This document shows, piece after piece, positions 1-64,000 of a stretch of DNA of 64,000 bases. The notes beneath the pieces are model-generated. The model was not told where the DNA came from. It ran no database searches and was given only the letters and a program-made list of their open reading frames with translations. The stretch's first letter is position 1. Each line of letters starts with the position of its first letter. Origin of the DNA: Gammaproteobacteria bacterium (GTDB taxonomy: Bacteria; Pseudomonadota; Gammaproteobacteria; Pseudomonadales; Azotimanducaceae); NCBI GenBank assembly GCA_009841615.1, contig VXLL01000018.1, forward strand, positions 1 to 64,000. Reading direction: 5' to 3'. The position numbers and the translations under genes are program-made.

Positions 1-208
1 CTCCTAGGGAATATTTTCCGTTCTAAACTTTTGATCGACTTGGCTAAGCCCGTTTTCATTTAGAACTATTGGTTTGACAAGGGAGCTTGGTAATCAGCTA
101 GTTCTCGTCAGAATCATTCTAAGATAGCACTTGAGTTTCGAAGCACTTCCCGCAGACATGAAGATTTAGTGTTTGACTACTCTTCGCTGTACCAAATTTT
201 ATGGATAG

Positions 209-1366
209 CTAGGCGTCTCGTTGCAGCGCGCTGACTACTTCTGCGACACGCTGGCCGGTGTATTCGATTTCTTCGCTCGTCGTGAATCTCCCAATGGAAA
301 AACGAATCGAAGCGGCTGCTCGTTCATGGGACAATCCTAGTTCCTGCAGAACATAAGAAGGTTCAATTACTGCGGACGTACACGCGGATCCAGACGACAC
401 CGCAACATCGTCCAAAGCTGCGATCAATGTTTCGCTATCAACGGACTCAAAAGACACATTCAATATTCCTGGTACCCGTTGGGATGGATGACCGTTCAAT
501 TCAGCGTTTGGCACTTGGCGTAAGTGAGACCAGAGTCTCTCTCGGTATTCAAGAATTCTGCTGCTCTCGTGCGTCAATTCTCGATGTACAAGTCTCGCCG
601 CAGTCCCAAGTCCGACTATTTGATGAGTAGCGAGCGTGCCAGATCTCATGCCTCGCTCGTGTCCCCCACCATGGATGGTAGACTCGATCTTTACTGGCGG
701 GTTTCGGCGCACATACAAAGCACCGATTCCCTTGGGACCGTAAATTTTATGACCGGAAATACTCAATAGATCAACGTTTAGGACAGCAACATCCACAGCT
801 ATCTTCCCTACGCTCTGTGCTGCATCGACGTGAAAGAGGACATCATGTGCTTTACAAACTTTACCGATTTGTGCGATGTCATTTACTACTCCAATTTCGT
901 TATTCGCGTGCATTATTGATACTAGCAATGTATCTGACGTCAACGCAGCTTCTACGTCTTCAGGCTGTACCAGTCCTTCCGGGCTCGGACGAATGTAGGT
1001 CACTTGGTAACCGCATTCTTCAAGAAATCGGCAAGTGTCAAGTACTGCCTTGTGTTCGTACGATGAAGTCACGATTTGTTTTTTGTTAGAAACTGCGGCT
1101 AATCCTTTAATCGCCAGATTATCTGACTCGGTTGCACCGGAAGTCCAAACAATTTCTAACGGATCAGCCCCGATGAGTTGAGCAAGATTTACTCTTGCTT
1201 CTTCCACTAGCTCTTCGGCTTCCCAGCCGTATGTGTGTGAAACACTCGCGGGATTTCCAAAACAACCATCCAACATTAGACAGTCGCTCATTTTGTGCGC
1301 GACGCGAGGATCAACCGGAGTAGTCGCGGCATAATCAAGATACACTGGTTTGAGTGGTCGCTTCAT
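209..1366 (-). CDS. iscS: Cysteine desulfurase, IscS type
   Basis: PLP-dependent cysteine desulfurase that takes sulfur from L-cysteine as an enzyme persulfide for Fe-S cluster assembly and tRNA thiolation in the cytosol. The PLP lysine lies in SGHKIYG (about Lys207) and the catalytic cysteine in SSGSACTSA (about Cys329), with the EPSYVL context of group I IscS. At 385 residues it is about 20 shorter than E. coli IscS. It stops after the helix following [10 protein letters not shown] and lacks the C-terminal tail known in IscS to help bind IscU. It lies 24 bp downstream of trmJ on the same strand. In Pseudomonas cysE and iscR sit between these genes, but here they are absent, and no iscU begins in the 208 bp left after it. 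The fold assignment is secure; the exact partner is inferred. Confidence 0.93.
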
Positions 1367-1390
1367 AGAACAGTTTCGATCAGTCGCAGA

Positions 1391-2161
1391 CTATCCACTG
1401 TCGCTCTGTTGTACCTGATCGCTCACAGGGGACTCACTCCTTAATTCCTTTTCAATGTGAGTCAATACCCCTCTCAGGATTTGTACCTCGGTGTGGTCCA
1501 TGTGTATACGACCAAAGAGTCTTCGGAGTCGAATTTCTGCGTTTCTAGGTTCATCTGGATCACTGAAACCCACTCTTAGCAGCACAGACTGTAGATGTTC
1601 CAAAAAGTCGTTGACTTCCGCAAAGGTCGCAAGTGGCTTATCCCATGTCTCCTCGTCCGGATCTTCTTGTGTCTCAAATAAAGTTTGGCAGAACAGGTCG
1701 TAAGCAATGATTTGCACTGACATCGCTAAATTTAACGACCCGTACTGGTCGTTGGACGGTATTCGAACATGTGTGTTACAGAGATTCAACTCATCATTGG
1801 TCAACCCGTTGTCTTCTCGGCCAAATAAGACACTTATACAGTCATCGGATTTAAATTTTGTATGTACGAACTCCGCAAACTGAGTTGATGTCATCATCGG
1901 CCAAGGAATGTGTCGAGCACGCGCACTAGTACCGGCAACGAGAACACTATCCTTCACTGCAGCACTGATTGAGTCGCACACCTGCGCCTGTTCAACGATG
2001 TCTAGTGCTCCTGCCGCGCGCCAATCAGCTTGTGGATCGGGAAATCGCTTGGGATTTACTATTGCGAGCGTACTCAACCCCATGGTTTTCATAGCTCGTG
2101 CAGCACCACCGATGTTCCCTGGATGTGAGGGCTCGACAAGCACAATGCGGATTTCAGGCAT
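1391..2161 (-). CDS. trmJ: tRNA (cytidine/uridine-2'-O-)-methyltransferase TrmJ
   Basis: SPOUT-class, SAM-dependent methyltransferase that 2'-O-methylates position 32 in the anticodon loop of several tRNAs. The start IRIVLVEPSHPGNIGGAARAM matches the family. The trefoil-knot SAM motifs FGREDNGLTNDEL and LNLAMSVQIIAYDL are present, as is the TrmJ-specific C-terminal helical region (RLRRLFGR... ILRGVLTHIEKE). I chose the ATG at 2161 because homologues begin with this MPEIRIV segment; an in-frame start at 2191 would add 10 residues. The gene is transcribed towards iscS and diverges from suhB, an arrangement also found in other gammaproteobacteria. Confidence 0.95.
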   Translation of the reverse strand: MPEIRIVLVEPSHPGNIGGAARAMKTMGLSTLAIVNPKRFPDPQADWRAAGALDIVEQAQVCDSISAAVKDSVLVAGTSARARHIPWPMMTSTQFAEFVHTKFKSDDCISVLFGREDNGLTNDELNLCNTHVRIPSNDQYGSLNLAMSVQIIAYDLFCQTLFETQEDPDEETWDKPLATFAEVNDFLEHLQSVLLRVGFSDPDEPRNAEIRLRRLFGRIHMDHTEVQILRGVLTHIEKELRSESPVSDQVQQSDSG

Positions 2162-2301
2162 AACTGATTTGATCAACTTCAAACCGATCATTCATCGTGT
2201 GTATTGTAAAAGCAAGTACGTTTCCATTTGTGTTTGATGTCAAATTGGAATAAACTTCACTTCATTCCAATCATTTTTAACCTGCAGACATCGATTATCT
2301 T

Positions 2302-3048
2302 TTGGAAGGACTAGTCCGTATCGCGCTCCGAACCGCGCGACAACAAGCACCTCATCTCATTCAAGCACACGAACGACCACCCGTCAGTCGTTTTTCTCCC
2401 AAAGGCTTGCAAGAGTATGTTCATCAGTTGCGGAAGCGAATGACATCTGCGTTCCACGCAATGCTAAACACTCATTTCCCCGAGCATAAGATCGCAGATG
2501 AATCAACTGAGCTTGAGAAACAATCAGGGTATTGTTGGTTTATCGAACCACTATGTGGTGAAGAAAACTTTCTACGTTCCCTGTCCGATTACTGTGCAGT
2601 TATCGGTGTATATCACAACGGCGTAGCTCAGCACATTGTGATTTACCACTATCTTGACGACTCGGAGTACTACGCGACCAAAGATGAGGGTGCAACCGTA
2701 AACAAAAACCGATTGCGAGTCTCGAATACTAGTTCCCTAACACGGGCAGTAGTGGCATACTCACACCAAGATTTGACACTAGACTCTTTGAAGTACCACG
2801 AAAAGATTCGTAAATTGGTTCGCGGTCTGCGGTGTTCTGGATGTGTATCTTTAGACTTCGCTCGAGTCGCTCAGGGGAAGTTAGACGCTTGCATATCGAT
2901 AGGACCGAACAAAGTGATACCAACTGCGGCAAGCTTACTTGTGTCGGAAGCTGGGGGATTCTCGACGGCAGGTTTAAATAACGAAGAGATCTTCATTGCG
3001 GGAAACCCTCAAATTTTTGCGGCCCTCAAGACCGAATTCTTAGACTGA
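2302..3048 (+). CDS. suhB: SuhB-family inositol monophosphatase homologue, catalytic residues lost
   Basis: Homologue of SuhB/IMPase at normal length (248 aa) and in the usual place, divergent from trmJ. It probably starts at TTG 2302, since MEGLVRIALRTAR lines up with the start of E. coli SuhB and a stop codon lies at 2278. The fold-defining text is conserved (IADES, YATKDEGATVN, SLDFARVAQGKLDA, LLVSEAGG), but the metal site is not. The DPLDGT motif reads EPLCGE (Glu82, Cys85, Glu87), the VTxVD motif reads VHQLRK, and the PWD motif reads KVI, so the Asp is Ile206. Only the ADES glutamate (Glu67) remains. Phosphatase activity is therefore unlikely. In E. coli SuhB also acts, independently of catalysis, in ribosomal RNA antitermination with Nus factors; that this copy keeps only such a role is my inference. 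Confidence 0.85.
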   Translation: MEGLVRIALRTARQQAPHLIQAHERPPVSRFSPKGLQEYVHQLRKRMTSAFHAMLNTHFPEHKIADESTELEKQSGYCWFIEPLCGEENFLRSLSDYCAVIGVYHNGVAQHIVIYHYLDDSEYYATKDEGATVNKNRLRVSNTSSLTRAVVAYSHQDLTLDSLKYHEKIRKLVRGLRCSGCVSLDFARVAQGKLDACISIGPNKVIPTAASLLVSEAGGFSTAGLNNEEIFIAGNPQIFAALKTEFLD

Positions 3049-3055
3049 CATCACA

Positions 3056-3083
3056 TTCCAGCCACACTTTAGGGATGCTGGAA
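3056..3083. terminator. Hairpin between convergent suhB and secF
   Basis: A perfect 7-bp stem, TTCCAGC at 3056-3062 with GCTGGAA at 3077-3083, lies in the 40-bp gap between the convergent suhB and secF genes. No strong T-run follows on either strand, so this is at best a weak bidirectional terminator or a barrier to read-through. Position is the main support. Confidence 0.3.
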
Positions 3084-3088
3084 AGCAA

Positions 3089-4009
3089 TTACGAACGCGT
3101 CGCGGTAGCACCTTCTTTTTCTGGCAGCGCAAGTTCTTGGCTCTTGATTCCAAGTAACAGTAATGAACTCGCAGCTACGTAGATCGACGAGTATGTTCCA
3201 ACTATCACACCAATCGTGAGAGCGATCGCAAATCCGAATAGTTGCTCACCACCCGCTATCAATAGTGCTAGTAGTACCAGTAACGTCGTTAACGAAGTTA
3301 CCAATGTACGGCCAAGAGTCTGGTTCAGCGAGTAGTTTATGACGTCCATCGAGGTGCCGCGTTTAACCGCACGAAAATTTTCGCGAATACGGTCGGATAC
3401 AACAATCGTGTCGTTGAGTGAATAACCAATAACTGCTAGCAGTGCCGCAAGCTCAGGAAGATCAAAGGTCCACCGCATGATCGAAAATACACCAGCAACG
3501 ATCACAATGTCGTGCACCAGTGCGAAAACTGCTCCTAAGGCAAACTTCCCTGTAAATCGAAACATGATGTAGACCATGACTAACAACAGCGCGACTAGTA
3601 GAGCTAAAGCTCCCTGTTGGGTCAAATCCTCGCCAACAGCAGGACCCACATAATCAGATTTCAGCAGTTCGGTTCCACTATAGTTTTGCGCGAGCATCGC
3701 ATATATTTCGTCCCCAACTACCGACTGATCCACACCTTCAACAGGAGGAACGCGAATAACAATATCCCGTTCCGATCCAATGTTCTGAACGATTGCGTTT
3801 TGGTAACCGGCTTCCTGTACTAGCACGCGAACTTCGCCGGGATCTTTAGCTTCATCGAAACCAATTTCGACCAGCACACCGCCGGTAAAGTCTAGTCCCC
3901 ATTCCAGATTCATTACTACCAGAGAAACGACCGAAGCAACAAACAGCACAGCTGAGGCGGAGAGTGCGTAAACGCGCTTGGACATGAAGTCAATATTCAT
4001 CAGATCCAC
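3089..4009 (-). CDS. secF: Protein translocase subunit SecF
   Basis: Inner-membrane partner of SecD that uses the proton gradient to help pull proteins through SecYEG. The 306-residue protein has the expected plan: one N-terminal membrane segment (residues about 11-31), the family motif LDFTGGVLVEI, a periplasmic domain, then five membrane segments. Motifs VGPAVGEDLTQQGALALL and YSLNDTIVVSDRIREN are diagnostic. The start overlaps the 3' end of secD by 10 bp, indicating translational coupling in a yajC-secD-secF operon. It ends convergent with suhB. Confidence 0.97.
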   Translation of the reverse strand: MDLMNIDFMSKRVYALSASAVLFVASVVSLVVMNLEWGLDFTGGVLVEIGFDEAKDPGEVRVLVQEAGYQNAIVQNIGSERDIVIRVPPVEGVDQSVVGDEIYAMLAQNYSGTELLKSDYVGPAVGEDLTQQGALALLVALLLVMVYIMFRFTGKFALGAVFALVHDIVIVAGVFSIMRWTFDLPELAALLAVIGYSLNDTIVVSDRIRENFRAVKRGTSMDVINYSLNQTLGRTLVTSLTTLLVLLALLIAGGEQLFGFAIALTIGVIVGTYSSIYVAASSLLLLGIKSQELALPEKEGATATRS

Positions 4010-5937
4010 ACCTTCTCAACGTTCGGACGTCCGTAAATGAGATGAACAATTCCTCGAGACACGAAAATTGCGGTGAACATAGAGGTTACTATCCCTATGG
4101 ACAACGTTACTGCGAAACCAGCAATCGGACCACTTCCAAGAAATAGCAGAATCAATGCGACAAATAGTGTCGTAAGATTCGCGTCGAGGATGGTACGGAA
4201 TGCCCGATCATAACCAGCTGGAATTGCAACCCATGGTTTGGACACCTTCAGTTCTTCACGAATTCGGGAGAAAATCAATACATTGGCGTCGACAGCCATA
4301 CCCACAGTCAAAACCATGCCAGCAATACCCGGTAGAGTTAACGTCGCGCCGATACTCGACATCACCGCGATCACGATGATCAAGTTTAAAGTTAGCGCAA
4401 CATTTGCCACAAAACCAAAAACCTTGTAATAGACTAGCATGAAGGCCAATACTAGTAAAAATCCAATTACAACGGCGGTAAAGCCTCTTTGAATGTTCTC
4501 TTCGCCTAGCGAAGCTCCCACAGTTCGTTCTTCGACAAAGTACATTGGAGCGGCTAAAGCGCCAGCGCGTAGAAACAACGCCAAGTCTTTCGATTCTCGC
4601 ACGCTTAATCCAGTGATTCGAGAGTTATAGCTCAGTGCACTGTCGATATTTGCCACACTAATCAGTCGCCTTTCTTCCTCAATCCGTGTACTTTCCACAC
4701 GCACGCCGTCCACCATTTCTGAGGTTACGATTGGCTTTTGTTCGATAAACAGGATCGCCATATCGTGGTCGACATTGTCTTTCGTTACGTCGTGCATTCG
4801 GTCTCCACCTGGACGGTCTAGAGTGAAGTTAACCTGTGGCAGCCCGTGTTCGTCGCGACCAGGAGTCGCGTTTATGACGTTCTTACCTTCAACGATGATT
4901 TCCTTCTGAATCTCCACCATCCGGCCTCTGTACTCAAATCGTTCTAGCTCAGATGGTCTGTCCCCTGGTTTTGCAGCTAACCGGAATTCCAGCGTCGCGA
5001 ATTTATCCAAGATTCGCTTGGCTTCACTACTGTCTTGCACTCCGGGTAAATCGACAACAATTCGATTCCTCCCGAGTCGTTGTACCAACGGTTCGGACAC
5101 GTTGAGTTCGTTTACTCTGTTTCTGAGTCCCTCAAGATTTTGCTCGATCGCCAAATCTTCCATTTCTTTTATTCGCGCCGTGGTAATGGAAAGTCGAACG
5201 GCCGGGTTTTCCAACGTTTGTGTTTTAGCGAGTTCGTAGTCTGGTAAACCGTAATGTTCACTCAGCGTTGACATTGCACGGTCTCGGACTTCCGCATCTG
5301 CAAATGAAATAGTTATAGACTGCCCGGTGACGACATCCTGACCGGGCAAGTATCGAATTCTGGCTGCTCGAAGACGATCTAAGACCTTTTCAGATTCGTC
5401 TGTCATCTGATTTTTAATCGCCGTGTCCATGTCCACTTGCAAGACAAAGTGGATGCCCCCAGCAAGATCTAAGCCCAACGTCATCGGACGACCGCCGATA
5501 CTCTGAACCCATTTTGGGGTAGTGTCCGCAAGATTCAAAGCCACTACGAACTGTCTATCCTGACCCTCCGGATTTAACCAGTCTTCCAATAACAACTTCG
5601 CCTGATCGCGCTCAATTTCAGAGTGAAATCTAATTAAAGCGCCTTCGCCTATCTGCTCTTGGGCTTTTACGCTGACATCGTTTGATTCAATGGTCTCTAC
5701 GACCTGTCCAATAAAGCCGCTACCAATATTAAATGGTTCTCCAGCAGAATTTTTTTTATTATCAGTTTGTATCTGTATCGCATAGTCTGGAGGAAATAAA
5801 TTCGGTAGCGCGTATAGTCCTGCCACTACGACTACAAGTAGCGAGACAATATACCGCCAAGGCGGATAACGATTTTTGGATCGGCTGGTACTCTGCGTAC
5901 CGAAAATGTTCTGACCGACGAACCGGGAGTCAGCCAT
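4000..5937 (-). CDS. secD: Protein translocase subunit SecD
   Basis: Large inner-membrane subunit of the SecDF translocation motor. At 645 residues it is of normal length. It has an N-terminal membrane segment (about 27-46), the motif LGLDLAGGIHFVLQVD, the periplasmic P1 domain with ILDKFATLEFRLAA, and a C-terminal six-helix bundle with GMAVDANVLIFSRIREEL, whose acidic residues are part of the proton path. It overlaps yajC by 8 bp at its start and secF by 10 bp at its end, so the three genes are one operon. Confidence 0.97.
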   Translation of the reverse strand: MADSRFVGQNIFGTQSTSRSKNRYPPWRYIVSLLVVVVAGLYALPNLFPPDYAIQIQTDNKKNSAGEPFNIGSGFIGQVVETIESNDVSVKAQEQIGEGALIRFHSEIERDQAKLLLEDWLNPEGQDRQFVVALNLADTTPKWVQSIGGRPMTLGLDLAGGIHFVLQVDMDTAIKNQMTDESEKVLDRLRAARIRYLPGQDVVTGQSITISFADAEVRDRAMSTLSEHYGLPDYELAKTQTLENPAVRLSITTARIKEMEDLAIEQNLEGLRNRVNELNVSEPLVQRLGRNRIVVDLPGVQDSSEAKRILDKFATLEFRLAAKPGDRPSELERFEYRGRMVEIQKEIIVEGKNVINATPGRDEHGLPQVNFTLDRPGGDRMHDVTKDNVDHDMAILFIEQKPIVTSEMVDGVRVESTRIEEERRLISVANIDSALSYNSRITGLSVRESKDLALFLRAGALAAPMYFVEERTVGASLGEENIQRGFTAVVIGFLLVLAFMLVYYKVFGFVANVALTLNLIIVIAVMSSIGATLTLPGIAGMVLTVGMAVDANVLIFSRIREELKVSKPWVAIPAGYDRAFRTILDANLTTLFVALILLFLGSGPIAGFAVTLSIGIVTSMFTAIFVSRGIVHLIYGRPNVEKVWI

Positions 5938-6274
5938 CTAAATTGGTAATCGATCCCTTGGGAAGAGTTGCACTCACTGCTTGTTTCTGAAACTGAAGTT
6001 CTGTGTTTTTTGCGACCCTGACAGTTACGTTGTTCTCTTCTACCTTTGAAATGATGCCCATCATCCCGCTAGCCATTATGACTTCGTCCCCACGTTGCAA
6101 AGCACCAACGAGCTCTTGATGTCGCTTGCGTTGCTTTTGTTGCGGCCGGATCAACAGAAAGTAAAACACCACAATTATTCCCCCGAAAATCAGCAGCGTC
6201 GGAAAAATGCTACCCTGACCACCTCCCTCTCCTTGCTGTGTTCCCGCATATGCAACTGTTTCAATCCAGTTCAT
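5930..6274 (-). CDS. yajC: Sec translocon accessory protein YajC
   Basis: Small single-span inner-membrane protein of the SecDF-YajC complex. The sequence shows one hydrophobic helix (about residues 25-43), the YajC signature FLLIRPQQKQRKRHQEL just after it, and a basic cytoplasmic SH3-like tail (GDEVIMASGMMGIISKVEENNVTVRV). A small change from E. coli is the glycine-rich N-terminus. It is the first gene of the yajC-secD-secF operon. In related genomes tgt lies just upstream; here a VOC gene and further genes intervene. Confidence 0.95.
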   Translation of the reverse strand: MNWIETVAYAGTQQGEGGGQGSIFPTLLIFGGIIVVFYFLLIRPQQKQRKRHQELVGALQRGDEVIMASGMMGIISKVEENNVTVRVAKNTELQFQKQAVSATLPKGSITNLDG

Positions 6275-6338
6275 AATGATTCTCCAATGTGTTCAAAAAA
6301 ATTTTAAGTATTCCTAGGATGTGGTTTCGTTAGAACGT

Positions 6339-6743
6339 TTAAGTGTTTAGATCGGGGTCTTTCAACTGACTGATCATGATCCCGTTGTTCTCGGTATCAG
6401 TCGCGAAAGCGAGATAGATTCCTTCCTCGCCCCTGTCTTCGGGTTCAGATCGTACTGAACCGCCGCCATCAATAATTGCCGGACATGCCTCAAAGATGTC
6501 TTTGACCGTGAACGACAATCCAGTCTCTGCATACGATCCATCTCCCCCACCATGAAGAGCAACTGTAGCGGATCCGTGTGTCAGCTCGCTCCAATAAGGT
6601 GAAAACACTTGAACATCTAATCCAATCACGTCTCGGTAGAACTCTACGGCTCTATCCATATTGGTAGCAGAAATTAAATATTTAATACCAAGCAATCCAA
6701 CTCGGCCCTTGTGGTAGCTCTGTGGACTATCGTTTGATGTCAT
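6339..6743 (-). CDS. VOC-superfamily (glyoxalase/dioxygenase-like) protein
   Basis: A 134-residue protein of the vicinal-oxygen-chelate fold, a family of small metal-dependent enzymes and binding proteins. It has the opening beta-strand and helix IKYLISATNMDRAVEFYRDVIGLDV, a middle segment SELTHGSATVALHGGG, and the closing strand NNGIMISQ. The substrate cannot be told from the sequence; glyoxalase, fosfomycin-resistance and dioxygenase-like proteins share this shape. A strong ribosome binding site (AGGAGG) ends about 8 bp before the ATG. It is the first gene of the 3.9-kb segment that separates yajC from tgt. Confidence 0.75.
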   Translation of the reverse strand: MTSNDSPQSYHKGRVGLLGIKYLISATNMDRAVEFYRDVIGLDVQVFSPYWSELTHGSATVALHGGGDGSYAETGLSFTVKDIFEACPAIIDGGGSVRSEPEDRGEEGIYLAFATDTENNGIMISQLKDPDLNT

Positions 6744-7320
6744 TCCTTACGCCTCCTAATCTTCTATATAGTGGCAAAGTTGAAAAATGAAAGCATTCTG
6801 GAGTAATTAAATTTAAAGGGTGCGGAAAGTCTATCGTCTGTAAGTCGATCTGGACTTCCTCAAGTACGACAGGCGGGATCTAGCCGTTGTGGATGTCCTC
6901 GGATGTCGTCTGGCTAGACCGTGTCCCTTATGCTCGCGTTTTATTCGACATTCGAGAACGCGCGTAGGAAGCTAAACGAATGTGTTTTAAAAAAGCGCTG
7001 ACGCCACGACCCCGCGCCGTGTTCGTTGAAAGAGGCGTTAGTGTGCGTGGTAGTTGGTTAAAAAAAGTATTTGCATACTTTTCTACGAAAATTGGGATCT
7101 TTCGCTACAGCTAAGCTTTGCTAGTGGTGAGACTTGGGATGCGAGCCTGAGCACCGTTTATGGAACGATGTTTTGGTCACTCTTCGACCAACACATCGGA
7201 CCTTTTGCCTTCATTCTAGTGCATTTTTTTCAGTTATTGAGTCGGAATTCGAATTCGTCGGAAAGTTTGTAGGTGTCCACTAACTCCTGGCAACTCTATA
7301 TGTTCACAAATTCCTCCAGG
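6744..7320. other. Long intergenic region, no supported gene
   Basis: About 580 bp without a convincing gene. An open frame at 7054-7272 begins with TTG, has no clear ribosome binding site and resembles nothing I recognise, so I do not call it. Around 6880-6930 the segments TCTAGCC and GGCTAGA can form a 7-bp stem around a loop of about 27 bases, which might belong to a small RNA or leader, but I see no known RNA family. Confidence 0.4.
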
Positions 7321-8841
7321 TTAAAATGAACTTTGAATTTGAAAATAGTTTTTAAGTTGGTCGCCTATGTTAGGGTTGAACGGGAATGCTGATGAAGGAT
7401 TGATCACCATCGAATCGATCTCAAGGGTCGCCATAATGCTTCTACGGTCAACCATCTCTCTAAAGTCCTGTGTCGTCATGTATGCTTTAACCTCGTCTAA
7501 TTGCCGTTCCGTCAAAACGTTATGGCGATACGATTCGGTATCGACAAGGTGCATGGCTGCTCTCGATCGGAGATACTCTGTCGGTAGCGACGGTATTTTC
7601 TTGAATAAATCAACTGGATCATGTATCGCCCAACTAGGTAGAATGCTGTCGAAAAAATCTCTTTTACTTCCGTCGGTTGTGATATGTCCTCCCAACTCCA
7701 CAGCTCGGTCAAATTCATACTCGCGTGACAAGTGTCTTCCAATCACTTCGTACGCGTAGTTCTGAGTGTCTCCTGCACGAACGCGAGGCAACAAATCTAT
7801 CGCCTGATCAATATCTTGCGCGGCTATATGTGCTATCAAAAATGCCTCCGGTCCCCTACCGAAATCATCCTCAGGCTCACTAGTTGCAATTTGCAGAGCA
7901 CGATCAAGGTCGGTTTTGGCTATTTCATACAAAACATTCCCCAGTGTTCTATTACGTATTCTGTCATTTGTGAATTCATGGTTGAGAGCCCACTGTATCG
8001 CGCCTTCAGTATCACGCGTTTTCCAATGGTTTGTGATCGTTGTGATTAACTGTTGCTCGTAGGAAGTGCGAGCAACGTTAGGAAGGTAAGCCAAAGCATC
8101 GGCAGGCGATTGTTTGGCGGTTGCCATCATTACCATCAATTCAGCATGGTTGATGACGACGCTGGGCATAGTGTGTAGCCACTTCTTTAGTAATTCAATG
8201 TCTGTCTCGGCCCATATTTCGGCTACTGACTTCAATGTCTCCGCACGGACGTGTTTGTTTTCTATTTGCGCGGCCGTAGCGAAAGCCCCTACTGGGTTTA
8301 ACGGAGCCCACATACGAGCTAATCGCCACAAAAACTCATGGCGGAGCTCGTCGTTTGAGAATGTTTCTTGCGCCTTGTAAAAGAGATCTTGATAACCGAT
8401 CTCCTTTGCAGCGGTGAAAATAACACCGCTCAAGAGCGCGGAACGGAGCTCTCGATCAGTCACCGACTCATAAATTTCATTGAGGACACCTAAACCATCT
8501 CGGGCAACCCACGCATTAACAGTATTGATCAACTCCGCTATTCGCCCGATGTGAATTTGATCGTTTTCTTGCAGGTCATTCCATACAATCTGCGGCTCCC
8601 CTTCAGCAAGTTCATAGTCCTGAGGAAAGAATTTTGTTTTATCAACTGTATGGTCAGTAGATCCCTCGACATCTGTCTTGTTGTCATGTACAGAGGGTGA
8701 GTCGCTATTGGTACCTACCTCTTGACTCAAAAGAGTTTGGGAGATGGTGAAATATGTCGCGATACCCACCACCAAACCGATAGTAATACCTATTGCATAG
8801 TGTCCCACTAAATGCCATCGCGGGAAGTTCAAAGTACTCAT
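7321..8841 (-). CDS. Membrane-anchored helical-repeat protein (paralogue 1 of 3)
   Basis: No function recognised. The 506-residue protein has a short cytoplasmic start, one membrane helix (about residues 13-33), then an acidic linker and a long, entirely helical periplasmic part. That part has repeated motifs such as WALNHE, LDRALQIA and IDQAIDLLPRVRAGDTQNYAYEVIGRHL, as in TPR- or HEAT-like solenoids. The last motifs match the tandem genes at 33469-37211: LLPRVRAGDT against YLPRVRDGIT and YMSKVREGPT, and ERQLDEVKAYMTTQD against SEQTEKVRAHLTEED. This makes a three-member local family. The ribosome binding site AAGGAG is well placed and fixes the ATG. It may act as a periplasmic scaffold or quality-control factor; this is a guess from shape only. 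Confidence 0.7.
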   Translation of the reverse strand: MSTLNFPRWHLVGHYAIGITIGLVVGIATYFTISQTLLSQEVGTNSDSPSVHDNKTDVEGSTDHTVDKTKFFPQDYELAEGEPQIVWNDLQENDQIHIGRIAELINTVNAWVARDGLGVLNEIYESVTDRELRSALLSGVIFTAAKEIGYQDLFYKAQETFSNDELRHEFLWRLARMWAPLNPVGAFATAAQIENKHVRAETLKSVAEIWAETDIELLKKWLHTMPSVVINHAELMVMMATAKQSPADALAYLPNVARTSYEQQLITTITNHWKTRDTEGAIQWALNHEFTNDRIRNRTLGNVLYEIAKTDLDRALQIATSEPEDDFGRGPEAFLIAHIAAQDIDQAIDLLPRVRAGDTQNYAYEVIGRHLSREYEFDRAVELGGHITTDGSKRDFFDSILPSWAIHDPVDLFKKIPSLPTEYLRSRAAMHLVDTESYRHNVLTERQLDEVKAYMTTQDFREMVDRRSIMATLEIDSMVINPSSAFPFNPNIGDQLKNYFQIQSSF

Positions 8842-8914
8842 AAAAAGTAACTCCTTAGGATTAAAAGATCCGACTAAGCTTATCTGACATTTTCATACTT
8901 CAATGCTAAAAGTC

Positions 8915-8931
8915 TGTGAAATATATTCACA
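8915..8931. promoter_or_regulatory. Perfect palindrome upstream of the repeat-protein gene
   Basis: TGTGAA-ATATA-TTCACA, with perfect 6-bp arms, lies about 75 bp upstream of the ATG of the 506-residue gene. It resembles a CRP half-site pair, but the spacer between TGTGA and TCACA is 7 rather than the usual 6 bases. It could be an operator for a dimeric regulator. Confidence 0.35.
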
Positions 8932-9093
8932 TTCTATTATCCTGTAATCGCTATTGGTTTGAAAAGAAGACCTTCGTTTTCCGACATTAACGAAATGTGA
9001 GAGTAAATCGGGAACGGGAGCTTCAGATAGCTAGTAAGAAAACAAGTTCTGACCCTCGCTTCTGGCAGTTCAGAACGAAAAACTGGAAAAGGG

Positions 9094-9123
9094 TTGAAAT
9101 TTCACATTAGTATGTGTTACACT
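9094..9123 (+). promoter_or_regulatory. Candidate sigma-70 promoter for the serine recombinase
   Basis: TTGAAA at 9094-9099 and TACACT at 9118-9123 are separated by 18 bases, a reasonable sigma-70 promoter upstream of the recombinase. Part of the spacer is the symmetrical-looking ACATTAGTATGTGT. Not tested beyond inspection. Confidence 0.4.
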
Positions 9124-9244
9124 TAACGGCAATAAAACGAACGTTTTCTGTACTGTCTTAGTTCATTCGACTACCTTCGATTATCAATATTCGGAAAACG
9201 TGGTAGATTTCACAATTCTGTTCGCACCACTACTTAATGACCCC

Positions 9245-9811
9245 ATGAATAGATCCTTCGGATACTCCCGCGTCTCCACTTCCAAACAACTCTCGGATTC
9301 CCAAATCGCATTGCTGAATAGTGCAGGCTGCAATGAGATTTTCGTTGAGGTCAAATCGGGAACTAAACGCAATCGAACTGAGCTCGATAGGCTGCTACAT
9401 AGACTTCGTGAAGGGGATACCATTCTGGTGGTCAAGCTTGATCGCTTGTCCCGATCCATGCAAGATCTACTATCCATCGCTCGGGAGATAGAGGAAAAAG
9501 GCGCGCATCTCCGATCGTTGCAAGATCCTCTTATCGACACCACCAGTCCAAACGGGAAATTGGTTTTTGGTATATTCGCCGTACTTACTGAATACGAGCG
9601 GAATATCATCCGCGTCCGAACTCTCGATGGATTGGCCTCAGCTCGTGCGCGCGGCCAACGCTTAGGACGTCAGGAGGCTTTAAACCAAAAACAGAAAGAC
9701 AGAGTGATCAAGCTCCGAAGTGATGGTCAGTCGCTACGCGAGCTAGCAAGGAGATTTGGTGTCTCCAAGACGACCATTGCGCGCTATGTCAGAATTGCGG
9801 ATTCTCCATGA
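9245..9811 (+). CDS. Serine recombinase of the resolvase/invertase family
   Basis: Small site-specific recombinase that cuts DNA through a serine phosphodiester and joins recombining sites. The N-terminal catalytic domain has GYSRVSTSKQ with the nucleophilic serine (residue 11 from the chosen ATG), the arginine motif KLDRLSRSMQDLL, and the E-helix text NGKLVFGIFAVLTEYERN. The C-terminus is a Hin-type helix-turn-helix (LRELARRFGVSKTTIARYV). I chose ATG 9245, where homologues begin; a GTG at 9200 would add 15 unmatched residues. No transposase or cargo lies beside it. It is inside the segment that splits tgt from yajC, so it may be a remnant of the element that made the insertion. Confidence 0.9.
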   Translation: MNRSFGYSRVSTSKQLSDSQIALLNSAGCNEIFVEVKSGTKRNRTELDRLLHRLREGDTILVVKLDRLSRSMQDLLSIAREIEEKGAHLRSLQDPLIDTTSPNGKLVFGIFAVLTEYERNIIRVRTLDGLASARARGQRLGRQEALNQKQKDRVIKLRSDGQSLRELARRFGVSKTTIARYVRIADSP

Positions 9812-10219
9812 TTTCAATCCTGTAAGGTGAGACGTTTCATTAGGGCAACGGTTCAACGTAGTTTCATCCAGAATCGGATGTAAATCGCGTCCAAATTCGC
9901 GTCCATCACAACTTAAGTCCTGCTTAGATTCGACGCATACAAGAAACGACTGTTGAACACTCTTGAATGGGATGCGACAAGCCGCATAGACGAAGTTTCA
10001 CGTCGATATACACAGTGAGTATTCAGAGTAGCAGATTCTATAAATCTAAGCACTTGCACACATCGACTCCAATTCAGTTTCGGTTACACGGCAATTAAGC
10101 TTCAAAATGGGATTTTTACTCTGTCTTTCGAATGGTGCGTTCATGTTTACCAAACACAGTGAATTGTTGGTTCTTATGAATAGCCACATAGAACAAGCAA
10201 TCATTCTTTATCGACATAC
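9812..10219. other. Intergenic region, nothing recognised
   Basis: About 410 bp between the recombinase and the end of tgt. I find no gene-like frame, tRNA or clear repeat. It is one of two places where a recombination site for the recombinase could lie. Confidence 0.4.
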
Positions 10220-12323
<2,104 letters not shown>

Positions 12324-12481
12324 CGATTGCTACTAAGATTTAAAAAATTCTGCGAAGGAGACAGCTGATTGAGACACCAACAGTCCCATGGAATTTAACC
12401 GCATCTTTTTAGGTATCCCCAATCAGTGTCCTGGCTACCGGCCGATTACGGTGGGAATTGAAAAGCTCTTGCGCCAATAGT

Positions 12482-12568
12482 TGGTGCCTGAGGAGAGGGT
12501 CGAACTCTCACGGTGTTGCCACCACCAGATTTTGAGTCTGGCGCGTATACCAATTTCGCCACTCAGGC
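12482..12568 (-). tRNA. tRNA-Leu (CAA anticodon), CCA encoded
   Basis: Reading the minus strand, a 7-bp acceptor stem GCCTGAG/CTCAGGC encloses a D arm, the anticodon stem CCAGA/TCTGG with loop CTCAAAA (anticodon CAA, reading UUG), a long class II variable arm, and the T arm GAGAG-TTCGACC-CTCTC. The discriminator A is followed by genomic CCA at 12482-12484. The long variable arm and CAA anticodon identify leucine. A tRNA-Leu next to queA is, to my recollection, also found in Pseudomonas. Confidence 0.95.
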
Positions 12569-12580
12569 ACGGGCCAGACG

Positions 12581-12586
12581 ATTATA
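12581..12586 (-). promoter_or_regulatory. Perfect -10 box upstream of tRNA-Leu
   Basis: On the minus strand TATAAT is followed by a GC-rich stretch (CGTCTGGCCC) just before the tRNA. A consensus -10 with a GC-rich discriminator is typical of stable-RNA promoters under stringent control. The matching -35 is weak, with no good TTGACA at 16-18 bp. Confidence 0.5.
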
Positions 12587-12819
12587 GTAAATGAAAACTA
12601 GCACAAATTGGGTACAAAAAACCAAGGCAGAATATTGAAATTGATACGCTAAAGAACATACGAGATGGGTGCAGGTGTTCGCAAACTTTCGAGCCGCGAG
12701 CAGTACCCAAATTCACTCTAAGCCATAGAATCGAAACTACTCGACCTTGACATAAACTAGTCGCACTGTCATAAATTACTTCCAATGACCGATTGATTGA
12801 ACACTAACATGAAAGTGAT

Positions 12820-14238
12820 ATGGCCACGGTAGATCAGAACAAAACCAGCTATCTGGTCGAACTTCGACAGCTAGGGTATTTGGCTGCTCCGATAGTGATT
12901 GCCCAGGTGTCCTACATGGCACTCAACGTAGTGGACGTGGTTGTCTCAGGTCAATATGGCGTCGTCGATCAAGCGGGAGTAGCACTTGGTCAAAGTGCGT
13001 TTTCGCCTTTAACGTTGCTAGCAATGGGTGCTCTAATGGCGGTGACCCCAACGGTCGCACAACTTCACGGAGCAAAGAAAACTCACGAGACCGGTCCGAT
13101 CGTTCGACAAGCACTCTGGCTCTCCCTATTTCTCGCACTCGTAATCATAGCGATCATGTACAACCTTGAACCCTTGTACCACGCTGTCGGTGTTGACGAA
13201 GTAGCAATTCCCGTATCGATGGGCTACCTAAAAGCTTTGAGTTTCGGAATCCCTGCTTTCCTAGCTTTCTACGCACTCCGAAATCTGTGCGAGGGTTTAG
13301 AAATGACTCTGTCGACGATGTTGATTGTGCTCTCGGCACTAGCACTCAAAATTCCGTTGACTTACGGTCTGGTGTTCGGTATTGGAGAATTTAACGGTTT
13401 TGGAGGGGCTGGATGCGGCATCGCCTCTGCAATTGTTTTCTGGTATATGTTGATTGCCATGGTGGTCGCGATTTCAATGACGCGACTCAGAGAATCTCGC
13501 GTGTTTGAACGATTTGACACACCAAAATTTGACGCAATCGGCCGATTAGCGATACTTGGATTTCCTATGGGATTAACTATCTTCGTAGAGATTGCTTTCT
13601 TCTCAGCCTCTACGATTCTAATCGGACGCTTGGGCGTCGTTGCGGTAGCCGCCCATCAGATCGTATTGAGTGTGGGACTAATCGGATTCATGACTTCTTA
13701 CTCGATCTGTATTGCCACGACTATACGATCAGCATTACACGTGGGCGGAGGAAATACTCAAAACACCAATAAAACGGCATTGGCTTCAACGACTATTGCC
13801 GTCGGTTTGGGTGTTGTTTTTGTAGTGATATTGCTCTTGCTACACAATGAAATAGCTAGTGTGTACAGCTCTAGTGACGAGGTCTTGAAATTAACGACAC
13901 CACTGTTCATGCTTTGTGCTGTTTTTCTCTTTTTAGACACCATTCAACACAGCTTTATAGGAACTCTCAGAGGCTTTAAAGACGCAACAGTGCCCATGAT
14001 CCAAGCAGCTTCGTCGTTTTGGTGCGTCGGTATGCCGGTAGGAATCGTCCTAACGTTCGGGCTAGTCTTCGTTCAACCTCTTGGCGTCCATGGGTTTTGG
14101 TACGGATTGATAGTCGCAGCAACAATCGCGTCAATGTTGCAATTTGTGCGAGTCAGATGGGTTCTAAGAAATGCGCACATGTTTGTCCCGACCGATGTTC
14201 CGGCTAAAAACGATTCTTCCTCCGATACAGCATCATGA
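12820..14238 (+). CDS. MATE-family multidrug/metabolite efflux transporter
   Basis: Twelve-helix inner-membrane antiporter of the MATE (NorM-like) family, 472 residues, exporting cationic or lipophilic compounds against Na+ or H+. The two six-helix halves are visible. Characteristic stretches are GYLAAPIVIAQVSYMALNVVDVVVSG, LLAMGALMAVTPTVAQLHGA and GVVAVAAHQIVLSVG. It converges on the PKS gene with a gap of about 100 bp. That position suggests, but does not prove, that it exports the polyketide product or protects the cell from it. General MATE transporters are also common housekeeping genes. Confidence 0.9.
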   Translation: MATVDQNKTSYLVELRQLGYLAAPIVIAQVSYMALNVVDVVVSGQYGVVDQAGVALGQSAFSPLTLLAMGALMAVTPTVAQLHGAKKTHETGPIVRQALWLSLFLALVIIAIMYNLEPLYHAVGVDEVAIPVSMGYLKALSFGIPAFLAFYALRNLCEGLEMTLSTMLIVLSALALKIPLTYGLVFGIGEFNGFGGAGCGIASAIVFWYMLIAMVVAISMTRLRESRVFERFDTPKFDAIGRLAILGFPMGLTIFVEIAFFSASTILIGRLGVVAVAAHQIVLSVGLIGFMTSYSICIATTIRSALHVGGGNTQNTNKTALASTTIAVGLGVVFVVILLLLHNEIASVYSSSDEVLKLTTPLFMLCAVFLFLDTIQHSFIGTLRGFKDATVPMIQAASSFWCVGMPVGIVLTFGLVFVQPLGVHGFWYGLIVAATIASMLQFVRVRWVLRNAHMFVPTDVPAKNDSSSDTAS

Positions 14239-14343
14239 ACAACGAATTTATCACAAACGTGAAGAATCAATCGAAATCTACGGGCAACAAATGTTTGCTA
14301 CGACTTGGCAACTTGCAATCGTACCTAAGCGTGAGTGGGTTAT

Positions 14344-17300
14344 TTAAGTACCGCTAAACCAGTAGGATTGACGCTGGAACGGATAATTGGGTAGAGATAT
14401 CCGTCGCCGCGCCTCTCCAGCGAAGAGTCCTGTGTAGTCTAGCTCGTACCCTGAGTTATACATTCGAGCGACAATTTCTACTATCTCTGTAGTCGAATTG
14501 AATTCAATCTCAGAATCGACGCCCAGTTTCGCTAACGCTCTTTCGTGACTCGAGACTTGACTAGTTGCAGTGTTCTGCGCGAACCAAGATGTTAGGTCCG
14601 GAGTATCGCCAATATCTACCATTTGCGCGGAAGAACCGTTCACTAAGGGAACACGTAATGGCGAGAGGGAAATTTCTTTCAATCGAGCTTCCAAATCTTT
14701 GGAGCGATCTTCCTCTTCATTTTTTCCTACTCGTTCGCCGTATACTGCGGCGAGTCGAACACCGTCCTCGAGGCTGAACACGCCAGCCGCCTGAGCAGCA
14801 GCGAGTTCACCAACACCATATCCAACAACCACGCTTGGGTGAATTCCTAAGCTGTTCCACAATGCCGTGAATGCGCACTCCAATGAATAAACAACGGGTA
14901 TTGTCCATGCGGACCTATCCCAATTGTTGGAATCTCCATTTAAGATTTCAAGCAATGAGTCATCGTATTTATCGCGAAATGCTTGGTCGCATTGACTCAA
15001 CACGGCTTGTAGCACCGGTTCGCTGTTGCACAGTTCAGCTACGTTTTCGACCCATTGCTTGTAATCGCCATTAAAAGTGAACGCCACCTTCCCAATTGGT
15101 TTGCGTTCAGGTTCAGACTCTTGTCTTGCCACACTCAATAGATTCTCTCTTAACGATGCACAGTCGTTGAATGTGATGCCCGCCCGATGCTCAAAATGAC
15201 TTCTTCCGACACACGCAGTCCATGCCATGTCCGCAAGTAGCGTAGACTCAGCATCTTCCACGCTCGACAAGGCTTTTTGTCGCCCGTCCAGCCAATCGAG
15301 ATAACGACCCGCTAGATCCTTGAGTGCGTCGTGAGTCTTACCCGATAGAGGTAGAAGCCTTGTTCTGCGACTTGCCGAAGTTTCCATCTGCGCTTCGTCT
15401 TGAATCAATTCCCCAAGAACAACAGGTATACGTTGTGCAGTACCGGCAACGAAGCCCTTTTGACCATCTACAACTTGTTGGTCATCTCGTGCAGGAGCGC
15501 GTTCGACGATAACGTGCGCGTTCGTGCCGGAAATACCGAATGCACTGACCCCTGCGACTGGCGAACGACTTGACCTCTGCGGCCACACCGTCTGTTCAGA
15601 TGTAACTTTTACCGGTAGTTTGTCCCATTCGACATGCGTACTGGGATTCTGAAAGTGTAGCTGTTTTGGAATGATCTCATGGTGCATTGACAACAGGACT
15701 TTGATGAGACCGGCAACGCCCGCTGCTGCTTCTAAGTGGCCGATATTGGTCTTTACCGTACCAAGCAAGAGCGGCTTATCAGACTCTCGATTCCGTCCGT
15801 AGACAGCAGCAGCAGCACGCACTTCGATAGGATCGCCCAATTCTGATCCCGTTCCATGAACTTCAATGTAGTCCAAGTCGGACGGAGCTAGTCCAGTCTG
15901 AGACAGAGTCTCTGCAAACAGTTGTTCTTGAGCCGTTCCATTGGGCACTGTGAGTGCCGCGGCAGCACCATTCTGATTGATTGCTGAGCCCTTGAGGACT
16001 CCCCAAACACGATCGCCCTGAGCTTCAGCGTCGCTCAGACGCTTTAGGACTACCATGCCACACCCTTCACCTCGTACGAAGCCGTCGGCGGCTGCGTCGA
16101 AGGTTTTACACTTGCCTGTTCGCGACAGCATCCCGTAATCCCTCATGAATCGCATCACAGGACGAGAAAGGATGATGTGTACGCCGCCAGCCAGTGCTAC
16201 GTCTACTTCACTTTGTCGAAGACTAGCGGCTGCTTGATGCACTGCCACCAACGACGACGCGCAGGTCATGTCGAGTGGTATCGCAGGTCCCATTAAACCC
16301 AATGCAAAGGCAATTCTCCCAAGGGCAACGCTTCCCGCGGTTCCTAGATAACTATCGTCCCGGCCAGCGGCAGTTATTAAATCACGATATTCACTACTGC
16401 CTATGCCTGCAAAAACTCCGGCACGACCACCCTTAAGCGATATCGGATCTATTCCGGCATCCTCCAATGCGTGCCAACTTGTCTCCAGCAACATTCTTTG
16501 ACGTGGATCCATCATGTTTGCTTCTATCGGTCGTATTCCAAAAAAGCTAGCGTCAAATTGGTCGAGTCCATCAACAAATCCTCCGACGCGGTACTCAGAC
16601 TCTTCGGCAGACGGATCTCCAATGATTCCATTCCATGGACCTGAATCAGGCCGCCCGTCGGTCACTAGATCAGCTCCTGCTTCAAGCTGTTTCCAATAAC
16701 TCTCTAAGTCCGGTGCTCCGGGGAACCGACAAGCCATGCCAACGATGGCTATTTGATCCTCATCGGACCGCGACTCTATGTTCAGTTCAGGTTTCGGCTG
16801 ATCTTGAACCGTGGGTTGGATCTGAGGTGCAGTCTCAACTTGCAGCGTCGTCGATTGGTCTGGTAGTGCTGCCTGCATCCTTGTTGCAGAGTCATCCTCT
16901 TTCTGTTTCGACTGAGGCACAGACGTAGATTCAATCTCACCCAGTTCACCGTTTAAATGACTGGCGAGCAATTCAATATTCGGAAAGTCAAAGACGACCG
17001 TATTCGAGACTGTACATGCACCCGACAACGCGCGGTTCAGTCGATTACGAAACTCTACCGCCATTAGCGAGTCCATCCCAAGATCAAAGAAACCGACCGA
17101 CCGTGCTGGTTCGGACGGCATGCGCAACACCGCTTGTAATTCCTGTTGTATAAAGGACACAAGCAAGTTTTCACGTTCCGATACGTTAGCAATCGCGAGC
17201 TGAGCCAGTACATCTTCTGTCGAGATCGCACCATCAGTTGCCTCATCGTCCTCTGACGAGAGTAATTCGTCTAGGAAAGCTGGTCGGTCGTCTACTGCTT

Positions 17301-20300
17301 CTTCAAAAACGGACCAGTCCATTGCCATCACTACTGAATTTGTAACGTCTTGTCGCACAAGTCTGTTCAGGGCGCGAATTCCTTGTTGAGGTGTAAACCA
17401 GCGGCCGCCTAAAGCTGATCGTTGCCGCTCGATACGGTCTTTCTGTTCTGCCGCTTCTCCAATTTCTGACCATGCTCCCCAAGCAATTGCTTGTCCTGGG
17501 AGTCCAAGCGCGCGACGGTGGCCCGCAAGTTGGTCCAAAAACGCATTAGCTGCCGCGTGGTTTGTCTGACCGGGATTGCCCATGACACCTACGCGGCTTG
17601 AAAACAGAATGAAGAGATCTAAATCTCGGTCTGCTGTGGCACGGTGTAGGTGCCAAGCTCCTAGAACTTTCGGCCACAGTACTGTTTCAAACCGGTCCCA
17701 ACTCTGGTTCGTGAGTGCGCCATCTGACAGAACACCAACGCTGTGAATAACACCTGCAAGAGGAGGTAAATCTTGGTCTACCCGTGCGAGCATTCCATCC
17801 AACGCTTCCGAATCGGAAACGTCAGCTAGTTCGACTCGAATCGTTGCGCCTCGTTCCTCAAGTACGCGAATAATCTCCTTTGCTTCCTCATTGGGGGGAC
17901 GTCGACCATTTAGCACAATGGTATCTGCACCATGCTCCACCAACCATTCAGCGACTGCAAGACCAATTCCACCCAATCCACCGGTAACTAAATAGGTTCG
18001 CTCCTGTTTCAGTCGACCGGAGACGAGCGGCTGCGTCGTGACGACGATTTTTCCGAGGTGCCGAGCCGAGCGCATAAACATTAATGCAGCACCTGCTTCT
18101 GCTAGTGGCCACCGACTGTGGGTTATGGGGGTGAGTTCACCTGTTGAGACTCGTTCCATCAGATCTCGCAAAACCCGTCCTACCCACTCTGGATCTGTTT
18201 TCTTCAAAACATCGAGCTCAAGTATGTCATAAGGCACATCTGGTCGCGCTTCAGCCATTTCCTCTGGACTCAGAATATCGCGTCGAGCTAATTCGACGAA
18301 CCGACCGCCTTGTGCCAAGCAAGACAAACTCGCATCGATGAATCCTTCACTAGTGAGACTGTTCAAAACCACGGTTACCCCAGCTCCATCCGTCGCTTCG
18401 AGAATCTCTTCACCAAACTTAGTTTGACGACTGTCGAAGACATGCTTCACGCCCAACGAACGGAGATAGTCACGCTTTGGCGCACTCGCTGTCGTAAAGA
18501 CTTCCGCGCCCGCGGCTTGTGCAAGTTGAATAGCAGCCAGCCCCACTCCTCCAGCACCAGCATGAATCAACACTCGATCATCTGCTTCTAATCCAGATAG
18601 CTCATAGGAAAGAGCTGCAGAGACAAACGCACTGGGTATAGTGGCCAATCCAGACACTGGAATATCGGAAGGTGCATGCGCAACCAATTCTTCGTGGGTA
18701 ATCATTTCCGCTGCGAACGCCCCAAAGCCCAATCCAACGACGTGGTCTCCTACCGAAACATTAGACACTTCGGAACCTACCCCCACTACATGTCCGCACA
18801 TTTCCCTACCAAGATTTCCTTCTTCGATAAATCCGAGCGAACGGAACACGTCCCAAAAGTTAAGCCCCGCGGCTTCGACCGCGATCTTTACTTCTCGTGC
18901 TTCAAGAGGTCTCGCGGGTAGTTCTTTGGCGCGTGGTGTTTCAAACACTCCAGCAGGATCAGGAGTCAGCACCCAAGTCGAATCCTCGGGCAAATCTAGT
19001 CGTTCCGGTCCGTCGTCAGTGCGAACCAGCCGTGCGACTTGGCGGCTCTCCCCGCGCCACGCGATGTGATTTTCGAAATCGGGATACATTAGCTCATCAA
19101 CGAGATCAAATACCTGTTCGACGACGGTCGGGTCAAGATCGACCATTCGAGGATTGAGATACGCAGCTTCCCGTGCGACACCCTTACCGAATCCCCACAA
19201 TGTCGCTCCAACCAACGATCCCTGGGTCTCTCGCTCGATTATTTGTGCTCCACTTGTGATGAACCAAACACCTTTTTCGGGAGTTAGGTTGGAGTCGACC
19301 ATGCTTTGAACGAGGGCAAGTGCACTCGCAACCACATGTTGCACGTCGTGTTCAATGTTTGGTGTAGTCGCGTTGGCACCGCGACCGTCGAGCGAGGCAA
19401 AATGAACTACACCGCTGAGGTCCATCTCGTCAGGAACTCTCTCAAAGAGAGTTTGCCATGACTCGCGACATTCGATATCTGCTCTTGCATGCAATATACC
19501 GCTATGCTCAGACTCAACACTCACCGCGTCTGAAGCGTCGCTGGAAACGACCATGACAGATTGATTCCGATTTGCAAGACGGGTGGCGATTTCTTTCGCA
19601 AAACCCCTTTCGTCTGCTAAAAGAACCCAGAATCCCGGGGCTTCCAACACCTCGTCAGGCCCCTTCGCAATGATTACGCCTCGATCCGGTTTTTCATCGG
19701 GCTTAGACGAATCCAAGCCTAGTACTTCAACCGCCTCAAATCCTGAGTCGAGTAGAGCTCTTTCCCAAACTTCTGGTCCAGCTAAGGCATGGTGTGGACG
19801 GTAGTCGTCAGCGAAACGCCACCAGCCGTCGAGCTGTCCGAACGTCAAGTCCATCCAACCCTGCCCACGCAGGTTTTCGAGTGCCACCATCTGTCCAGAC
19901 GGTGCAAGCAACTTCAAGCAATGACCCAGAGTTTCATTGAGAGAACGCGTTGCATGGAGCACGTTCGATGCGATGATGAGGTCATAGGCATAAGCGTCAA
20001 AGCCCTGTTCGACAGGATCTTTCTCAATGTCTAAAGGTCGATATTCAATACAACCACCAGCATCACCAAAACGGGACTCTGCTTCTGCGAAGAAACCAGC
20101 AGAAATGTCCGTGTACACGTACTCAAAGCGTCCGTCTGGAAGCTCTGGCAACACCGAAGCAGTTGCAGAACCCGTTCCAGCACCGACTTCAACGATCCTG
20201 AGATGTCGTCCACTAGGTAAATTGGCTAAAAGTGCACGCACCGCGTCTCTCAATAACCTGTTCGCTGCGAGCGCGATTGGCGCTCTAACGTACAGATCCG

Positions 20301-23300
20301 CCGGGGTTGGGTAGCCACTGCTAAACAACAGAGTGAGAGGATCAGCTTGACCTCGAAGCACCTCAGGCAAAGACTGTCCACAACGTCCAAACAGTCCGAC
20401 CTCGGTCGCGCCGTGTGGATGTTTTTCGGCTAGTTTATCGGCGACGGCATTGGGATCTGGCGGGATTTCATCCGGTAGTGGGTCTTCATCCCCCAACTTC
20501 ACCGTAAATCCGTCGTCGCCTTCTTCTAACACGCCACACCGAGCCAACATTTCCAGCAAACGACGGAATACTCGTTTGTGCACATCGTCTACGCCTAGTT
20601 CATTGCGAAGTTCTTCCGGTTGCACAACTTGACCGACAACACGCTTCCAACCTAACGTTTCGAGCGTCCAGCACGCACGAGACAGGGACCAGTTTTCGAG
20701 ATCTGTTAGCAGCGCAGTCCGGTTCGCCCGTGGGACACCCTCTTCCTCGAGGTAGTCTGCGAGTGGCTTGAAGTCCTGTGCGACCGAATTCGGAAGTGGT
20801 AGGAAATCGGCTGCGACAATCGCTGGTACCAAGGGTCTCTCTCGCCAAACGACCTCGTACAAAAGGTCATTTACATTCTCGAGTGCCGAAAATAGTGCAG
20901 CGCGAGTCGCTCGTTTGATGGTGTACCCGTCAAGTCCTCCCAACAAACGACCCTCGAAGTCGTAAATACGCAATTCTGCTCTTTGTACTTCTGGTGCAGA
21001 GTCAGAGTCAGTGTTTGACGTATCAGCAGTATCGATCATTCGAACGTGACACACTACCTGTTCGTGCAAACGATCGGACGACAGCCACAGTTGATCCCAA
21101 CCAAACGGCAGGTACGTAGTTTCGTCAGTTTCTGAGCCCTGAATGCGTGCTGCTGCAACGACCTGAAAGCAACCATCTAGCACAAGCGGATGAACAACTA
21201 AGGAGGATCGACTCGACATGTCCGACAAAGAGACTTCACCTAACGCTTCGCCCGGCCGAGCCCAAACAGTACCCAGAGTGCGGAAACTGGGGCCAAGTTC
21301 AATACCAGAGGCCGCTCTTGCTTGGTATAGAGTTGACGTATCCACGGGAGTTAGCTCTTTTTTCAAACTCTCAAGATCTATGCTCGGATCTACGCTGGGT
21401 GAGTCAGTTTCGGATGACACTTGACATTCCGCGTGGAGTATCCAATCAACATCCGCCGGTCCCTTGCTGAGTATCTGAAGGAGACCCGACTGTTCCTGAC
21501 CCGATCCTCCCAACACCGCTTGCACTGTGCGGCAGTTCTCCTCATTCTCGTTCTTGCCGTCGTCAGCAGGGAAAACTAGAGCATTGTGCAATTGCATATT
21601 GGCAACAATTACTGGAGTTGATGTTCTAGATTGAGACAACGCTGCTGCCATCGCACCGTAAAGTGCGCCGGGTGCGATGACGCGGTCGTATACACGATGG
21701 TCCGCTAACCATTCTGGGTCCGAGGGAAACAGCTCGGTTTCGTATGTGATCTCACCACTCGCGGACTCGCGACACAATCCAAGTAAAGGATGTCCTTGAA
21801 CAGAACGTTTCTGTTTCGGCTCTCGCAACCAATAGGTTTCGCGCTGAAAGGGATAGCCAGGAATCGATATGCGTCGTCGAGTCTCGCCAACGAATAGCCC
21901 TTCGAATCGGACGGTCAGTCCCGCTTGATACGCTTCTGCCACCGCTTCGATAAAACTTCCGGTTCCTACTGGAGAGTCATCTGGCTTCGGTCGAATGCTT
22001 GATAACACTGCAGGTGGGGCTGCTGAGTCCGGCCATGCCGAGGCCGCCATCGGCGCGAGTACCGAGCGCGGTCCGATTTCGAGAATTAGATCCACTCCGA
22101 GGTTCGCAAGAGTGCGTGCACCGCTAGCGAACGCGACCGGATTCCTCGCATGGCGACGCCAATAATCTCCGTCTAGTCGTTGTTCTTCCTCCAACACCCG
22201 ACCTGTCAGATTGCTAACTAAAGTCACCGTCGGATGTTGGATGGTTACTTCATCGAGTGAAGATTGAAGTTCGTCAAGCGCAGGTTCTACAAGGGCACTA
22301 TGGAATGCTTTAGTAGTGTTCAACCTACTTACTCGGATACCATCACTTTCAAATGTTTTTGAAAGAGTCTCAACGGCATCCACAGTTCCACTGACGACTT
22401 GATGCAGACCGTTGTCCGCGGAGATGTTTATTTTCTCAATGGCACCATCAGAATTCAATGCATCGACGGCGGACTTAACTTGTTCGGGTGGAGCAAATAT
22501 TGCAGCCATTGCGCCTGGTTCGGTTGCTCCAAGGAGTTCTCCGCGCCGGCAAGCGAACCTCATTCCGTCTTCTAAACTAAATACGTTCGCTGCTTGCGTT
22601 GCCGCGATTTCTCCGACACTATGTCCGAGGACCACATCAGGATGAACTCCAACACTAGCCCACAGAGCTGTAATCGCAGACTCGAGCGCATAAAGAGCGG
22701 GCTGCTCCCAAACCGTGTCACCGAGTTGCCCATTACCAGTGCGACCAAACATTACATCCAATAGTGACGTGCCGCGTTCTTCTAGAAAAACTTGTTCACA
22801 TCGGTCCAGCACTCGGCGTGCTACTGGTTCTTGTTCGTACAAGTCCCGACCCATTCCGGCCCATTGGCTTCCCTGACCCGTATAAGCAAACGCTACTTTC
22901 TTTGCGGTTCGTGGTTGCTGTAGGTCTGTCTCTGCTATCGTCGCGAGTCGTGTCCTTAATTCAGTAGCATTGCTGAATAAAACACCTGCGCGCCACTCGA
23001 AATGGCAGCGTCCCATACCTGCAGTCCACGCCGCGTCCGATAGCAATACTCCAATTTGTTCACCGTCTTCGGGAAGTTCTTGAGCGTGTTCATCGAGCCA
23101 GGACAAATATTGTGAAGCAAGTTCTTTTGTAGCAAGTTCGTTCTTTGCTGAAATAGGTAATAGTCGAATCTCGCGCTCGGGGCAGTCTTTCTCAACTTCT
23201 GAGGCGTCTTTATCGTCCGTTGAGGAAGGAACGGTTACAGTTTGACCGAGTCCTACTACTCTGTCTCGAGGATATGAAGTCGTTTCTGCTACCGGATACT

Positions 23301-24609
23301 CTTCGACCACGATGTGGGCGTTGGTACCAGATATGCCAAAAGAGTTCACACCGGCTACGCGAGGTCTACCGTTACGATCTGGCAAATCCATCTGCGACGA
23401 CGTGACCGTCAAGGGAATCGAATCCCAATCGATACTTGGGTTAGGATTGTTGAAATGCAAATGCTTTGGAATCACGCCACGTTGCAACACAAGCACCGCC
23501 TTGATGAAACCCGCGATACCAGCGGCAGACTCCAAATGTCCAAGATTTGTTTTCACAGACCCGACGAGTAGTGGTCGATCGCTTGCACGGTTTTGACTGT
23601 ACACTCTGGATACAGCGTTGATTTCGATGGGATCTCCAACAGCCGTTCCAGTACCGTGTGCCTCAAGGTAGTCGACATTGCAAGCTGGGACACCAGCTTG
23701 TGCCAGTGCGGTTTCGATCACTCTTTCAAGCGCAGGTTCATGTGGAACCGTCAAACCAACGCTTGCACCACCATGGTTGACTGCAGCACCACGAACGACC
23801 GCCCAGATTCGATCACCGTCAGATTCTGCGTCGCTTAGACGTTTGAGCACCACCACACCACAACCTTCACCACGGACATAACCATTAGCGGATTCGTCAA
23901 ATGCTTTGCACTGTCCGTCTGGAGATAACATCTGCGAATCAGCCCGCAGTTCGAAGATACGACTGTTCAATATCGCTTGTACTCCACCGGCAAGCGCTAA
24001 ATCCGCTTTACCCTGCTGCAGGTCCGCGACCGCATCGTGTACCGACACTAGCGAAGACGCGCATGCCGCATCCACCGCCTTTGCCGGCCCCATGACACCC
24101 AACACGAAAGAAACGCGGCCACTTGTACCGTTCAAGTTAGTGCCACTCAACGCATAAAGAGATTCTGCTGCTTCCCCCGTGCCCTCCGATTCAACGACGA
24201 GCATTCGATATTCATCGTTACTAATACCACTGTAAACTCCGGTTAAGCTCTCCTTCAGTCGATCAGGATCCATCCCTGCATCCTCTAAAGCTTGCCAACT
24301 CGTCTCAAGCATCATTCGCTGCTGAGGATCAAGTAACTCTGCTTCTACTGGAGAGATTCGGAAGAAGCCGGCGTCGAATTGATCTATAGCATCTACATAA
24401 GCGCAGAATCGACAGGCATCTTGAAGATGTCCGCGGTTTTCAAACAGTTTTTCCAACCTGTTTGGTCCTGATTCTGGCAACCCATCCAAAACCGCGTTAC
24501 CACCATTTTCGAGTAATCTCCAAAAAGACGATATATCTGGTGCGCCCGGGAAACGACAAGCCATACCGACGACTGCAATAGGTTCTACTGATCCCAAATT
24601 CTTTCTCAT
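14344..24609 (-). CDS. Large type I polyketide synthase, KS-AT-DH-cMT-ER-KR-ACP-KS-AT*
   Basis: Multidomain polyketide synthase of 3421 residues. Module 1: KS (8-435; Cys183, His318, His358), AT (570-900; GHSVGE Ser664, and KAFHS, which favours malonyl-CoA), DH (940-1235; His971, Asp1145), C-methyltransferase (1300-1620; VEVGAGTG), ER (1880-2195; GAGGVG), KR (2200-2440; TGGLGGIG) and ACP (2480-2555; GMDSL Ser2514). This is the order of fungal highly reducing synthases and predicts fully reduced, methyl-branched chains. A linker leads to KS2 (2617-3035; Cys2783, His2918, His2958, apparently intact) and an AT-like end (3170-3421). That AT has Gly3265 instead of the catalytic Ser (GYGVGE), a damaged start motif (NGDYKQW) and an internal deletion removing the AFH region. 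The protein ends there, without an ACP or thioesterase. PPTase and hydrolase genes lie upstream on the same strand. The product is unknown. Confidence 0.95.
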   Translation of the reverse strand: MRKNLGSVEPIAVVGMACRFPGAPDISSFWRLLENGGNAVLDGLPESGPNRLEKLFENRGHLQDACRFCAYVDAIDQFDAGFFRISPVEAELLDPQQRMMLETSWQALEDAGMDPDRLKESLTGVYSGISNDEYRMLVVESEGTGEAAESLYALSGTNLNGTSGRVSFVLGVMGPAKAVDAACASSLVSVHDAVADLQQGKADLALAGGVQAILNSRIFELRADSQMLSPDGQCKAFDESANGYVRGEGCGVVVLKRLSDAESDGDRIWAVVRGAAVNHGGASVGLTVPHEPALERVIETALAQAGVPACNVDYLEAHGTGTAVGDPIEINAVSRVYSQNRASDRPLLVGSVKTNLGHLESAAGIAGFIKAVLVLQRGVIPKHLHFNNPNPSIDWDSIPLTVTSSQMDLPDRNGRPRVAGVNSFGISGTNAHIVVEEYPVAETTSYPRDRVVGLGQTVTVPSSTDDKDASEVEKDCPEREIRLLPISAKNELATKELASQYLSWLDEHAQELPEDGEQIGVLLSDAAWTAGMGRCHFEWRAGVLFSNATELRTRLATIAETDLQQPRTAKKVAFAYTGQGSQWAGMGRDLYEQEPVARRVLDRCEQVFLEERGTSLLDVMFGRTGNGQLGDTVWEQPALYALESAITALWASVGVHPDVVLGHSVGEIAATQAANVFSLEDGMRFACRRGELLGATEPGAMAAIFAPPEQVKSAVDALNSDGAIEKINISADNGLHQVVSGTVDAVETLSKTFESDGIRVSRLNTTKAFHSALVEPALDELQSSLDEVTIQHPTVTLVSNLTGRVLEEEQRLDGDYWRRHARNPVAFASGARTLANLGVDLILEIGPRSVLAPMAASAWPDSAAPPAVLSSIRPKPDDSPVGTGSFIEAVAEAYQAGLTVRFEGLFVGETRRRISIPGYPFQRETYWLREPKQKRSVQGHPLLGLCRESASGEITYETELFPSDPEWLADHRVYDRVIAPGALYGAMAAALSQSRTSTPVIVANMQLHNALVFPADDGKNENEENCRTVQAVLGGSGQEQSGLLQILSKGPADVDWILHAECQVSSETDSPSVDPSIDLESLKKELTPVDTSTLYQARAASGIELGPSFRTLGTVWARPGEALGEVSLSDMSSRSSLVVHPLVLDGCFQVVAAARIQGSETDETTYLPFGWDQLWLSSDRLHEQVVCHVRMIDTADTSNTDSDSAPEVQRAELRIYDFEGRLLGGLDGYTIKRATRAALFSALENVNDLLYEVVWRERPLVPAIVAADFLPLPNSVAQDFKPLADYLEEEGVPRANRTALLTDLENWSLSRACWTLETLGWKRVVGQVVQPEELRNELGVDDVHKRVFRRLLEMLARCGVLEEGDDGFTVKLGDEDPLPDEIPPDPNAVADKLAEKHPHGATEVGLFGRCGQSLPEVLRGQADPLTLLFSSGYPTPADLYVRAPIALAANRLLRDAVRALLANLPSGRHLRIVEVGAGTGSATASVLPELPDGRFEYVYTDISAGFFAEAESRFGDAGGCIEYRPLDIEKDPVEQGFDAYAYDLIIASNVLHATRSLNETLGHCLKLLAPSGQMVALENLRGQGWMDLTFGQLDGWWRFADDYRPHHALAGPEVWERALLDSGFEAVEVLGLDSSKPDEKPDRGVIIAKGPDEVLEAPGFWVLLADERGFAKEIATRLANRNQSVMVVSSDASDAVSVESEHSGILHARADIECRESWQTLFERVPDEMDLSGVVHFASLDGRGANATTPNIEHDVQHVVASALALVQSMVDSNLTPEKGVWFITSGAQIIERETQGSLVGATLWGFGKGVAREAAYLNPRMVDLDPTVVEQVFDLVDELMYPDFENHIAWRGESRQVARLVRTDDGPERLDLPEDSTWVLTPDPAGVFETPRAKELPARPLEAREVKIAVEAAGLNFWDVFRSLGFIEEGNLGREMCGHVVGVGSEVSNVSVGDHVVGLGFGAFAAEMITHEELVAHAPSDIPVSGLATIPSAFVSAALSYELSGLEADDRVLIHAGAGGVGLAAIQLAQAAGAEVFTTASAPKRDYLRSLGVKHVFDSRQTKFGEEILEATDGAGVTVVLNSLTSEGFIDASLSCLAQGGRFVELARRDILSPEEMAEARPDVPYDILELDVLKKTDPEWVGRVLRDLMERVSTGELTPITHSRWPLAEAGAALMFMRSARHLGKIVVTTQPLVSGRLKQERTYLVTGGLGGIGLAVAEWLVEHGADTIVLNGRRPPNEEAKEIIRVLEERGATIRVELADVSDSEALDGMLARVDQDLPPLAGVIHSVGVLSDGALTNQSWDRFETVLWPKVLGAWHLHRATADRDLDLFILFSSRVGVMGNPGQTNHAAANAFLDQLAGHRRALGLPGQAIAWGAWSEIGEAAEQKDRIERQRSALGGRWFTPQQGIRALNRLVRQDVTNSVVMAMDWSVFEEAVDDRPAFLDELLSSEDDEATDGAISTEDVLAQLAIANVSERENLLVSFIQQELQAVLRMPSEPARSVGFFDLGMDSLMAVEFRNRLNRALSGACTVSNTVVFDFPNIELLASHLNGELGEIESTSVPQSKQKEDDSATRMQAALPDQSTTLQVETAPQIQPTVQDQPKPELNIESRSDEDQIAIVGMACRFPGAPDLESYWKQLEAGADLVTDGRPDSGPWNGIIGDPSAEESEYRVGGFVDGLDQFDASFFGIRPIEANMMDPRQRMLLETSWHALEDAGIDPISLKGGRAGVFAGIGSSEYRDLITAAGRDDSYLGTAGSVALGRIAFALGLMGPAIPLDMTCASSLVAVHQAAASLRQSEVDVALAGGVHIILSRPVMRFMRDYGMLSRTGKCKTFDAAADGFVRGEGCGMVVLKRLSDAEAQGDRVWGVLKGSAINQNGAAAALTVPNGTAQEQLFAETLSQTGLAPSDLDYIEVHGTGSELGDPIEVRAAAAVYGRNRESDKPLLLGTVKTNIGHLEAAAGVAGLIKVLLSMHHEIIPKQLHFQNPSTHVEWDKLPVKVTSEQTVWPQRSSRSPVAGVSAFGISGTNAHVIVERAPARDDQQVVDGQKGFVAGTAQRIPVVLGELIQDEAQMETSASRRTRLLPLSGKTHDALKDLAGRYLDWLDGRQKALSSVEDAESTLLADMAWTACVGRSHFEHRAGITFNDCASLRENLLSVARQESEPERKPIGKVAFTFNGDYKQWVENVAELCNSEPVLQAVLSQCDQAFRDKYDDSLLEILNGDSNNWDRSAWTIPVVYSLECAFTALWNSLGIHPSVVVGYGVGELAAAQAAGVFSLEDGVRLAAVYGERVGKNEEEDRSKDLEARLKEISLSPLRVPLVNGSSAQMVDIGDTPDLTSWFAQNTATSQVSSHERALAKLGVDSEIEFNSTTEIVEIVARMYNSGYELDYTGLFAGEARRRISLPNYPFQRQSYWFSGT

Positions 24610-24709
24610 TTGTTTCTGTTAAGTTTTTCTGTTTAGTCTTCTATAACGATAAATGTAAGTGATTCCATGCACAAGTTTACTTCATCAACGCTTCCTTGAG
24701 TCGAAGCCT

Positions 24710-25639
24710 TTAATGACTTGCGGAGCTCACTTTCGTGATGAAGTCATCAACGTACCATGCGCACAACTCAGGCTTTTCAATTTGCATGTAGTGCGTCGCA
24801 TCTGCGACGAAGTCAAAATCGACGCTGATCATGTCCGATAGATCTACCGTTGGAAGATATGAAAATGGCAATATTGGATCTGCACCTACTACTTTAATTG
24901 GATGAGGAGGTTCATCGAAATTAATTTGCCCTGCAAATGTTCGTGCGAATCGAGTAAGTCGCGCCTCATATTCTCTGGGACACCTCAATTGGTAACCGCC
25001 ATCTTTACTTTCTCGCAAGATACTGTGAGCCATCAGCTCTGTTGCACCTGGTACAAGTCTCGAAAACCCCGGTAGAAAGTTCATCAGTTCTATAAACTGC
25101 GCATGCGATTCAAAGTGGTCTGAACGTTTGTTAGTTCGCGCTGTCGCGGTCTGGACGGCTTGATCAAATTCTTCACTACTCTCCCCAGGACCAGTCGGAT
25201 ATACTGGCGGATCAAACAAGATGAGGCCATCGAATCCACTATTTTCTCGAGTAAGGATAGCACCGAATATCTGCGACGAATACAGCAGCGCGACGAGTGC
25301 GGACAACGAGTGGTAAATACCAAAAGTTGGTTTTGAACCATATTTCTTGGATGTTTCATCCAAAATTGCATCTACATCGCATACCATCGAAACGATGTTG
25401 TGGTCATTTTCATGAGTTCTTTCGTTCCAACCGTGGTTTCTGAGGTCATAGACCAAGACTTCATAGTCACTTTCAAAATGAGACCAAAAAGGATAGTAAA
25501 GATCAATCGCAAGACCATTACCGTGACACATCAGCAATCTAGGACCGGTGGAGTTGCCATGTTGGCGAACCACAATGTGGGTACCATCGTCAAGTACGAC
25601 TTTACACTCTGAGTGTGGTTTCGGTACTGTCCAATGCAT
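24710..25639 (-). CDS. Alpha/beta-hydrolase, candidate release enzyme of the PKS
   Basis: A 309-residue alpha/beta-hydrolase. The oxyanion segment LLMCHGNGLAIDLYYPFW, the nucleophile elbow IYHSLSALVALL (Ser111), a candidate acid in VGADPILP, and the histidine in DATHYMQIEKPE form a plausible triad. The elbow is unusual: both small glycines of GxSxG are changed (Y-H-S-L-S). It lies 37 bp after the PPTase gene and 100 bp before the PKS gene on the same strand. I infer that it cuts the finished chain from a carrier protein, since the PKS has no thioesterase of its own. It could also act on the product later or be an unrelated esterase. Confidence 0.75.
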   Translation of the reverse strand: MHWTVPKPHSECKVVLDDGTHIVVRQHGNSTGPRLLMCHGNGLAIDLYYPFWSHFESDYEVLVYDLRNHGWNERTHENDHNIVSMVCDVDAILDETSKKYGSKPTFGIYHSLSALVALLYSSQIFGAILTRENSGFDGLILFDPPVYPTGPGESSEEFDQAVQTATARTNKRSDHFESHAQFIELMNFLPGFSRLVPGATELMAHSILRESKDGGYQLRCPREYEARLTRFARTFAGQINFDEPPHPIKVVGADPILPFSYLPTVDLSDMISVDFDFVADATHYMQIEKPELCAWYVDDFITKVSSASH

Positions 25640-25676
25640 GTTGTTAGCTTCCGTTTAGGTCGTTAACGAGCCAGTA

Positions 25677-26423
25677 TCACGACGCGACGAGTTCTTGTGC
25701 AATTGCTGCTGCGAATTGATCAGTTTCAAGATTAACTATTTTCCACACTACCCCGGGAATATCGTTGAGTGTCATACTGGCGGCGCGAGCGTGACCCAAT
25801 AAAGACTCGGGAATCGAAAATGCTGAGGTGTCCCGACGAAACCCCTCCCCAGTAGCCTTTATCAACGCCTCCTTATAGGTCCAGAGACGAAAGAATATTT
25901 GCCGTCTGGCAGGTTCCGGCGTCTGTCGAAGTAGCCTTTGTTCCTTCGGGGAAAACACTGAAAAAAGAATTTCATCAATAACTGGTCTGCTTTCACGATT
26001 TTCTATATCCACTCCTATCCGACCTTGTCTCGCAAACGCCAACAAACCGTGATCCTCGGTATGACTCACGTTAAACTCAATCATCAAAGTCTTTCCCGCT
26101 ATTACCGCTACAGGCTTTTCGTTCCGCTCTGCGAACACTTGCAATTCGGAATTGTCGAGATCGTGTTGAAGGCATAGATTCGCTCGTAACGCGGCACGAC
26201 AGAGAACAAATTGTCGTCGATTAGTTTCGGAGTGAAAAGCCTGTGCCCTCTTCCGTTCCTGTTCATCCAAGGTGTCATAGGCGATAGACTCGTTTTCAAA
26301 ATTGTTTGACAAATCGACATGAACGACTTGGCTATCGAGCGTTTGATAGATTTTGTGCCACCAACGGGTAGTTTTGTTGTTTTGTGCTAGTTCGATCAGT
26401 TCCTTCCTATCGGAAATCCTCAC
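25677..26423 (-). CDS. 4'-phosphopantetheinyl transferase, Sfp type
   Basis: Attaches the phosphopantetheine arm of CoA to carrier proteins. The 248-residue two-lobed protein has the family motifs FNVSHTEDHGLLAFA, GVDIENRES (metal-binding acidic residues) and RLWTYKEALIKATGEGF. It is the first gene of a PPTase-hydrolase-PKS transcription unit and diverges from the stand-alone ACP gene. The natural substrates are most likely the ACP at PKS Ser2514 and the separate ACP at 26579. Confidence 0.93.
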   Translation of the reverse strand: MRISDRKELIELAQNNKTTRWWHKIYQTLDSQVVHVDLSNNFENESIAYDTLDEQERKRAQAFHSETNRRQFVLCRAALRANLCLQHDLDNSELQVFAERNEKPVAVIAGKTLMIEFNVSHTEDHGLLAFARQGRIGVDIENRESRPVIDEILFSVFSPKEQRLLRQTPEPARRQIFFRLWTYKEALIKATGEGFRRDTSAFSIPESLLGHARAASMTLNDIPGVVWKIVNLETDQFAAAIAQELVAS

Positions 26424-26529
26424 ACCTGAAATGAGTTTGGTGTAGCCCGAAGCAAGTATGTTACGAAACTTTGAATGTGTCTGTCACGCTTATCAAATCG
26501 AGTAAGATTTAACCAAATTGAACTCTCGA

Positions 26530-26535
26530 TATAAT
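26530..26535 (+). promoter_or_regulatory. Consensus -10 box upstream of the separate ACP gene
   Basis: TATAAT, 43 bp before the ACP start codon, in the 155-bp gap between the divergent PPTase and ACP genes. The -35 region at the right distance is poor, so the promoter may need an activator. A TTGAAC just upstream is too close to serve. Confidence 0.35.
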
Positions 26536-26578
26536 TTCCGTCTTTCACCTTTTCAAGTAATTTACGGGAACAACAAAT

Positions 26579-26809
26579 ATGTCAAACACTCATGATAGAG
26601 TCGCTTCACTAGCTAGGAGATTTTTGGATCCAGTGAGAGAGCCGAACTTTGATGCCAGTTTTAGTGAATCTGCCATATCATCAATGGATGCCATGGCGTT
26701 CGCAAAAGCTGTAGGGAGCGAGTTTAATTGCGAGATTCCAGCGGACGACTTCGCAAATTTCAACTGCTTACGCGACCTTGTAGGTTACTTGGACGCTAAC
26801 GCCTCTTAA
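26579..26809 (+). CDS. Free-standing acyl carrier protein-like protein
   Basis: A 76-residue protein with the length and helical pattern of an acyl carrier protein: helix 1 (VASLARRFLDPV), the phosphopantetheine site, helix 2 (AMAFAKAVGSEFNCEIP) and a last helix (LRDLVGYLD). The modification site reads ISSMD instead of the common LDSLD, leaving Ser35 as the likely attachment point. The acidic residue before the serine is replaced by serine. It diverges from the PPTase gene and borders the PKS unit. Because the second KS of the PKS has no carrier domain, I infer that this ACP serves it in trans. Confidence 0.8.
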   Translation: MSNTHDRVASLARRFLDPVREPNFDASFSESAISSMDAMAFAKAVGSEFNCEIPADDFANFNCLRDLVGYLDANAS

Positions 26810-26927
26810 TTGACCCTTCAACTTCGCGACGTATCGGACCGTTAAGATTCGTCGCGAAGAACGCACTCTCTTAGAGAGTGGCAATCAGACACTTGATACC
26901 GAGCTCGGAGCGGCTTTTCGGTATCGC

Positions 26928-27311
26928 ATGGGCGCGTTTATCTACGATACCATTGTCCTGTGTGGTATCTGGGTGTTTTCTATCGTCATCATCGTTACCG
27001 TGAGTGGTAGAGAATTCACCGGGGCCTGGAGCCAAACATTGTGTTTTCTGGAAGCATTCACGTTCTTTTGTTTCTTTTGGATGCACAAAGGACAAACAAT
27101 CGGGATGTTGGCTTGGCGGTTGCGACTAGAAACGGACGGCGTGTTCACACTTCGAAGAGCTCTTTTACGATTCTGTGGAGAGCTACTATCGATTGGTTCC
27201 GTAGGTCTTGGATACTACTGGATTTGGATCGATAGCGATCGACGCAGTTGGTCGGACTTACTATCAGGAAGTCGAGTCGTGCGATACAGTAAGAGAGTGA
27301 GTACTAATTAA
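26928..27311 (+). CDS. RDD-family membrane protein
   Basis: Small multi-span membrane protein of 127 residues with the RDD layout: a first helix starting with a basic and acidic pair (RMGAFIYDTIVL), a second helix (CFLEAFTFFCFFWMHKGQTIGMLAWRLRL, with the family GQTxGMxxxxLR motif), and a third helix ending in RSWSDLLSGSRVVRY. RDD proteins are poorly understood; some are linked to ion or solute movement. The frame is open upstream (LDTELGAAFRYR precedes the Met), but no usual start codon is available there, so ATG 26928 is used. It converges on lptG and overlaps its end by 8 bp. Confidence 0.8.
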   Translation: MGAFIYDTIVLCGIWVFSIVIIVTVSGREFTGAWSQTLCFLEAFTFFCFFWMHKGQTIGMLAWRLRLETDGVFTLRRALLRFCGELLSIGSVGLGYYWIWIDSDRRSWSDLLSGSRVVRYSKRVSTN

Positions 27312-28368
27312 TTCGTCTCATTAACAAGATACCGACGGCGAATACGACTAATACGGGTATCGCGACCACGACCACCGCGGGGATTGCGTAAAGCGAAGCA
27401 AAAGGCATCAACATCCGTTGGAAGTACTCCAACATGATTCCGACAACCAGACCGACACCGATTCTAGTTCCCATCCCAGTCTCGCGTAATGGACCAACTA
27501 CAAATCCTACAGTTAGCAACACCAATCCAATAATTGAAAAAGGCCGAGCTATTCTGGACCAAAATTCCACTTCAAATTCGGTTGGGTCTCGTTGTTCTTG
27601 GAGCAGGTACTCGACATGTTGACGAAGTTCTCGAAAGCTCAAATCTCCTGGTTCATATTTGATGCGCTGAGGTAGCGTCTGCAACTCACTCTGTAGATTC
27701 CAAGTATCCGCCACGCGTTCCGATACATCAAGTCTGCTTTCGACAAATAGCGTTTCTTTCACTTCATTCATTTCATAGGCGTTGTCCTGACTACTTGGAG
27801 TCGCGGTAGCTGCGAATCTAGTTCGACGTAGTTTGCTGTCCGGTGTGAGTTCAAACTGTCGCAAACCGTGAATTTTTAGATTCGAGTCGACTACTTGGAG
27901 CTGGGTGTAGGTATCGCCTTCTTTGTACCACAGGGTTCCAAAACTTCCTACTTCATCTTGATCCGTGTTTGTCGTAAGAGCGACAGACTTCAATTGCGGA
28001 CCGATGAATTCTGCAACCAAAAATACTCCTGCGTAGAACAACAGCGACGCGATCGCGACTGGAACGCACAGCCGCGTCGGTGCAACACCGGCCGCTCGAA
28101 GTGCTGTTACCTCAGAGTTTTGACTTAATGTGCCTAGCCCAATCAATCCACCCATCAAAACAATGTAACTGGTAATCGCACTCATAACGGTTGGCAAATC
28201 AAATAGTACTATCAACACAATCGTGCCAAACGATCTAGTCTCGTCAGCACCACGGGATTCGTCGATCACTCCAAACATGGCGATCAGCAAGGCAACGCAC
28301 AGAAACACCACGACCATGCTGAGTAGCAGCGTTTTTATGATGTACATGTCAAATCTACGTAGCATCAT
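27304..28368 (-). CDS. lptG: LPS export ABC transporter permease LptG
   Basis: Inner-membrane subunit of the LptB2FG transporter, which extracts lipopolysaccharide from the inner membrane. The 354 residues give three N-terminal helices, a periplasmic beta-jellyroll domain (about 135-260) and three C-terminal helices. Typical text is the RRFDMYIIKTLL start, TSYIVLMGGLIGLGTLSQNSEVTALRAAGV (coupling helix) and PFSIIGLVLLTVGFVVGP. Its start overlaps the lptF stop by 4 bp, so the two are translationally coupled. Confidence 0.95.
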   Translation of the reverse strand: MMLRRFDMYIIKTLLLSMVVVFLCVALLIAMFGVIDESRGADETRSFGTIVLIVLFDLPTVMSAITSYIVLMGGLIGLGTLSQNSEVTALRAAGVAPTRLCVPVAIASLLFYAGVFLVAEFIGPQLKSVALTTNTDQDEVGSFGTLWYKEGDTYTQLQVVDSNLKIHGLRQFELTPDSKLRRTRFAATATPSSQDNAYEMNEVKETLFVESRLDVSERVADTWNLQSELQTLPQRIKYEPGDLSFRELRQHVEYLLQEQRDPTEFEVEFWSRIARPFSIIGLVLLTVGFVVGPLRETGMGTRIGVGLVVGIMLEYFQRMLMPFASLYAIPAVVVVAIPVLVVFAVGILLMRRIN

Positions 28369-29426
28369 CGCGGTTTTAGTTGCCGATGTATCAGAGTCGC
28401 CGCAGTTGCAAATACCAAAACATGACAGGAATAGAGTATGCCTGAACTAAACCGATTCGAGTCACTCAATCCTTGTTGAACAAGCACCAGTAATAAGTAA
28501 TAGCACACAAATGCGAGCACCCCAGGTATAACCTGTCCAAATCTACCTGACCGAGGTCGAGTTCGAGACAGCGCAAACGCCAACAATCCACTCACGAACG
28601 TCATAATTGGCAACGAAATTCGCCAATCTAGTTGCTGGGCGTGCTCTCCGATGGAACGGTCTAAAGAAGCTGTGGGTAGTGCTTCTACCTCAATAGGGAT
28701 GTCAAGTTGCTGTGATAAGTCTAGGCGCAATGACAGTTCTTCAAAAGAAAGGATTCGATAGTTCGTTAGTCCCGGTGTCCCTTCGTACCGCACTCCATCT
28801 TGTAACTGTAACAGGCGATGTCCGGTATCAGCATCGATGAGAAACGTCGCGGATTGCGCAATGACCGTTATATCTGTAGTGTCTCCAGCTTCAAAGAGGA
28901 AAACCCCGTGTAAGATCCTCGCATCCCGGTCTACTTCGTCAACGTAAATCGTTCTAGTGTCATTCGAGAAATTGCGAAATTCACCGGGTCGGACGAGATC
29001 GAATTCGTGTGAAACTGCAATGTTCGCCAACATATCTACGAAAGTCTGACGAGACGCTGGCGTCACGACTAAGCTCAGTATTCCGACAAATATCGCAATC
29101 GGAACAACCACACTGCAAAGCCATCCAACTAAGCGTAGGATCGAGGTTCCGCCCATGACTAAGACCACAAATTCTTGATCTGCATGTAGGCGACCGAACG
29201 TGACTATGACTGCGATAACGAGTGAAAACGGAAGAGCAAGTTGCACAAATTCTGGCAATCGTAAAGACATCAGCGTCCAAAGTACTTCACCAGTGAACTT
29301 TCCGGCTGCGGCCTCTTGCAAGTATCCGGTAAACCGTGCTGCGACACTGACAAGCATGAGAAGGACAAAAACCGTACCTAGTACGATAATCAATTCTTTG
29401 ATAATGTAGCGATAAGCTACCGTCAC
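28365..29426 (-). CDS. lptF: LPS export ABC transporter permease LptF
   Basis: Partner of LptG in lipopolysaccharide export, with the same plan of six membrane helices around a periplasmic jellyroll domain. Diagnostic text includes YIIKELIIVLGTVFVLLMLVS at the start, LPFSLVIAVIVTFGRLHADQEFVVLVMGG (coupling helix) and SLPIMTFVSGLLAFALSRTRPRSGRF near the end. It diverges from holC with about 107 bp between the genes. In many gammaproteobacteria pepA lies here, between lptF and holC. Confidence 0.95.
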   Translation of the reverse strand: MTVAYRYIIKELIIVLGTVFVLLMLVSVAARFTGYLQEAAAGKFTGEVLWTLMSLRLPEFVQLALPFSLVIAVIVTFGRLHADQEFVVLVMGGTSILRLVGWLCSVVVPIAIFVGILSLVVTPASRQTFVDMLANIAVSHEFDLVRPGEFRNFSNDTRTIYVDEVDRDARILHGVFLFEAGDTTDITVIAQSATFLIDADTGHRLLQLQDGVRYEGTPGLTNYRILSFEELSLRLDLSQQLDIPIEVEALPTASLDRSIGEHAQQLDWRISLPIMTFVSGLLAFALSRTRPRSGRFGQVIPGVLAFVCYYLLLVLVQQGLSDSNRFSSGILYSCHVLVFATAATLIHRQLKPR

Positions 29427-29533
29427 AGAATAACTCTCTTAAAATGCCACGTTCAAAGCACAACTCGAAAAGTAGTTTCTAGTGTAGTAGACCAAGAACC
29501 TTGTGCCAATCCCATTTACACCATCACAAAGAC

Positions 29534-29995
29534 ATGTCGTACCCGCAAGTAGTTTTTTATGAAATTCCGGATAAAGATCCGACAATGCTTGTCCGCGCGA
29601 TCTGCAAACTTATATGCGAATATTATCGAGCAAACACCAGCGTGCATGTGCTTACGGCGAATGAGAGTGAGCTAACTTTTTTAGATGAGACCCTGTGGAA
29701 CTTCCCGAGAAACAGTTTTGTACCACACATGCGAGCCTCCGCGATACAACAACGATGTCTCGTTACGATGGAATGCACACCTAAGTTTGAGGGGAACGGC
29801 TCTGTGTTAATCAACCACACCAACGATGTTCCAAGTTGCATCGAGCAATTCGACACTGTGTGTGAGTTCGTGTTACAACAACAGGAAATGAAACAACAAG
29901 CACGGAGTAAGTTTGCCAACTACCGAGAAAAGTACGGGAAACCTACCTTTGTCAGCATATCCGATTGGGACAACAGACCCATTCTAGACCGGTGA
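29534..29995 (+). CDS. holC: DNA polymerase III subunit chi (HolC)
   Basis: Chi subunit of the DNA polymerase III clamp loader, linking it to single-strand-binding protein. I chose ATG 29534, giving MSYPQVVFYEIP as in homologues; the longer frame from 29501 adds an unlikely histidine-rich tail. Family text includes LICEYYRANTSVHVLT, ETLWNFPRNSFVPHM and RSKFANYREKYGKP. It lies 3 bp before valS, the usual pairing. The psi partner (holD) is also in this window at 60.0-60.7 kb. Confidence 0.9.
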   Translation: MSYPQVVFYEIPDKDPTMLVRAICKLICEYYRANTSVHVLTANESELTFLDETLWNFPRNSFVPHMRASAIQQRCLVTMECTPKFEGNGSVLINHTNDVPSCIEQFDTVCEFVLQQQEMKQQARSKFANYREKYGKPTFVSISDWDNRPILDR

Positions 29996-29998
29996 CCA

Positions 29999-32821
29999 AT
30001 GGGCGTGATTAATACAGTGAAAAGCTCCAAAGATCTAGCTAAATCCTTTGATGCGAGAGCAATTGAAACTGGGCTCTACGAAAAATGGGAACGCGGCGGT
30101 TATTTTGCTCCTACAGGAAATGGTCCCGCGTTTTCCATTGCGATTCCTCCCCCGAACGTCACGGGAACTCTGCATGTTGGTCATGCCTTTCAACAATCGT
30201 TGATGGACGCGGTCATTCGCTATCGACGGATGGCGAATCACAACACACTTTGGCAAACCGGTACGGATCACGCGGCGATCTCGACACAGGTGGTCGTAAC
30301 GGAAATGCTTCGCGAAGAAGGCACGACTCCGGCTGAGATTGGTCGTGAAGCCTTCATTAAACGCGTTTGGCAGTGGAAGGAAGAATCTGGTGGGATCATT
30401 ACTCAGCAGATGCGGCGCTTGGGGACTTCCGTCGATTGGTCACGAGAACGTTTCACTATGGACGAAGGTTTCTCGCGCGCGGTGATTGAAGTTTTTGTTC
30501 GACTTTACGAAGAAGGTCTCATTTACAAGGGCCATCGTCTGGTCAACTGGGATCCAACCCTCCAAACTGCATTATCGGATCTCGAAGTAATAACAGAACC
30601 CGAAGCGGGTTCACTATGGTATCTTCGATATCCATTAGAAGACGGACTGCGAACTCAATCTGGAGAAGGATACCTAGTCGTCGCCACGACTCGTCCTGAA
30701 ACTATGCTCGGAGACTCAGCCGTTGCGGTTAATCCCAACGATGTTCGTTTCCAGAACCTAATCGGACTCTATGTTCGACTGCCGCTAGCCAACCGAAGAA
30801 TACCCATCATTGGGGACGATCACGTCGACATGGAGTTTGGTACCGGTTGTCTCAAAATCACGCCAGCGCACGATTTCAATGATTACGAAATTGGTAGCAG
30901 GCACAATCTAGAAAAAGTTAGCGTACTCACAAAACAGGGTACGATGAGTGAAAACGTTCCAGAAGAATTTCGCGGTCTTGATCGGTTTGAAGCTCGCACG
31001 CAAATTGTCGCGACACTTGAACAGCAGGATCTTCTGGACAGAATCGAGCCGTACGAAGTTCAAGTACCTAGAGGCGAGAGATCTGGTGAAATCGTCGAAC
31101 CTTTAATAACCGAACAGTGGTGGGTCGACATCCAACCCTTAGCAGAACCCGCGCTCAAGAAAGTCCAAGATGGTTCAATTAAGTTTCAACCAAAGCGATG
31201 GGAAAACGTTTACTTCAGTTGGATGCGTGACCTACGAGATTGGTGCATCAGTCGGCAACAGTGGTGGGGACACCAGATTCCTGCTTGGTATGACGCAGAA
31301 GGTAATGTCTATGTTGGTCGCGATGAGGAGGAAGCGCGCGCCAAAGCTGGGCTCGTGACTTCGGTTCCCCTGACACGCGATCCCGATGTCTTAGACACTT
31401 GGTTCTCGAGCGCGCTTTGGACGTTTGGGACGTTAGGGTGGCCCGATGAAACTGAAGATTTGCGCATGTTTCACCCTACTGACGTTTTAATTACTGGCCA
31501 TGACATCATTTTCTTCTGGGTAGCGCGCATGATCATGCTTACGCTACATTTCACAAACGAGATTCCATTTCGTACGGTGTACATAACGGGCCTAATTCGC
31601 GACGCTGAGGGTCAAAAGATGTCCAAGACCAAAGGTAATGGATTGGACCCTCTTGACCTTGTTGATGGTATTTCGCTGGAAGACTTACTTGCCAAGCGCA
31701 CCAGCAATTTGACGCAACAGAGCCTCAAAGCACAAATCGAAAAACACACGCGCCGCGACTTCCCAAACGGTATTCAAGCGTTCGGCACAGATGCGTTGCG
31801 ATTCACGTTTTGCGCTATTGCGTCTCCCACGAGTAGCTACAACTTTGATATAGCACGAGTTGAAGGCTATCACTTCTTTTGTAACAAGTTGTGGAATGCA
31901 CTTCGATTTACCATCGTACAGACAGAAGATATAGACCTCGATGCACCGCGCGAGTTTTCACTAGCAGACCGGTGGATTCGGTCGTCATTAGGAGTGTTGG
32001 TACAAGAGTGTCGTCAGCATCTTGATACCTACCGCTTCGACCTGTTTGCTCAGTGTTCTTATGAATTCGTTTGGCACGAATTCTGCGACTGGTATCTGGA
32101 ATTTACCAAACCAATCTTGTATGACACAGATACTGAAAGAGCCCGTTTGAATGGTACCAAATACACGCTCCTCGAAGTGGCTGAAATCATCCTTCGACTC
32201 TTACACCCAGCGATGCCCTTTATCACTGAAGAACTATGGCAAACTGTTGCACGACTGCTTGGAAGAGATTCCTCCTCCATAATGCTGGAGTCCTATCCGA
32301 CGAGCGAGGATTTGTTGGAAGACCAAGCTGCCGAAACCGCGATCAATTGGCTCAAAGGCGTCATCGGCGCAGTGCGCAATATCAGAGGTGAACGGCAAAT
32401 TCCACCTAACAAAGAAGTTACCGTGTTATTTAGCGAAGGAAGCACTCAAGAACGGGATCTGGAACATGAAAATCATGTCCTACTGTGCAAACTAGCAAAG
32501 ATTTCTACAACCGAATGGCTAGATGACCCCAGTCAAAGTCCGTACGGTTCAACGCAAATAATAAATGGTTTGTATATCCACGTACCTTTCGTCGACGAAC
32601 AGGAAAAGCGTGCAGAGCACGCCCGACTTGAAAAAGAATTAACACGTACAACGAAAGAACTTGAAGTGATCAACAAAAAACTCCGCAATCCCAATTTCAC
32701 TTCGCGCGCTCCAAAGCATGTTGTTGTTGCTCAACGTCAAAGAGCTGAGCAATCATCTCAGAAAAAGATCGCGCTTGAGCGACAATTAGAACAACTATTA
32801 GCAGCGATGCACACTAACTAA
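29999..32821 (+). CDS. valS: Valyl-tRNA synthetase
   Basis: Class I aminoacyl-tRNA synthetase that charges tRNA-Val and edits threonine mischarging. The 940-residue protein has the HIGH-type motif LHVGH (His59-His62) in PPNVTGTLHVGHAFQQ, the CP1 editing domain with ATTRPETMLGDSAVAV, the KMSKS-type motif QKMSKTKGN, the anticodon-binding helices, and a C-terminal coiled coil (EHARLEKELTRTTKELEVINKKL). It is co-transcribed with holC. The ATG at 29999 gives the normal length. Confidence 0.98.
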   Translation: MGVINTVKSSKDLAKSFDARAIETGLYEKWERGGYFAPTGNGPAFSIAIPPPNVTGTLHVGHAFQQSLMDAVIRYRRMANHNTLWQTGTDHAAISTQVVVTEMLREEGTTPAEIGREAFIKRVWQWKEESGGIITQQMRRLGTSVDWSRERFTMDEGFSRAVIEVFVRLYEEGLIYKGHRLVNWDPTLQTALSDLEVITEPEAGSLWYLRYPLEDGLRTQSGEGYLVVATTRPETMLGDSAVAVNPNDVRFQNLIGLYVRLPLANRRIPIIGDDHVDMEFGTGCLKITPAHDFNDYEIGSRHNLEKVSVLTKQGTMSENVPEEFRGLDRFEARTQIVATLEQQDLLDRIEPYEVQVPRGERSGEIVEPLITEQWWVDIQPLAEPALKKVQDGSIKFQPKRWENVYFSWMRDLRDWCISRQQWWGHQIPAWYDAEGNVYVGRDEEEARAKAGLVTSVPLTRDPDVLDTWFSSALWTFGTLGWPDETEDLRMFHPTDVLITGHDIIFFWVARMIMLTLHFTNEIPFRTVYITGLIRDAEGQKMSKTKGNGLDPLDLVDGISLEDLLAKRTSNLTQQSLKAQIEKHTRRDFPNGIQAFGTDALRFTFCAIASPTSSYNFDIARVEGYHFFCNKLWNALRFTIVQTEDIDLDAPREFSLADRWIRSSLGVLVQECRQHLDTYRFDLFAQCSYEFVWHEFCDWYLEFTKPILYDTDTERARLNGTKYTLLEVAEIILRLLHPAMPFITEELWQTVARLLGRDSSSIMLESYPTSEDLLEDQAAETAINWLKGVIGAVRNIRGERQIPPNKEVTVLFSEGSTQERDLEHENHVLLCKLAKISTTEWLDDPSQSPYGSTQIINGLYIHVPFVDEQEKRAEHARLEKELTRTTKELEVINKKLRNPNFTSRAPKHVVVAQRQRAEQSSQKKIALERQLEQLLAAMHTN

Positions 32822-33468
32822 GTTGTGAAAATTAAACAACATGAAGCTGCCTCAGATTGATAGACACCTTTCATGAAACATGAACGCGGAACGCGAAAGA
32901 TATCGTAAAAGCTGAAAAATTTCGTCCACAACGGACTTTCTAGAATCAGATGATAGTTTTCGAGGAATGCAAGTTTGTTCCACTGCGCCATACATGACCA
33001 ATACTTTGCATGGAAAATATCTTACATCGATGTAGTAATCGGGCTCGGGTCGCGCGCGCAATACTTTCAATCTTTCATTCGGGGTCCTGATCGCGGTGAA
33101 CAACCACCGCTATCATGCCACCAGTGTATAGGGCGAAAGCGCGACGGCCCAAACTTGGTATTCGCGTAAGTTCAACTCCATTGAATGTAGGGGCCTACAC
33201 CCAGCAAGTTCACTTCTGCATTCTACGCATGTTTCCGATACGGAGATTCGCAATAGAACATGGTTCTACCGCAAATCCCAAATGAAACCGTCCACCAAAC
33301 TAAGGCAACTTCAAGGAAGACGAATAGCATCAATTAGACTCTGAATTTAACGACCCATGAACCAATCAACCAAAGGTGAATGAAACGAGGCAACAATTTC
33401 GCCATGTTGTGGCTCCTCGCATACAATGAGGATTGGTGTAAGAAAAAACCGATTGAACAAGTAATGAA
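32822..33468. other. Long intergenic region, no firm gene
   Basis: About 650 bp between valS and the tandem repeat-protein genes. A minus-strand frame at 32852-33103 (83 codons, TTG start) could encode a small hypothetical protein, but it has no clear ribosome binding site and resembles nothing I know. The downstream part probably holds the promoter of the paralogue pair. No RNA gene recognised. Confidence 0.35.
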
Positions 33469-35346
33469 GTGAAATCGTTTCAAAACGGAAGACCGATCAG
33501 CTACTTCTTCCTAGCAATCGTGTTCATTGCGGGGATAGGCGCGTCAGCCGCGATCTTCTATGGTTTACCCATCCAAGAGCAAAATGGTGGCAACTTGGAC
33601 AACACGACGGTAGCAACAGTAGAAGCTCCTAGTTCATCTGCTAGTTCTGCAGACCTGTCAACGAGTGTGAGCAGGGAAACCACGAAGGTGACTCATTCGC
33701 CAATTTACAGTCTTGCTGATATCGCGAAATTACACAGTCCGCTGGAACGAAGTACAGCATTGCACATTGCACTGAGTGAAGCGAACGAAGACCGTGTGCT
33801 TGCATTGTTGGATCAATCGAAGCAATTGGATTATCTTGCACGAGTACAAACTCAAGCAGTTATTCTTCAAAAACTAGTAAGAGTCAATCCGTCTAGTGCA
33901 TTGACGCAAATAGCAGAATTTAACCAGCCCGATTCAAGCGATGTGTTATCCGCGATGTTTAGCGAATGGGCTCAGTTCGATTTACACGAGGCAATCTCAC
34001 ACGCTACTACTCTCGACAGCACCGGAAAGCAGGCAGCGTTGGAGGGCATACTGCAAGAAAGAATTGATCTCACGGATCAAAAACGTCGCGAAATCGCACA
34101 GCAATTGAGCAACGAGCAATATGCCATCAATGTGATCACTTTGGAGAAATTGAATAAATCCATCGCTGAACCCGAAGAAGTTTGGGAAGAAATAGTCCAG
34201 CACGCACAGAACGATAGCGATCAACTTGAGCTACTCACTCAAATTGCGCAGATGTGGGTCGAAAAACAAGGATTGGAAGCGTTGGATCACATCGTCTCGT
34301 CCCTCGACAACAAACAAACAAAGTCTCATATTTCGATTGCGGTGTTTCGCGAACTAGCGCAAACTAATCCAAGGGCAGCGTTTGCGTATGGCGTGAACTC
34401 GGATGACATTTCTCCTTACGATGCTGAAGTGATTGTGGTGGCAGAGTGGGCACAATTCGATCCTCAGGGCGCGCTCGACGCAGTAATCTCGATGCCAGAA
34501 GAAAAAATGCGGAAATCGAGTTTCAAGAAAATAGTAGAGACTTTGGCGACCTACAACCCACGTGCGATTCTCGCAGAGTTAGACTCACTACCGAATAACA
34601 TGGTTAAATTAGCAACAAAAACGGCTGTGTCAGTTCTTGCTTCGAGCTCCCCGCTAGACGCTGCCGCGATCGTATCTACTATGGAAGACGAACCCTTGAA
34701 AGGTGCCTGTATTCGATCGGTAATTCATCATTGGATCGCGCGCGGCGGTATGGATGCGGTCCTAGATTGGGTCTTAAAAGACCCAGATCTGGAGTTTCAA
34801 AGAACTCAATCAACTGGGTATGTATTGCGCACACTTGTTGAGCATGACCCAGAGCGCGCCATGCGGGTCGCACTCGCTTATCCATTAGGTGAGGATGAAG
34901 TGGGTCCCGAGGATTCGATCATCGCAAAACTGTCACGGATAGATATCGACAAAGCAATTGAATACCTGCCTAGGGTTAGAGACGGTATTACAAAGACCGA
35001 GTCGTACCGCAGTGTAGCATTTAACTTGGCAGAACAAGGCTTGAACGACAAAGCTCTACAGTTACTCAAGCAAGTTCCCGATTACGCGAAGAAAACTTAC
35101 CTAAGTCGATGGATGAGTGCTTGGGTGCATTTCGATCCAACCGATGTGTACGAATCACTCGACCAAATGCCTTCGGCAGATATTGCATCATTAGCTGCAT
35201 TGAAATTGTTGACCAATGATCCTTGGCGTAAACACTTGAACTCCGAACAGACGGAAAAAGTACGAGCTCATCTCACCGAAGAAGACTCGAAGCGGTTCAA
35301 ACGGCTCAGTCTAAAAACGATCGAAACCCAAAGAAGTTGGAGATGA
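33469..35346 (+). CDS. Membrane-anchored helical-repeat protein (paralogue 2 of 3)
   Basis: Function unknown. The 625 residues begin with a short basic stretch and one membrane helix (about 10-30), then a Ser/Thr-rich linker and a long helical domain. The domain has recurring units of about 30-40 residues with cores such as WAQFDLHEAI, WAQFDPQGAL, NPRAILAELDSLP and HDPERAMRVAL. These look like a TPR- or HEAT-like solenoid in the periplasm. The GTG at 33469 is the only start that keeps the membrane anchor at the N-terminus. It is followed after 8 bp by a close paralogue and also matches the protein at 7321-8841. The shared end motif is LNSEQTEKVRAHLTEED. Confidence 0.75.
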   Translation: MKSFQNGRPISYFFLAIVFIAGIGASAAIFYGLPIQEQNGGNLDNTTVATVEAPSSSASSADLSTSVSRETTKVTHSPIYSLADIAKLHSPLERSTALHIALSEANEDRVLALLDQSKQLDYLARVQTQAVILQKLVRVNPSSALTQIAEFNQPDSSDVLSAMFSEWAQFDLHEAISHATTLDSTGKQAALEGILQERIDLTDQKRREIAQQLSNEQYAINVITLEKLNKSIAEPEEVWEEIVQHAQNDSDQLELLTQIAQMWVEKQGLEALDHIVSSLDNKQTKSHISIAVFRELAQTNPRAAFAYGVNSDDISPYDAEVIVVAEWAQFDPQGALDAVISMPEEKMRKSSFKKIVETLATYNPRAILAELDSLPNNMVKLATKTAVSVLASSSPLDAAAIVSTMEDEPLKGACIRSVIHHWIARGGMDAVLDWVLKDPDLEFQRTQSTGYVLRTLVEHDPERAMRVALAYPLGEDEVGPEDSIIAKLSRIDIDKAIEYLPRVRDGITKTESYRSVAFNLAEQGLNDKALQLLKQVPDYAKKTYLSRWMSAWVHFDPTDVYESLDQMPSADIASLAALKLLTNDPWRKHLNSEQTEKVRAHLTEEDSKRFKRLSLKTIETQRSWR

Positions 35347-35354
35347 TTGTTTAG

Positions 35355-37211
35355 ATGTTGACAAATCGACAGGGAAGCCTGACGAAATGCTTGGTTGTCG
35401 CGTCTGTGTTTCTTGTTGGAATGGGCTCATCGTGGGTCGTCTTCTATGGATTCTCGTTCTTAGAACGAGATGAAATTGACCATCAGAACGCTCTGGTGCT
35501 GATTGGGAATCCTTCTGGTGAAACCACGAATTCCACCCTCGAGTCCGGCGACTTGGATGAGTTACTGAAAACATCGACGCAATCACCCTTTCGCAACATG
35601 GACGAGATTGTGAAATTAAGTGGCCCTCTGGAGAGAAACACCGTTTTGCTCAATGTATTGAACCTAGCCGATGAAGACCAAGTGCTAGGCCTGTTGGAAC
35701 AGACACAGCATTTAGATCCTCCTGCACGGCTACAGACGCAAGCATTTGTTATTCAACGACTCGTAAGAATCAATCCTTTACGCGCCCTGACGGAAGCGCT
35801 GAAATTTCGTTCACCTCGAGTCAGGTATTTGTTAACCGCGCTGTTTCGTGAATGGGTCCAATTTGATTTGGATTCAGCAATCTCACGAGCTAAAACTCTT
35901 AGCCACGCCAACAAACATGTTGCAATGGAGGTCATCCTCAAGGAACGGAGCGATCTTACGATTACTAAGCGTCTCGAGATTGCTCAGCAACTAGGACTGG
36001 AGCAATTTGCCCACGAGTTTATCATGCCAGAGATAACAAGCGAAGCACTGCAAGAACCGGAAAGAAGTTGGAGAGAAATAGTTGAGGCAGCACAGAACGA
36101 ACCTGGGCAGATCAAGTTACTCACCGAGATTGCGAAGATCTGGATCGAACAAACGGGATTGGGAGCCTTGGATCATATCCGCCAGTCACTCGACAATTCT
36201 CTTACCAAGTCTTTAATTACCACTGCAGTATTGCGAGAAGTTGCTCGAACAAAACCAAGAATTGCCTTCGAGTATGCGATGAATTTGGATAACGACGCCG
36301 ATAACGAATCTAAGTTCGCTGTGGTGCAAAAGTGGGCTGAATCCGACCCACACGGAGTTCTCCATGCAATATCGTCAATGGAACAAACGGGACAGTATTG
36401 GCTATTACTCAATCGATTAATTGATACTTGGTCTTCTTATCATCCTCAAACATTACTCACGGATTTCGATTCCTTACCCAGTGATGTTGGTGAGTTCGCA
36501 ATCAAAGAGGCTGTTACCGCTATTGCTCGGAGTTCTCCACAGGAAGCGGCAGAAATTGTATCTGCAATGGAAGATATGAAAAACGACAATTTGAAGCTCG
36601 ATGCAGCTCGTTCCGTATTTTTACACTGGAGCGTGGGCGATATGGATGCCGCATTAGATTGGATACTGAATGATGCCGGCTTGAAAGGATTAAGGTCTCG
36701 GTTACTAACTTCTGCTGTGTTTACCCTTGTGAATCGGGATCGCGATATTGAGCGTGCAATGAATATAGCACTTGTACTACCAATAGGAGAGAATGAAATA
36801 GGCCCAGAGGCTGCGGTTGTCGCGCAAATCGCTTCCCGATACACCGAAACAGCGATTGCGTACATGTCCAAGGTTCGAGAGGGTCCCACAAAATCTGAAG
36901 CGTACAGTTGCTTGGGCTATGTACTAGCACAAAAGAATATGACTGCCAGAGCTCTGAAGTTGTTGCAACAGGTTCCCGATTATGCCAAGGAACCGTATCT
37001 TGCACAGGTACTTGGTGGTTGGGCAAAGTATCATCCCAAACGCCTCTTTGAGTCTCTCGATGACCTGCCATCTAAAGAGATTGCATCAACAGCAGCTTTC
37101 AGTTTGTTGTTCTACGAACCACAATACGGTCATTTGAGCTCAGAACAGATTGAAACTGTGAAGACGTACTTATCCGAAGAAGACGCTAAACGGCTCGAAA
37201 GACACAATTGA
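35355..37211 (+). CDS. Membrane-anchored helical-repeat protein (paralogue 3 of 3)
   Basis: Tandem paralogue of the gene just upstream, 618 residues, with the same plan: an N-terminal membrane helix (LVVASVFLVGMGSSWVVFYGF), a variable linker, then matching solenoid units. Side-by-side stretches include LSGPLERNTVLLNVL against LHSPLERSTALHIAL, and QIKLLTEIAKIWIEQTGLGALDHI against QLELLTQIAQMWVEKQGLEALDHI. The similarity is clear along the whole length, but the linker after the anchor has diverged strongly. The genes are probably co-transcribed. A tandem duplication plus a third distant copy suggests selection for variants that bind different partners; this is inference. Confidence 0.75.
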   Translation: MLTNRQGSLTKCLVVASVFLVGMGSSWVVFYGFSFLERDEIDHQNALVLIGNPSGETTNSTLESGDLDELLKTSTQSPFRNMDEIVKLSGPLERNTVLLNVLNLADEDQVLGLLEQTQHLDPPARLQTQAFVIQRLVRINPLRALTEALKFRSPRVRYLLTALFREWVQFDLDSAISRAKTLSHANKHVAMEVILKERSDLTITKRLEIAQQLGLEQFAHEFIMPEITSEALQEPERSWREIVEAAQNEPGQIKLLTEIAKIWIEQTGLGALDHIRQSLDNSLTKSLITTAVLREVARTKPRIAFEYAMNLDNDADNESKFAVVQKWAESDPHGVLHAISSMEQTGQYWLLLNRLIDTWSSYHPQTLLTDFDSLPSDVGEFAIKEAVTAIARSSPQEAAEIVSAMEDMKNDNLKLDAARSVFLHWSVGDMDAALDWILNDAGLKGLRSRLLTSAVFTLVNRDRDIERAMNIALVLPIGENEIGPEAAVVAQIASRYTETAIAYMSKVREGPTKSEAYSCLGYVLAQKNMTARALKLLQQVPDYAKEPYLAQVLGGWAKYHPKRLFESLDDLPSKEIASTAAFSLLFYEPQYGHLSSEQIETVKTYLSEEDAKRLERHN

Positions 37212-37349
37212 GTAAAAATATAGGACTTTTATACAAAAGTGCCGGAACTTAATCTGGGTCATTAGCAACTATCACCGTTTCTGAGTCCGCCTTAAATTTG
37301 TCAGCCTCAGACCCAACTGAAAAACCTTGGTTGAGCTTAGTGCGAGAAT

Positions 37350-38321
37350 TCATCTGCGCACTTGAAGTATGACTTTGCCAATCGTAGTGTTAGATGCTAT
37401 TAGTTCATGGGCCGGTTCAACGTCTCTAATGGAATATACACTATGTATAACTGGTTTTATGGACCCAGCGTCGATCAGCGGCCAAACTTTTCGTTCAAGT
37501 TCCGTCATAATTTTTGCCTTCTTAGCAATCGTTCGAGCACGTAGTGTAGATCCGATGATGCGCTGTCGCTTCACCATGAGTGGACGCAGTGGTACCGTTG
37601 CTGACCCTCCTCCCATTAGTCCAATAACAACCAATCTACCGTCTGTTGCGAGACAGCGCAAGTTGTCTTCAAGATAGGAACCGCCGACTGGATCCAAAAT
37701 TACATCAGCTCCTCGCCCGACGGTCCACTCTAAAACACGGTCAGCAAAGTTGGTCTGCGTGCGAACACTCCCATTCTCTGCACCTAGCGAAAGACAATAC
37801 TCTATTTTCTCTTCGGAGCCTGTGGTTACGTAACAGGTGTTCTTGAATTCTCGACACAACTGAATCGCCGCTGTACCAACACCACTCGCACCTGCGTGGA
37901 GAAGCACGCTTTCACCCGCCGATAACTGTGCTTCGAGAAAGAGATTTAGGAATGCTGTCGCGAACACTTCCGGCAGTGCTGTCGCTTGAGAGAAATCCAA
38001 TCCCTTTGGAATTCGTACTGCCTGTGAACTGGGTACTGTTACATATTCGGCATACCCACCACCCGACAGCAATGCGCAAACTCTGTTACCTAATTTGGAA
38101 GCCGGCACCCCTTCTCCTATTTCAACGACAACACCAGCACATTCCAAACCAAGTATTTCACTCTCTCCGCGCGGTGGTGGATATTTACCCCTTCGCTGGG
38201 ACAGGTCCGCGCGGTTCACCGCAGTCGCATGTACTTCAATTAGCACTTCTCCCCTTCGCAATGGAGGAACTGCGGTTTCTACCCAACGCAGCGTATCATT
38301 CTCAATCTGTATCGCTTTCAC
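37350..38321 (-). CDS. Zinc-free NAD(P)H:quinone oxidoreductase (PIG3-like)
   Basis: Medium-chain dehydrogenase/reductase of the quinone oxidoreductase branch, 323 residues. Signatures are VHATAVNRADLSQRRGKYPPP, the family text LGLECAGVVVEIG, the NADPH motif HAGASGVGTAAIQL, and GLMGGGSATVPLRPLM with IIGSTLRARTIAKKA, typical of PIG3-type enzymes. The cysteine and histidine ligands of the zinc alcohol dehydrogenases are missing. The likely reaction is NADPH-dependent reduction of quinones or enones. It is divergent from hemH. Confidence 0.88.
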   Translation of the reverse strand: MKAIQIENDTLRWVETAVPPLRRGEVLIEVHATAVNRADLSQRRGKYPPPRGESEILGLECAGVVVEIGEGVPASKLGNRVCALLSGGGYAEYVTVPSSQAVRIPKGLDFSQATALPEVFATAFLNLFLEAQLSAGESVLLHAGASGVGTAAIQLCREFKNTCYVTTGSEEKIEYCLSLGAENGSVRTQTNFADRVLEWTVGRGADVILDPVGGSYLEDNLRCLATDGRLVVIGLMGGGSATVPLRPLMVKRQRIIGSTLRARTIAKKAKIMTELERKVWPLIDAGSIKPVIHSVYSIRDVEPAHELIASNTTIGKVILQVRR

Positions 38322-38400
38322 TCAATCCTCTCATAATACTTTCTACGCAACCCCTTCCAGAATTTTTACTTCCCGAAGAAATTACCGTTTTTGTTAATTG

Positions 38401-39396
38401 ATGCAGTCTGTTGGCATTATCGTTGCGAATTTAGGTTCACCAGCTTCTCCTGCTCGCAAAGATGTGGTGAAGTTTCTTGGTGATTTTCTGTCCGACCCTT
38501 ACGTCGTCGACCTCCCAACGCCGCTACGGCAATTTCTAGCACGAGGAATTATCGCCATACCGCGAAGTAAACCCTCCTCCGAAGCTTACGCATCAATCTG
38601 GGATTCACCCGATGGACCACTACGACGGATCACCTCCGAAGTCGCCGAAAAGATTCAGGAAAACACCGGGATGCAAACTGTGGTTGGTATGCGTTACGGT
38701 CAACCATCCATCGATCATGCTGTTGATGAATTGAGTGATTGTCAAACGATCGTTCTTGCCATGCTATATCCACAGCACGCAGACTCGACGCGCACAACCA
38801 CTTTTCGCTATCTGCAAAGGGTTTGTCGTGGTAAAACGATTCGTATAGTACCGGTGTATTACCAAGAAAACGAATACCTGAACGCACTAGTCAGATGTAC
38901 TAAAGAATCTCTGGATGACGACATCGAGCACGTGGTGATCAGTTTTCATAGCTTACCGATTCGGCACATACTCAAGGCTGACCCAACAAAGTCGCACTGC
39001 CTCAAGTCTGCGGAGTGTTGTGATGTTGAATCGATTGCCCATGAGACTTGTTATAAACATCAGTGTCAAATGACAGCGACGCATTTAGGCAATGCTCTTG
39101 AGCTACCCTATTCTATAGGCTATCAATCCCGCTTGGGGCGGCTCCCGTGGTTAGATCCTTCTACTATAGATGTCATTAAAGATATTGCAAAAACAGGTGT
39201 GAAACGAATCGCCGTGACATGTCCATCGTTCGTTGTAGACAACTTGGAGACCTTGGAGGAAATCGGCATCCAAGCACGCGCCATTTTTCTGAGCCTCGGA
39301 GGTGAGAAGTTGCAATTATTGCCCTGTTTGAATACAGACACCCAATGGATCGAATTCTTTTCGAAATTCATCCAGCAACAACTTGATTCCCTCTAA
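38401..39396 (+). CDS. hemH: Ferrochelatase with a cysteine-rich insert
   Basis: Inserts ferrous iron into protoporphyrin IX, the last step of protoheme synthesis. The 331-residue form starts at ATG 38401, just after a TTG at 38398. Family text includes VANLGSPASP, FLSDPYVVDLP, MRYGQPSI, the catalytic histidine in SFHSLP (commonly SFHGxP), YQSRLGRLPWLDP and CPSFVVDNLETLEEIG. After the catalytic histidine comes CLKSAECC...CYKHQC, five close cysteines like those in some proteobacterial ferrochelatases. They may bind metal or an Fe-S cluster; this is inference. Confidence 0.93.
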   Translation: MQSVGIIVANLGSPASPARKDVVKFLGDFLSDPYVVDLPTPLRQFLARGIIAIPRSKPSSEAYASIWDSPDGPLRRITSEVAEKIQENTGMQTVVGMRYGQPSIDHAVDELSDCQTIVLAMLYPQHADSTRTTTFRYLQRVCRGKTIRIVPVYYQENEYLNALVRCTKESLDDDIEHVVISFHSLPIRHILKADPTKSHCLKSAECCDVESIAHETCYKHQCQMTATHLGNALELPYSIGYQSRLGRLPWLDPSTIDVIKDIAKTGVKRIAVTCPSFVVDNLETLEEIGIQARAIFLSLGGEKLQLLPCLNTDTQWIEFFSKFIQQQLDSL

Positions 39397-39508
39397 TATT
39401 GATTATCGAATGTTCAGCGATAGGAATTTAAACACAGTGTTCGGAAAACGAACATCCAAGGTAGAATGCTCATATCAAGTCAAAGATTAAGAAAGGTGAT
39501 AAGATACA

Positions 39509-39778
39509 TTGGCTGAAAATTCTAAAAGAGAATTTAGAGTAGAGGTCGAACGTTCGTCGGACGGAGTGTACATCATCAAGCACTCCGATGTTCCTGGACT
39601 AGTACTGGAATCCGAATCTTTCGATGAAATCATCGATGCGTTAACAGATTTCGTGCCAGAACTATTAGAAAGAAATCTCAACATCTTGCCAGACGAGTTG
39701 CGCGAAGTTACTCTTCAAGTGTTTCATTCCCGCAGGAACAGAAACAATAAGTCTGGTCCGAGGATATTGGTGGAATAA
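39509..39778 (+). CDS. DUF1902/HicB-like small protein
   Basis: An 89-residue protein starting at TTG 39509 behind a good ribosome binding site (AAAGGTGAT). The core (FRVEVERSSDGVYIIKHSDVPGLVLESESFDEIIDALTDFVPELLE) has the compact beta-beta-alpha pattern of DUF1902 and HicB-type antitoxins, in which a DVPGLVxE segment is typical. No HicA-like toxin lies next to it, so it is either an orphan antitoxin-like protein or a free-standing member of the DUF1902 family. Function unknown. Confidence 0.65.
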   Translation: MAENSKREFRVEVERSSDGVYIIKHSDVPGLVLESESFDEIIDALTDFVPELLERNLNILPDELREVTLQVFHSRRNRNNKSGPRILVE

Positions 39779-39900
39779 ACTCTTGAGAAGCGTTGAGAGT
39801 ACTTAAACTGCTAGAATTTCGTTGATATGAAGAGCAATTTCATCTGTATCACTGACGACTTTGTCGACGATGTAGAATTTTGACCAAAGGAGCAATCTCA

Positions 39901-41109
39901 ATGACTACATTCAAAAACGGGCTACGTGCAATTATCTCGTCATCTGTGTTGGCCAGCGTGTTCGCATTCAACATTCTGGCGGAATACGATACGACAACCG
40001 ACCTTCGCTTTCGCGAGCTCCCTGGTATCGAAGCATCACAGCAGAGCCTAGACTATTTCAGACCGCTTGCAGCCGACGACGAAGCGGACGTACCTACCAA
40101 TTTGCCAGTCATACTTTATGTTCACGGCGGACGCTGGATGACCGGCGATAAAGACATTGATGAATCCCCTATTGTCGATCACTTCATAGACAACGGATTC
40201 GTTGTTGTAAGCACGAACTACCGCTTGAGTGAGGATGGTAGAAACCAACATCCCGCACAAATTGAAGACGTTGCAGATGCAGTTGGTTGGATTAGTGATA
40301 ACATTCGTTATCGCAACGGCAACCCGCGCGCAATTTACCTCATGGGACACGGCGCTGGAGCACACTTGGTCGCCTTGCTTGCTACTGATCATTCACGTTT
40401 AATCGATGTGGGTGTTCGTCCCGTCGATGTAAAAGGTGTTATCCTGTTGGAACCACTTGCACTTGATCTTGTTGCAATCATGCAATCATCCGACTCACGC
40501 AAGGGCTTTCATGAAGCAGCATTTGGAGACAACCTCGAGGTCTGGCAGGACGCGTCGCCATTTTTTCATATTCGAGAAGACTTTCCTATAGTCCCTCACC
40601 TAATCGTCGCGGCTTGTCCAGTGGCGTGGCCGTCTCCAGAACACCTAAACCAACTGAAAACCAATCACTGGGCTGCGATCGAACACTACTCCGACAAACT
40701 GCGAGAAAACAAAGTCAGAGTGGACTTGGTAAATGCGATGCAGACTCACAGTTTTCGTTCTGTCGATCGAGATTTCGGTACTACCGGAGATCAGCCAACG
40801 CAAATTGTTTTGGACTTCATTAAAGAACTTGAAGCACATCGAATCGAACGTGAACCGGTACCCACAGAGGGTGTCCTTCACACTCTGACCTTAGAGAGCG
40901 TTGATCAGAAAAAAGTCGCTGAGGAACTAGGAAGTGTTGCCTTCGATCTGTGGAACTTTGATCAGTCTCGAGCCCCCGATACGCCAATTACTCTTGAAGA
41001 GCTTCCAGAAAATCTAAGTAAGGATTTCGTTTCTTGGGATATCAACGAAGACGACACCCTTGATCGAACTGAAATCCAAGCGGCGTTTGAAGCCCTTTTC
41101 AACGAATGA
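39901..41109 (+). CDS. Exported alpha/beta-hydrolase-like protein with EF-hand; nucleophile replaced
   Basis: About 402 residues from ATG 39901, which has AAAGGAG 8 bp upstream; a TTG at 39880 is less likely because that ribosome site would fall inside the gene. It starts with a signal peptide-like segment (SSSVLASVFAFNILA). The body is a carboxylesterase-like alpha/beta-hydrolase with oxyanion motif YVHGGRW and text VVVSTNYRLSEDGR, as in BD-FAE and kynurenine formamidase relatives. The nucleophile elbow reads MGHGAGAHL where GHSAGA is expected, so the serine is glycine (about residue 151). The C-terminus carries a canonical calcium loop, DINEDDTLDRTE. It is probably a non-catalytic, calcium-sensing binding protein. 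Confidence 0.75.
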   Translation: MTTFKNGLRAIISSSVLASVFAFNILAEYDTTTDLRFRELPGIEASQQSLDYFRPLAADDEADVPTNLPVILYVHGGRWMTGDKDIDESPIVDHFIDNGFVVVSTNYRLSEDGRNQHPAQIEDVADAVGWISDNIRYRNGNPRAIYLMGHGAGAHLVALLATDHSRLIDVGVRPVDVKGVILLEPLALDLVAIMQSSDSRKGFHEAAFGDNLEVWQDASPFFHIREDFPIVPHLIVAACPVAWPSPEHLNQLKTNHWAAIEHYSDKLRENKVRVDLVNAMQTHSFRSVDRDFGTTGDQPTQIVLDFIKELEAHRIEREPVPTEGVLHTLTLESVDQKKVAEELGSVAFDLWNFDQSRAPDTPITLEELPENLSKDFVSWDINEDDTLDRTEIQAAFEALFNE

Positions 41110-41200
41110 CGGTCTTCAAAAAATAGCAGTTTAGCGTTTCTGTTTCAAAAGCTTCGATTCGTAGCATAATAGCTAAGTCGAGTATTCGAGAGGAGCTATT

Positions 41201-44200
41201 ATGTTGCGACGATTTCACCTGATAATCGCCTTTCTTGCAGCGGTATTTTGGACATCCTTCGTAAACGCCACAAACGATGTCTATATTCCTGAAAGCTTAG
41301 AACCCTGGGTCGACTGGGTTCTTGACGACAACCCTCATTTCGCTTGTCCCGTTCGCGCCACTGACGGCGTACGTCTGAACTGCATCTGGGTCAGAGAAAC
41401 CAATATCGACGTATTACGCGGTGAAACATTCGGCGCGAAGTTCGAACTCAAAGTACATGCATTCGCAGAGTCCACGCTACAACTTCCGTTCAGTGAGACA
41501 TTCAAACCACAAAACGTGACCTTGAATGGTCGAGAGATCGCGTTAGGAGGTGGAAATTCTGCCCCGGAGGTCCTTGTTCCTGTCGGATCTCACACTCTTG
41601 TGGGTGATTTGGTTTGGACAGAAGAATCGGAACCTAGATATTTAGAGATTTCACGATCAGGGATAGTGCGGTTATCAATCGAAGGAGAACGGGTCGAGCA
41701 CCCTTCACTTCAGGGAGGTGGTAGCAGACTATGGTTCTCGAACGAGTTCACCGATACGCCAACCACAACTACAACTCCCGACACTGAATCAGTTCGTGTT
41801 TTTCGACACTTAATTGACGATATACCTCAGACGCTAACAACCTACATTAGAGTTACCGTAACGGGTAATCCGAGAACACTGGATTTTGGCAAAGTAATAT
41901 CCGATCAATATGAAATCATCAATCTCTCTTCTCGATGGCCGGCGATCCTTTCGAGCGACGGAAACTTGGTCGTTCAGGTGGCTCCAGGGTCTAACGACAT
42001 TCAGATTAACGCGCGGGCTACAGATCAATTGAGTTCATTTCGATACGAAAAAATTTCGTCGTTTTGGCCGGAATTGGAGTATTGGGGTATACGGCCAATG
42101 CACCACCTTCGAATTATTCGAATGGACGGCGCGCGACGGACGGATCTGTCTCAGGTAAACGCGCCGAGTCCAATGCGTCAATCGACAGGATTTGTGCTCA
42201 CCGAAAATGACGAGTTGATGTTGTTAGAGGAGCAAAGAGGCAGTACACAACCTTACTCATCCATGTTTGGAATTTCGCGAGATATCTGGTTGAACTTTAA
42301 AGGTGACTTCTACACGGTAGCGGACTCAATTCGTGCTGATGTTGCATCGGCTCAACAAGTGGCTTCAAGTATCCCGTTGGGAGAAGTGCGAGTCAACGGT
42401 AACGCGCGTTTGATCGTTTATGACGACTCTTCGGAAGAGCGGACGACAAGTGTATACCTCAGACCGGAGGACAACTATTTGGCGTCAGTTTCAAGAGTGT
42501 CCAGAGCAGAACCCTTACCTCCGAATACTTGGAGCGTCGAAGCTGGCAGTCTCAACGCTAGATTGCATCTGCCACCTGGTTGGATGATGTTATGGTCGAA
42601 CGGCGTAGATGAGGTCGAAGGATCGTGGCTCTCAAAATGGGGAATCTGGGATGTCTTCATTGTGTTGCTACTACTCTGCTTGGTGTGGGGTTTAGGTGGT
42701 TGGAAATGGACGGCAATCGTAGCCGGCACCGTACTAATCAGTTATCAACTGGACAACGCACCGACCTTCGGATGGGTCGTGTTAGCAGGCATGTGTTATG
42801 CGATGAAAGCGATTAAACACGTGAAGTTAAACCAGATCGTGAACGTGAGCTTCTGGGTTGTATTCTTCGTCGTGGCAGCGGCATCCGTCTTTCATGCGAC
42901 GATCTCTATGCGAAATGCACTACATCCGCAACTTGCAGCTCAGAGTCCAACTTTCGAAAAAAGTATCGTTTCTTCATTAGCACGCACCAGGTACAGTGCT
43001 GAAGAAATCGAACAATTGGGAATATCAAGTCTGAGCGATTTCTTTAGAAAAATACCTGAACACTTCAATTCTACCACTCCCCAAGCTTCAACTTCGTTTG
43101 CTACGGGTGATGAGCTGATGGAAGAAACGTATTCCACTGGTACGTACATGCCCAAAACCGATCCGGCAGCACTAATTTCAAGACCTACCGAACTCTATGC
43201 CCAAGCTCCGCGAACGATGTTGAGTGCGAGCTTGGGAGAATCTTTAGGTTTGTCGGTCGCAGAACCGAGAGAATATGATCCAACGTTGCCAATTGCGATC
43301 CAGACAGGACCCGGTAGACCTAGTTGGCAGTGGCAGACAGTTACGTTGAATTGGGAAGGTCCAGTGGCACAAGATCAAAAAATGAACCTTGTATTAATGG
43401 GTCCTTGGTTTACTCGGTTACTCTATGTATTTTCAGCTGCTGCTACTCTGCTTGTACTCACTTACTTCCTATATCTAAAAGTTCCTTGTATCAAAGATTG
43501 GTTCAAGCGAGTGCTACCAGGAACATCTGGTGTAGCGTCACTAATATTTGTGGCAATGCTGTTCAACCCACAGGATGTTCATGCTGATATACCCGACGCA
43601 GATCTATTGAAGGAGTTGGAGAGTCGTTTGCTAGCGCTCCCTGATTGTTTGAACGAATGCGCTTACCTTGAAGAGGCCAATGTGACTTTGACAGACGGCG
43701 TATTAACAATAGGTATGAAAATTCACGCGGAGGATCGTGTGGCTATTCCTTTACCCAGCGAAAACAACACGTGGAATCTCGTAGACGTTCGTCAAGGCGC
43801 GAACCAACTACCACTTCTGCGAGAACGATCCAAACTCTACACTTTACTCTACGAAGGCGTGCACGACATAATTTTGACTGCAAACGTCGCTGGTCTCTAC
43901 CAGTTTGACATCACGTTCGAGCTCATTCCAGGACATTTGGCGGTTGATGCACCTGATTGGCGAATCGAAGGTCTGATTCGTGGTCAGGTAGGTGACCGCA
44001 AGCTTACGTTCTATCGCGAGGACACCGAGCCAATCGTCAGCACCACCGACACTACAACGAACTTTACGCCGATAGAAATCACCCCATACGTGTCAGTGCT
44101 AAGACAGATAGATCTGACCTATGAACCCACGATCATAACACGAGTGGACAGAGTCGCTCCTTATTCGAAAGAGTTCACCGTACGAATACCTTTGCTTCCG

Positions 44201-45487
44201 AATGAACAGGTAACAACTGCGGGCCTGTCGGTCGAAGACGAACACATGGTGGTTACTCTGAAAGCGAATCAAGGAAGGATAATGTGGGAAAGCAAATTAC
44301 AAGCAGACTCCACGATCACTCTGTCCGCGCCGTCGATTGCTGAAAGAACCGAACGTTGGTCGATCGTCGGTTCAGACTTTTGGAGTTACGACTACGAAGG
44401 TGTCGTCCCAATTGACGAAGGTGACAACCATACCATGTTTGTCCCACGCTCCAACGAAGTATTACAAATCAATGTGCAGCAAACGCAACCGGTACCGGGA
44501 GAGTCCATGACGATCAGTAGTGTCTATGCTTTGCACACAGTTGATTCCCAGTCCACCACCACGGACTTAGCACTACTGATTATTGCGTCTCAACCTGGGT
44601 ACATGGAAATAACACTACCCGAAGATGCGAGCATTGAGAGTATTGTGTTTGCAGGCGATTTTCAGTCGCTACCGACCAATAATGTTGTACTTCTCCCAGT
44701 TCAACCTGGGAATCATCACTACGAGTTAAAGTGGAAAACCGATCGTGGAGCATCCCTCGCATACAGTCCACCTACTGCATCGTTCAGTCTACCAGCGGTT
44801 AATACAACCACTGATGTTCAACTCCCAGAGAAACGTTGGATACTTTGGTTAGCTGGATCATCGCTCGGTAGTACCGTGGCATTTTGGTCGGTGTTGGTCG
44901 GTGTAGTTCTCGCTGCTGTGGTCATATCAAAAGTCCCTAGGCTTGCATTATCGACCCGAGACGCAGTCATTCTTGCGGCAGGAGCTTCTTTAGTTGATCT
45001 AAAAATGCTCATGTACGTAGGTATTTGGTTCTTAGCAATTTGGTTCAAATCTCGAACCAAAGAAGAAATCACTCGGCCATGGCTATACCGTCTAGGACAG
45101 TTGGTGCTGAGCGGAATTACACTCCTAGTGTTGTACGTGCTAGTAAGTACGATAGTAGCGGCGTTAACCAATGATCCGAACATGTACATCGTGAGTACAG
45201 ACCATAACAACACTTGGTTTACTTGGTTTTCGGATGAAATAGACAGTACGGTACCATCGCCATGGATATTGTCCGTCCCCATGTGGGTCTATTTTGTACT
45301 AATTCTTGCTTGGGTGATGTGGTTAGTCTTCACGTTGTTACAGTGGATGCGAACTTGGTGGGAATCCCTTAAAACTCCTGTACTGTGGGTACCCGTTAAC
45401 TATGGGGGATTGTTTTCTAATTTGAAAATTGGTCGCCAAAAACACGCGCCGACTACCGAAAGCACAACGGAGTTGAAAAAAGATTGA
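41201..45487 (+). CDS. Very large membrane protein of unknown function with an internal duplication
   Basis: 1428 residues; no known family recognised. There is a signal peptide (about 1-23), then a beta-rich exported part with paired cysteines (ACPVRATDGVRLNC), then four close membrane helices near residues 480-570 (WDVFIVLLLLCLVWGL, GWVVLAGMCYAM, VSFWVVFFVVAAASVF). A second beta-rich part follows helices near 735-790 and begins right after a signal-peptide-like stretch (VASLIFVAMLFNPQDVHA). It again opens with cysteines and a TDGVL strand, so it looks like a second copy of the first domain. More helices end the protein (about 1210-1410). The ribosome binding site GAGAGGAG supports the ATG. 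Possibly an envelope assembly or polysaccharide-related protein. Confidence 0.7.
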   Translation: MLRRFHLIIAFLAAVFWTSFVNATNDVYIPESLEPWVDWVLDDNPHFACPVRATDGVRLNCIWVRETNIDVLRGETFGAKFELKVHAFAESTLQLPFSETFKPQNVTLNGREIALGGGNSAPEVLVPVGSHTLVGDLVWTEESEPRYLEISRSGIVRLSIEGERVEHPSLQGGGSRLWFSNEFTDTPTTTTTPDTESVRVFRHLIDDIPQTLTTYIRVTVTGNPRTLDFGKVISDQYEIINLSSRWPAILSSDGNLVVQVAPGSNDIQINARATDQLSSFRYEKISSFWPELEYWGIRPMHHLRIIRMDGARRTDLSQVNAPSPMRQSTGFVLTENDELMLLEEQRGSTQPYSSMFGISRDIWLNFKGDFYTVADSIRADVASAQQVASSIPLGEVRVNGNARLIVYDDSSEERTTSVYLRPEDNYLASVSRVSRAEPLPPNTWSVEAGSLNARLHLPPGWMMLWSNGVDEVEGSWLSKWGIWDVFIVLLLLCLVWGLGGWKWTAIVAGTVLISYQLDNAPTFGWVVLAGMCYAMKAIKHVKLNQIVNVSFWVVFFVVAAASVFHATISMRNALHPQLAAQSPTFEKSIVSSLARTRYSAEEIEQLGISSLSDFFRKIPEHFNSTTPQASTSFATGDELMEETYSTGTYMPKTDPAALISRPTELYAQAPRTMLSASLGESLGLSVAEPREYDPTLPIAIQTGPGRPSWQWQTVTLNWEGPVAQDQKMNLVLMGPWFTRLLYVFSAAATLLVLTYFLYLKVPCIKDWFKRVLPGTSGVASLIFVAMLFNPQDVHADIPDADLLKELESRLLALPDCLNECAYLEEANVTLTDGVLTIGMKIHAEDRVAIPLPSENNTWNLVDVRQGANQLPLLRERSKLYTLLYEGVHDIILTANVAGLYQFDITFELIPGHLAVDAPDWRIEGLIRGQVGDRKLTFYREDTEPIVSTTDTTTNFTPIEITPYVSVLRQIDLTYEPTIITRVDRVAPYSKEFTVRIPLLPNEQVTTAGLSVEDEHMVVTLKANQGRIMWESKLQADSTITLSAPSIAERTERWSIVGSDFWSYDYEGVVPIDEGDNHTMFVPRSNEVLQINVQQTQPVPGESMTISSVYALHTVDSQSTTTDLALLIIASQPGYMEITLPEDASIESIVFAGDFQSLPTNNVVLLPVQPGNHHYELKWKTDRGASLAYSPPTASFSLPAVNTTTDVQLPEKRWILWLAGSSLGSTVAFWSVLVGVVLAAVVISKVPRLALSTRDAVILAAGASLVDLKMLMYVGIWFLAIWFKSRTKEEITRPWLYRLGQLVLSGITLLVLYVLVSTIVAALTNDPNMYIVSTDHNNTWFTWFSDEIDSTVPSPWILSVPMWVYFVLILAWVMWLVFTLLQWMRTWWESLKTPVLWVPVNYGGLFSNLKIGRQKHAPTTESTTELKKD

Positions 45488-45754
45488 GTTGTCTTGAATA
45501 CGAACCAAAACGCAAAGTCTTCAACCTTGAGAGGGAGTAAGCTGGGCGCTGAGTAACGCAAATTTAATAGTTTGCGACAGAGTTTTGCTTTTTACTTGAG
45601 CGTCATATTCCTGTTGATCTTGTGTAGCCATTATCAAGATGTACCGCTTCGGGACACCGTATCGTGGAAATTTCCAAATTAACGCACAACTTCTTCCTCT
45701 AAAATGAGACCGACACAGTGCTTTGATGTAAGAGTGGAAACGAAGAGACTGCAT

Positions 45755-46633
45755 ATGGTTCAATTGGATCCGATAAAGAGTTGCTTTATCTGGGTGCTGG
45801 CTGCTCTCGTACTTAATGGTAATTGCGAAGTAACTTCGGACTCAGTGTCACCACTTGATGCTTCCTTACACAGCACCTCCATTTTCAATGTGACAGAGAT
45901 TCAGCAATATCGCGATGATCGGTATCACGCTTTTCAAGAGAGTTTATCAAAAGGTAAGCTCTCCAAAGAGCACCAAGATCTAATCGCTCGTGCATTGAGC
46001 AAAGCATATTCCGGAATACCACTTTGTTCTTTCAAGTTTACACTTGACGCACAAGGAAATAAGGCTTTTCCTAGCGAGGATGAGGCTGTCTGGATCGTGA
46101 CTAAGTTAGGTGGTACAGAAAGCGAGAGTAGCGAAGATCGAAGACATTATCGGGATGCTCCAATCTCATATGTTCCCAATAACCCGTTTGATCTCGCTCA
46201 GGGAACGGTTGTATCCGAAAGTAAGTCTTCGGTGAAGTTTCGATTCCCTATGACTCCTCGTTTGATCGCGCCAAATCTAGACAGCGATGCGGTTCGCGTG
46301 CTAAGAAAAGTGGATTGGGTTGCCGAGTTGACAATTGACACCAAGCAAAAAGCACCGATCAGCCTATTGCTTACTCTTGCTAGTGACGATGGTCGAGCGC
46401 ATGCTCCCCTAGTCAGTATTGATGTCGCGCGAGTCGAGTTTTTATACCAGTACAACGAGAGTTGCCAATTCTACGAAGTCTTTTCAAAATTGCGACACTT
46501 TAAAGGTTCATCACTGTTTTCAGGAGACTTTCTCGACAAAACAATAAAGACTTTCACCAATGTTCAATGCGAACAACCAATCGCGTTCCTATTACCTGCG
46601 AAGAAAGAACTCGAATTCATCGAACGATATTGA
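45755..46633 (+). CDS. Exported protein of unknown function
   Basis: About 292 residues from ATG 45755; an ATG at 45704 would add 17 residues before the signal-like segment. The start IKSCFIWVLAALVLNGNCEVTS looks like a signal peptide, possibly of a lipoprotein, though the residue before the cysteine is asparagine, which is unusual for a lipobox. The rest is mixed alpha/beta (YRDDRYHAFQESLSKGKLSKEHQDLIARAL... FRFPMTPRLIAP). I recognise no family. It lies in the same orientation as its neighbours in the exported-protein cluster. Confidence 0.6.
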   Translation: MVQLDPIKSCFIWVLAALVLNGNCEVTSDSVSPLDASLHSTSIFNVTEIQQYRDDRYHAFQESLSKGKLSKEHQDLIARALSKAYSGIPLCSFKFTLDAQGNKAFPSEDEAVWIVTKLGGTESESSEDRRHYRDAPISYVPNNPFDLAQGTVVSESKSSVKFRFPMTPRLIAPNLDSDAVRVLRKVDWVAELTIDTKQKAPISLLLTLASDDGRAHAPLVSIDVARVEFLYQYNESCQFYEVFSKLRHFKGSSLFSGDFLDKTIKTFTNVQCEQPIAFLLPAKKELEFIERY

Positions 46634-46760
46634 TTCATGCTCAAAACTAGGTGATTAAATCAAAAAAATCAACCCCTAGGTACGATTTTTGCATCTACTA
46701 TCCGATGCAGTTCCCAGAACTTGAAACTCGATTAAACATTCTGCAATTCAGGAATTTATT

Positions 46761-47348
46761 ATGAAACTATTTAAGATCTTCGCCCTGATTTCGTTAACGA
46801 GCTTAATTTCCTTGAGCGCTATCTCTCAACAAGTTGAAGAAACGGATTCAACAGAATCCTCCAGTGAGTCTTCGACAAGGCTTGAAACAACTCAAAGAGA
46901 GACTGACGAAAACGAAGGTCTCGATGCTACATCAGAGATAATTGACGGACTGGTAGAGTCCATGCTAGAAGCCACAGTTAGCATGTTTGGTCTTACTCTT
47001 TCAGGGGATCTGTTCGAAGAAGTAATTGATGACATGAAGAAAAATTGGCCTGCAAGTATCGAAGAGTTTGACGCTGACAAAGACGGTTCATTGTCTTTAG
47101 AAGAATTAGAAAATGTACCCGAAGAGAACTGGGAAGACGACTTCAAAGCACTCTCTGCAGAAGAGCGCGACGAGACTCTGAAGAGTCAGTTCAAAGAACT
47201 AGACACCGACGAGGATGGTGAGGTCACAGTTGAAGAAGTCGTGAAACACCTCGAGAAGCAAGTAGAAACATTAGAGGAACTGTTCAAGGACTTAGAAAGT
47301 TCTTCATCAACCGAGTCAAGTGAGAAAGCGTCTAATAGTGTCGAATAG
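46761..47348 (+). CDS. Exported acidic EF-hand protein
   Basis: A 195-residue protein with a clear signal peptide (MKLFKIFALISLTSLISLSAISQ), a low-complexity Ser/Thr/Glu stretch, then two calcium-binding EF-hand loops, DADKDGSLSLEE and DTDEDGEVTVEE, both with canonical ligands. It is very acidic overall and ends in a Ser/Glu-rich tail. It probably binds calcium in the periplasm or outside the cell. It is the second EF-hand protein in this 7-kb cluster, with the hydrolase-like protein at 39901. Confidence 0.8.
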   Translation: MKLFKIFALISLTSLISLSAISQQVEETDSTESSSESSTRLETTQRETDENEGLDATSEIIDGLVESMLEATVSMFGLTLSGDLFEEVIDDMKKNWPASIEEFDADKDGSLSLEELENVPEENWEDDFKALSAEERDETLKSQFKELDTDEDGEVTVEEVVKHLEKQVETLEELFKDLESSSSTESSEKASNSVE

Positions 47349-47545
47349 CGCGTAAGCGCTTCGATGCTAGCACCAGAAAGTTGGTTAGTTTCTCTCGAAC
47401 AAATGGGGAAGAAATACCAACGGAACCACACCAAGGGCTCTAAAAGGGAGGCTTGGAATCCAAGAGAAGAAGCAAGACAGGTGTAGAGAGTCGAATAGAA
47501 TTCGACAGACATCTCAGCACGATTAACCAAGATTAGCAGTCGATT

Positions 47546-47644
47546 ATGTCTTACACGAAACTTCACCTAGCGGCTGGCGAATTTATCATGCACAAAGCGA
47601 AATTCCACTGGAGTGATTGGATATTCTTTTTGGGACTTCCGTAG
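47546..47644 (+). pseudogene. 5' fragment of a PH-domain membrane protein gene broken by a TnpB element
   Basis: An open frame starting MSYTKLHLAAGEFIMHKAKF and continuing HWSDWIFFLGLP is the N-terminus expected for a bacterial PH-domain (bPH2, YdbS-like) membrane protein. It runs into a stop codon at 47642-47644, inside the left inverted repeat of the TnpB element. The rest of the gene continues in frame on the far side, from about 48914. Confidence 0.8.
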
Positions 47645-47658
47645 ATAACTTGACAAGC
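47639..47658 (+). repeat. Left 20-bp inverted repeat of the TnpB element
   Basis: CCGTAGATAACTTGACAAGC is the exact reverse complement of 48905-48924. It covers the last base of the tnpB stop codon. A degenerate direct copy (13 of 17 bases) lies just inside at 47665-47681, within the last codons of tnpB. Confidence 0.9.
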
Positions 47659-48869
47659 TAGCCACGAAGATTTCTTGACAGTTCATCAGGTCCGTAACCG
47701 GAACGCCCTCCCTGTCCAATCGCCCGAGTCCCAAGGGCTAAGATATTTAATGCAGCGTTGATGTCTGCATTACCCGAATGTCCGCAACTCACGCACTCAA
47801 ATCTGGATTGCGTCTTGCGGTTCTCTTTTTCGATGTGTCCACATTGGTGGCATTTCTGACTCGTATGTATCGGAGCTACTTCAATCAGCTCTGCTTTGTA
47901 CGCGAGCTTTAACTTGAAGCTCGACCATCCGGTCGCGAGGATCGAACGATTGAGACCAGATTTCGCTCGAACGTGCTTGCCTGGTTGCTCAATCGTACCC
48001 TTTGCGGACCGAGTCATCCCCTGCGTGTTGAGACTCTCGATCACCACAAACTGAAAGTGATCAGCGATCCGTCTCGATTCTTGATGTTGCCAGTCATTAA
48101 GAATATGAGCGATCTTGCGACTGGTTTTCGCAGCTAACTGCTTGGCTTTCAAGTATCGATGCGAAGGCTTGATTTCTCTTTTACGATCCGGCTGCTGTCG
48201 TCTGGCCATCATGCGCTGATAGCGACGACGCCTCGACTCTAACTTGCTTAGATCCGATAAATATCTGATTTCACCCGCGCTCGTAGCAAACTGTCCCACA
48301 TTTCGATCGATTCCTAGAACTTCACCATTCTGATTGTGTTCCACATGTTCCACCGCATAACACACCGTGGCATAGAACTTCCGGCACTCTTCTCGTATTA
48401 CCACGGATACGGGCTCACAGTCCGCGTACGGATTGGCACCACTGATGACTACTTGACCGATTTTCGCGAGATGCAACGATCGACCATTGAGCCTAAAACT
48501 ACCGGCTGGAAACGTAACCGAATCTGTGTCGTACCAGCGACTCTTGAACTTCGGAAACCCTTTGTCAGAACGGAAACATTGCTGCCACGCGTCGGCTTGG
48601 TATTTCAACACGTAGCGAATGGGATTGAAAGGCAATTCACCCAACCAGTCCGTGGTTCGCCTCAATTGGGTAAACTCCTTGCCCAGCGAAAAGAACGTCG
48701 TATTCGGCCGCGGGTTGGACGGGTCAGCGCGATAAGCTTCCATCATTCTTTGATTTTCTGCTAAGAAATAGTTCCACACAAACCGCGTAGCCCCCAAGCA
48801 CTGTTTCAAGAGGTTGGCTTTGTCCAACGTCATGGGATAAAGTCGATATCGTATTGAACGGTTATACAT
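47658..48869 (-). CDS. tnpB: TnpB RNA-guided nuclease (IS200/IS605-type OrfB)
   Basis: Transposon-encoded RNA-guided DNA nuclease, the ancestor group of Cas12. I chose ATG 48869 (403 residues), giving MYNRSIRYRLYP as in relatives; a GTG at 48893 is in frame. The three RuvC acids are present: Asp188 in GIDRNVGQFAT, Glu278 in VVIESLNTQGM and Asp369 in SGNADINAALNI. The zinc finger CHQCGH...FECVSCG is intact, so the protein should be active. No tnpA (Y1 or serine transposase) lies nearby. The gene sits inside a PH-domain gene between perfect 20-bp inverted repeats. The guide RNA would be expected to overlap the 3' end of the gene and read into 47638 and below. Confidence 0.93.
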   Translation of the reverse strand: MYNRSIRYRLYPMTLDKANLLKQCLGATRFVWNYFLAENQRMMEAYRADPSNPRPNTTFFSLGKEFTQLRRTTDWLGELPFNPIRYVLKYQADAWQQCFRSDKGFPKFKSRWYDTDSVTFPAGSFRLNGRSLHLAKIGQVVISGANPYADCEPVSVVIREECRKFYATVCYAVEHVEHNQNGEVLGIDRNVGQFATSAGEIRYLSDLSKLESRRRRYQRMMARRQQPDRKREIKPSHRYLKAKQLAAKTSRKIAHILNDWQHQESRRIADHFQFVVIESLNTQGMTRSAKGTIEQPGKHVRAKSGLNRSILATGWSSFKLKLAYKAELIEVAPIHTSQKCHQCGHIEKENRKTQSRFECVSCGHSGNADINAALNILALGTRAIGQGGRSGYGPDELSRNLRG

Positions 48870-48904
48870 ACTGTTATTATATATACCATCCACGCAATTT
48901 TCGT

Positions 48905-48924
48905 GCTTGTCAAGTTATCTACGG
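48905..48924 (-). repeat. Right 20-bp inverted repeat of the TnpB element
   Basis: Exact reverse complement of 47639-47658, 36 bp upstream of the tnpB ATG. The outer part (GTTATCTACGGC) also reads in frame as V-I-Y-G of the interrupted PH-domain gene, so part of this repeat may be host sequence rather than element. Confidence 0.9.
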
Positions 48925-49207
48925 CATTCCCTTCTTTTTCTTGCCTTGGGTCTTAATTCGATTACTGACTACCGAGATGTACGTGACCAATAAGCGATTT
49001 ATCTATAAGAAAGGATGGATTGCACGCAAGACAGAGGAGGTTAACGTCAATCGAATCGAGGAAGCAAATATTCGCCAGTCCATGCTCGGTCGAATTTTGG
49101 GGTACGGCTTGGTGCAAATCAGAGGTACAGGCGGTAGCTATATAGTGTTGAAGAAAATCGCTGCGCCTGGAAAGCTTCAGCGAATGATCTACTCGGCAAT
49201 GGAATAG
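48925..49207 (+). pseudogene. 3' fragment of the PH-domain membrane protein gene
   Basis: Continuation of the broken gene at 47546. IPFFFLPWVLIRLLTTEMYV and TNKRFIYKKGWIARKTEEV show the end of the membrane segment and the bacterial PH domain (bPH2), closing with MLGRILGYGLVQIRGTGGSY. It keeps a full reading frame to the stop at 49205-49207 and could be read from a frame starting at 48854, but it has lost the natural start. The damage looks recent, since no further disruption is seen. Confidence 0.8.
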
Positions 49208-49277
49208 CCGCCCGCAAACTTGCACTAACCTATAAACGTGTGATTTCTTGTTACTGCCTGTGCTCCGCCTCGAGTCG

Positions 49278-52200
49278 CTAATTCGCTCCTGGTTGAACCA
49301 CGAACAACAAATCGCCTTGATTCACTTGTTGACCAGTGTCAACGTTCACTCGAGTGACTTTATATTCGGTGTTTTCAGGGTACAAGAGCTCCGAACCAGA
49401 GTTTAAGTCCTTTAAACGGAGCGGTGTGAAGATCTTGAAAGCTTCAATCTGACATAGAGTCTGATCCACGGAAACTGAGTCGCCAGGTTGTACGTAGTCA
49501 TTGTCAGTTGGTGTTGGTTTGGTGTAAAAAATCCCCGTAGCTGGCGAAAGCACTTTCAATTCATTGCTGTCTTCAATACGTAATGCATCCAACCCTACTA
49601 GCGCGTCTTCATGCCCTTTCATAGCTTCCATTTCAGCAATCAAAGAATCTGCATCGGTACGCTCCAAAAACTCCGGTAGGTAGTCAGTAGTAAACTCGCC
49701 GTCACGAAATACCTCGTCTTTCAAAACGCGCTTCAGTAACGCAATGTTGGTTCCAATTCCTTCGATTTTCAATTTGTCTAGGAACTTAAACAACCGATCG
49801 GCAGCAGAATTTCTGGTCGACCCGTGTGCAATCACCTGTGCGATCATGCTGTCATAGTAGGGTGATATAAACTTGTCCTGTGCTGCGATAGTAATGACAT
49901 CAACGCGAGCACTGTTAGGGAAAGAACAGTGAGTAATGCGACCTGCACTGGGTCGAAAAGTAACACTACCGTCAGCCGCTCGCACGACTTGTTCGGCATT
50001 AATACGAGCCTCGATGGAGTAGCCACGACTTCCGACCTTCAAATTTGCAATACTCTCACCCGACGCGATGCGGAACTGCTCGCGAACAATGTCCACCTCG
50101 GACACTTGTTCAGTTACTGGATGCTCTACTTGTAGTCGTGTGTTCATTTCCATGAAATATACTTCTTGCTTATCTACGTCATAGATAAACTCCACGGTAC
50201 CTGCACCTAGATAATCAACCTCGTCAGCCAATGCTGTACTGTGTTTAAACACTTCTTTAACTAATTTCGCGGGAAGCATTGTGGAACCAGACTCTTCAAA
50301 TACTTTCTGCCTATTCCGTTGAACGCTACAGTCTCGTAAGCCCAATACTTTCGTATTCCCGTGCCGGTCCCTTAGAACCTGTACTTCGATGTGACGCAGT
50401 TTTTGCACGAACCGTTCTAAATAGACGTCCCCACTGCCAAACGCTGCTCTAGCTTCAACAGACACCCGCTGAAATAGCTCTAAGAAATTTTCCAGCGAAT
50501 CGACTAGTTGAATACCCTTTCCGCCACCACCGTGTACCGCCTTGATAAGTATTGGAAAACCAATTTCGTCGACAATTTCCATTGCCTGTTCCATGTCATT
50601 CACAATACCATGACTGCCCGGAACTACTGGAACTCCTAACCCTAACGCAGTGTTGATTGCGTTCGATTTATTCCCCATGGTTTCCATCGCTTTTACGGGT
50701 GGACCGATAAAGTTGATCCCGTGAGCACGAGTCAAGCCTGCGAAGTTGCTATTCTCAGAAAGAAACCCAATTCCCGGATGCAAGGAGTCAACGCCAAACT
50801 GTTCGGCAATAGTGAGCACAGATCGAGCGTTCAAATAGCTCTCGTCCGGCGTACTCCCACCGATACAAACTAGTTCGTCTCTACTTGTGAGCGAGTCAGC
50901 AGCTACTGAATCCATGTCCGGATCGGACTGAACAAGTACCACTTGAATGTCTTGCTCTTGCGCGATTCGAACTATCTTCACAGCCGCACACCCTCGAGCA
51001 TGAACGAGAACTCTTTGAACTGGTCGAAATAAATCAGCTTCCTGAACGCGACGTTCAATTGTTGGAACGTGTTTAGTTGTCACCGCGGTCAATGACCCTT
51101 CCATCACCCCTGCAACTACTTCCAGGACGGTGTCGCTCGGTACAGGAATATCAGGATCAATCTCTCGCAATTCTTCATCAAGTTGGGTGTAAAAAGGATG
51201 TTTGACCAACCCTTGCATTGCACCTGGAGTAGTGATCAAATAATTTGAGAGAATGGAATCTAATGGTAAGTAGCTTGGTACTACAATTTGCCCAGCAAAC
51301 GGCATGCTCGTGCCAGAAAAGTAATAAGTGTGCACCAGCGGATGAGTAACAAAACTAGCTTGGGCACCACCAGTACAATCGCCATAACCAAACACGATTA
51401 CCGGTAGGTCATAGTCGCGGACAAAGTGCGTAATACGATCGTTGATTGCCGCCATCGAGAAGAGTGCTCCAGCACCTTCCTTGGTCTGCATACCACCAGA
51501 AGAAATGAAGCAAACTACAGGGAGCGTGAGTTCCGCGCAACGGTGTAACAATCGACAGAACTTTTCGGCACTCGCCATATCGAACGCGCCGGCTTGAAAA
51601 CGAGAATTTGAGATTACGATACCAAACTTCAATGCACCTTCCACTCCTTTGAAGGTACCGATTCCGGTCACCGTTCCGCAAGGTGGTTCGTTGTTATCTA
51701 AAGCACCTTCGATCGCGAGCCGGAAGCCTGGAAACTCCACGGGGTCTCCACTTATAAGATCGCCAAAGAGTTCCTCAAAGTCTGTAAAAAACTCGTCACG
51801 AAAGGCTTGATAGGTGATTTTTTTGGACTGTTTGTAACTTGATAGAACTTGTTGCAGTTGTAAGTCACGATAAGCGTTGTTTAAACGATTCCAAAAGTCG
51901 CGTCGACGACCGATGTTGCGCGGAGTGATCTTTCCAGCGTAACGAATTCCTTCCCCTTCATATCTCAAATATGAAACAACAATTTTCTCAAAAAGAAACG
52001 TTATTACGACGAATAGTGTGTCTGACAAATGAGAAAAGCTTGCTTTCTTCCATTCCTCGACGGTGAGCAAGAATTTGCGAAAGTTAGGGAGTGTGGAGAA
52101 TCTGAGATACCACGCAAAGAAACGGGCTTGCAACTCTTCAACGGTGGTACCTTGATTCAAGACGTGACCAAGAGCATCACGAATTCCGTTTTCACTGTGA

Positions 52201-54158
52201 GTCAAGAGCAGTTGCCGTACCGTGTACGGCTCCAACGATTGCGTCGCTTTCGCCTCCGCGGCGATGGACTCTAAACTCTTGATTACCCCATTGTAAACTG
52301 CATCGAAAATCAGCTGATTCTCAAATTCTTCAATGAATGAGGTCTTCAATTCAGGAATCTGAATAACGTCTAAAACGTTGGTGACCGACTCTTCATCGAC
52401 CACCGCGAAACCTACGCTACGTCCCCTCAAGTACTTTGCATACGTTCGGTCGACAAGCCTTCTATTGTGAGTCGCAATTTCTTGCTGCCGTTGAGTTTCA
52501 TCGGCAATGACAGGTAACTGGTGGGTATCGCTCTCGAAGCTTTCTCCCGTAATCGCCAAGTTGAGTTCTAGTGTGAGTTGGTGCGCGACTTGTTCATCTG
52601 ACAAGTCATCAACATCTGGAGCGTGAAAGATTCGAGTGCCTTGATGTGTCAAGCGATGTCGGAGATCTGCGCCGAAGCCGGAGTCATGATCAATTCGCTC
52701 AAGTAATTCCCGAGGATTTATCAGTTCCATCGGATGGATTAAATCGTACCGCGCAGTCTCATGCCGCAGGTAGTCGAGAAGGAGTTTCAAATTACCTGTG
52801 GAATCGACTTTCCAACGATTGACCAAAAATGCCCCAACACCACCAAATAAATTACTCCGCGATGTCTCAAAGTTTTGCCGTGGTTCACCAAACAACATGC
52901 GTTGCAATCGATTGCGACTCTCACCCAAAGCAGCTTTCCGACTAACGTATGTGCGCCAAGCGGTCTTGAGTGAGTCGTCATACACGACACGGTCAGGGTC
53001 TTGAAGCCAACGGAAAAACGCGCGGCGACGATCCAAATCTAATCGTTTTTGCAGCTCGCCCTCAGGAATCTCTCGATGCGCCAAACGCCCATATTGGTTA
53101 GTACTTGTGGATTTGATACGGCGTCGAACCCGCAAAAACCGAGAAAATCGATATGCAACGCCAAACACATTGAGATAATCAGTGGGGTTTTCGACGAATT
53201 CAAAAAGCGAAGCACTTTCGGTTTGTTTCATTCGTTCTGTTGGGAACAAATATCTGTTTAAGACGTGCCGATATTCCTCAAGAAACATTTTTTCTTGTGC
53301 GACGAAGGTCTTAGTACTAGCTTCGATCGAAGAGATTCCCGTTACGATGGCTTGCCGAAAGTTGTCGAGCTTGTCGTCTTTTTCGCCAGGGACATAATCA
53401 ATAATCCCGTCGATACACCCCTGCTCCATTAGTTCAAATGGGGAAACACCGACGTGTTTCGCACACTCTTGCCATGACAAATTTAAGCGACGCGCGATGT
53501 TCGCTAACCCACGTGGTTGAATCGTGCTGAACAATCCATCTCGAACGGACAGGATCATGTTGCTTGCCGCTAATGGGATCGCACCTCCAGAATAGCCGAT
53601 TCCGAATATGACTCCAAGGTTAGGTACGTCAATGTCAGACATGACGGCTATCAATCGGGAAATGTTATGAGCTTGGTTTCCACGATTAGCTTCTTCGTCT
53701 GCAGCCGCGCCTGGAGTGTCCATAAGGCTTACGATTGGAATGGATCGACGGGTACATGCTTGAACAAATTCGGCAGCAGCAAAGTGTTCATCCGGACCCC
53801 ATACGCCATTACGATGATTACGGTCTTGAGCCAAAAACGCAACGAGACGTTTATCCTCGGGAAATTCCATTTCCAGAATGGCGTCAAAGTAAGGACCATT
53901 GCTGGTGGCCTGGTTAACTCTACCTAACTGGTGGATGATGTCGGAAGCTGGTGTGCGATCCGGCATTTCCGCTGGAGCCACGACCTGCTCGATATAACCA
54001 TCGACACCCATGCTCTCAAGTTCAGCCACGCGCGCGGCGATTTCACGCGTGCCTAACAATCCACGTACAGAGTATTCAGACTTCGGATCGGATGAAGGAA
54101 ATAGGTTGAAATCCTGTGCAATCCGTTCTGCTTTTAAGAAGAGTCGTTCGTCGTTCAA
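49278..54158 (-). CDS. Single-chain biotin-dependent acyl-CoA carboxylase (CT-CT-BC-BCCP)
   Basis: 1626 residues carrying all parts of a biotin-dependent carboxylase. Residues about 85-300 are an AccA-like carboxyltransferase half (VIFGIGYSGGAIPLAASN). About 300-800 is a helical region without a known match. About 825-1030 is an AccD-like half (VCFISSGGMQTKEGAG, FGYGDCTGGAQASFV). About 1047-1500 is biotin carboxylase, with ATP-grasp text IKAVHGGGGKGIQLV and FMEMNTRLQVEHPVTE. The end (1535-1626) is the biotin carrier domain. The biotin site reads EAFKI (Lys1575) where EAMKM is usual. The reaction is probably carboxylation of acetyl-CoA or a longer acyl-CoA; the substrate cannot be told. FabY and thiolase genes lie just beyond, divergent. 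Confidence 0.9.
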   Translation of the reverse strand: MNDERLFLKAERIAQDFNLFPSSDPKSEYSVRGLLGTREIAARVAELESMGVDGYIEQVVAPAEMPDRTPASDIIHQLGRVNQATSNGPYFDAILEMEFPEDKRLVAFLAQDRNHRNGVWGPDEHFAAAEFVQACTRRSIPIVSLMDTPGAAADEEANRGNQAHNISRLIAVMSDIDVPNLGVIFGIGYSGGAIPLAASNMILSVRDGLFSTIQPRGLANIARRLNLSWQECAKHVGVSPFELMEQGCIDGIIDYVPGEKDDKLDNFRQAIVTGISSIEASTKTFVAQEKMFLEEYRHVLNRYLFPTERMKQTESASLFEFVENPTDYLNVFGVAYRFSRFLRVRRRIKSTSTNQYGRLAHREIPEGELQKRLDLDRRRAFFRWLQDPDRVVYDDSLKTAWRTYVSRKAALGESRNRLQRMLFGEPRQNFETSRSNLFGGVGAFLVNRWKVDSTGNLKLLLDYLRHETARYDLIHPMELINPRELLERIDHDSGFGADLRHRLTHQGTRIFHAPDVDDLSDEQVAHQLTLELNLAITGESFESDTHQLPVIADETQRQQEIATHNRRLVDRTYAKYLRGRSVGFAVVDEESVTNVLDVIQIPELKTSFIEEFENQLIFDAVYNGVIKSLESIAAEAKATQSLEPYTVRQLLLTHSENGIRDALGHVLNQGTTVEELQARFFAWYLRFSTLPNFRKFLLTVEEWKKASFSHLSDTLFVVITFLFEKIVVSYLRYEGEGIRYAGKITPRNIGRRRDFWNRLNNAYRDLQLQQVLSSYKQSKKITYQAFRDEFFTDFEELFGDLISGDPVEFPGFRLAIEGALDNNEPPCGTVTGIGTFKGVEGALKFGIVISNSRFQAGAFDMASAEKFCRLLHRCAELTLPVVCFISSGGMQTKEGAGALFSMAAINDRITHFVRDYDLPVIVFGYGDCTGGAQASFVTHPLVHTYYFSGTSMPFAGQIVVPSYLPLDSILSNYLITTPGAMQGLVKHPFYTQLDEELREIDPDIPVPSDTVLEVVAGVMEGSLTAVTTKHVPTIERRVQEADLFRPVQRVLVHARGCAAVKIVRIAQEQDIQVVLVQSDPDMDSVAADSLTSRDELVCIGGSTPDESYLNARSVLTIAEQFGVDSLHPGIGFLSENSNFAGLTRAHGINFIGPPVKAMETMGNKSNAINTALGLGVPVVPGSHGIVNDMEQAMEIVDEIGFPILIKAVHGGGGKGIQLVDSLENFLELFQRVSVEARAAFGSGDVYLERFVQKLRHIEVQVLRDRHGNTKVLGLRDCSVQRNRQKVFEESGSTMLPAKLVKEVFKHSTALADEVDYLGAGTVEFIYDVDKQEVYFMEMNTRLQVEHPVTEQVSEVDIVREQFRIASGESIANLKVGSRGYSIEARINAEQVVRAADGSVTFRPSAGRITHCSFPNSARVDVITIAAQDKFISPYYDSMIAQVIAHGSTRNSAADRLFKFLDKLKIEGIGTNIALLKRVLKDEVFRDGEFTTDYLPEFLERTDADSLIAEMEAMKGHEDALVGLDALRIEDSNELKVLSPATGIFYTKPTPTDNDYVQPGDSVSVDQTLCQIEAFKIFTPLRLKDLNSGSELLYPENTEYKVTRVNVDTGQQVNQGDLLFVVQPGAN

Positions 54159-54283
54159 AGGTAATAATTTCTATGGGTTACTACATATTGTCCATATCAT
54201 TTGATTAAATTCACAGTTACAATGCGTTTCTTTGTAGTTTTAAACAATATTTCACTGTTAAATTGAACATTAAATTAGACTAA

Positions 54284-54784
54284 ATGCAGATCGCGGTACT
54301 CACTATTTCAGATACTCGAACATCCGCGAACGATACTTCCGGCGACTACCTCGTAACTGTCATGCAAGAATCGCACCACGTCGTACCTACTCGAAAAATT
54401 GTGCGAGACGATGTCTACGCAATACGCGCTGTAATATCGAATTGGATTTGTGATGATCAGATCGACGCAATTGTTACCACCGGCGGTACGGGCTTTAGTG
54501 GTCGTGATTCGACACCAGATGCAATTACGCCGCTATTTGATAAGCAAATTGAAGGATTTGGTGAGTTGTTTCGCTTTCTCTCGTTCTCGGATATTGGTAC
54601 TTCGACGATCCAATCTCGGGCGGTAGCGGGAGTCGCTAACGGTACGTTTATTTTTGCACTTCCCGGTTCAACTGGGGCGTGTCGATTAGCATGGGAACAA
54701 ATTCTTGTCGAACAACTGGACGAGTCTTTTAGTCCGTGTAACTTTGCAGAGCTAGTCTCTAAATTGAAACCAACAGCAGAATGA
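54284..54784 (+). CDS. moaB: Molybdenum cofactor biosynthesis protein MoaB
   Basis: A 166-residue MoaB/Mog-family protein, which adenylylates molybdopterin before molybdenum insertion or supports that step. Visible are the start IAVLTISDTRTSANDTSGDYL, the substrate loop AIVTTGGTGFSGRDSTPDAI, the segment FRFLSFSDIGTSTIQSRAVAG and the closing FALPGSTGACRLAWE. Its stop overlaps the thiolase start by 4 bp (ATGA), so the two are translationally coupled, an unusual pairing. The molybdenum enzyme MsrP lies at the right edge of the window. Confidence 0.93.
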   Translation: MQIAVLTISDTRTSANDTSGDYLVTVMQESHHVVPTRKIVRDDVYAIRAVISNWICDDQIDAIVTTGGTGFSGRDSTPDAITPLFDKQIEGFGELFRFLSFSDIGTSTIQSRAVAGVANGTFIFALPGSTGACRLAWEQILVEQLDESFSPCNFAELVSKLKPTAE

Positions 54785-55929
54785 GTACTTTTATTCTCGG
54801 GGCAAAACGCACTCCTATCGGGAGCTTTCAAGGAGCCCTTACCAAATTGACTGCACCTGACCTAGGCGCGCACGCGATTCGGTCCGCCACTGAAGACGCT
54901 TCAATTTCGATGGATGTAGTTGATGAAGTATTTATGGGGAATGTCATAAGTGCGGGTTTGCGACAAGCACCAGCACGGCAGGCTGCGTTGAATGCTGGTA
55001 TCGGTGAGAAAACGCCTACGACTACTGTGAATAAAGTCTGTGGTTCTGGGATGCAAGCTTCGATGCTAGGAACTGACTTAATCAATGTCGGTCGCGCAAA
55101 GTGCATCGTAGCAGGCGGAATGGAGAGTATGACCAATGCACCATACTTGGTGCCTAAAGCTCGGCTTGGCTTGCGAATGGGACACAAGACGATGCAAGAT
55201 GCCATGTTCTGCGATGGGCTCGAAGACGCGGACAGTGGTCGATCCATGGGTAGCTTCGCACAGGAAATCGCTGACTTACATCAAATGACTCGAGATTCGA
55301 TGGACGAATTTGCGATCGGGTCGTTAAACAAGGCATTACATGCCATGGATTCTGGAAGTTTGTCTAAAGAAATTTCAACGCTGGCAGAACTTGACGAAGA
55401 TGAACAACCGCGCAAATCTCGTGTCGACGCAATTCCAAACATGCGTCCCGCATTCGCGAAAAACGGTACGATAACCGCAGCCAATGCTAGCTCTATTTCG
55501 GACGGCGCTTCCGCGATCGTGCTAGCAAACGAACAAGTCTCATTGACAGCTCAAGTAGACCCGCTTGCGAGAGTCGTCGCACATGTGTCAATCGCGCTGC
55601 ACCCCTCGCAATTTGTTCTTGCGCCTATCCGCGCTATCCGCGCATTGTTGGAGAAGACCGGGTGGCAGAAAGAGTCGGTCGACATCTTTGAAATTAATGA
55701 AGCGTTCGCTATGGTCACGATGTTGGCGATTCAAGAATTGCAACTCGATCCTGCAAGAGTCAACGTCTACGGTGGTTCTTGCGCCCAAGGACACCCTCTT
55801 GGGTCCACAGGTTCTAGACTGATTGTGACACTGGCACACGCCATGCAAGCCCAAAAATTTCGCCGCGGTATTGCGTCACTGTGTATTGGTGGTGGAGAAG
55901 GTACTGCTATAGCTTTGGAACGAGAGTAG
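54781..55929 (+). CDS. Thiolase (acetyl-CoA acetyltransferase type)
   Basis: A 382-residue biosynthetic-type thiolase that joins two acetyl-CoA units or cleaves 3-ketoacyl-CoA. The acyl-accepting cysteine is Cys87 in VNKVCGSGM. The catalytic histidine lies in GGSCAQGHPLGSTG and the second cysteine in SLCIGGGEGTA. NEAFAMV is also present. The GGSCAQGHP stretch differs from the usual GGAIALGHP. It is coupled to moaB upstream and followed after 71 bp by fabY. It may feed acetoacetyl-CoA into lipid or polyester pathways; no phaB or phaC is in the window. Confidence 0.93.
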   Translation: MSTFILGAKRTPIGSFQGALTKLTAPDLGAHAIRSATEDASISMDVVDEVFMGNVISAGLRQAPARQAALNAGIGEKTPTTTVNKVCGSGMQASMLGTDLINVGRAKCIVAGGMESMTNAPYLVPKARLGLRMGHKTMQDAMFCDGLEDADSGRSMGSFAQEIADLHQMTRDSMDEFAIGSLNKALHAMDSGSLSKEISTLAELDEDEQPRKSRVDAIPNMRPAFAKNGTITAANASSISDGASAIVLANEQVSLTAQVDPLARVVAHVSIALHPSQFVLAPIRAIRALLEKTGWQKESVDIFEINEAFAMVTMLAIQELQLDPARVNVYGGSCAQGHPLGSTGSRLIVTLAHAMQAQKFRRGIASLCIGGGEGTAIALERE

Positions 55930-56000
55930 AGTTCCACGTTCTAACTGCATAGATGTTTACTTTGCCGCGCGCTTTTCAATAATTAAGGTACCCTAGTCCG

Positions 56001-57860
56001 TTGACATCACTACCCCTAATCGTGGGATTCGGAGGAATAAATCCAGCCGGTCGAATCTCCAATCACCACGCGTACAAACGCTTAGTAATAGACGAACTCC
56101 CACAGTCGGATGCAGACCACACTTACCGAGCTTTGCAAAGTTTGATGGGGTTGGATACTAGTGCTCTCACAGACGACGTCCGAGAATACATACTCAATCA
56201 CACACTCATACGCAAGATTGAACGATTTGACACGGACAGTGTTCCGGCCAAACGGGCTACCAGTTTTCATCCCACCGACGAATCCATACGAGTCGCAATT
56301 CCCAGGCGACAAATGCCTGACCCGTTACCGGAGGGATGGACCGTCATAGCTCAGGATGGAAAAAGGACTTCCGTTGAGATTAACACTAAAGTCTCCTTAC
56401 TTCTACCAGAGACAAAGGCGTCCAAAGTAACTGCTGCTGGCCAGCTACCAACGGGTTTCAACCCTGCCAAAACCTATCCAAGTAGAAGTCACCCACGGGG
56501 ATTGCAAATGACAATCTACGGTGCATCGGACGCTCTGTTGTCCACAGGGATACCTTGGTCTCACATCCGAGACATCATCAGACCAGAAGAAGTCTCCGCG
56601 TATGCGTGTAGTGCGCTGGGTCAGTGTGATGCAGACAGCCTTTGTGGTTTACTACAAGCTCCATGTCTAGGTAAACGTCCGACATCTAAACAAGCTGCAC
56701 TCAGTCTCGCAGAAATGCCGGCAGATTTCGTAAACGCATACGTACTCGGATCCGTCGGAGGAACGGGTGGTGCGATCGGTGCGTGTGCTACGTTCCTTTA
56801 CAACATGAAGCAAGGAATCGACGACATCACGCGAGGTCGTACGCGCGTGGCAATGGTAGGTGGTGCCGAAGCTCCGATTGTCGCGGACCTCATTGAAGCC
56901 TATCGTATTATGGGAGCAATCGCCGAAGATGAAGCGATGTTGGCTCTATACGGTACTAACGAACTAGATCATCGACGTACGTGCCGACCCTTTTCGTCCA
57001 ATGCTGGCTTCACGCTCTCCGAAGCTGCAGTATATGTCGTACTTATGGATGATAAACTCGCTATTGATCTTGGTGCAGAGGTCTATGGATCTGTACCTTC
57101 TGTTTTCATTAACGCAGACGGCTACAAGAAATCTATTCCAGGTCCAGGTATAGGCAACTATTTAACGGTCGCTAAAGCTATGAATTTAACACGATCCATG
57201 TTTGGATCCCTATCGTTGCAACAGAGATCGTACATTCATGCACATGGCACGGGAACGCCGCAAAATCGAGTCACTGAATCGCATATTTTGAATGAGCTCG
57301 CAAAGGTTCACGGGATCGCAAAATGGCCCGTGTCAGCTGTGAAGGCGTACTTAGGTCATACTCTCGCGGCAGCCTCGGGAGATCAGCTTACCAGTGCCCT
57401 TGGAACTTGGCGACATGGAATAATCCCAGGAATAAGGTCGATAGACCAAGTCGCGGAAGATGTTCATGACAGCAATCTTCAAATCGGTCGGGAACACATT
57501 CACGTCGACCCTGATAATGGGATTGACGTCGCGCTGATTAATTCCAAGGGTTTTGGAGGAAACAATGCGACAGGTGTTGTGGTTTCGCCTATTCAAACGC
57601 AAAGAATGCTACGAACTCGATACGGAAAGCGAGAGTACGCCGAGTATCGAAAGCGAAATGACGCCGTCAAAGAACAAATAATGAAAAATGATGAAGACAC
57701 GATCCGAGACGGTGTAGCAACCGTCTATAAATACGGAGAGGGTGTCGTAGAAGGGGAAGATCTAGTCCTGAAAAAAGACGAGATCGTTATTCCAGGATGG
57801 AGTCAAACCGTCAAAATGGATCCGACGAATCCGTACTCTGATATGACCGAGGACGACTAG
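56001..57860 (+). CDS. fabY: Beta-ketoacyl-ACP synthase FabY
   Basis: A 619-residue condensing enzyme of the FabY group, which in Pseudomonas starts fatty acid synthesis by joining acetyl-CoA to malonyl-ACP, replacing FabH. The catalytic residues are Cys262 (GGAIGACATF), His416 (IHAHGTGTPQNR) and His454 (KAYLGHTLAAAS). The long N-terminal segment and the charged tail (KREYAEYRKRNDAV) distinguish it from FabB and FabF. It begins at TTG 56001, where the text MTSLPLIVGFGGINPAGR matches the family start. Whether fabH also exists in this genome cannot be seen. Confidence 0.9.
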   Translation: MTSLPLIVGFGGINPAGRISNHHAYKRLVIDELPQSDADHTYRALQSLMGLDTSALTDDVREYILNHTLIRKIERFDTDSVPAKRATSFHPTDESIRVAIPRRQMPDPLPEGWTVIAQDGKRTSVEINTKVSLLLPETKASKVTAAGQLPTGFNPAKTYPSRSHPRGLQMTIYGASDALLSTGIPWSHIRDIIRPEEVSAYACSALGQCDADSLCGLLQAPCLGKRPTSKQAALSLAEMPADFVNAYVLGSVGGTGGAIGACATFLYNMKQGIDDITRGRTRVAMVGGAEAPIVADLIEAYRIMGAIAEDEAMLALYGTNELDHRRTCRPFSSNAGFTLSEAAVYVVLMDDKLAIDLGAEVYGSVPSVFINADGYKKSIPGPGIGNYLTVAKAMNLTRSMFGSLSLQQRSYIHAHGTGTPQNRVTESHILNELAKVHGIAKWPVSAVKAYLGHTLAAASGDQLTSALGTWRHGIIPGIRSIDQVAEDVHDSNLQIGREHIHVDPDNGIDVALINSKGFGGNNATGVVVSPIQTQRMLRTRYGKREYAEYRKRNDAVKEQIMKNDEDTIRDGVATVYKYGEGVVEGEDLVLKKDEIVIPGWSQTVKMDPTNPYSDMTEDD

Positions 57861-57894
57861 GAGTACAGTCACCTCAGAACGGAAAACGATCTTG

Positions 57895-59490
57895 TTATCG
57901 AGTTACGCTTAAGGCGTGTTCCCGACTGCGGGCGAACGATAAATCCGGCCACCTCTCTTGAATCAGCTGCAAATTTGGTCTCGATGTAGCTAGCAACGCC
58001 AAGTGATCCCCACCGTCTCGAGCTAGCTGCGATTGCGTACGAGCACAAAACTCATGCAATAACTTGGTATCGTCGGTGTTCACCCATCTAACGGTATAAA
58101 TGTTGCAAGGTTCGTAAGAACATTCTGCTCCATATTCATTTTCAAGACGAAATGCAACTAGATCAAACTGTAGCTGACCAATTGCCCCCAAGATCACTTC
58201 GTTGGTGGACAACTTGTTGAAGACTTGAGTCACCCCTTCTTCGGACAGTTGTTTGATACCTGTTTGTAGTCGTTTGGTGTGTAGGGGATTCTTTGCCCGT
58301 ACCCGCTTGAATAATTCTGGTGCGAAATTTGGAATGCCCTTGAATTGCATCTTTTCTCCTTCAGTGAACGTGTCCCCAATGCGAATCGTACCGTGATTGT
58401 GCAATCCTATGATGTCACCTGCAAATGCTTCTTCGACTCTCGCCCGGTCCCCAGCCATAAAGGTGACTGCGTCCGCAATCTTGATGTCTCGATCGAGCCT
58501 TACGTGGCGCATCTTCATGCCCTTCCGGTAAGAACCCGAACAAACCCGAAGAAAAGCGATTCGATCTCGATGTTGAGGATCCATGTTCGCTTGAATCTTA
58601 AATACAAATCCACTGAACGTTTCACTGTACGGGGAAACCACGCCGTTATCGGTTTCGCGTTCAAGCGGGGATGGTGCTTTTTCGACGAAAATATCCATCA
58701 AATCAGTTATACCAAAATTTTGTAGTGCCGATCCAAAAAAGACGGGAGTTTGCCGTCCCTCAAGATACTCCTGACGATCAGCATCATGTCCAGCACCTTT
58801 AAGCAATTCAATCGTTTCTAAGGATTCACCGTAGTCTGTCCCAAGTAACTTCTTCGCTTCAGGAGTATCCAAGCCCTGGATTAGTGGGTACTCATAGGCA
58901 GTACTTCCGTGTCCACGTTCATAGATCTTTATCACGTCAGTGTCTAATCGGTACAGACCCCGCAACGATCGACCCGAACCTATCGGCCAACTAATAGGAA
59001 TACATTCCACCTGAAGTTCGTCTTCGATATGACTGATCATGTCCAAAGGATCCATGCATTCTCGATCTAACTTGTTGACTAGAGTCACGATAGGCGTATC
59101 GCGCATCCGACAAATTTCAACAAGTTTGCGGGTTCGTGGTTCGACTCCTTTAGCTCCATCTATAACCATAACCGCGGAATCAACTGCGGTGAGCGTACGA
59201 TAGGTGTCCTCGGAAAAGTCCTCGTGTCCAGGAGTATCCAATAAATTCACAACATAGCCTTGGTAATCAAACTGCATCACCGAAGTCGTGACTGAAATCC
59301 CACGTTGCTGTTCCAATGCCATCCAATCTGACTTTGCTTGCCGCCCACTCTTCTTCGCTTTAACGGTCCCTGCTAATTGGATCGCATTGCCCATCAACAG
59401 TAGTTTTTCGGTGACCGTAGTCTTCCCTGCATCAGGATGTGAGATGATGGCAAACGTTCGGCGTTTGTCGACCGATTCTTTAATAGTCAT
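57895..59490 (-). CDS. prfC: Peptide chain release factor 3
   Basis: GTPase that recycles release factors 1 and 2 from the ribosome after termination. The start at ATG 59490 gives 531 residues and [19 protein letters not shown], matching homologues; an upstream TTG at 59523 is less likely. G motifs are visible: [26 protein letters not shown]3-specific text is [33 protein letters not shown]. It is followed upstream in its orientation by rimI and holD, the neighbours it has in E. coli too. Confidence 0.97.
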
Positions 59491-59581
59491 CCGCGATGCC
59501 CCGTAATGCACCAACAAATCCATTGTCTGAAAGTAAACAAAATTGATGTACTCGTTTTTGTCATGTACGAAAGATTATCTT

Positions 59582-60037
59582 CTACACTAACTTCAGAGCA
59601 AATACGTCTGCATGTTCCCGCCCGTGAGGAGATTGATAATAGTCTTTCCGGCGATCGACTTTTCTAAATCCCATTGTGCTGTAGAGTTGTTGCGCGGCCT
59701 TGTTTGAGACACGCACTTCAAGAAAGACTTCGTGCGCTTTTCTTTCTCTACAGCGTCCTAATGCAAAACACAAAAGATCCCTACCAAATCCTTTCCCTTG
59801 ATACGGGAGATCGACGCACAAATTCAATAGTTGGACCGAAGGACCGACGAAATACAAGATGCAATAACCGATGAAGCTCTCGTCAGGATTCAATTTCCAA
59901 CATTCGTAGGCGTCGTTTTGAAGGCAGGATCGGAACGTGTTCAAAATCCAGCCAAATGGCATCACGCGTTGTTCAATTGCTACGACAGTGCGTAGATCCG
60001 ATTCCTCCATCGGCTGGAAGTCCGACTCATCGATCAT
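59582..60037 (-). CDS. rimI: Ribosomal protein S18 alanine N-acetyltransferase RimI
   Basis: GNAT-fold acetyltransferase that acetylates the N-terminal alanine of ribosomal protein S18. The 151-residue sequence has the acetyl-CoA loop PYQGKGFGRDLL, the strand LLNLCVDL before it, and the closing helix and tyrosine region NKAAQQLYSTMGFRKVDRRKDYY. Gene order holD-rimI-prfC strengthens the call. It overlaps holD by 11 bp. Confidence 0.9.
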   Translation of the reverse strand: MIDESDFQPMEESDLRTVVAIEQRVMPFGWILNTFRSCLQNDAYECWKLNPDESFIGYCILYFVGPSVQLLNLCVDLPYQGKGFGRDLLCFALGRCRERKAHEVFLEVRVSNKAAQQLYSTMGFRKVDRRKDYYQSPHGREHADVFALKLV

Positions 60038-60695
60038 CTCGGAGGAATGTCCAAATGTTGTTCTTAAAAACTAGAGCGTCAAACTCGTCTAAACAATGTA
60101 AAACTCGCGCCTTGTCAAAAATTTCACCACTAGTTAGCTGAACAGCCTTCGGACCAATAGCGATTATGTATCCCGGCAAACCATTTCCTGCAGTTCTAGC
60201 CGCTGCAAGAAAGGCGAGTCGTGCTCCTTCTAAAGAGGTATCGTCTCCACCCTTAACATTGCGAAGTTGAGTCTCTTCGGGCCACTCAAACCGAAAAAAT
60301 GAAACTTTGGGCCTAGCATCGTCAATTACCTTTAATAGTCGATATGCACGAAACACATCTTCCGCAAAATTTCGATTGATCGCTTCGTCGTCGTTGATCA
60401 GTAATAACCCCGCGGACGAGCTACAACTGACGGAAATTTGTACGCTGTGACTTGACCGTCTGTCTTGTTTGCTGACCTGACCTTTCAACTTTGTCGCAGG
60501 TGGTGAGACAGTCTCTGGAGCATGAGACTGTGGTTTTACAGTCGTCGTGCTCGTCCTAGAAGCAGGGATCACAGGTTTATCGGACTTTTGCTCGGACTCG
60601 TGCTGCGTATTGTCTTCCGGAGTCCGATCAACAGTAAGTGGTCGCCACACATCTATTCCCATTTTTTGCAACCACTGAATTTTGTTGGAGTCCAT
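60027..60695 (-). CDS. holD: Probable DNA polymerase III subunit psi (HolD)
   Basis: Called mainly from position (just before rimI, as in E. coli) and short similarities. The start KIQWLQKMGIDVWRPL resembles the psi N-terminus, which binds the clamp loader. The later part (LLINDDEAINRNFAEDVFRAYRLL ... SLEGARLAFLAAAR) resembles the globular domain. At about 222 residues it is longer than E. coli psi (137), with an extra Pro/Thr/Ser-rich linker at about 25-85. I chose ATG 60695; a TTG at 60710 is in frame. The chi partner, holC, is at 29.5 kb. Confidence 0.75.
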   Translation of the reverse strand: MDSNKIQWLQKMGIDVWRPLTVDRTPEDNTQHESEQKSDKPVIPASRTSTTTVKPQSHAPETVSPPATKLKGQVSKQDRRSSHSVQISVSCSSSAGLLLINDDEAINRNFAEDVFRAYRLLKVIDDARPKVSFFRFEWPEETQLRNVKGGDDTSLEGARLAFLAAARTAGNGLPGYIIAIGPKAVQLTSGEIFDKARVLHCLDEFDALVFKNNIWTFLRDDR

Positions 60696-60841
60696 TTCTG
60701 TTTTGAACAACCGCGCGCTAACGAGAAAGAACTAAATACTGAGTGGTAGTAGGCAACACGCAACTCGCTTTCACAATGACGTGAAAAGAGTATAGGTAAA
60801 ACGTATTGTTAGACTAAAGGGAACTAAACTTTGATATATCG

Positions 60842-61048
60842 CTATACGTTTGTTTTTTTCTTTCGAGGTGGTTGTGGTTTGCGGGAGATCACAATGTGCT
60901 TACTTCGGTTTTTCTCGTCTTGCCCTGTAGCACCGGCAGGAACCGATTTAATCCTCATTCCTTCTTTTAGATAAACTTCGATATCTCGTTCTAATTCCTC
61001 GCGCGACTTGCGCATTGACGCAAGCGTCGCAGTTACTTTTCTAGCCAT
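60842..61048 (-). CDS. Small basic protein of unknown function
   Basis: A 68-residue, lysine- and arginine-rich protein with a good ribosome binding site (AAGGA, 6 bp from the ATG). The central piece ELERDIEVYLKEGMRIKSVPAGAT recalls the FLxxGGxIxxxPxG motif of several small bacterial nucleic-acid-associated or regulatory proteins, such as SutA, but the match is weak. The tail is highly basic (SRKPQPPRKKK), which suggests binding to nucleic acid. Confidence 0.55.
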   Translation of the reverse strand: MARKVTATLASMRKSREELERDIEVYLKEGMRIKSVPAGATGQDEKNRSKHIVISRKPQPPRKKKTNV

Positions 61049-61238
61049 AGATTCCTTTTTACTGCTTGAAGACTGTATAGTTTAACACAACGTGAGTGTT
61101 CTGTCACTATATGGATGTCGATCAATCGGTTACAAGCTTTTGCCTGTGAGGTAGCGTTGAAAGTTTGCAATCCAACAAACGAAATAAGGACAATCGCAAC
61201 CCATTCGATTACGCATAGAGCCCTTGTGCGGTACAGAT

Positions 61239-62525
61239 TTAGTAATTAGTCCTATTTTGTGCAGATTTAGGGGGTAGACTTGGCATCCATAGGTCATAGT
61301 CCCGACCTTCAATCAAAGGTGGATTAAATAGCTTGGCGGCAGATCGAACTACCTCCCGAATTCCCCTCCTGTTCAGCCCTTGAATCCAAAGTGTCTGACC
61401 ACCAATTTGGCACTTGGAAAAGTGCCGATTTTGTTGAGTATCGCTAACCATCGCACACTTTGCCACTAATTGCGCGGCAAAAGATTCGGAACCCTCAATG
61501 TATGCGTCGGCAAAACAGGATAGTAGCTTGATCAACGCGCTCTTACCATTCGCACACTTAATAAAGTGAGGAGTACGAAATCTGTAAGCACGTGCAAGTC
61601 TTGTGCTCTGAAGAATTTCGCCATTTTCCACTTCACATGTTTCGACATTGGTTTCTTGAACACTACTAGCGGAAGATGTGCTAGACACGGTTCCCTCTTC
61701 TGATTCCGGTCCGGTTTCTTTGTCAGATTCAAGCTTGTCGTGGTTTGCTAAAGCAAGGTGTCTTTCATACACAAACTTATTCAGCGCACTCTTCACAATT
61801 TGCTGATATTTGGCAATCCTACTTTGACTCAGTGTGTTTGGTAATGTCAATGTCGGATAATTTTCTCGAGCTTCTCTAATCAGCCATCTCGTAAACTTCT
61901 CCGAAGGTTCGTTAGACACATTTTTAAACCAAGACATCAACCGAGACTGTAATTCGACTTCAATCGCAATCTTCTTTGCTGCGTCTCGTTCAAAACTGGT
62001 TCCTACGAATGCTTGAAGAAACTCTGCGTCGTGTGAATTGGGTTCTCGAACATCGAAAACTAGCGACGGCGTCGTCTTTAAAAAACCTGTGTCCCCATCC
62101 CGAGTATACCAACGATATATACAACCATTTGTGATGATTCCAAAACTAGCAGTTGAATGCGCGAAATAACCGTTTAGTTGGTCAAATATCTTGTTGTCTT
62201 CGAGTTTTACGTTTTTGGGCTTAGCCTCGACAATGATGACTAGATTACCCTCTTTGTCAAATAAGGCATAATCCACCATACGATGGCCCGACAGATCTGA
62301 TCTAAACTCTTGGCGACAAATCTTGGGATTCCTCACATCCCAACCCAATGTCTCCAAGAAAGGATTAATCAAAGATGTTCGAGTTTCAATTTCAGACGAG
62401 ACATAGTCTTCTCGTTCCCGAACGAGTGCCGCAAAATCTCGCAAATCAATCAGTAATTTATTGGCAGTTACACCCACATTGAGCTCCCTTTCATGGTTAC
62501 GGAATCGTCTATTAACCGTGCTCAA
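61239..62525 (-). CDS. Orphan protein with an HsdR-N-type nuclease domain
   Basis: A 428-residue protein whose N-terminal half matches the nuclease domain at the start of type I restriction R subunits: EDYVSSEIETRTSLINPFLETLGWDVRNP, then the PD-(D/E)xK core HRMVDYALFDKEGNLVIIVEAKP with the catalytic Asp, Glu and Lys, and IFDQLNGYFAHSTASFGIITNG. The helicase part of HsdR is absent. The second half is unmatched apart from a C-terminal segment (HFSKCQIGGQTLWIQGLNRRGIREVV). No hsdM or hsdS is nearby. The TTG at 62525 is the longest start; the true start may be downstream. It could be a defence nuclease or a DNA-processing protein. Confidence 0.75.
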   Translation of the reverse strand: MSTVNRRFRNHERELNVGVTANKLLIDLRDFAALVREREDYVSSEIETRTSLINPFLETLGWDVRNPKICRQEFRSDLSGHRMVDYALFDKEGNLVIIVEAKPKNVKLEDNKIFDQLNGYFAHSTASFGIITNGCIYRWYTRDGDTGFLKTTPSLVFDVREPNSHDAEFLQAFVGTSFERDAAKKIAIEVELQSRLMSWFKNVSNEPSEKFTRWLIREARENYPTLTLPNTLSQSRIAKYQQIVKSALNKFVYERHLALANHDKLESDKETGPESEEGTVSSTSSASSVQETNVETCEVENGEILQSTRLARAYRFRTPHFIKCANGKSALIKLLSCFADAYIEGSESFAAQLVAKCAMVSDTQQNRHFSKCQIGGQTLWIQGLNRRGIREVVRSAAKLFNPPLIEGRDYDLWMPSLPPKSAQNRTNY

Positions 62526-62623
62526 ACTTTAATTCAGAAGCACGAATAAAGCAAATTATTCTACGAAAACTAATACATCTACGAATCGTTAGCTTCGTTA
62601 ATGGTACGCTCAACCGAAATAGA

Positions 62624-62639
62624 TGTTCCACGTGGAACA
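62624..62639. other. parS site (ParB-binding centromere-like palindrome)
   Basis: TGTTCCACGTGGAACA is a perfect 16-bp palindrome, and the flanking A and T extend it to 18 bp (62623-62640). The general bacterial parS consensus is TGTTTCACGTGAAACA, and GTTCCACGTGGAAC is the form I know from Pseudomonas. It is intergenic, just after the phhB stop codon, where parS sites are tolerated. ParB bound here would help segregate the origin region, so the window is probably not far from oriC. No parA or parB gene is in view. Confidence 0.88.
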
Positions 62640-62640
62640 T

Positions 62641-62991
62641 TTATACAGTATTATGAATTTGATCGCATTTGGCCGCCATGATGAAATCATTTACGTGCAA
62701 TCCACCGACCGAATGAGACCACCATTTAACGGTCAAGTAGTGGTATTCAGTGATCATCTCCGGGTGATGTTGAACGGTCTCCGCAAGTTCTGCTACTTGA
62801 TTGTGGAAAGAAATAACCGCTGGGTATGCTGAACACTTAAATTTACGTTCGAGATAGTAATACTTCCCATCAATCGAGTAGTTCACTTTCCAAGAAGGGA
62901 TTTCATTCAAGAGTTCTTTAATCTCCTCCGTAGAAGGTGATTTCGACGCCTTCGAGAGAGGTTCAATGTCGCGATCTGCTAATGCTGTCAT
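62641..62991 (-). CDS. phhB: Pterin-4a-carbinolamine dehydratase
   Basis: Dehydrates 4a-hydroxytetrahydrobiopterin formed by aromatic amino acid hydroxylases; in animals relatives also act as DCoH. The 116-residue form starts at ATG 62991, with AAAGGA about 11 bp upstream; a longer frame from 63030 lacks family similarity. The active-site signature is present: HHPEMITEYHYLTVKWWSH followed by GGLHVNDFIMAAKCD. No phenylalanine hydroxylase gene is next to it. Confidence 0.92.
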   Translation of the reverse strand: MTALADRDIEPLSKASKSPSTEEIKELLNEIPSWKVNYSIDGKYYYLERKFKCSAYPAVISFHNQVAELAETVQHHPEMITEYHYLTVKWWSHSVGGLHVNDFIMAAKCDQIHNTV

Positions 62992-63040
62992 GAGTTTAAG
63001 TGTCCTTTGGGTTGAGTTTACAGATGACAAAGTTTACAGA

Positions 63041-63694
63041 CTAACTCGGCGCGGTATTAGCGTTTGCTCGCGCCATTCTTTGTCGTACTGCATGATATAT
63101 GCGCTCAACAAATAGAAGCACAAGGATCGACCCGTAAATCACCGTGTCGGTATAAGTCGAGCGTTCCTGCATCCAGAGGTGAATCAGTGCTAGAACTGCG
63201 ATTAAATAAATCAGTCGATGAAGTCGTTTCCAATTCAGTTTGAGTCGCTTTCGCCAACCGCGCGTTGAGGTGACCGCTAACGGTATTAACAACACCAATG
63301 CGATCATTCCAAAAATGATGTACGGACGTTTCGAAAAATCACCTAACAGTGTGTTGAAATCGAATCCTAAAATCGCGGCAACATACGCCGTGAAGTGCAA
63401 CACTACATAACTGAATGCAAATAACCCGCAGGTGCGACGATGTTGCACGAGTACTGGAATCTTCAATATCCGAGAGATCGAAGACACCAACAGAGTTAAA
63501 TATAAAAACCTGATCGACCATGTTCCGAGTCGATCTACTAAAACTTCACCTGGGTCAGGTCCTAAGCGAGCACCAGGGTCGAAAAGCTCTATTCTTACAT
63601 CGTTCAAAAGTAAGAGCAGAGGAATAGCAAGCAGCAACCCAACAACCCACTTAGCTGGTTTGGTCGCAAGAAAACTCAGTCGAGGTCGCGCCAC
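63041..63694 (-). CDS. msrQ: Heme-binding membrane subunit MsrQ
   Basis: Membrane b-type cytochrome that passes electrons from quinones to periplasmic MsrP for repair of oxidised methionines. The 217-residue protein has six membrane helices with conserved histidines in RRTCGLFAFSYVVLHFTAY and LHRLIYLIAVLALIHLWMQ. The basic family start LATKPAKWVVGLLLAIPLLLLL is present. The msrP gene lies just upstream on the same strand. Confidence 0.93.
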   Translation of the reverse strand: MARPRLSFLATKPAKWVVGLLLAIPLLLLLNDVRIELFDPGARLGPDPGEVLVDRLGTWSIRFLYLTLLVSSISRILKIPVLVQHRRTCGLFAFSYVVLHFTAYVAAILGFDFNTLLGDFSKRPYIIFGMIALVLLIPLAVTSTRGWRKRLKLNWKRLHRLIYLIAVLALIHLWMQERSTYTDTVIYGSILVLLFVERIYHAVRQRMARANANTAPS

Positions 63695-63774
63695 AATTAC
63701 TTACCTTGAAGGAGTCAAGTAGCGGAACACTGGCACTAAGTCAAACTATAGTGTGTGCGCGTATTGGGTACGAC

Positions 63775-64000
63775 TCAGAAATTCTTTTTTAAATCCAATC
63801 CTTCGTAAAGGCTTGCCACTTCGTCGTAACCGTTAAACATCTTCGTCTTGATTGATCTCGGAATGAGTCCTTGTGGCAGTCTTCTTTCAGTAGCTTGAGA
63901 CCAACGTGGATGATCGACCTTAGGATTGACGTTCGCATAGAAACCATATTCATGAGACGCAGACAAGTTCCAAGTAGTTTGTGGTTGTTTTTTCGTTAGT
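63775..64000 (-). CDS. msrP: Periplasmic methionine sulfoxide reductase MsrP (C-terminal part)
   Basis: The 3' end of the molybdopterin-dependent reductase MsrP (YedY), cut by the window edge. About 75 residues are visible: [20 protein letters not shown], then [15 protein letters not shown] and a tail [17 protein letters not shown]. These match the well-conserved end of the family, including the substrate-facing region. Transcription runs right to left into msrQ. Confidence 0.93.

What the first reader, a model, noticed from the sequence alone, without database searches (positions are those of the whole stretch)
47546..49207. TnpB element with perfect 20-bp inverted ends interrupts a PH-domain gene
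A complete tnpB gene lies inside a PH-domain gene whose two pieces can be read on both sides. The element is bounded by CCGTAGATAACTTGACAAGC and its exact reverse complement. IS200/IS605 and IS607 elements that carry TnpB do not normally have long terminal inverted repeats, and no tnpA is present. This suggests movement by a different transposase in trans, or a different insertion history such as repair-made inverted ends. No target-site duplication is obvious.
Basis: partly seen in the sequence, partly recalled or inferred. Interest (0 to 1): 0.75.

Follow-up and report, generated by a model that had tools for sequence, protein, structure and literature searches.

The report
RNA-guided nuclease inside borrowed transposon ends
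A bacterial RNA-guided DNA-cutting gene (tnpB) sits inside the end sequences of an unrelated transposon family, and one of those ends appears to double as part of the nuclease's guide RNA, which would be a new way for such nucleases to travel and to stay in a genome.

Summary
Leaving out the element and one octamer gives an open 117-codon PH-domain frame. The ends resemble those of IS1595-type (DDE) elements in relatives. IS605-type TnpA was not found in 13 of 14 host genomes searched, this one included. I count 36 distinct tnpB insertions with such ends (Gamma- and Alphaproteobacteria, Chloroflexota); a natural vacant allele was found for one of them, not for the PH site. Two signals suggest TnpB works: the base just 5' of the duplicated target is G in 34 of 36 tnpB insertions but 10 of 35 IS1595 insertions (a TAM signature), and the right-end tip covaries with a tnpB segment 92-143 nt upstream, the pseudoknot geometry of ISDra2's omega RNA. 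Best reading: a non-autonomous IS1595-type cassette whose right repeat doubles as the omega-RNA 3' end and programmes TnpB against vacant sites. RNA, cleavage and mobilisation are inferred, and the window's own mobiliser was not found.

The parts
47546..47623 (+). 5' part of interrupted PH-domain gene
   Evidence: ATG at 47546; frame continues after 48939 when the element and one octamer are left out
47624..47631 (.). target-site duplication, copy 1 (TTCTTTTT)
   Evidence: identical to 48932-48939
47632..47658 (.). right-end (RE, tnpB 3' side) terminal inverted repeat; inferred 3' end of omega RNA on the - strand
   Evidence: 27-nt arm I1, 93%; same right end in G008 and G005; tip 47632-47637 complementary to 47727-47732
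47658..48893 (-). tnpB, 411 aa, RNA-guided endonuclease family; stop codon 47658-47660 abuts the RE repeat
   Evidence: dN/dS 0.17 and 0.19 against two close copies
47632..47747 (-). predicted omega-RNA scaffold (length by analogy with ISDra2's 116 nt)
   Evidence: inference and PMC10097598 (passages)
47727..47732 (-). GGGACU segment inside tnpB, predicted pseudoknot partner of the RE tip AGUCCC
   Evidence: covarying across the 34 of 36 elements that have the motif
47636..47669 (-). predicted terminal hairpin CUUCGUGG...CUACGGAAG; 3' arm is RE repeat
   Evidence: pairing read by eye from the right end; the minimum-energy fold differs in part; modest statistics in sister elements
47612..47631 (-). 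predicted guide segment = octamer copy plus host flank
   Evidence: inferred from RE boundary, pseudoknot geometry and the G signal
48905..48931 (.). left-end (LE, tnpB 5' side) terminal inverted repeat
   Evidence: LE of G008 and G005 copies match GGGAATTCCGTAGATAACTTGACAA with 0 or 1 mismatch
48932..48939 (.). target-site duplication, copy 2 (TTCTTTTT)
48940..48940 (-). candidate TAM base G just 5' of the target octamer on the tnpB strand
   Evidence: G in 34 of 36 distinct tnpB insertions, 10 of 35 IS1595 insertions
48940..49207 (+). 3' part of interrupted PH-domain gene (bPH_2)
   Evidence: PF03703 47.8 bits

Best explanation
A non-autonomous IS1595-type element (mobile insertion cassette) whose only gene is tnpB. 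An IS1595-family DDE transposase acting in trans moves it between its 27-bp ends and duplicates 8 bp of target. The transcript of the tnpB 3' end runs through the RE repeat, which forms the 3' arm of the last hairpin and the pseudoknot strand of the omega RNA; the next ~16-20 nt, the target octamer plus host flank, become the guide. TnpB is thereby programmed against the vacant version of the site, where the guide match is preceded by a TAM ending in G; in the occupied copy the match is preceded by the repeat's terminal C and is spared. Cutting vacant copies would favour repair from occupied ones (retention or homing), so insertions next to a TAM persist. Shown by sequence: ends, duplications, one vacant allele of a sister element, G bias, covariation, purifying selection. 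Inferred: transposase in trans, RNA processing, cleavage, homing.
For: Ends and TSD: of 171 tnpB loci scanned, 43 score >=18 (0.68 expected from 1,500 mispaired flanks), 36 distinct sites after removing repeats. IS1595 loci: of 61 examined (41 in the genus, 20 in other host genomes), 36 have GG-starting repeats with a duplication of at least 7/8. In G248 the left end of the tnpB element L151 matches the end of an IS1595 element, L360, at 23 of 24 bases, its right end at 19 of 24; G013's IS1595 element L057 has ends 3 mismatches of 25 from the window family's left-end consensus, with an 8/8 duplication. Y1 TnpA found in 1 of 14 genomes; IS1595 domain in 16 of 18 genus genomes and 7 of 7 others. 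Vacant allele: G242:C61 matches the joined flanks of L308 over 318 of 320 positions at 90%, no gap at the joint, one octamer, preceded by ACG. TAM: G 34/36 against 10/35, Fisher P 4.3e-9; other side of the same insertions C 9/36. Pseudoknot: 13 distinct partner/tip pairs, 67 of 78 positions paired, shuffle mean 57.7, 0 of 10,000 reach it; RE tip fits better than LE tip in 16, worse in 3, tie 15. dN/dS 0.15-0.29 in 13 pairs.
Against: No IS1595 element with the window's ends was found in its own genome: the two with recognisable ends there have other repeats, so the mobiliser would be lost, unassembled or foreign. The two Caldilineaceae genomes richest in these tnpBs gave only fragmentary IS1595 genes. 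No vacant PH allele was found: 57 relatives gave only three weak PH matches, 25-29%. Two of 36 sites lack the G (L293 A; L006 T, a distant TnpB); of sites left out of that count L005 and L149 have T. L147, L309 and L311 have RE tips fitting worse than LE tips. The terminal hairpin is only modestly supported: own repeat -12.5 against foreign -10.6 kcal/mol, best decile in 9 of 36; RE better than LE-substituted in 17, worse in 5, of 28; in the L022 group 40 of 52 cells pair. The shuffles ignore shared descent. No RNA data exist here; Rfam finds nothing.
Confidence: 0.8

Rival explanations
1. Plain passenger: the IS1595-type cassette carries tnpB, but TnpB has no role in its life; the RNA-like features are inherited from an IS605 ancestor.
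For: Three insertions share a tnpB with an in-frame TGA (L017, L019, L027), so copies with a possibly broken tnpB seem to have moved.
Against: Does not explain G in 34/36 against 10/35, dN/dS 0.15-0.29, or the tip/partner covariation including the GGCTC/GAGCC lineage.
Confidence: 0.1
2. TAM-licensed insertion: TnpB, or TnpB with its omega RNA, helps choose the target with a fixed orientation, so the G is set at insertion rather than by later retention.
For: The one-sided G sits at a constant place relative to the insertion, 34/36; IS1595 elements without tnpB lack it.
Against: The guide is copied from the site after insertion; octamers look alike by eye (A/T-rich) with and without tnpB. No TnpB acting this way appears in the passages I read.
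Confidence: 0.1
3. Ordinary IS200/IS605 or IS607 element with chance or repair-made inverted ends.
For: The TnpB protein matches the IS605 TnpB models.
Against: 8-bp duplications, 36 distinct sites, vacant allele of a sister with one octamer, no Y1 TnpA found in 13 of 14 genomes.
Confidence: 0.01
4. The one-sided G is a target preference of the particular IS1595 transposases that move tnpB elements, unrelated to TnpB.
For: Controls with nearly the same ends as a tnpB element are few, and the two oriented ones, L057 and L360, both have G.
Against: 35 IS1595 insertions with related ends, 10 G; four further ends of the L057 type, orientation unknown, have C, G, C, C; the G holds across tnpB elements with very different repeats, and C follows the right octamer in only 9/36.
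Confidence: 0.12

Closest known systems
IS200/IS605 tnpB elements (ISDra2 type)
   Same: TnpB protein family; RNA overlapping the tnpB 3' end (predicted here), predicted pseudoknot of the last 6 nt with a segment 92-143 nt upstream (ISDra2: -6..-2 with -102..-106, PMC10097598, passages)
   Different: 27-bp inverted repeats and 8-bp duplications; no TnpA; the TAM is seen only as G beside the octamer, not as a fixed target motif of TnpA
IS1595 (ISXO2-like) family DDE elements with passengers
   Same: GG-starting ends, 8-bp A/T-rich duplications; present in the same genomes
   Different: no transposase gene; tnpB as only gene; RE repeat apparently constrained as RNA
Mobile insertion cassettes (MICs; definition recalled)
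   Same: inverted repeats of an IS around a non-transposase gene
   Different: cargo is an RNA-guided nuclease whose guide would be written by the insertion site
Fanzor-bearing TIR transposons of eukaryotes and their viruses (PMC3627910, PMC10711439, passages)
   Same: TnpB-family nuclease inside TIR/TSD DNA transposons, some non-autonomous, repeats predicted in the RNA scaffold
   Different: bacterial; here the duplication appears to lie in the guide, not the scaffold, and the pseudoknot, reported lost in Fanzor1, is kept
IS607 tnpB elements
   Same: TnpB present; RNA boundary adapted to the transposase (PMC10711439, passages)
   Different: IS607 elements have no terminal inverted repeats and make no target duplications (PMC6188088, start of abstract in the listing)

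Membership tests
TnpB (RNA-guided endonuclease) proteins | full-length TnpB match with RuvC D/E/D and zinc ribbon | tested here: met
   NF040570 214 bits, cut-off 100; invariant D196, E286, D377 and four Cys in 12 rows
TnpB (RNA-guided endonuclease) proteins | guided DNA cleavage | not testable with these tools
   needs experiment
IS200/IS605 | no terminal inverted repeats, no target duplication | tested here: not met
   27-bp repeats, 8-bp duplication
IS200/IS605 | Y1 TnpA in the element or available in the genome | tested here: not met
   none found in G000; 1 of 14 genomes has a match
IS607 | no repeats and no duplication | tested here: not met
IS607 | serine recombinase TnpA | not tested
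   no search for serine recombinases was made
IS1595-type ends | repeats like those of elements encoding PF12762 | tested here: met
   no matching element in the window's own genome
IS1595-type ends | 8-bp target duplication | tested here: met
   window 8/8; vacant allele of sister L308
IS1595 autonomous element | own DDE transposase | tested here: not met
   only tnpB between the repeats; so a cassette, not an autonomous member
omega RNA | pseudoknot of scaffold 3' end with upstream segment | tested here: met
   covariation in the 34 of 36 elements with the motif; structure itself not shown
omega RNA | expressed, processed RNA | not testable with these tools
   no RNA data; no Rfam match up to E = 1

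The most novel reading that the evidence does not exclude
TnpB and its omega RNA take part in IS1595-type transposition itself: insertion is licensed by a TAM-like G on one side and therefore oriented, so a DDE transposase acquires an RNA-guided nuclease as target-selection and retention partner, with one DNA end serving two masters (transposase binding and RNA folding).
Probability: 0.12. Interest if true: 0.95.

Novelty: new variant of a known kind. Interest (0 to 1): 0.85.

Why it matters
[quoted passage not shown] Here bacterial TnpBs of two phyla sit in IS1595-type ends and appear to keep the pseudoknot because transposon end and coding partner change together. If right, it gives a natural experiment on how RNA-guided nucleases change vehicles, a way to read a TAM from genome data alone, and a source of compact TnpBs with apparently loose TAMs. 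It would also show that a tnpB-only locus need not be a remnant of IS605.

Tried and rejected
Rejected: chance repeats; one repeat belonging to the PH gene (octamer duplication, relatives); IS605 ends inside the repeat: I first read TTGAC/GTCAA in the repeat as IS605 cleavage sites, and dropped it when relatives showed the whole repeat conserved. A guide taken from the inverted repeat itself: dropped because the pseudoknot and G signals both place the guide start at the octamer.

In one search L018 was oriented wrongly by a longest-ORF rule; searches use its correct strand. In one search L297 entered in a wrong frame and L321, L151 and L293 are long branches; the tree was a quick one.

Dropped before counts: 128 of 171 loci under score 18 and 7 repeats of sites already counted. 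Sites left out by those rules: L014, L023, L033, L155, L157, L162 (all G) and L005 (T); with ends but no duplication L019 and L150 (G) and L149 (T). Among IS1595 loci 25 of 61 without clear ends, and L103 (repeat 15/24); no mispaired control was run for IS1595 loci.

Full report
WHAT IS THERE. The reported perfect repeats exist at 47639-47658 and 48905-48924 and are beyond chance (two matches, none in 100 shuffles). The repeat finder extends them to 27-nt arms, 47632-47658 and 48905-48931, 93% complementary. Immediately outside lie two identical octamers, TTCTTTTT at 47624-47631 and 48932-48939. Leaving out the 1,300-bp element and one octamer gives an open reading frame of 117 codons whose C-terminal part is a bacterial PH domain. 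The gene between the repeats is tnpB on the minus strand, 411 aa, a clear guided TnpB, with its stop codon touching the right-end repeat.

THE ENDS ARE NOT AN ACCIDENT OF THIS SITE. Close tnpB copies in the same genus (two of G008 at 90-91%; a partial one in G005 at 94%) have the left end GGGAATTCCGTAGATAACTTGACAA with 0 or 1 mismatch. In G005 a contig end with the left end and another with the right end both carry the octamer TTAAATAG, so I take them as one copy; that right end and a 3.2-kb copy in G008 (L056, no duplication) have other DNA between the tnpB body and the right end. I scanned 171 tnpB loci for a GG-starting repeat (at least 10 of 16) with a duplication of at least 7 of 8. 43 loci reach a score of 18, where 1,500 mispaired flanks predict 0.68; removing sites seen twice leaves 36 distinct insertions. 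They come from Gammaproteobacteria, Alphaproteobacteria and Caldilineaceae (Chloroflexota) (record titles); several names look like sponge-symbiont series (recalled, not tested). Two Caldilineaceae genomes hold 22 and 36 matches to the TnpB alignment at E <= 1e-60. None of the 60 more distant loci L165-L224 (Halomonas, Azospirillum, Malikia and others) is among the 36. In a quick tree of 102 proteins the 42 rows with such ends need 4 changes against 32.7 shuffled: mostly one side of the tree, apart from L006, a distant TnpB of the window's own genome with its own 8/8 duplication, and the uncertain long branches L321 and L297.

A NATURAL VACANT SITE. The joined flanks of L308 (G243) match G242:C61 over 318 of 320 positions at 90% with no gap at the joint: one octamer (TTTTTCAT there; TTTCTCAC and TTTCTCAT beside the element), preceded by ACG in both. 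This fixes the ends at the repeats and the 8-bp duplication for a sister element. A second try (L289) found only the occupied copy. Across the 36 joined sites 26 are open for at least 120 codons over the joint (no control was run for that figure). For the PH site itself no vacant allele was found; 57 relatives gave three weak PH matches at 25-29%.

WHICH TRANSPOSASE. Repeats with duplications do not fit IS605 or IS607. Y1 TnpA (PF01797) is found in 1 of 14 host genomes and not in the window's; serine recombinases were not searched. The IS1595 DDE domain (PF12762) is in 16 of 18 genus genomes and 7 of 7 others. Of 61 IS1595 loci examined (41 in the genus), 36 show GG-starting repeats with a duplication of at least 7 of 8; the consensus GGGAATTATnnACnnnACTTGACA (read by eye) resembles the tnpB ends. 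Best direct links: in G248 the left end of tnpB element L151 agrees with IS1595 element L360 at 23 of 24 bases, its right end at 19 of 24; the G013 IS1595 element L057 has ends 3 mismatches of 25 from the window family's left-end consensus. Against: the window's own genome has two IS1595 elements with recognisable ends and they carry other repeats, so its mobiliser is not identified; the two Caldilineaceae genomes yielded only fragmentary IS1595 genes. A tblastn with the window TnpB found no tnpB inside the 26 IS1595 elements held at that point.

THE TAM SIGNATURE. In tnpB orientation the base immediately before the left octamer is G in 34 of 36 distinct insertions (exceptions L293 A, L006 T); position -10 is C in 20 of 36. 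In 35 IS1595 insertions it is G in 10; Fisher P 4.3e-9. The mirror position of the tnpB insertions is C in only 9 of 36. Among sites left out, six more have G and one T; three with ends but no duplication have G, G and T. The window's base is G (48940, minus strand). Controls with nearly identical ends are few: L057 and L360 both have G, four unoriented ends of the L057 type have C, G, C, C.

THE RIGHT END AS RNA. The last six bases of the right end are complementary, at 4 to 6 positions, to a six-base tnpB segment 92-143 nt upstream in the 34 elements where a flanking motif finds it (L006 and L321 have none). Thirteen distinct combinations occur, among them GGGAAU/AUUCCC, GGGACU/AGUCCC, GGGAGU/ACUCCC, GGGGCA/AGCCCC and GGCUCU/UGAGCC; 67 of 78 positions pair, shuffle mean 57.7, none of 10,000 reaches it. 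The right-end tip fits the partner better than the left-end tip in 16, worse in 3, tie in 15. An earlier set of 25 elements gave 133 of 150, shuffle mean 124.2, P 0.0006, and 13 against 4. ISDra2's omega-RNA pseudoknot pairs -6..-2 with -102..-106 (PMC10097598, passages): the same geometry. The inner repeat also forms the 3' arm of a predicted terminal hairpin in many of the 28 folds, with a compensating change in the Caldilineaceae rows (98 of 99 cells paired, nine rows) and one in the L022 group (40 of 52 cells, four rows); overall statistics are modest. The shuffles ignore relatedness.

SELECTION. dN/dS is 0.15-0.29 in 13 close pairs. Against a strict need for TnpB, three dispersed copies share an in-frame TGA.

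HOW IT MOST LIKELY WORKS. An IS1595 transposase in trans inserts the cassette; the insertion writes the guide (octamer plus flank) behind a scaffold that ends in the repeat; TnpB cuts vacant copies that show a TAM ending in G, while its own locus shows the repeat's terminal C there. Insertions beside a TAM are retained. The ends, one vacant allele, the G bias and the covariation are shown; transcription, cleavage, retention and the identity of the transposase are inferred. Gene-drive behaviour of TnpB on plasmids is reported for IS200/605 (PMC11870625, abstract and passages).

NOVELTY. [quoted passage not shown] PMC3627910 (passages) describes Fanzor1 in several DNA transposon families. My searches for bacterial TnpB with IS1595 or other DDE elements showed no such report in their listings (open-access full texts only, listings of 5 to 25 papers, with no hit at all), so absence is weak evidence. 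I file it as a new variant of a known kind.

Noticed in passing
L006 (G000:C23:19325-20443): A second, distantly related TnpB in the window's own genome also has GGG-type repeats (GGGACTTATCCAGCTGATTAGAC) and an 8/8 duplication, with the stop codon in the loop of a predicted terminal hairpin; base before the octamer is T.
   Followed up: partly
L004 and L005 (G000:C31, G000:C25): Two closely similar tnpB elements with another repeat, GGTAGTGGCTCAGTTTGAA, and imperfect (6/8) or no duplication; the family of these ends is unknown.
   Followed up: no
L017, L019, L027: Three dispersed tnpB copies in two genomes each show one in-frame TGA in the first part of the gene; either a broken but still mobile lineage or readthrough.
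   Followed up: no
L057:1406-4497 (G013:C23): IS1595-type element with 8/8 duplication carrying an N6/N4-methyltransferase-like gene and a PD-(D/E)XK nuclease-like gene beside the transposase, perhaps a restriction-modification passenger.
   Followed up: partly
L056 (G008:C3) and L058 (G005:C54): Relatives of the window's element with other DNA between the tnpB body and the right end, with the same inner junction in both; in L056 that DNA begins with an IS1595-like end (by eye), whose other end was not found.
   Followed up: partly
G242 and G243 (Caldilineaceae): 22 and 36 matches to this TnpB group in single genomes, a large TnpB expansion, while only fragmentary IS1595 transposase genes were found there.
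   Followed up: partly
window 49278-54158 (-): A 1626-aa gene joining carboxyltransferase-like, biotin carboxylase and biotinyl domains in one polypeptide.
   Followed up: no
window 46761-47348 (+): Small EF-hand protein with a hydrophobic N-terminus by eye, just upstream of the PH-domain gene.
   Followed up: no
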